From IMG/VR virus record IMGVR_UViG_3300022743_000032, positions 1 through 20,034 of that record: a DNA stretch of 20,034 bases; one strand, 5' to 3'. The notes under the pieces are model-generated. The model did no database searches and was not told the DNA's origin. It saw nothing but the letters and a program-made list of their open reading frames with translations. Shown one piece after another: positions 1-20,034 of this stretch. The stretch comes from a virus. A program made the position numbers and the translations under genes. How positions within the stretch are numbered: the first letter of the stretch is position 1; each line of letters opens with the position of its first letter.

Positions 1-49
1 CCCAGTTAAAGACTATATAGCAAAATTTATCAAAAAGTCAACTATACCT

Positions 50-307
50 TCATTTAGACAAGGAAAAGACGAACATATCCATCTGGATGTCCTCCAATTC
101 TTGGTTAATTTTCTCAAGCAAAGGGACGTAATTCAGGGGCATTTTACGGCGGCGGCGACCCTCCACTTCCATTTTCGAGAGTTCCGTGATCATGGGTCGC
201 AATGTCTTGAGGGTGACATCCATCGAATAATTGGAATCAGTTTTGGAAACCAAAGATTTAATTTCATCCACGGATTTGTACCAATCGAGACTGTTTGTGA
301 TTTTCAT
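50..307 (-). CDS. small charged protein, unknown function
   Basis: This encodes an 85-residue protein that I do not recognise. It is rich in Lys, Arg, Glu and Met, has a basic RRRRK patch near residue 55, and appears mostly helical with no signal peptide or membrane segment. The ATG at 307 is preferred because a GGA lies about nine bases upstream; a TTG two codons earlier is the alternative. It is divergent from the neck-protein operon, sharing the 308-391 gap with it, so it is probably the last or only gene of a leftward unit that continues out of the window. Confidence 0.55.
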   Translation of the reverse strand: MKITNSLDWYKSVDEIKSLVSKTDSNYSMDVTLKTLRPMITELSKMEVEGRRRRKMPLNYVPLLEKINQELEDIQMDMFVFSLSK

Positions 308-363
308 GAGCAAATTTCCAAGAATTCTAAAAGAACGGATTATACATCATTTTTGAAAAATCG

Positions 364-390
364 CCTAAATACAACATGCAAAGGAATTGC
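364..390 (+). promoter_or_regulatory. late-type promoter box with leader hairpin
   Basis: A CCTAAATA box at 364-371 resembles the T4 late promoter TATAAATA. The expected start of transcription, six to seven bases on, is near 377-378. There a four-pair hairpin (GCAA 378-381 with TTGC 387-390) holds the AGGAA ribosome-binding site in its loop, just before the ATG at 392. The promoter call rests on resemblance and position only. Confidence 0.45.
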
Positions 391-391
391 C

Positions 392-1384
392 ATGGCGCGT
401 TTATCTCTCTGGAAAAATTATAAAAGTAAGGACTATATGTTCATTGATAGAAATGTCAAGGAGCAATTCGAGGTAGGCTCAGTGGGCATCTTCGTCCACA
501 AGTATACTGGCCCTGTCATGGCGGATGGAACTGCCAACCCGGATATCATTGATGAACTCCAGATTCAAGATATTTTGCTCATGGAAAACCGTGATCGCAC
601 ATATGATCCAGATGTTTACGAACTTAAAGGCCATTACACCATTGCGGACCATGATTTCGATATGAGTCAATTTGGTCTATTTTTACAAACTGATACCATT
701 TTCGTTACATTCCATATGAACGAGATGGCTAACAGAATTGGACGCAGATTGATGAGCGGGGATGTTCTGGAAATTCAAAACATGCGGGACGATATGGGAC
801 TGGATGGCAATATGAATCCAAGCCGAAAGTTCTATGTGGTTCAAGATGGTAGCAGAAGTGCGGATGGGTATAGCCCAACATGGTACTCTCATATCTGGCG
901 ATGCAAATGCACGCCATTGGATGACAGTCAAGAATTTAAACAGATTTTAGATCAGACTGACGATGATGGCACGTCTATCAGGGACAATCAAAGTACACTG
1001 AGCAGGGTTTTAAATATTTCGGATGAAATATTGGCAAAGGCCGAGGCGGATGTCCCAACCACGACATTTGATACGTCACATCTGGTAAATTTTGACCATT
1101 CTATTGAAGCAGCAACCCCTGCCATTCCATCCGGCATGACATTCCCTCAACACCCACGTCAAGGTGACAAATTTTTGAGAAACGATTTCAGACCTTCCAG
1201 AACTTTTGAATTCAGGGACAATAGATGGCATCGAATTTCAGACGACAGTCAAGCAACATGGGCGGATAGTACGCTCAATGCCGGTACATTCACCCACAAC
1301 GATAATACGACCGTGGCAAATGGGCGAGAGTTCAATGAGAAACAAGCACTGAGCAAAGTGATTAAACCAAAAACAGACAAATGA
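392..1384 (+). CDS. 14: T4 gp14-like neck protein
   Basis: This 330-residue protein probably is a neck (head-completion) protein that joins the DNA-filled head to the tail. The start at 392 (MARLSLW...) follows an AAGGAA site with five bases of spacing. An upstream in-frame ATG at 101 would add low-complexity sequence antisense to the neighbouring gene and is rejected. The middle contains a segment near residue 130 (DVLEIQNMRDD) of the kind found in gp14-like neck proteins, where it is followed by a strand-rich Tyr/Trp region. The assignment is supported by the next gene, which looks like gp15, because 14 and 15 are adjacent in T4-like phages. T4 gp14 is 256 residues; the extra length here is a polar C-terminal tail from about residue 190. 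The stop overlaps the next start (ATGA). The structural role is fairly sure, the exact gp14 assignment moderate. Confidence 0.65.
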   Translation: MARLSLWKNYKSKDYMFIDRNVKEQFEVGSVGIFVHKYTGPVMADGTANPDIIDELQIQDILLMENRDRTYDPDVYELKGHYTIADHDFDMSQFGLFLQTDTIFVTFHMNEMANRIGRRLMSGDVLEIQNMRDDMGLDGNMNPSRKFYVVQDGSRSADGYSPTWYSHIWRCKCTPLDDSQEFKQILDQTDDDGTSIRDNQSTLSRVLNISDEILAKAEADVPTTTFDTSHLVNFDHSIEAATPAIPSGMTFPQHPRQGDKFLRNDFRPSRTFEFRDNRWHRISDDSQATWADSTLNAGTFTHNDNTTVANGREFNEKQALSKVIKPKTDK

Positions 1385-2739
1385 ACAATTTTTTCTATGA
1401 TCAACAATTGCGCAGGTATATTGAGCAATTCATGCGACTTTTCTCCAATATCAACGTGTATATTGGCAAGGACAAGAACGGTATTGATACATTTCAAAGA
1501 CTCCCGGTAAGATACGGGGATGCTTCCCGCATGGTGGCTCACATCTTGAGAAACAACAGTGAAAACTTCATGCAGTCCGTGCCCATGATCAGTTGCTATA
1601 TCGAAGACATGACCATGAATTCAGAGCGCAGATTGCACCCGACTTATCAAGACAAAGTGCAAGTATTTGAGAAAAAATTCGACAAAGAAACCAATCAATA
1701 TACTGAGGGGATCGGAGACACTTACACGATTGAAAGGCACATGCCCGTTCCATACGATTTAAAATTCAGTGTGGATGTTTGGACCAGCAACATGGACCAA
1801 AAATTGCAACTGATTGAACAGATGGGAATTATGTTTAACCCCAGCGTCAACATCATGAGCAGTGCAAACGTATTCGACTGGAGTGCAAAAACATATGCAG
1901 AATTAACCGATCTGAAGTACAGTGATAGAACTATCCCAACTGGGGTGGATTCTGTGAATGATATCACAAGTTGGAAATTCAAGGTCCCAATCTGGCTCAA
2001 TCCTCCCGCGAAGGTGAAACGCCAAGTGTTGATCTATAACATCATCACTGAATTGAAAACAGTGGATTCCATGACTGTCCCACTCAGTGATGTTCCATTC
2101 GCGAACCTTCCCGTCAATAGTACACAGTTCACGGTCATCACATACGAAGACCGTAAGATTGATGTAGAGGGCAATAAGATCAGCCTATTGAATTATCATG
2201 GCACCCCGCATGATGATCAAAATGGCGGATTACTAAGCTGGGAAACTGAGTTGAAGAAGTATGGTCAAATTAAGGACGGCGTTTCCCAAATTCGACTTCG
2301 AAGAGGAGAGGATTCCACATTAGCGGATAACGACATTATCGGGTTGATTGAGGTTGATCCAACCGATGCAAACAAATTGATTTTTACGTTAGACAAATCA
2401 ACGTTACCGGCTGATACATTGCCAATGGTAATGGGCATCATTGACCCAACAAAGTCTTATCCGGGCCACGGCATTGTCCCAGCACCTGTTGCTGGACATC
2501 GTTACATGCTGGTGGAAGATGTTCCGCAGGAAAACTGGGGAACTTGTACCGGCAAGACGAATGACATCATTGAATACAATGGAACCGACTGGGTAGTATC
2601 TTTTAACAGTGAACACGGAAACATCAATCAATTCATGACCAACGCCAACACAATGAGTAAATATCATTGGAATGGAGAAGAATGGGTAGACGCTTATCAG
2701 GGCATCTATAACCCATCATTTTGGAGGTTGTTCTTGTGA
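1381..2739 (+). CDS. 15: T4 gp15-like tail sheath stabiliser and completion protein
   Basis: This 452-residue protein is the likely tail completion protein, which caps the tail tube and sheath and docks the tail to the neck. The N-terminal 235 residues follow the T4 gp15 pattern: an opening of the type FxYDxxLRRY, LFSNI near residue 21, a central segment with YDLKFSVDVWTSN (about 125-137), NPSVNIM near 156, and WKFKVPIWLNPPAKV near 200-214. T4 gp15 has 272 residues. Here a further stretch of about 200 residues carries two likely ligand- or coat-like modules, ending in two NG-x-W-V repeats (YNGTDWV, WNGEEWV) of the type seen in phage fibre and baseplate proteins. The start overlaps the gp14 stop as ATGA, and its own stop overlaps the next gene's GTG start, so the operon is translationally coupled. 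Confidence 0.8.
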   Translation: MNNFFYDQQLRRYIEQFMRLFSNINVYIGKDKNGIDTFQRLPVRYGDASRMVAHILRNNSENFMQSVPMISCYIEDMTMNSERRLHPTYQDKVQVFEKKFDKETNQYTEGIGDTYTIERHMPVPYDLKFSVDVWTSNMDQKLQLIEQMGIMFNPSVNIMSSANVFDWSAKTYAELTDLKYSDRTIPTGVDSVNDITSWKFKVPIWLNPPAKVKRQVLIYNIITELKTVDSMTVPLSDVPFANLPVNSTQFTVITYEDRKIDVEGNKISLLNYHGTPHDDQNGGLLSWETELKKYGQIKDGVSQIRLRRGEDSTLADNDIIGLIEVDPTDANKLIFTLDKSTLPADTLPMVMGIIDPTKSYPGHGIVPAPVAGHRYMLVEDVPQENWGTCTGKTNDIIEYNGTDWVVSFNSEHGNINQFMTNANTMSKYHWNGEEWVDAYQGIYNPSFWRLFL

Positions 2740-3179
2740 GTTTGAATGCCAGTGGCACTTTATTTTACAGTATCAATACGAACAGAGTATTGATGCAGTT
2801 GCGATCAGTTAGCTCTAGCTACCCATTAACATGGAGTTTATGGGGCGGAAAAAGTGAGAAAGATGAAAGGCCCGTGGAAACATTGCTCAGAGAGATTAAA
2901 GAAGAGATGGGCAATATACCTGATATTCTTAAAATTTTCCCGTTGCATCAATACATCAGCCGAGACCAATCTTTCGAGTACCATAGCTTTTGCTGCGTTG
3001 TGGAAGATGAATTTATTCCTGTATTGAATTCCGAGAGTGCTGGATACGCATGGGTCGAGCCGGGTAGATGGCCCAAGCCCTTGCATAATGGTGCTAAAGG
3101 ATTTTTGCTAAGCAAAACATTCAAAACTAAATTGAGGTCAATCATTGACCATTATTCAGATGTCAGCGATAATCATTGA
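2736..3179 (+). CDS. Nudix hydrolase
   Basis: This 147-residue protein hydrolyses a nucleoside diphosphate linked to another group; the actual substrate cannot be read from the sequence. The Nudix box is complete in GX5EX7REUXEEXG form (GKSEKDE...REIKEEMG, around residues 38-60), with the metal-binding REIKEE present. The GTG start at 2736 overlaps the gp15 stop (GTGA) and has a strong GGAGG site eight bases upstream (2723-2727); a TTG at 2721 lies before that site and is rejected. Phage Nudix enzymes such as T4 NudE act on ADP-ribose, FAD or dinucleoside polyphosphates. What is unusual is its place inside a structural neck/tail operon rather than with nucleotide metabolism genes. Confidence 0.88.
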   Translation: MSLNASGTLFYSINTNRVLMQLRSVSSSYPLTWSLWGGKSEKDERPVETLLREIKEEMGNIPDILKIFPLHQYISRDQSFEYHSFCCVVEDEFIPVLNSESAGYAWVEPGRWPKPLHNGAKGFLLSKTFKTKLRSIIDHYSDVSDNH

Positions 3180-3573
3180 ATTCCCACGGGCAGAGAAAAA
3201 GGTGGAAGTGGCCCCATCCGAGTACCAACATAAAATAGTGGAGTTGATCGGTGCATGGGATTCTAAATTCTTCAATCCCTACTTAAATTCTATCTATTCT
3301 GAAAGTGTCCCATACGTGGAGAGATGGTATCTGGAGACTCGCCATTGTCTCCAAAATGAGGTCAAATCCAATATTTTGTCGATATTGCTTTTAGACAAAG
3401 ATTTCTGCAATGAATTGATCATGGCGTGCAATTCCGACATCGAATTGTGCGCCAAATTAGTTGACTATCCAGAATATGAGATTGTGGCGGGACATTGGCT
3501 CAAGAAATTAAAAAGATGGCACTCCAATTTCTTGGCATGCCACAATTTTAAACCGACCACGCACCGTTCGTGA
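3145..3573 (+). CDS. small helical protein, unknown function
   Basis: This encodes a 142-residue, mostly alpha-helical, Trp- and Cys-containing protein with no family that I recognise. The TTG start at 3145 has a GAGG site seven bases upstream (3134-3137); an ATG at 3160 is the alternative, but lies 22 bases from that site. Either start overlaps the end of the Nudix gene, so it is the last gene of the rightward operon. Its 3' end overlaps the convergent tail-fibre gene by 26 bases, leaving no room for a separate terminator. A 10-pair inverted repeat follows the stop at 3576-3605. Confidence 0.6.
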   Translation: MTIIQMSAIIIEFPRAEKKVEVAPSEYQHKIVELIGAWDSKFFNPYLNSIYSESVPYVERWYLETRHCLQNEVKSNILSILLLDKDFCNELIMACNSDIELCAKLVDYPEYEIVAGHWLKKLKRWHSNFLACHNFKPTTHRS

Positions 3574-4753
3574 ATATTGCAAAATTCTTAGAGGTATTTT
3601 GCAATGGTCGCCATGCATAATTTTGCTGAATACCCACAGTTCTAGCATTCGACACGATCACGGTCGGGTCATTGTTATCCGCATAATTCGCCACGATATA
3701 GATAATCTGTCCCTCTACGCCATCCGGCAAGGTGTAAGAGCCTGAATTCAATGATGCAATGGTCTTAGTGACATCGATAATTGAGCCAGACGCAGGGGAT
3801 GCTGTTTGCAATATATGCTCATTCAAGACTGGATCATTCATGCTTGCATCAATAACACGGCCATATTTGTCGATTTTGAACGTATTGTAGGTCTTGGTCT
3901 CAACTGCTGCAACTTTATCGGACCAAATGTCCTTCAAATTCAATCCATGGACATCTGTCACCATAGTGCTATTATCGGCAGGAAGAACTTTGATTTCATT
4001 TCCGTTCACGGCAATGCCATATCCTGCCACGATTTCGGAAACCACATCCGTCATGCTAACGCCAATAACTCGGCCAAACTTATCCACCTGAACGACGTTG
4101 TAAACATTGTTTTCAATGTCTGGAATACTGTCGCTCCATAGGTCATACAAATTCAAGCCGTTCTGGGTTGAAATAATTGCTTCTGGATTCTCCGAGATGA
4201 CCTCGACAATACTGCCATTCACACGTAGGCCATTGCCGACAAGAATGTCACTGGAGTCTGAAAATGGGGTGAAAATGATATCAGATGTACCTAGGGTAAT
4301 GTTGGATGACAATAGAACCCAACCCGATTTGGCATGCAATGTACCGGATGAAATAAAAGTGTGAATCGGTTTTACAAAATCATCGGTGGCATTTGCATCC
4401 GCTGAACGGACAAATTTGCCGGATGTTAGAACATAGATACCATTCTGTGTTTTATCGGTCTGATCGATCACTAGTACTCGATCCTTTTCTTTTAGGGTGA
4501 TATCATCAATAATAGGAGGTGGACTATTCAAATCGATATTTGAATCAACCAAAACACGGCATGCTGCCCTTGGGTCGAGTCCGAGTGCAACTTTATCTAC
4601 ATACGACTTCGTAGTAAGATGACTTGGGTGCAATGGATCGGGGGACGAAATTCTGGAATTATTAACAACAATGTCGCCCATTCCATTAACTGTGAGTTGA
4701 TCATTCGATCCAACCGAAAATGACAAACCTGTTGACGTTTTACTTTTAAACAT
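3548..4753 (-). CDS. tail fibre or baseplate-associated fibre protein
   Basis: This 401-residue protein is a phage fibre-type structural protein. Near residues 45-65 it carries the KSYVD-VALGLDPRAACRV module, followed by DRVLVIDQTDKTQNGIYVL and a GWVLLSS segment. This is the beta-rich repeat unit seen in many phage tail fibres, with the usual 'needs-time, gives-value' strand pattern. The second half contains two copies of a roughly 65-residue repeat (about 171-235 and 241-305), each with NGLNL-DLWSD or HGLNLKDIWSD and ending in DK(F/Y)GRVI. The ATG at 4753 is chosen because TGAGGA lies eight bases upstream; a TTG at 4768 is rejected. It follows the next fibre gene with an 11-base gap and is probably co-transcribed. 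Confidence 0.75.
   Translation of the reverse strand: MFKSKTSTGLSFSVGSNDQLTVNGMGDIVVNNSRISSPDPLHPSHLTTKSYVDKVALGLDPRAACRVLVDSNIDLNSPPPIIDDITLKEKDRVLVIDQTDKTQNGIYVLTSGKFVRSADANATDDFVKPIHTFISSGTLHAKSGWVLLSSNITLGTSDIIFTPFSDSSDILVGNGLRVNGSIVEVISENPEAIISTQNGLNLYDLWSDSIPDIENNVYNVVQVDKFGRVIGVSMTDVVSEIVAGYGIAVNGNEIKVLPADNSTMVTDVHGLNLKDIWSDKVAAVETKTYNTFKIDKYGRVIDASMNDPVLNEHILQTASPASGSIIDVTKTIASLNSGSYTLPDGVEGQIIYIVANYADNNDPTVIVSNARTVGIQQNYAWRPLQNTSKNFAIFTNGAWSV
3576..3605. repeat. 10-bp inverted repeat at a convergent gene junction
   Basis: ATTGCAAAAT (3576-3585) is perfectly complementary to ATTTTGCAAT (3596-3605), with a ten-base loop. It starts three bases after the stop of the rightward operon and lies within the last codons of the leftward fibre gene. 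No T-run follows on either strand, so it is not a standard intrinsic terminator. It could protect the 3' end of the rightward mRNA. Confidence 0.5.
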
Positions 4754-4764
4754 GGGGTATTTCC

Positions 4765-5853
4765 TCAAGAGATGATGGATTTAATGAACTTGAATGCGGT
4801 GTTGGCATTCACGGGGGAGACCAACAGACGGACATTCACACCGCTGATATCTGCATCATAATCTGCCAAATCCTGCCCTGTCGATATGTTTCCATATTCG
4901 ATCATGGTCACAGTGGAGCCATCATGCACAAGCATCAATTCCGTCGTTTGGTAAGTCGTGCCGGATGCAATTTGGATTTGATATTTAACGGAACGACATG
5001 ATGTTTTCAAATTTACGTCCAATATTTGATTTTGAGCAGTGGTAGTGGATACGTATGTTCCGGAATTGATGGCACCCACCCCGGTCAAGTTTAGTGAACT
5101 GGATGAATTTTGCGAAACTGCTGCGGTCACGACTGGTGTGATTGCTGCAATCAATGCACTGGTGTAATCCACGGATTGCGCCCAACTCAGTGTTGAAATT
5201 TCCGTAATTTTACCTGAACTGTTCACTACAATACTTGGGATGCCGGATGCGCCCCCGTAGATTCCAGCAGTTAGGCCGGATGCTGTTGGAACGTTCAATG
5301 AATCCGCATACGCCTTGGCGGTGTTTAGTGCAGTCTGTGATGCAGCATCCGCATAAGATTTTGTGGCAATTGTGGAATCAACGGTGAAACTGCCCGTGGT
5401 AGAGTTATATTGAATCCCGGCAGTTGCGGAAAATTGTGACCTTACTGAAGTGCTAAAATCTGGAATTTGAGTAGATTGCAATGACAGCGGAACATTACTG
5501 GCATCTGAAATTCTTCCCTTAGCATCAATCGTAATTTGGGGTATTGTGCTTGTCGATCCATATAATCCGGAAATCACGCCCGTCTCAGACAAAACAGTGG
5601 AGATGGCATTTGTACCGGAGCCAGTAATATCGCCATTTAATGAGGTGATTTTATTTGAAAGATCGGTTGCCGTCAGAATGTTGGCAAATGTTGCCCCGTC
5701 AGAAGTGATTTCCCATTTTTTAGTGGATTCATTCCATCTTAGTTGCGATGATGGTAGACTTCCCCTAGTAACCCTGATTCCAGAGTTTACAGTAGGCGTG
5801 CCTGTTGTGAAGTTACCATTCAGGTCAATATAAGTATCGGCAATTGTAGTCAT
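4765..5853 (-). CDS. tail fibre protein
   Basis: This 362-residue protein is rich in Ser, Thr and Ala, as is typical of trimeric tail fibres. An N-terminal segment (GIRVTRGSLPSSQLRWNEST) is of the fibre-attachment type. It has two copies of the fibre motif GxYGxxxxIPxIxxxxxGxI (about residues 97-120 and 200-223) and a KSYADAASQTALNTAKAYAD coiled-coil piece between them. The last 90 residues form a compact domain that also ends the 1483-residue fibre protein at 9597-14048 (shared SVKYQIQI/TVKYLVQI, NISTG-DLA-DADISG, RLLV-PVNA). The gene starts after a GATAAATA box at 5878-5885, with GGA seven bases before the ATG. Confidence 0.78.
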   Translation of the reverse strand: MTTIADTYIDLNGNFTTGTPTVNSGIRVTRGSLPSSQLRWNESTKKWEITSDGATFANILTATDLSNKITSLNGDITGSGTNAISTVLSETGVISGLYGSTSTIPQITIDAKGRISDASNVPLSLQSTQIPDFSTSVRSQFSATAGIQYNSTTGSFTVDSTIATKSYADAASQTALNTAKAYADSLNVPTASGLTAGIYGGASGIPSIVVNSSGKITEISTLSWAQSVDYTSALIAAITPVVTAAVSQNSSSSLNLTGVGAINSGTYVSTTTAQNQILDVNLKTSCRSVKYQIQIASGTTYQTTELMLVHDGSTVTMIEYGNISTGQDLADYDADISGVNVRLLVSPVNANTAFKFIKSIIS

Positions 5854-5877
5854 TTGAATTCCAAATTTTGATATAGA

Positions 5878-5885
5878 TATTTATC
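5878..5885 (-). promoter_or_regulatory. late-type promoter box for the leftward fibre genes
   Basis: The minus strand reads GATAAATA at 5885-5878, one base from the T4 late consensus. It lies about 25 bases before the ATG at 5853. It is back-to-back with a second box on the + strand at 5907-5914. Confidence 0.5.
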
Positions 5886-5906
5886 AAAACACGATGGATG
5901 ATGCGG

Positions 5907-5936
5907 GATAAATACATTATGGGAATGCACATTCTC
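5907..5936 (+). promoter_or_regulatory. late-type promoter box with leader hairpin
   Basis: GATAAATA at 5907-5914 resembles the T4 late promoter. The predicted start, near 5920-5921, coincides with the start of a six-pair hairpin (GGGAAT 5921-5926, ATTCTC 5931-5936, one G-T pair). The only gene it can serve is the small one at 5963. Confidence 0.5.
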
Positions 5937-5962
5937 AAAAAATTTTAAGGAACTTTTTTATC

Positions 5963-6271
5963 ATGACCGAATTCAAAATCACAAATCTAGACCGCCATAC
6001 CGATAACGGCTTTGTTGTCACCGTCCACTGGACTGCATCGAAGACTGACGGCGATTATTCCGCCTCTACATTTTCGACCATCACATTCACTGAGCAGCCT
6101 GATCAAACTCTAATTCCATATGATGCCCTCACTGAGACTAAAGTGATTGAATGGGTCAAAGAATCTCTTGGTGCGGAAGGCATTGAGTCACTTGAGTTGG
6201 CATTGGCAAACAAAATTGCTGATCAAAAGGCCCCTAAACAGGCAACTGGTATGCCTTGGGCGGCTGTTTGA
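5963..6271 (+). CDS. conserved small phage protein (DUF7936-like)
   Basis: This 102-residue protein resembles a small family common in phages, near tail-fibre genes. Its shape fits: a strand-rich first half (HWTASKTDGDYSASTF), then IPYDALTE, a WVKESLG helix, and a C-terminal ATGMPW. The function is not known to me; the family name is from memory and is tentative. TAAGGAA lies ten bases before the ATG. It is the only rightward gene between leftward blocks, with its own late-type promoter and a shared bidirectional terminator (6307-6338), so it is a one-gene unit. Confidence 0.7.
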   Translation: MTEFKITNLDRHTDNGFVVTVHWTASKTDGDYSASTFSTITFTEQPDQTLIPYDALTETKVIEWVKESLGAEGIESLELALANKIADQKAPKQATGMPWAAV

Positions 6272-6306
6272 TATCAGTTAGAATTTAACGGTCACCATTC
6301 AATAAC

Positions 6307-6338
6307 AAAAAAAGGGGAGCAACATGCTCCCCTTTTTT
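6307..6338. terminator. bidirectional intrinsic terminator
   Basis: GGGGAGCA (6314-6321) pairs with TGCTCCCC (6325-6332) around an ACA loop. The stem is flanked by seven A on the left and six T on the right, so it has a T-run in either direction. It can end both the rightward gene at 5963-6271 and the leftward DGR/small-gene unit ending at 6359. Confidence 0.9.
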
Positions 6339-6358
6339 GTTTTAGATAAATCCAATGA

Positions 6359-6595
6359 TTATTGGAAATCGGCCTTGGTGAAGCCAAATCGCTCAATCGT
6401 GGCGAGGTCTTCCACATCAGACCATACTGGCTCGATTTTGGCACCTTCGTATCCGACTTGACCATATCCGTCCGGATATACAGCAGTATCTTGCTTGCGG
6501 GTCATGGAGCCCTTCAAATATTCCATGAATTGTGCGTAGGCAGGGGTGCCCACCAATGCGTCTAGGTCATCGCGGGTATTGATTTGTTCTTGCAT
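6359..6595 (-). CDS. small protein overlapping the RT gene, unknown function
   Basis: This 78-residue acidic protein starts inside the 3' end of the reverse transcriptase gene (34-base overlap, different frame). The ATG at 6595 is chosen because AAGGAA lies close upstream; in-frame codons further up lie wholly within RT. It has a short helical N-terminus (TRDDLDALVGTPAYAQFM), a Tyr/Gly-rich middle (VYPDGYGQVGYEG) and a C-terminal W-DVEDLATIERFGFTKADF motif. I do not recognise a function. It may be a conserved small phage structural or assembly protein, or a DGR-linked accessory; only its position supports the latter. Confidence 0.65.
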   Translation of the reverse strand: MQEQINTRDDLDALVGTPAYAQFMEYLKGSMTRKQDTAVYPDGYGQVGYEGAKIEPVWSDVEDLATIERFGFTKADFQ

Positions 6596-7605
6596 TTTAG
6601 TTTCCTTAAAGTTTGAGTTAAATGATTGCAATCGGCCCACATAGTGTGCCCGTCCCAACTTGCCCAAAACTTGTCCAAGTCAGATGATGTATTTAGCGTT
6701 TTAATCTTGTGCTTGGCCCTTTTGACAGAATCTTTTCGGATTAACGTATGCGTTTTCCAAGAACGATAGCCCACAAAGTTGATCCCATTTTTCAAAGGAG
6801 ATACTTGCCATTTGCTGATCTTCAATTTCAATACATTGTTTGAAAACTCTTGGATTTTATTGAAAATGTCCCTCAACTCTTCTGGATCATCTCCCAAAAT
6901 GACAATATCATCCATGTACCTGACCCAATGCCGCCGTTTCAAGGTATGATGAATCAAATAATCAACTTCCGATGCATATACATTTGCCATCAGTTGACTT
7001 GTCAAACTGCCAATCGGAATTCCAACCTGATTTCTAGGAATAATTTCCTCGATCAATGCAAGAGTCGCCCTGCAATGAATCTTCTTTTCGATCATGGGCC
7101 ACAATACATCATGATCAATGGATGCGAAGTATTTTGAGAAATCCGTTTTCAGGAAATGAGTGAAGTTTTGGGTTGGGTCTTTGAGATATTCTTTGATTTT
7201 CATCAATGCCGCATGAGTTCCCATTCCTTTTCGGCATGCAAATGTATTGGGGAGCAACGTTTTATCGAAAATTGGACCAATTACATTGCAAAGAGCGTGC
7301 TGGATCAACCGATCTTTAAATCCCAGTGCAGAAATTTCGCGTGCCTTTGGCTCGTAGATCACGAATTTACGGTATGGCCCAATTTTGTATTGACCTGTTT
7401 CTAATTCGTCTTGGATTTGGTACAAATTCCATTGATCGTATTCCCGAAATTCCAGATACCCGAATGTATACTTTTTGTTTTTTGAAGTATTCTTGTATGC
7501 CAATCGCAGATTGTCAATATCCATGATCCGGGTCATCAGATTTCGATTTCGTTTGCTCATTTGTTGTATGCGTATTGGGTTATTGAAAATCACCCGCTTT
7601 TCCAT
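6562..7605 (-). CDS. DGR reverse transcriptase
   Basis: This 347-residue reverse transcriptase copies the template-repeat RNA into adenine-mutated cDNA. The RT motifs are in order: YEPKAREISALGFKDRLIQH (84-103), RKGMGT (125-130), catalytic D155 in FLKTDFSKYF, IGSLTSQ (198-204), and YMDD (230-233) with two catalytic Asp, then INFVGYRSW (275-283). The SQ ending of IGSLTSQ is the DGR hallmark; group II intron RTs have QGxxxSP there. Length fits DGR RTs, and there is no maturase or endonuclease domain. The ATG at 7605 has no good ribosome-binding site, so translation may depend on coupling or RNA structure, or may begin at the ATG for M16. It lies 143 bases after the TR, in the usual DGR order avd-TR-RT. 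Confidence 0.96.
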   Translation of the reverse strand: MEKRVIFNNPIRIQQMSKRNRNLMTRIMDIDNLRLAYKNTSKNKKYTFGYLEFREYDQWNLYQIQDELETGQYKIGPYRKFVIYEPKAREISALGFKDRLIQHALCNVIGPIFDKTLLPNTFACRKGMGTHAALMKIKEYLKDPTQNFTHFLKTDFSKYFASIDHDVLWPMIEKKIHCRATLALIEEIIPRNQVGIPIGSLTSQLMANVYASEVDYLIHHTLKRRHWVRYMDDIVILGDDPEELRDIFNKIQEFSNNVLKLKISKWQVSPLKNGINFVGYRSWKTHTLIRKDSVKRAKHKIKTLNTSSDLDKFWASWDGHTMWADCNHLTQTLRKLKCKNKSIPAMT

Positions 7606-7748
7606 ATTTCAGTAGTCGGCAGGTATTTTCTTTTTAACTATCTATTCGCCGAAGCAGGTCAAGTCGGTTGACTACCTGATTTAATATTAAATCATGGGTC
7701 TGCGGATAGCTCCGTGGATACTATCCAGCAAAAAACTGAGAGATGGAA
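7606..7748 (-). ncRNA. DGR RNA spacer between TR and RT
   Basis: In known DGRs (Bordetella phage BPP-1) the RNA just 3' of the TR is required for cDNA priming, and the spacer there is of similar size. Here the 143 bases contain several pairings: GGATAG/CTATCC (7704-7709, 7721-7726), a perfect 16-base palindrome GATTTAATATTAAATC (7678-7693), GTCAA/TTGAC (7658-7662, 7668-7672), and CAGGTA/TACCTG (7620-7625, 7673-7678). No gene is visible. The function is inferred from position and family knowledge. Confidence 0.6.
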
Positions 7749-7865
7749 GTCATAGGCCCCGCGAGCCCCGATGTTGTTGTTCGAGTTCGTGGCAGAGTTG
7801 TTCCAATTCGAGGCACGCGAGCCGGAGTTCGACCCGTTGTTCCAATTGGCACCAAAAAGCGCGGC
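7749..7865 (-). repeat. DGR template repeat (TR)
   Basis: This 117-base segment matches VR (8538-8654) at constant offset with no gaps. On the transcribed minus strand the TR has 26 adenines; 17 differ in the VR, while all 91 other bases are identical. Read in the VR frame it holds eleven Asn codons (nine AAC, two AAT), the standard DGR design in which A changes reach many residues but never a stop. The segment is not itself in a gene. It lies 30 bases after the avd stop and 143 before RT. The GC-rich end at 7749-7771 is the IMH* counterpart. Confidence 0.97.
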
Positions 7866-7895
7866 TAATTCCCAAATTGACCTTATTTTAAAATT

Positions 7896-8312
7896 TTAAA
7901 CAGTTTCTTGCTTTTTCTTATTGGTTGCCTTATTTCTATTTTTAATCCAAATGCCAAGCATGTTTCCACATTCGGAAATATATGCCTGTGCGACTGCATG
8001 TTGATGTTGTGTCAATGCTTTAATTTTAAGAGTCACGGCAGTTTGCATGCACTCTCGAAGACATGCAAGCCCGGCATCGGCCTCATACAACTTTGAAATT
8101 TGATTGCTTTTCCCGGCACGAACAAACAAATTAGGCTGGCTCAACAAAACATCAAGGAACATTTCCTTGAATGCACCATGTTCTCGTGGAATTGTCTGGA
8201 CAATTGGATACAGATATTGGAGAACCCTTTGATATTTTTGATTGATTGCCATCCCCTCGTAGCTGAGATTTTCATCTTTGGTGATGTCTGATTCAGGTTC
8301 TTGTGTGTGCAT
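7896..8312 (-). CDS. avd: DGR accessory variability determinant, Avd-like
   Basis: This 138-residue helical protein is the Avd partner of the RT. In BPP-1, Avd forms a pentameric ring of four-helix bundles that binds RT and template RNA and is needed for mutagenic retrohoming. The assignment rests on size, position immediately before the TR, and the helix pattern: YQRVLQYLYPIVQTIPREH (about 27-45), FKEMFLDVLLSQ, then ISKLYEADAGLACLRECMQTA near 72-92 and a C-terminal helix with a basic NRNKATNKKKQ tail. The ATG at 8312 lacks a strong ribosome site; an ATG at 8252 with GAGGGG too close upstream is the alternative. A sigma70-like promoter lies 37 bases upstream. Confidence 0.88.
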   Translation of the reverse strand: MHTQEPESDITKDENLSYEGMAINQKYQRVLQYLYPIVQTIPREHGAFKEMFLDVLLSQPNLFVRAGKSNQISKLYEADAGLACLRECMQTAVTLKIKALTQHQHAVAQAYISECGNMLGIWIKNRNKATNKKKQETV

Positions 8313-8348
8313 TTTGTTTGTACCATTCAGTGTTGTTGCGATGACCGA

Positions 8349-8377
8349 ATTGTAGCAGAGTTTGAATTAATCACCAA
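8349..8377 (-). promoter_or_regulatory. sigma70-like promoter for avd-TR-RT
   Basis: On the minus strand TTGGTG (-35, 8377-8372) and TACAAT (-10, 8354-8349) are separated by exactly 17 bases, and the -10 is preceded by TGC (extended -10). This is host-type, unlike the TAAATA boxes elsewhere in the window, and is placed just after the terminator of the target gene. Confidence 0.7.
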
Positions 8378-8397
8378 ATGATTTTTGAACTTTTTAT

Positions 8398-8428
8398 AAA
8401 AAAATTGGCGCGTACCCGCGCCAATTTA
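8398..8428 (-). terminator. intrinsic terminator of the DGR target gene
   Basis: AAATTGGCGC (8403-8412) pairs with GCGCCAATTT (8419-8428) over ten pairs with a six-base loop; on the minus strand a run of seven T follows. It ends the target-gene transcript and separates it from avd. Confidence 0.92.
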
Positions 8429-8447
8429 AAGTTGCCCACAACTTTAT
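8428..8447 (-). repeat. hairpin next to the target-gene terminator
   Basis: TAAAGTTG (8428-8435) pairs perfectly with CAACTTTA (8440-8447) around a four-base loop (TGGG on the minus strand). It abuts the terminator stem, so the target mRNA 3' end has two stacked hairpins. Confidence 0.6.
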
Positions 8448-8503
8448 ACTCACCATTATCCTAGAATTGCCCACTATATAATTAGAATTATGCGGACAAA
8501 CGA

Positions 8504-8516
8504 GGCGGCTTCCGCC
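8504..8516 (-). repeat. hairpin downstream of VR
   Basis: GGCGG (8504-8508) pairs with CCGCC (8512-8516) with a three-base loop, 21 bases after the end of VR and just past the stop codon. DGR targets often carry a hairpin or cruciform after the IMH that aids target recognition. This one is shorter than the usual 7-10 pairs, though flanking GA/TC can extend it across a bulge. The role is inferred. Confidence 0.5.
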
Positions 8517-8519
8517 ACC

Positions 8520-9524
8520 TCACCCAAGAATCAGGTGGTCACAGGCCCCGCGAGCCCCGATGCTGTTGAGCGAGAACGTGGCAGAGAAGTCCCAAGCCGA
8601 GGCACGCGAGCCGGAGAACGACCCGAGGTCCCAACTGGCACCAAAAAGCGCGGCATTTTCCATTTGATATGTGGAACCTCTTCCCACAGTGTTTGCAATC
8701 CATCCTGCAGCAGCAGCGCCGCCACCGAATTCATCACCCCAAATCCACATGTTACCGGATGACAACATGACGCCCCACTTTGAAGTATATGCTTCTCTAA
8801 GGATGGTATTGACTGGATCAGTGCCAAATGATGCGGCCTCTGTCGTACCAAATGCCAATGCAGCGAATTCTGAATATGTGGGCATACGCTTGCCATATGA
8901 GCGCATCACTTCGGCAGATTCCCACCAGTTCAATGAAGTATAAGTTGTAGTACCGTCACCACCAAATGCAACGGGAACTTTGGGTGGACTTGCACCATCC
9001 GCAATCGTCACGTTATATTTTGAAGTGCCATTAGTGATATGATCCACACCCAATAAATAGATGTCGGCCCAGAAGCTATTAGCCACCAGTGTCATGCCAC
9101 GTGCATCAGGGCATTCGGGTTTAAAGTTTAAATCCCAAAAACTATATGCATTAATTGCAGGAGTAGTGTCGCCACCAGTGCGACCAGTGGCATTACCACC
9201 CGGTGCATAGTGAAAGCCACCCAGTTTCTTTGCACCAGTGGATGGGGGCGTAGTGAAGTTGGATGTTGCACTCAATGCACCAGTTGTGGAACACCAAATT
9301 GCATAGTCAGTGCCAGTCACTGGGGTGGGCATGGATACAACAGTACCGGAACCAATAACGGCCATTACGCCGCCCAATTCAACATACAAATCCATTGCAG
9401 TTGATACAGAAAATGCACCAGTTTTGGTCCATGCCACTACCGATGGGTTAGCCTTACCGAAAGCAGCACTGCGGCTACTGTTATAGCCTTTAGCCATGGT
9501 TGCTAAATCGCGTGATCGTGTCAT
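8520..9524 (-). CDS. DGR target: C-type-lectin-fold variable protein, putative tail adhesin
   Basis: This 334-residue protein is the diversified product. The C-terminal two-fifths is a formylglycine-enzyme-like C-type lectin fold, as in BPP-1 Mtd and other DGR targets: WESAEVMRSYGKRMPTYSEF (about 201-220), SKWGVMLSSGNMWIWGDEF (248-266) and the closing GARGACDHLILG. The VR covers residues 291-329. Compared with the TR, codons 297, 299, 300, 303, 310, 312, 313, 317, 319, 321 and 328 are changed; all but 328 come from Asn codons. The N-terminal 120 residues are Gly/Thr-rich and beta-like, possibly for attachment to the virion. AAGGAA lies seven bases before the ATG. Its place among fibre genes suggests a receptor-binding tip protein; that role is inferred. 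Confidence 0.93.
   Translation of the reverse strand: MTRSRDLATMAKGYNSSRSAAFGKANPSVVAWTKTGAFSVSTAMDLYVELGGVMAVIGSGTVVSMPTPVTGTDYAIWCSTTGALSATSNFTTPPSTGAKKLGGFHYAPGGNATGRTGGDTTPAINAYSFWDLNFKPECPDARGMTLVANSFWADIYLLGVDHITNGTSKYNVTIADGASPPKVPVAFGGDGTTTYTSLNWWESAEVMRSYGKRMPTYSEFAALAFGTTEAASFGTDPVNTILREAYTSKWGVMLSSGNMWIWGDEFGGGAAAAGWIANTVGRGSTYQMENAALFGASWDLGSFSGSRASAWDFSATFSLNSIGARGACDHLILG
8538..8560 (-). other. initiation of mutagenic homing (IMH) site
   Basis: The GC-rich end of VR, at the 3' end of the coding strand, is where cDNA joins the target in characterised DGRs. It is identical to the TR end except at 8542 (G in VR, A in TR, coding strand), which changes Tyr in the TR reading to Cys328 in the protein. 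IMH and IMH* commonly differ, which sets the direction of copying. The exact boundary is inferred. Confidence 0.65.
8538..8654 (-). repeat. DGR variable repeat (VR)
   Basis: This 117-base copy of the TR encodes residues 291-329 of the target protein. It differs from the TR at 17 sites, all of which are A in the TR; the substituted bases in VR include G, T and C. Similarity ends abruptly at both edges (7748/8537 and 7866/8655). Confidence 0.97.
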
Positions 9525-9549
9525 AATATAATTCCTTTTTATTTCAATT

Positions 9550-9595
9550 AATCAGGGGGTATATTTCAACCACCCTGATTCATATTTCTATTTAG
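9550..9595 (-). promoter_or_regulatory. late-type promoter with leader hairpin for the DGR target gene
   Basis: CTAAATA at 9595-9589 overlaps the end of the preceding fibre gene. The expected start is near 9582-9583. A hairpin follows directly: AATCAGGG (9550-9557) with CCCTGATT (9573-9580), extended by GGT/ACC across a bulged A to 11 pairs. No T-run follows, so a leader structure is more likely than a terminator. Confidence 0.5.
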
Positions 9596-9596
9596 A

Positions 9597-12500
9597 TCAG
9601 ACGGCTACTGCAGTCTTGATTACCTTGAAGGTTGTCGCGGCATTCACTGGAGTCACCAACAACCGCATGTTACCGCCGCTGATATCTGCATCAAACGCAG
9701 CCAAATCACCGCCCGTGGAAATATTGGCATACGCCACTAGATTCACGTTAGTACCATCATGCAAGACCATCATTTCGATGGATTGATATGCAGTACCAGA
9801 AGTAATTTGCACCAAGTATTTCACTGTACGAACAGCGGAAATAGCGTTTGTATCCAACACCTGTGACGCAGCAGTCGTGGAGGTCACCAACGATGCAGTA
9901 TCGATAGTGCCAAGACTATCAATTACCACAACAGAAGTGTTCACCCCGCCGTTTAACGACACGGCAGTTGAAGTGGTCGCACCACGTGCAGTCACGGAAG
10001 CCAAGGTGTCTGTTTCAGTGTATGAAGTCAAGAACCCGGCACCGTTAGTCAATTGTGACGTGTTGGTGGGGATTGAAATCACACCAGTAGCAGCGTTATA
10101 ACCGGCAGCGCCAGCAACAAACGACACCGCAGCGCGTGCACGAGCATCCGTATAGTATTTTGCAGATGAATCTTCACCAATATCAGCCGTGGTCAACACG
10201 ACAACACCAGTCTTGCCAGCAACAGAAGTCACTGCATCCACAAACCCGATCACACCCGTAGTCGCGTTATAAGTCAAGCCACCAGACACTGAAATTGCAT
10301 TACGCACACCACTTTGTGACAAGTAACCGGCATCGTTGGTCAAACCTGACACTGCAGTAGGAATAGTGGGCTTACCAGACAAATCAGCATAAGCACCAGA
10401 AGATGCCACTGCTGCCAAACCTAGGTTAGTGCGAGCATTGACTTTCTGTGATGCAGATAGACTCTGGGTGTCGATGTCCACGCGCAACCGATTGCCCAAT
10501 GAAGTAGCAGTCGTGGTTGCGAAGTTTGCATCGTTGCCCAAAGCTGTTGCCAATTCGTTCAAAGTGTCTAGTGCGGCAGGAGCAGAAGCCACCAATGCAG
10601 CCACTTTCGTGTCAGTGTAGGTATTAGCAGAAGCCAAAGTGGAACTAGCAACACCATCCGCATACACTTTGCTTGACAATGCAGCCAAATCAGAAGCGTT
10701 TGCCTTCAATGCCAACTGATTATCAACATAAGTTTGATCAGCTTTTAGAACCAACTTGGCATCCGCTGCAGTCTTGGTGTACGCATCAGTGATACCATAA
10801 CCAGCCAAAGTAGTTGCTTTGTCAGCTTTACCGGAGACGGTAGAAACCATATTAGCCAAAGAAATTTCATCAGCCGCCAATTGCGTTGCGATCTTAGCCA
10901 ATGTGTTCAGTGCACCCGGTGCAGCACCCACCACTGATTGAATTGAATCAGAAACTTGGGCAGCAGTCTGATAACCAGCATCGTTGGTCAAGTCGGACAC
11001 ATTTGTGGGTAGTGTGGGTAGACCACGTAGATCAGAATAGTTGCCAGAGAACAATGCTGGCTTGCCGATCAAATCTGCATAACTGCCCGAGAACAATGCA
11101 GGCTTGTTGGTCAAATCTGCATAAGAGCCAGAGAACAATGTTGGTTTGCCAGTCAAATCTGCATAAGAGCCAGAGAACAATGTTGGTTTGCCAGTCAAAT
11201 CCGCATACGCACCAGTCAATGCAACTGTGCTCAATGCAGAGGCAGCAGCGTAACCCGCAGCAGCGATTGCTGTTTGAACTTGTGAAGCATTCTGATAACC
11301 AGCATCGTTTGTGAAGCTAGAAACCGCAGTAGGAGTGCCCGTTAAATCAGTATAGCGACCAGAAGTTGCAACGGAAGCCAAGCTGGTGATGTTTGCTTTG
11401 TGATCCAACGCTGCATCCACCGCAATCTTGGTATATGCATCAGTGATGCCATAACCTACCAATGTAGTTGCTTTGTCAGCCTTACCGGAAACAGTGGTGC
11501 TTAGTGCAGAAACCTGATTGGTCAGTGCAGCAGCAGCAGACTCGTCGTTAGCCAACGCAGTCGCCAAATCACCCAATGTCTTCAATGAAGATGGAGCAGC
11601 ACCGATGACAGCTTGAATCTTGGCGTCAACTGCAGCACCCGATTGATAATTAGCATCGTTAGTAAATGCAGAAACAGCAGCAGGAGCACCGGTTAGATCA
11701 GCATAACGGCCAGAGAATAGACCGGATTTGTCTGCCTTTTGGCTCAATGCAACTGAAACATCAGCAGCATTTGCTTTTAGTGCTAGGCCCTGATTCACTG
11801 AAACGATATCAGCTTTACCGGAGATAGCATTAGCCACTGCAGCAGCAGTTTGATAGCCAACATCATTGCTGAATGCGGAAACAGCAGTAGGAGTGCCAAT
11901 TAGATCAGAATACAGACCAGAGGTGGCAACAGGGGCCAAATCGGCGGCAACAACTGACACACCCTTTAGATCGGCAATGCGGTTGCTCAATGCAGTCTCA
12001 GCAGCCACTGCACGGATTGATTCTGATGCAATATTAGCGGCCAAACCTGCTTCTGCAATTTCAGCACGCTGGGTTTCAGCCAATACTGAGGAATCCACGC
12101 CAGACTTAGAGTAAGCATCAGTGATGCCGTAACCAGCCAATGTAGTGGCTTTTGCAGCTTTACCGGCGAGTGCGGCATCGCTATACGCCTTGGCAGATGC
12201 CAAAGTGGCAGCATCACCGGCAATACGAGCATTTGTTTCAGTAGTAACGCTATCTGCACTTGCTTTAGTATTAACCAAAGTCTCTAATGCAGTCACGCTA
12301 CTGGCAGACGCCTTACCGGCAACAGTAGAGGCGAGGGCAGTAACAGCGGACTCGTCGGATGCCAATTGGGCCGCGATTTCTTGCAAGGTGTCCAATGCAG
12401 CAGGAGCAGCACCGATTACAGCTTGAATTGTGGAGTCAGCATATGCCTTTGCAGATGCAAGAGTTGCTGCATCGCCACTAACACGAAGAGAAGCTTCACT

Positions 12501-14048
12501 TGAAACTACGCCATCAGCGTAAACTTTGCCAGCAGCCAATGTATCGGCATCACCGCTAACCCGAAGCACTGCCTCGGCAGCAACGGCAGCATCGGTATAT
12601 GTAGAAGCATCTGCAGCAGCAGTAGACACACTGCCAGTCAATGCAACAATAGAATCTGCAATCTTGGCATCGGTGTATGACTGTGCAGTCGTGACCGCAG
12701 CATTAACTGCATTGGTGCGGAAAGCAGCTTCAGATGCAACTGCACCGTCAGTATAAGTCTTACCAGCAGCCAAAGTAGCAGCATCGCCTGAAGTACGGGC
12801 AATAGCTTCCAAATCAATCTGTGAATCAGTGTAGTTCTTGGCACCAAGTGCAGTAGCAGCATCGCCAGAAGTACGAATAGCAGCCTCAGCAGCAACGGCA
12901 TCATCTGCATATGTTTTAGCAGTGGACAAGTTTGCAGCATCAGCGGAAGCACGCAATGTAGCCTCGGCATTCACGGCAGTTGCCATTGCAGCATTAGCGG
13001 CAGATAGTGTGGAAGCATCACCAGACGCACGGGAAATCGCCTCATTTGCAACGATGTCATCAGCGTAACTCTTACCAGCAGCCAATGTGGCAGCATCACC
13101 AGCAATACGCAAAGATGCTTCAGCAGCAACGGCAGTATCAGTGTGAGAAGTAGCTTGATTTAGAACACTTGCATCGCCGTCTGCACGTAGATTTGATTCA
13201 TCCAAAATCTTACCGTCCACATATGCCTTAGCAGCATTCAATGTGCCAGTATCACCGGCTGCACGAGCAGTGGCTTCAGCAGCAATAGCACTGTTAGCGC
13301 TTGTGCCCAAAGAGGTGATTGCATTATTCAAGTTGCCATCAGCACTCTTGAATGCAGCCACGATTTCAGTCATGCTATCCAAAGCAGCAGGATCAATGTT
13401 GCTCACCACATCGTCAATACGTGCGCTTAAAGCAGCATCAGCAGCAATACGAGCAGCAGTCTCAACCGCCACAGCATCAGATGCAATTTTTGCAGTTTCA
13501 GCCTTGGTATAAACCTGCGCAAAACTTGCAGCAACGGCTTGAGCCATAGCAACTGGATTGTTGTTCACAGTGATAACACCGTTTGCATCACGTAGGGTCA
13601 AAGTACCCAACGTGATATTCGAGGTGGCTTCCACAGTCACAGCATTGACATACTGGAGGGAGAACATCACCACGGTACCGGTGGTGGCTTCTGAGAGGTG
13701 AATGATTGCGGTATTATTGTCCACAATTTCAATGTTTGCAAGCATGAGTCTGTGATTGTTATCATAGACAAAGTATGCGAAATCAGTTGAATTGAAGTTG
13801 TGGGTAACAGTCCATGCAGTACTTGCAACACCCTGTGTGTGCAAATATGAAGCCTGCTTTAGGCCCATGGGTTGCCATGAGAAATAACCAGAACCGTTAA
13901 TGAGTTCGGTATAAATGTATGGAACACCCTGTTTCACCACGATAGTGCGGGGTTTTGGGTCTACTGGAAAATCAGCAAAGTTCTTGCCGAAACTTAGTGC
14001 ACCAGAGACTTCAACGTCGCCTAAAATGCGAATATCATTTGTTGACAT
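9597..14048 (-). CDS. very large modular tail fibre protein
   Basis: This 1483-residue protein is a long tail fibre. Its N-terminus has a capping segment (PVDPKPRTIVVKQGVPYIY) and a beta domain with TAWTVTHNFNSTDF (about 77-91). From about residue 185 to 470 lie many units of roughly 25 residues of the type AEAxxRxSGDAATLxAAKxYADxxI, predicted to form a trimeric coiled shaft. Then come alternating modules PAALDTL-EIA-QLA-DESA, KATTLAGYGITDAYTK (three or more copies) and YADLTGKPTLFSGS (tandem, about residues 945-1000). The last 90 residues are the same domain as in the 362-residue fibre protein. AAGGA lies eight bases before the ATG. Probably co-transcribed with the two small genes upstream. 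Which T4 fibre it corresponds to cannot be told. Confidence 0.9.
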   Translation of the reverse strand: MSTNDIRILGDVEVSGALSFGKNFADFPVDPKPRTIVVKQGVPYIYTELINGSGYFSWQPMGLKQASYLHTQGVASTAWTVTHNFNSTDFAYFVYDNNHRLMLANIEIVDNNTAIIHLSEATTGTVVMFSLQYVNAVTVEATSNITLGTLTLRDANGVITVNNNPVAMAQAVAASFAQVYTKAETAKIASDAVAVETAARIAADAALSARIDDVVSNIDPAALDSMTEIVAAFKSADGNLNNAITSLGTSANSAIAAEATARAAGDTGTLNAAKAYVDGKILDESNLRADGDASVLNQATSHTDTAVAAEASLRIAGDAATLAAGKSYADDIVANEAISRASGDASTLSAANAAMATAVNAEATLRASADAANLSTAKTYADDAVAAEAAIRTSGDAATALGAKNYTDSQIDLEAIARTSGDAATLAAGKTYTDGAVASEAAFRTNAVNAAVTTAQSYTDAKIADSIVALTGSVSTAAADASTYTDAAVAAEAVLRVSGDADTLAAGKVYADGVVSSEASLRVSGDAATLASAKAYADSTIQAVIGAAPAALDTLQEIAAQLASDESAVTALASTVAGKASASSVTALETLVNTKASADSVTTETNARIAGDAATLASAKAYSDAALAGKAAKATTLAGYGITDAYSKSGVDSSVLAETQRAEIAEAGLAANIASESIRAVAAETALSNRIADLKGVSVVAADLAPVATSGLYSDLIGTPTAVSAFSNDVGYQTAAAVANAISGKADIVSVNQGLALKANAADVSVALSQKADKSGLFSGRYADLTGAPAAVSAFTNDANYQSGAAVDAKIQAVIGAAPSSLKTLGDLATALANDESAAAALTNQVSALSTTVSGKADKATTLVGYGITDAYTKIAVDAALDHKANITSLASVATSGRYTDLTGTPTAVSSFTNDAGYQNASQVQTAIAAAGYAAASALSTVALTGAYADLTGKPTLFSGSYADLTGKPTLFSGSYADLTNKPALFSGSYADLIGKPALFSGNYSDLRGLPTLPTNVSDLTNDAGYQTAAQVSDSIQSVVGAAPGALNTLAKIATQLAADEISLANMVSTVSGKADKATTLAGYGITDAYTKTAADAKLVLKADQTYVDNQLALKANASDLAALSSKVYADGVASSTLASANTYTDTKVAALVASAPAALDTLNELATALGNDANFATTTATSLGNRLRVDIDTQSLSASQKVNARTNLGLAAVASSGAYADLSGKPTIPTAVSGLTNDAGYLSQSGVRNAISVSGGLTYNATTGVIGFVDAVTSVAGKTGVVVLTTADIGEDSSAKYYTDARARAAVSFVAGAAGYNAATGVISIPTNTSQLTNGAGFLTSYTETDTLASVTARGATTSTAVSLNGGVNTSVVVIDSLGTIDTASLVTSTTAASQVLDTNAISAVRTVKYLVQITSGTAYQSIEMMVLHDGTNVNLVAYANISTGGDLAAFDADISGGNMRLLVTPVNAATTFKVIKTAVAV
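11047..11214 (-). repeat. 42-bp tandem repeat array within the large fibre gene
   Basis: Four copies of a 42-base unit begin at 11047, 11089, 11131 and 11173. The third and fourth share more than 30 identical bases. Each encodes the 14-residue fibre motif with consensus SGSYADLTGKPTLF. Confidence 0.85.
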
Positions 14049-14065
14049 TGTATATATCCTTGTTT

Positions 14066-14272
14066 TTAAATTTGTTCTATGGGTCTAGCGCCCACGAAAA
14101 TAACTTGCCCATTCAACGCTCTATGGATCAACATAACTAGATGGTACTGGTGAGTGATGAACTCAATCCTGTCTTCATCCGTGACATCAGTCCAGTTTTT
14201 GAATTTGGCAATGTTGGCCTCGATTTTCTCTAACCAGCCATAAATCTGTTGATTGTGATTACTGGTACTCAT
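14066..14272 (-). CDS. small helical protein, unknown function
   Basis: This 68-residue protein is helical, with a WLEKIEANIAKFKNWTD helix near residue 13 and a more hydrophobic end (VMLIHRALNGQVIFVG). I do not recognise it. GAGG lies nine bases before the ATG and overlaps the end of the preceding gene, so the two are coupled. It is followed by the large fibre gene 17 bases on. Its position suggests an assembly helper for that fibre, but nothing in the sequence proves this. Confidence 0.65.
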   Translation of the reverse strand: MSTSNHNQQIYGWLEKIEANIAKFKNWTDVTDEDRIEFITHQYHLVMLIHRALNGQVIFVGARPIEQI

Positions 14273-14273
14273 T

Positions 14274-14480
14274 TCATCGACCTCGTGCTAGAAATTCTGC
14301 CCGCTCAAAGAATTGCTTCATATATAGGACATCGTTACTGTATTTTCTCTTCACATTCGCGTCCAAGAAATCCGCTTCTTGGGCATTTTCTTTCAAAATG
14401 GCCAAACTTATTTCGATCTGTGTCACCACATCATCGAATTTAGTCAGACTATCAATCCAAATATTAGGTAAGGTTTTCAT
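14274..14480 (-). CDS. small helical protein, unknown function
   Basis: This 68-residue protein is acidic-basic and almost fully helical (FDDVVTQIEISLAILKENAQ, then FFERAEFLARG). Its length equals that of the next gene, but similarity between the two is not evident. Its ATG is only five bases from a GATAAATA box (14486-14493), and its AGAGG site is one base from the ATG. The mRNA would then be nearly leaderless, or the box is not used as promoter. Not recognised. Confidence 0.6.
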   Translation of the reverse strand: MKTLPNIWIDSLTKFDDVVTQIEISLAILKENAQEADFLDANVKRKYSNDVLYMKQFFERAEFLARGR

Positions 14481-14485
14481 ACCTC

Positions 14486-14493
14486 TATTTATC
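14486..14493 (-). promoter_or_regulatory. late-type promoter box before the small genes and large fibre
   Basis: The minus strand reads GATAAATA here. It is the only candidate promoter seen for the transcript covering 14480 to 9597, but it sits unusually close to the ATG. Confidence 0.45.
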
Positions 14494-14558
14494 TTTCATC
14501 CAAGTCGATGATCCAATACCTGAATATCTTTTCACATAAACTATCGTCTTATTCAGAC

Positions 14559-14591
14559 AAAAAAATGGGAAGCCAGAAGGCCCCCCATTTT
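14559..14591 (-). terminator. intrinsic terminator of the coiled-coil fibre gene
   Basis: AAAATGGG (14562-14569) pairs with CCCATTTT (14584-14591), and GCC (14572-14574) with GGC (14579-14581) inside it across a two-by-two mismatch. A run of seven T follows on the minus strand. It sits 46 bases after the stop of the gene at 14638. Confidence 0.85.
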
Positions 14592-14637
14592 CATTCTTAT
14601 GCATGGGACAATTTAATAAAATCATCCCAATCTAAGA

Positions 14638-17214
14638 TCAAAGACCAGTCATAGACTGAACGGCGATCTTGATCTTGGCAGCTTCTGCCAAGTACACTTT
14701 TAGAGTGTTACCGTCGAATTCTTCAACGCTAACGATGTCGTTGCGATAAGAACCGTCAGCACGCTCAACCATGACAGTGAAAGTCACGAAGTTAGCACCT
14801 AGGTTGTGTGACACAATGTGGGTAGTGGCAGCAACACCGGATTGGAAGGTGTAACGAGTAGCGTTGAAGTCAGAACGAATCTGGGCTTCGTTGGCGATGT
14901 GCTCAGCGTGCTCAGCATCAATGCGTTGACCCAATGCAACTTCGGCAGCGCGAGCAGCAGTGGCTTCGGCAGCGATAGAAGCGGTTAGACCGGCTTCGGC
15001 AGCTTGTGCACGTGCAGTTTCGGCATTTAGAGCAGCAGTTTGAGCAGCATCAGCAGACATACGGGCAGTGGCTTCGTCGGCGACTTTACCGTCAGCATAA
15101 GACTGAGCAGCGGCTTGGGCAGCGTTGGCCTTAGCAGAAGCGTCGGCAGCGGCAGCAGCTTGAACAGCGGCTTCAGCGGCAAGAGCGCGAGCAACTTCAG
15201 TGCTTAGGTCAGAACCGAGTTGAACGATTTGAGCTTCAGCGCTGTTGATAGCAGCAACGATAGTGGTCTTAGCACCAGTGGTTAGACCAGTTAGATCACC
15301 GATCTTACCGTTAACTTGACCTTCGACAGTGGTAACACGGCTGTCAAGAGCTTGATCACCAGCGATACGAGCAGCAGTCTCAGTGCCTAGATCGGTACCG
15401 AGTTGAGCTTCAGCAGCTTTGGCACGGTTGGCTTCAGCAACCACGGCAGCAGCGTTGGTGGCATCACCAGCGATACGAGCAGCAGCTTCGGCAGAGATAT
15501 CAGAAGCTAGACCAGCCTCGGCACCCTGTGCACGAACAACTTCAGCAGCGATGTCGGCGCTTAGACCAGCTTCGGCAGATTGTGCACGAGTAGTTTCAGC
15601 AGCAACGGCAGAAGTTAGCACGCTTTCAGCAGCTTGTGCACGCACAACTTCAGCACTTAGGTCAGCAGCGATAGCAGCTTCGGCAGCCTTGGCACGAGTA
15701 GCTTCAGCAGCAGTAGCGCCAGAAGTGTCGATGCTTAGGTTGGAGATGGTGGTCATTAGGTTGCTGTCAGCATTTTGGAATGCAGTTAGCAATTCGCTGA
15801 TACTGTCGATAGCGGCTGGATCAACGTTAGCAAGAACGTTGTCGATACGCACGCCTAGAGCAGATTCAGCGGCAGTAGCGCGAACAACTTCAGCAGCAAC
15901 TTTACCGTCCAACACACCTTCAGCAGCAGTAGCGCGAGCAACTTCAGCATTGATAGAGGCAGTTAGAGCAGCTTCAGCAGCTTGAGCACGACCGGCTTCG
16001 GTGCTGATGTCAGCAGAAAGACCAGCTTCAGCGGCTTGAGCGCGGGTAGCTTCGGCGGCAACAGCGTTGGTTAGAACGGTTTCAGCAGCCATTGCACGGC
16101 CAGTTTCAGCAGTTAGGTCAGTACCTAGTTGAGCTTCAGCAGCTTGTGCACGTGCAGTTTCAGCGGCTAGGTCAGAACCTAGTTTGGCTTCAGCGGCTTG
16201 AGCACGGGTAACTTCAGCAGAAACGCGACCAGAAAGAGCAACTTCAGCGTCTTGAGCGCGGGTAGTCTCAGAAGCGATAGCAGCGCTTAGACCGGCTTCA
16301 GCACCTTGGGCGCGAGTAGCTTCAGATGCGATAGCAGCAGCGTTAGCAGTGTCAGCAGCAGCGCGGGTGGTGGCTTCAGCGGCTAGATCAGTGCCTAGTT
16401 GAGCTTCGGCGGCTTGAGCACGCACGGCTTCGGCGTTGATGGCGTTAGCGTTGGTGGTGTCACCTTGAGCGCGAGCAGCAGCTTCAGCGGCGATATCAGC
16501 AGAAAGACCAGCTTCAGCATTCTGAGCGCGGGTAGCTTCGGCAGCAACAGAAGCAGTTAGACCAGCTTCAGCGGCTTTTGCGCGGGTAGCTTCGGCAGAG
16601 ATGTCAGCACTTAGACCGGCTTCAGCACCTTCGGCACGAGCGATTTCAGCGGCTAGACCACCTTCAACGGCAGTAGCACGGCCTTCTAGGGCAGTAGCAC
16701 GGCTGTCAAGCACGCCTTCAGCAGCAGTAGCACGGGCGGCTTCAGCGGCTAGAGCAGCGGCTTGGGTGTTGTCACCAGCCACGCGAGCAGCAGCTTCAGC
16801 AGTCACAGAAGCGTTAACAGTGACGATTTCAGCGTCCAAATAGGCCTTGGTGTCAGCCAAGTTCTTAGCCACGGTAGTAGCAAAGTTAGGATCAGCAGCG
16901 ATGGCATCAGCTAGTTCTTTGAGGGTGTCAAGAACAGCAGGAGCGCCATTGATAAGGTCAGCGATTTTGCCGTCAGTGTATGACTTGGCATCGAAAAGAA
17001 CTGCGCTTAGGTCTTCAGGAATGAAGAAATCACGGGTAATAACAGAACCAGTAGCGTCCAAAGTAGAGAAACGCATTTTCTTGTCGGTGGAATTGAACCA
17101 AACACGACCGGGTTGAACTGGGATTGGATCAGCAACTAGACGCTCGACGTATAGGTTTTCGATCCATGAGTTGTTTGCCATGGAAATACCATGGAAAATT
17201 GGGAATTGTGCCAT
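14638..17214 (-). CDS. 858-residue coiled-coil repeat tail fibre protein
   Basis: The protein begins with a short attachment-like domain (NLYVERLVADPIPVQPGRVW, then a PAVLDTLKELADAIAADPNF module near residue 92). The body is a very long Ala/Glu-rich shaft built of 18-residue units with consensus AEATRAQAAEAGLSADIA, at least 20 copies, with a break near residue 470 (VDPAAIDSISELLTAFQ) that matches a module in the 1483-residue protein. The last 75 residues form a beta domain with THIVSHNLGANF, as in the 145-residue protein and the N-terminus of the large fibre. It is a trimeric fibre by analogy. AAGGA lies nine bases before the ATG. Leucine in the shaft is mostly coded CTA. Expected to be a strongly expressed late structural gene, on the basis of its promoters, leader and terminator. 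Confidence 0.9.
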   Translation of the reverse strand: MAQFPIFHGISMANNSWIENLYVERLVADPIPVQPGRVWFNSTDKKMRFSTLDATGSVITRDFFIPEDLSAVLFDAKSYTDGKIADLINGAPAVLDTLKELADAIAADPNFATTVAKNLADTKAYLDAEIVTVNASVTAEAAARVAGDNTQAAALAAEAARATAAEGVLDSRATALEGRATAVEGGLAAEIARAEGAEAGLSADISAEATRAKAAEAGLTASVAAEATRAQNAEAGLSADIAAEAAARAQGDTTNANAINAEAVRAQAAEAQLGTDLAAEATTRAAADTANAAAIASEATRAQGAEAGLSAAIASETTRAQDAEVALSGRVSAEVTRAQAAEAKLGSDLAAETARAQAAEAQLGTDLTAETGRAMAAETVLTNAVAAEATRAQAAEAGLSADISTEAGRAQAAEAALTASINAEVARATAAEGVLDGKVAAEVVRATAAESALGVRIDNVLANVDPAAIDSISELLTAFQNADSNLMTTISNLSIDTSGATAAEATRAKAAEAAIAADLSAEVVRAQAAESVLTSAVAAETTRAQSAEAGLSADIAAEVVRAQGAEAGLASDISAEAAARIAGDATNAAAVVAEANRAKAAEAQLGTDLGTETAARIAGDQALDSRVTTVEGQVNGKIGDLTGLTTGAKTTIVAAINSAEAQIVQLGSDLSTEVARALAAEAAVQAAAAADASAKANAAQAAAQSYADGKVADEATARMSADAAQTAALNAETARAQAAEAGLTASIAAEATAARAAEVALGQRIDAEHAEHIANEAQIRSDFNATRYTFQSGVAATTHIVSHNLGANFVTFTVMVERADGSYRNDIVSVEEFDGNTLKVYLAEAAKIKIAVQSMTGL

Positions 17215-17326
17215 TTAAAATAATCCTTAATTAAAGACTGGCTAGAATAGTTTTAGCCATTTTTGTTGAGACCGAGTACATTCTTGTACCCAGCGTGGAA
17301 TCCACTTCGCCTGTCTCTTCAATCTA

Positions 17327-17357
17327 CAGAGAAACGGTTCCCTGCGTCTTTATTTAG
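17327..17357 (-). promoter_or_regulatory. late-type promoter with 5' leader hairpin for the coiled-coil fibre gene
   Basis: CTAAATA at 17357-17351 puts the start near 17344-17345. Exactly there a seven-pair hairpin begins (CAGGGAA 17344-17338, TTCTCTG 17333-17327 on the minus strand; one G-T pair; loop CCGT). The rest of the leader, down to 17215, has further short pairings such as GTGG/CCAC near 17295-17305. No gene is seen in 17215-17466. Confidence 0.5.
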
Positions 17358-17421
17358 CATTTGCAACTATAACTAATCACAAATAGCACAAAAAATAAAG
17401 AATTATCTCTTCCCTTAAATG

Positions 17422-17464
17422 CACCAAAAGATGGTATATTACCTTCCGGTGTATTGTATTTATA
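17422..17464 (-). promoter_or_regulatory. consensus late promoter TATAAATA with leader structure
   Basis: The minus strand reads TATAAATA at 17464-17457, an exact match to the T4 late consensus. The expected start, near 17450-17451, coincides with a two-tier pairing (CACC/GGTG 17448-17451 with 17422-17425; GGTA/TACC 17433-17436 with 17440-17443). It lies just after the end of the gene at 17467 and would be a second promoter for the gene at 17214. Confidence 0.6.
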
Positions 17465-17466
17465 CT

Positions 17467-18507
17467 TTATGATGCAGAGTCCGGGTCAAATGGCCTGACC
17501 ACCAAATGCCCATCTTGGCTAACGATGCCATGCGACAATTCTTTGATCCAATCGTCAGACAAATCACGACGGCGCAACCCACCCCTAGGGATTAAATTAA
17601 CCTGAATAGGATTATCCCCATGCAGTTTAATCCACTGAGTCATTCTATTACGACCTTCATGTCCAACCACTTTTACAGGAGATTGGAAGTTGCCCTCATC
17701 CCACTCTGGTGGAATCTTGATTTCCAAGAATGGATGCGCAATTTTACCGCCAGCAGCCATATGTTTTTCCACTTCAGAATTCGTCTCACTGGAGCCAAGA
17801 GGATGCGACAACATTAAAAATGTGCTGGGAGCCATCTGGACTTTTAGCCCCAAATAATCAACATTTGTATTGTATTCAGTAGTTCCCCAGCCCTCAGGAT
17901 CAAGCACTGCTTCATGCATGAATTGAATGTCGAATTCATTCGGATCAATCTTTCTGGCAGAATACACCTCAACCTTCACGATTTTTGCCCGGTTAAACAA
18001 TACAACAACCGTCTCCCCAGACCCGCCATAATTGCGAACAATTGAATAATCAATGCCATGGTCCACCAGAAACTTGACCAAAATAGGAGTCTTACTGGAT
18101 GCAATCGCCTCATCATTGACCAACAAATTCAAAAATACATTGGCATCCACCTCAGTTTCAGAGCCCATTCGTTCCATATTTGAACGAATATAATCAAGGA
18201 ATTCCTCACGTTTTCGGCCAACAACGTACTTTTTCGCAAAATCCAAAACATCCTCAATAGGAATTTTAACTTTGCGAATATCAGTCCCCTTTCGGAATGA
18301 CACTTTATATACTTTTCTACTACCCTTGGCATAGGATGATGCGCGGTTATATGATGTTGTCAAATATAAACCGGGACCATGTTCCCATCTTCCCTTAGCA
18401 TTCGGTACAATTTCGGAAAAAGAATGCTCCAGCCCACGACCACCATGCCACAATGAAATGATGTCATTCGACTCCGCATCCTCAATGATAATTTCCGAAA
18501 TTCTCAT
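17467..18507 (-). CDS. putative ADP-ribosyltransferase-like protein with GHEGRxRM domain
   Basis: This 346-residue protein opens with MRISEIIIED, a common start among large-phage proteins. Residues 18-165 have the pattern of a PARP-type ADP-ribosyltransferase fold: LWHGG with H21, GPGLYLTTSYNRASSYA with Y48, and SGETVVVLF with E155, consistent with an H-Y-E triad binding NAD. The C-terminal 150 residues form a second domain, with MAPSTFLMLSHPLG, VVGHEGRNRM (250-259) and IPRGGLRRRDL, of a kind seen in other phage proteins; the GHEGRNRM motif recalls the DGRHR motif of ParB-like folds. It could modify host proteins if delivered or made late, or be virion-bound. The gene begins one base after the previous stop. 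The domain call is from motif pattern only. Confidence 0.6.
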   Translation of the reverse strand: MRISEIIIEDAESNDIISLWHGGRGLEHSFSEIVPNAKGRWEHGPGLYLTTSYNRASSYAKGSRKVYKVSFRKGTDIRKVKIPIEDVLDFAKKYVVGRKREEFLDYIRSNMERMGSETEVDANVFLNLLVNDEAIASSKTPILVKFLVDHGIDYSIVRNYGGSGETVVVLFNRAKIVKVEVYSARKIDPNEFDIQFMHEAVLDPEGWGTTEYNTNVDYLGLKVQMAPSTFLMLSHPLGSSETNSEVEKHMAAGGKIAHPFLEIKIPPEWDEGNFQSPVKVVGHEGRNRMTQWIKLHGDNPIQVNLIPRGGLRRRDLSDDWIKELSHGIVSQDGHLVVRPFDPDSAS

Positions 18508-18508
18508 A

Positions 18509-18718
18509 TCAATATTCTTTCTGGAAGAATGTTTTCAAAGTGAATAGTTCGCGGTCAACTCGCAATGCCTCCGAGTTTGAATGACGGACTCGCCATTCAG
18601 TATCCGATATATCACTCTCAAAAATAAATGCACCGCTAACATAATTGATAAATGTTGCGCCAGCAGCCTTCATATATGCCGCCAAATGTAGTTCTCGTTT
18701 TGGGATTTTAATTTCCAT
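18509..18718 (-). CDS. small protein, DUF5659-like
   Basis: This encodes about 69 residues from the ATG at 18718, overlapping the preceding stop by 11 bases; ATGs at 18733 and 18742 are alternatives. The pattern LHLAAYMKAAGATFINYVSGAFIFESD, then a strand and a C-terminal helix (LFTLKTFF), matches the small DUF5659 fold: a helix with AAYL-KG followed by strands. The match is from memory and the function is unknown. It sits between the fibre-like gene and the ADP-ribosyltransferase-like gene, in one operon. Confidence 0.6.
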   Translation of the reverse strand: MEIKIPKRELHLAAYMKAAGATFINYVSGAFIFESDISDTEWRVRHSNSEALRVDRELFTLKTFFQKEY

Positions 18719-19145
18719 ATATAATGTTCTCATTCGTCTCATCAAAGATTATGTCAACATAACCAGTGGTCTCTTCAGTCATTATGACCTCAAAACTGTT
18801 TAAATCAATGATCTTGATTTGTGCGTAAAATCTGCCACCATCTTCCGTCATCAACGTCTCTCGAAATCTGGTGGTGTTCATGTTATGTTGAACAACCCAC
18901 GTGATGCTCGATGTAAAACTGTACCGGTGAATGTTGAGTTTGGGCTTTAAGCTCTGCCATTCCTTTATACCGAATACTTCTAGTGATTCAGTATCCCGAT
19001 TAAATCGGATCGTCCCAGTATCGGCAACAGGCCTCTCCACAGTTAAACCAATCGGTAACTGCAGACCCTGTGTATCCTTGAGCTTCAATACCCTAGCAGA
19101 CGATGTCGATATCGTGTCCGTCTGGTGGTTAAATTTAATTGCCAT
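18708..19145 (-). CDS. short tail fibre-like structural protein
   Basis: This 145-residue protein has an N-terminal fibre motif (PIGLTVERPVADTGTIRFNR, about 31-50) followed by LEVFGIKEWQSL, as in many phage fibre attachment domains. The last 75 residues hold the same beta domain as the 858-residue protein's end (SITWVVQHNMNTTRF; then IIDLNSFEVIMTEETTG). It may be a minor fibre or an adaptor. GAGAGAA lies upstream of the ATG. First gene of a three-gene operon. Confidence 0.72.
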   Translation of the reverse strand: MAIKFNHQTDTISTSSARVLKLKDTQGLQLPIGLTVERPVADTGTIRFNRDTESLEVFGIKEWQSLKPKLNIHRYSFTSSITWVVQHNMNTTRFRETLMTEDGGRFYAQIKIIDLNSFEVIMTEETTGYVDIIFDETNENIIYGN

Positions 19146-19179
19146 TCTTATGTAATTCTCTCACTGTGTCTCTTCTGGG

Positions 19180-19214
19180 TAGACTTATCTCGTTAAGTCT
19201 ATAGTTTATTTATC
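19180..19214 (-). promoter_or_regulatory. late-type promoter with 5'-terminal leader hairpin
   Basis: GATAAATA at 19214-19207 puts the start near 19200-19201. A perfect eight-pair hairpin, TAGACTTA (19201-19194) with TAAGTCTA (19187-19180) and a six-base loop, starts at that base. This is the clearest example of the leader pattern in the window. Confidence 0.6.
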
Positions 19215-19240
19215 ATTTTCAAATCAATAGTACGTTAGTA

Positions 19241-19283
19241 CAGGAAAATCCATGTTTTTCTGGAATATGACAGGCTATTTATT
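19241..19283 (-). promoter_or_regulatory. second TAAATA box and hairpin
   Basis: AATAAATA at 19283-19276 is a weaker candidate promoter. Eight pairs (CAGAAAAA 19262-19255 with TTTTCCTG 19248-19241, one G-T) form a hairpin about seven bases after its expected start. It has no T-run after it on either strand. Confidence 0.35.
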
Positions 19284-19327
19284 GACGATTTGATGGTTAT
19301 GGATTGACCAAAGTTTAAAAATAAGTA

Positions 19328-19828
19328 TCACCGCTCATTAAGGGGCGGAAGAATACCACCAGCACGCCGCTCATCCCACAATTTCATTAGTCTTTTGGTA
19401 TACTCAATTATCTCTATCCTGTCGGCAACTAGATCATCCAGTAGACTCTGCATTTCTGGAGTCATTTCGACATAAGACATCGCATCTATCATCGTCTCTT
19501 TCGTGATGCGATTTCGAAATAATCCACCCTTCTTTCTAGCCCTTCTCCCGGTAGCCAGTTTCTTTTGATCCTTTTCAATAATCCTATCCCAAATCGCCGC
19601 ACCCGATGGTGCACTATCATATTGAACTTTTGGGAGTGAATCCATTATCCGATTATAACATTCACTAACAGTTATTCTGTCCGCAACTAGATCATCCAAA
19701 AGACCCTGCATTTCAGGAGTCATTTCAATGGATAACATCAGATCGAGTAATGCCTGCTTATTGGAGCGAATACTAGTTTTCTCTCGCTCTTTCCACTTGG
19801 CTATGCATCTCATCATCCTTTTATTCAT
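19328..19828 (-). CDS. protein with tandem EMTPEMQ-LLDDLVADRI repeat, unknown function
   Basis: This 166-residue protein contains two copies of a roughly 40-residue helical unit, at about 27-66 and 112-151. Both contain EMTPEMQ(G/S)LLDDLVADRI, and the DNA of the two copies is also similar (19421-19480 against 19682-19740), so the duplication is recent. A basic linker (KKLATGRRARKKGG) joins them. I do not recognise the family. The start overlaps the previous stop as ATGA. No terminator is seen in the 182 bases after it. Confidence 0.65.
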   Translation of the reverse strand: MNKRMMRCIAKWKEREKTSIRSNKQALLDLMLSIEMTPEMQGLLDDLVADRITVSECYNRIMDSLPKVQYDSAPSGAAIWDRIIEKDQKKLATGRRARKKGGLFRNRITKETMIDAMSYVEMTPEMQSLLDDLVADRIEIIEYTKRLMKLWDERRAGGILPPLNER

Positions 19829-20025
19829 GACTGGTCACGGGCCTTCTTCTTCTTTGTATTTTTTGGGCTTTGATATCTTTTTGGCTTTATACCCCTGCCA
19901 TGGGTCTCCATGAACTCTGCGTTGGTTTCGTATAGTGCACATAACTCGCGCCGAACAGCGACAAAATCGTTATCGCTCATCCACATCTCCCATTGCGGTA
20001 ACTCCAGTATATGGAATAGTTCCAT
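19825..20025 (-). CDS. small basic-tailed protein, possibly truncated by the window edge
   Basis: This encodes up to 66 residues, with DFVAVRRELCALYETNAEFM in the middle and a Lys-rich tail. The ATG at 20025 is only nine bases from the edge and the frame stays open to the end, so the true start may lie outside. An internal ATG at 19980 with GGGAG six bases upstream is also plausible. Its stop overlaps the next start as ATGA. Function unknown. Confidence 0.5.
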   Translation of the reverse strand: MELFHILELPQWEMWMSDNDFVAVRRELCALYETNAEFMETHGRGIKPKRYQSPKNTKKKKARDQS

Positions 20026-20034
20026 ATTAATTTT

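Follow-up and report, generated by a model that had tools for sequence, protein, structure and literature searches.

A complete diversity-generating retroelement of the BPP-1 type among the tail-fibre genes of a probable jumbo-type myophage

The viral IMG/VR record analysed here, 20,034 bases long and covered in full by the window, carries on its minus strand what we take, with a probability of about 0.93, to be a genuine and complete diversity-generating retroelement (DGR) of the BPP-1 type, set among the tail-fibre genes of a myophage of jumbo type. DGRs of this kind were discovered in a small phage of Bordetella, and the BPP-1 cassette, the best-studied phage tropism-switching cassette, is known from small temperate podophages. 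The mechanism is already known; the novelty lies in the variety of phages that carry the cassette and in the relation between mtd and its neighbour bbp4.

Results

On the minus strand, where all parts of the element lie, an Mtd-like target gene with a variable repeat (VR) is followed by avd (accessory variability determinant), the template repeat (TR) and the gene for a DGR reverse transcriptase (RT). The frames of RT, Avd and target are all open and uninterrupted and each matches the expected family, in agreement with the initial annotation, which had described all parts as intact and in standard DGR order. The target (8520-9524) encodes an Mtd-like receptor-binding protein of 334 amino acids (Pfam mtd_2nd, 4e-13; phrog_11262, tail protein, 1.5e-109) that is 52-53% identical to BPP-1 Mtd, although only residues 19-333 match the Mtd structures (PDB 1yu0-1yu4) and the N-terminal domain of BPP-1 Mtd is absent. 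The VR occupies residues 291-329, and it is thus found, as in other DGRs, at the 3' end of a gene for a C-type-lectin target, as judged by homology to 1yu0-1yu4. Avd (7896-8312, 138 amino acids; bAvd, 1.9e-26; phrog_3206, Avd) is 51% identical to its BPP-1 counterpart. The RT (6562-7605, 347 amino acids; RVT_1, 1e-20; phrog_1423, 5e-113) matches the PDB 8ub7 family (3e-118), its nearest solved relative being the BPP-1 RT, and carries YMDD and the DGR-type IGSLTSQ, which correspond to the YxDD and [IVL]GxxxSQ of the DGR clade. The closest RTs among annotated phages belong to BPP-1 of Bordetella and sibling phages (56%; next <40%), and a single-sequence RT search of IMG/VR returned no close relative. 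Met16 at 7560, which aligns with the start of BPP-1 Brt, is the likely start of the protein; the 15-residue extension of the listed start (7560-7605) overlaps the conserved spacer RNA of relatives.

The TR (7749-7865) and the VR (8538-8654) align over 117 nucleotides without gaps (7865-7749 against 8654-8538 on the minus strand), and the TR also aligns with the BPP-1 TR without gaps. TR and VR differ at 17 of the 26 TR adenines (A to T in eight cases, A to G in six, A to C in three) and at 0 of the 91 other sites, and the chance that all 17 mismatches would fall on adenines under random placement is 2.6e-14 (hypergeometric), so that the alignment and counts reported initially hold. Neither a repeat finder nor a whole-record search detected a third repeat copy or a second VR in the record. 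The initial annotation had further read all 17 mismatches as the direct product of mutagenic retrohoming, which stands for about 16 of them. Mismatch 113 (TAT in the TR, TGT in the VR) is located 3' of the GC element, and the corresponding position is G in 75 of 76 TRs and in all VRs with the motif TGTGAC/T (present in 72 of 76 relatives), A occurring only in the TR of this record (1 of 76). Hypermutation is rejected for this site on account of the G in nearly all relatives; the simplest reading is that this TR has changed, the mismatch being a TR/IMH difference and no product of mutagenesis, and the change would have stayed separate from the VR if, as in BPP-1, the IMH region is not replaced by retrohoming. 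With a derived A in the TR at this position, about 16 sites rather than 17 therefore record mutagenesis.

The DNA and RNA elements expected around the repeats are likewise present. The IMH (8525-8558) comprises a GC-rich element, GGGGCTCGCGGGGCC (8558-8544), followed by CTGTGACCACCTGATTCTTG (8544-8525), and an alignment revealed that the latter, the 20-nucleotide IMH part downstream of the GC element in the VR, is identical to that of BPP-1. Beyond it lies a target-site hairpin or cruciform (8502-8521) with an 8-bp stem and a GGAA loop, which fits GRNA; like its BPP-1 counterpart it overlaps the stop codon of the target, and it folds at -16.6 kcal/mol (z -3.3) and has a detectable GRNA counterpart in 64 of 78 relatives. 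Target recognition in BPP-1 depends critically on such a hairpin, and in phage DGRs hairpins with GRNA loops are located 4-34 bp from the VR (PMC3240598). The window thus holds an IMH with a GC element followed by a hairpin with a 4-nucleotide GRNA loop, the arrangement by which the BPP-1 type is defined (PMC3240598). Downstream of the TR, a spacer RNA (7606-7748) contains the conserved core CCTGCTTCGGCGAA (7658-7645). This structured core and its covarying helices are common to this record and 41 relatives, and of the 22 consensus pairs in the 42-sequence alignment, 16 are altered at both positions in a compensatory manner in one or more sequences. The anatomy of the element, its adenine-only pattern and its conserved RNA and DNA elements are matters of direct observation, and the RT motifs, Avd, the TR/VR pattern, the IMH, the GRNA hairpin and the spacer RNA together bear out the description of the DGR as complete, although the initial list of parts, correct for target, avd, TR and RT, did not mention the target-site hairpin.

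IMG/VR scans with RT and Mtd profiles yielded about 145 related loci, from which a set of 78 non-redundant TR/VR pairs, this record's included, was compared. Across these pairs 54% of TR adenine sites differ, as opposed to 0.6% of non-adenine sites, and the adenine-only pattern is therefore general for the BPP-1-type DGR family. The same pattern in 78 orthologous pairs supports the original proposal of adenine-specific retrohoming acting on a tail receptor-binding protein. In one related locus (L042, 6188-7321) a single TR serves two VRs, at spacings of 1549 and 535.

The absence of any non-adenine difference between TR and VR supports recent retrohoming, in line with the initial description of the element as recently active, but a recently silenced element would look identical. 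By the rule of three (about 3/180, for some 90 sites in two copies) zero differences bounds decay since the last retrohoming at about 2% or less, and because it does no more than this, retrohoming is judged recent and not necessarily current; the claim that a dead element would lose the pattern was too strong. It is nevertheless unlikely that the DGR, active until recently, is now silent, for example through a terminator-like insert or the altered TR position 113. The VR-TR spacing is 789 nucleotides, compared to 520-569 in relatives if the second VR of L042 is set aside, since about 200 nucleotides separate target from avd, with a terminator-like stem-loop and T-run (8402-8427; z -4.3) between them, in extra spacing that relatives do not have. 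This stem-loop, the derived A where 75 of 76 relatives keep G, and a promoter scan that gave no excess of promoter-like sites over shuffles would all fit a silenced cassette, but the 117 aligned nucleotides without a non-adenine difference and the intact frames, IMH, hairpin and spacer RNA core argue against silencing, and a promoter of its own for avd-TR-RT could account for the terminator. We therefore retain recent activity as the preferred reading. The layout suggests that target and machinery are transcribed separately, and given the unusual target-avd spacing with its terminator-like element, expression may differ from that in BPP-1. A second strong terminator-like stem-loop is located at 6308-6338, after bbp4.

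The module also reaches beyond the extent first assigned to it (6562-9524, with coordinates and counts that are correct), since a fifth gene, a bbp4 homologue encoding 78 amino acids (6362-6595, minus strand; 67% to BPP-1 Bbp4), follows the RT gene. A role for bbp4 as a DGR accessory factor required for mutagenesis would agree with its location directly 3' of the RT in 109 of the 111 related loci with enough sequence and with a conservation about equal to that of the RT. We consider this role quite unlikely, since bbp4 directly follows mtd in relatives that lack avd, TR, RT and hairpin (L089, L090, L095, L107, L109, L126, L138 and others), and since, conversely, a T4-like contig (L075, 1-7447) has a BPP-1-type DGR (avd, TR, RT) directly before gp13-gp17 and no bbp4. 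As bbp4 abuts mtd in the DGR-less loci, the avd-TR-RT block therefore occupies the interval from mtd to bbp4, and Bbp4 is to be grouped with Mtd. On this distribution, bbp4 is probably a conserved partner of mtd and not part of the mutagenesis machinery, and its product may be a tail-fibre partner or chaperone that serves the Mtd protein in assembly or attachment. Longer Bbp4 homologues have C-terminal extensions, one of them with DUF4376 and a tail-fibre PHROG; a confident AlphaFold model of Bbp4 (pLDDT 91) had no significant fold match in PDB or BFVD, and a literature search for Bbp4 returned nothing. Three further arrangements were observed. In L151 (3141-3758) the interval from mtd to bbp4, where other loci have the DGR, contains a different gene, judged by eye to resemble an HNH-type homing endonuclease; in L104 (3842-6376), as in L105, L108 and L110, two tandem copies of mtd precede bbp4 with no avd or RT between; and gp17 of L075 is apparently interrupted by a homing-endonuclease match.

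The genes around the element point to a jumbo-type myophage. A gp15 homologue (1381-2739) is nearest to those of the jumbo phages Phosso (469 kb), Atu_ph07 (490 kb) and PA5oct/Paride (287 kb), and the order virion gene, gp15, NUDIX forms a conserved block shared with Paride: all three genes match Paride, and gp15 and the gene before it also match Phosso and Atu_ph07. The initial term "T4-like" is broadly right with respect to the gp15 family, but on both flanks the nearest relatives are jumbo myophages of the PA5oct/Paride/Atu_ph07 type. The jumbo size of the source phage would follow from these relatives, the record itself being a 20,034-base fragment. Relatives of fibre genes from either side of the DGR occur together in gp15 loci, and the two flanking fibre genes (4765-5853 and 9597-14048, both on the minus strand) resemble each other in a C-terminal domain some 90 residues long. 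A search for related RTs, with a query that did recover the RT of this record, identified none in the PA5oct/Paride, Atu_ph07 and Phosso genomes tested or in 16 related IMG/VR records, and the RTs of this record and of L075 form long isolated branches (p-AU 0.28 for a one-clade test). That the contig is a chimera, a fragment of a jumbo phage joined to the DGR of another phage, would account for a related RT in no other PA5oct/Atu_ph07-type record tested and for the isolated branch, but is very improbable given that the fibre genes on one side (f3548 and f4765) and on the other (fib9597) have relatives that co-occur in gp15 loci (L161, L173, L191 and L194 among them), that the C-terminal domain is common to both flanks and that the GC content of RT and avd (0.40) is close to that of the neighbouring structural genes (0.42-0.45).

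Discussion

We propose that the element works in steps carried over by analogy from BPP-1. A transcript containing the TR and the structured spacer would bind RT and Avd, and cDNA synthesis would introduce errors at TR adenines. Guided by the IMH and the GRNA hairpin, the cDNA would then reach the Mtd-like gene at its 3' end and replace the VR there, converting nine AAY codons of the TR to codons for other residues; stop codons would not arise from mutagenesis of AAY, as every NNY codon encodes an amino acid. The receptor-binding surfaces would thereby come to differ among progeny phages.

As far as sequence can indicate, the BPP-1-type cassette may thus work not only in small temperate podophages but also in large myophages, a group in which host range matters in practice. 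A testable point is that bbp4, a small conserved gene, accompanies the hypervariable adhesin with or without the retroelement. We tentatively suggest, at somewhat less than even odds, that the unit of transfer is the mtd-bbp4 receptor-binding pair, that the avd-TR-RT block and the hairpin move into it or out of it, and that Bbp4 acts as partner or chaperone across virions. If so, Bbp4 would be a dedicated factor through which a hypervariable adhesin could function in virions of very unlike kinds, that of a jumbo myophage among them.

Among known systems, the jumbo phages PA5oct/Paride (Arenbergviridae), Atu_ph07 and Phosso resemble this record in the shared virion block (36-55% protein identity), but this record carries an RT of which PA5oct/Atu_ph07-type phages had no relative where tested. 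A survey of 224 jumbo phages (2021) reported no lectin domain of the kind diversified by DGRs (PMC7824862), and the RT of a Staphylococcus aureus jumbo phage is without DGR features according to its authors (PMC10638138); a BPP-1-type DGR is apparently previously undescribed in giant phages of the PA5oct/Atu_ph07 type. The BPP-1-type loci of IMG/VR (L007-L151, L236-L280) have the same module, adenine-only TR/VR pattern and bbp4 neighbour, but differ in their shorter VR-TR spacing (520-569), and at the sensitivity used they contained no PA5oct-type structural genes. With the DGR of BPP-1 (mtd-avd-TR-brt) the element shares gene order, orthologous RT, Avd, target and bbp4, the 20-nucleotide IMH, a GRNA hairpin over the stop codon and homologous TR and spacer RNA. 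The two differ in that BPP-1 Mtd has an N-terminal domain that the target of this record lacks, in the gap of about 200 nucleotides with a terminator-like element between target and avd and the derived A at TR position 113 found here, and in their vehicle, a 42-kb Rauchvirus in the case of BPP-1 and a jumbo-type myophage in this one.
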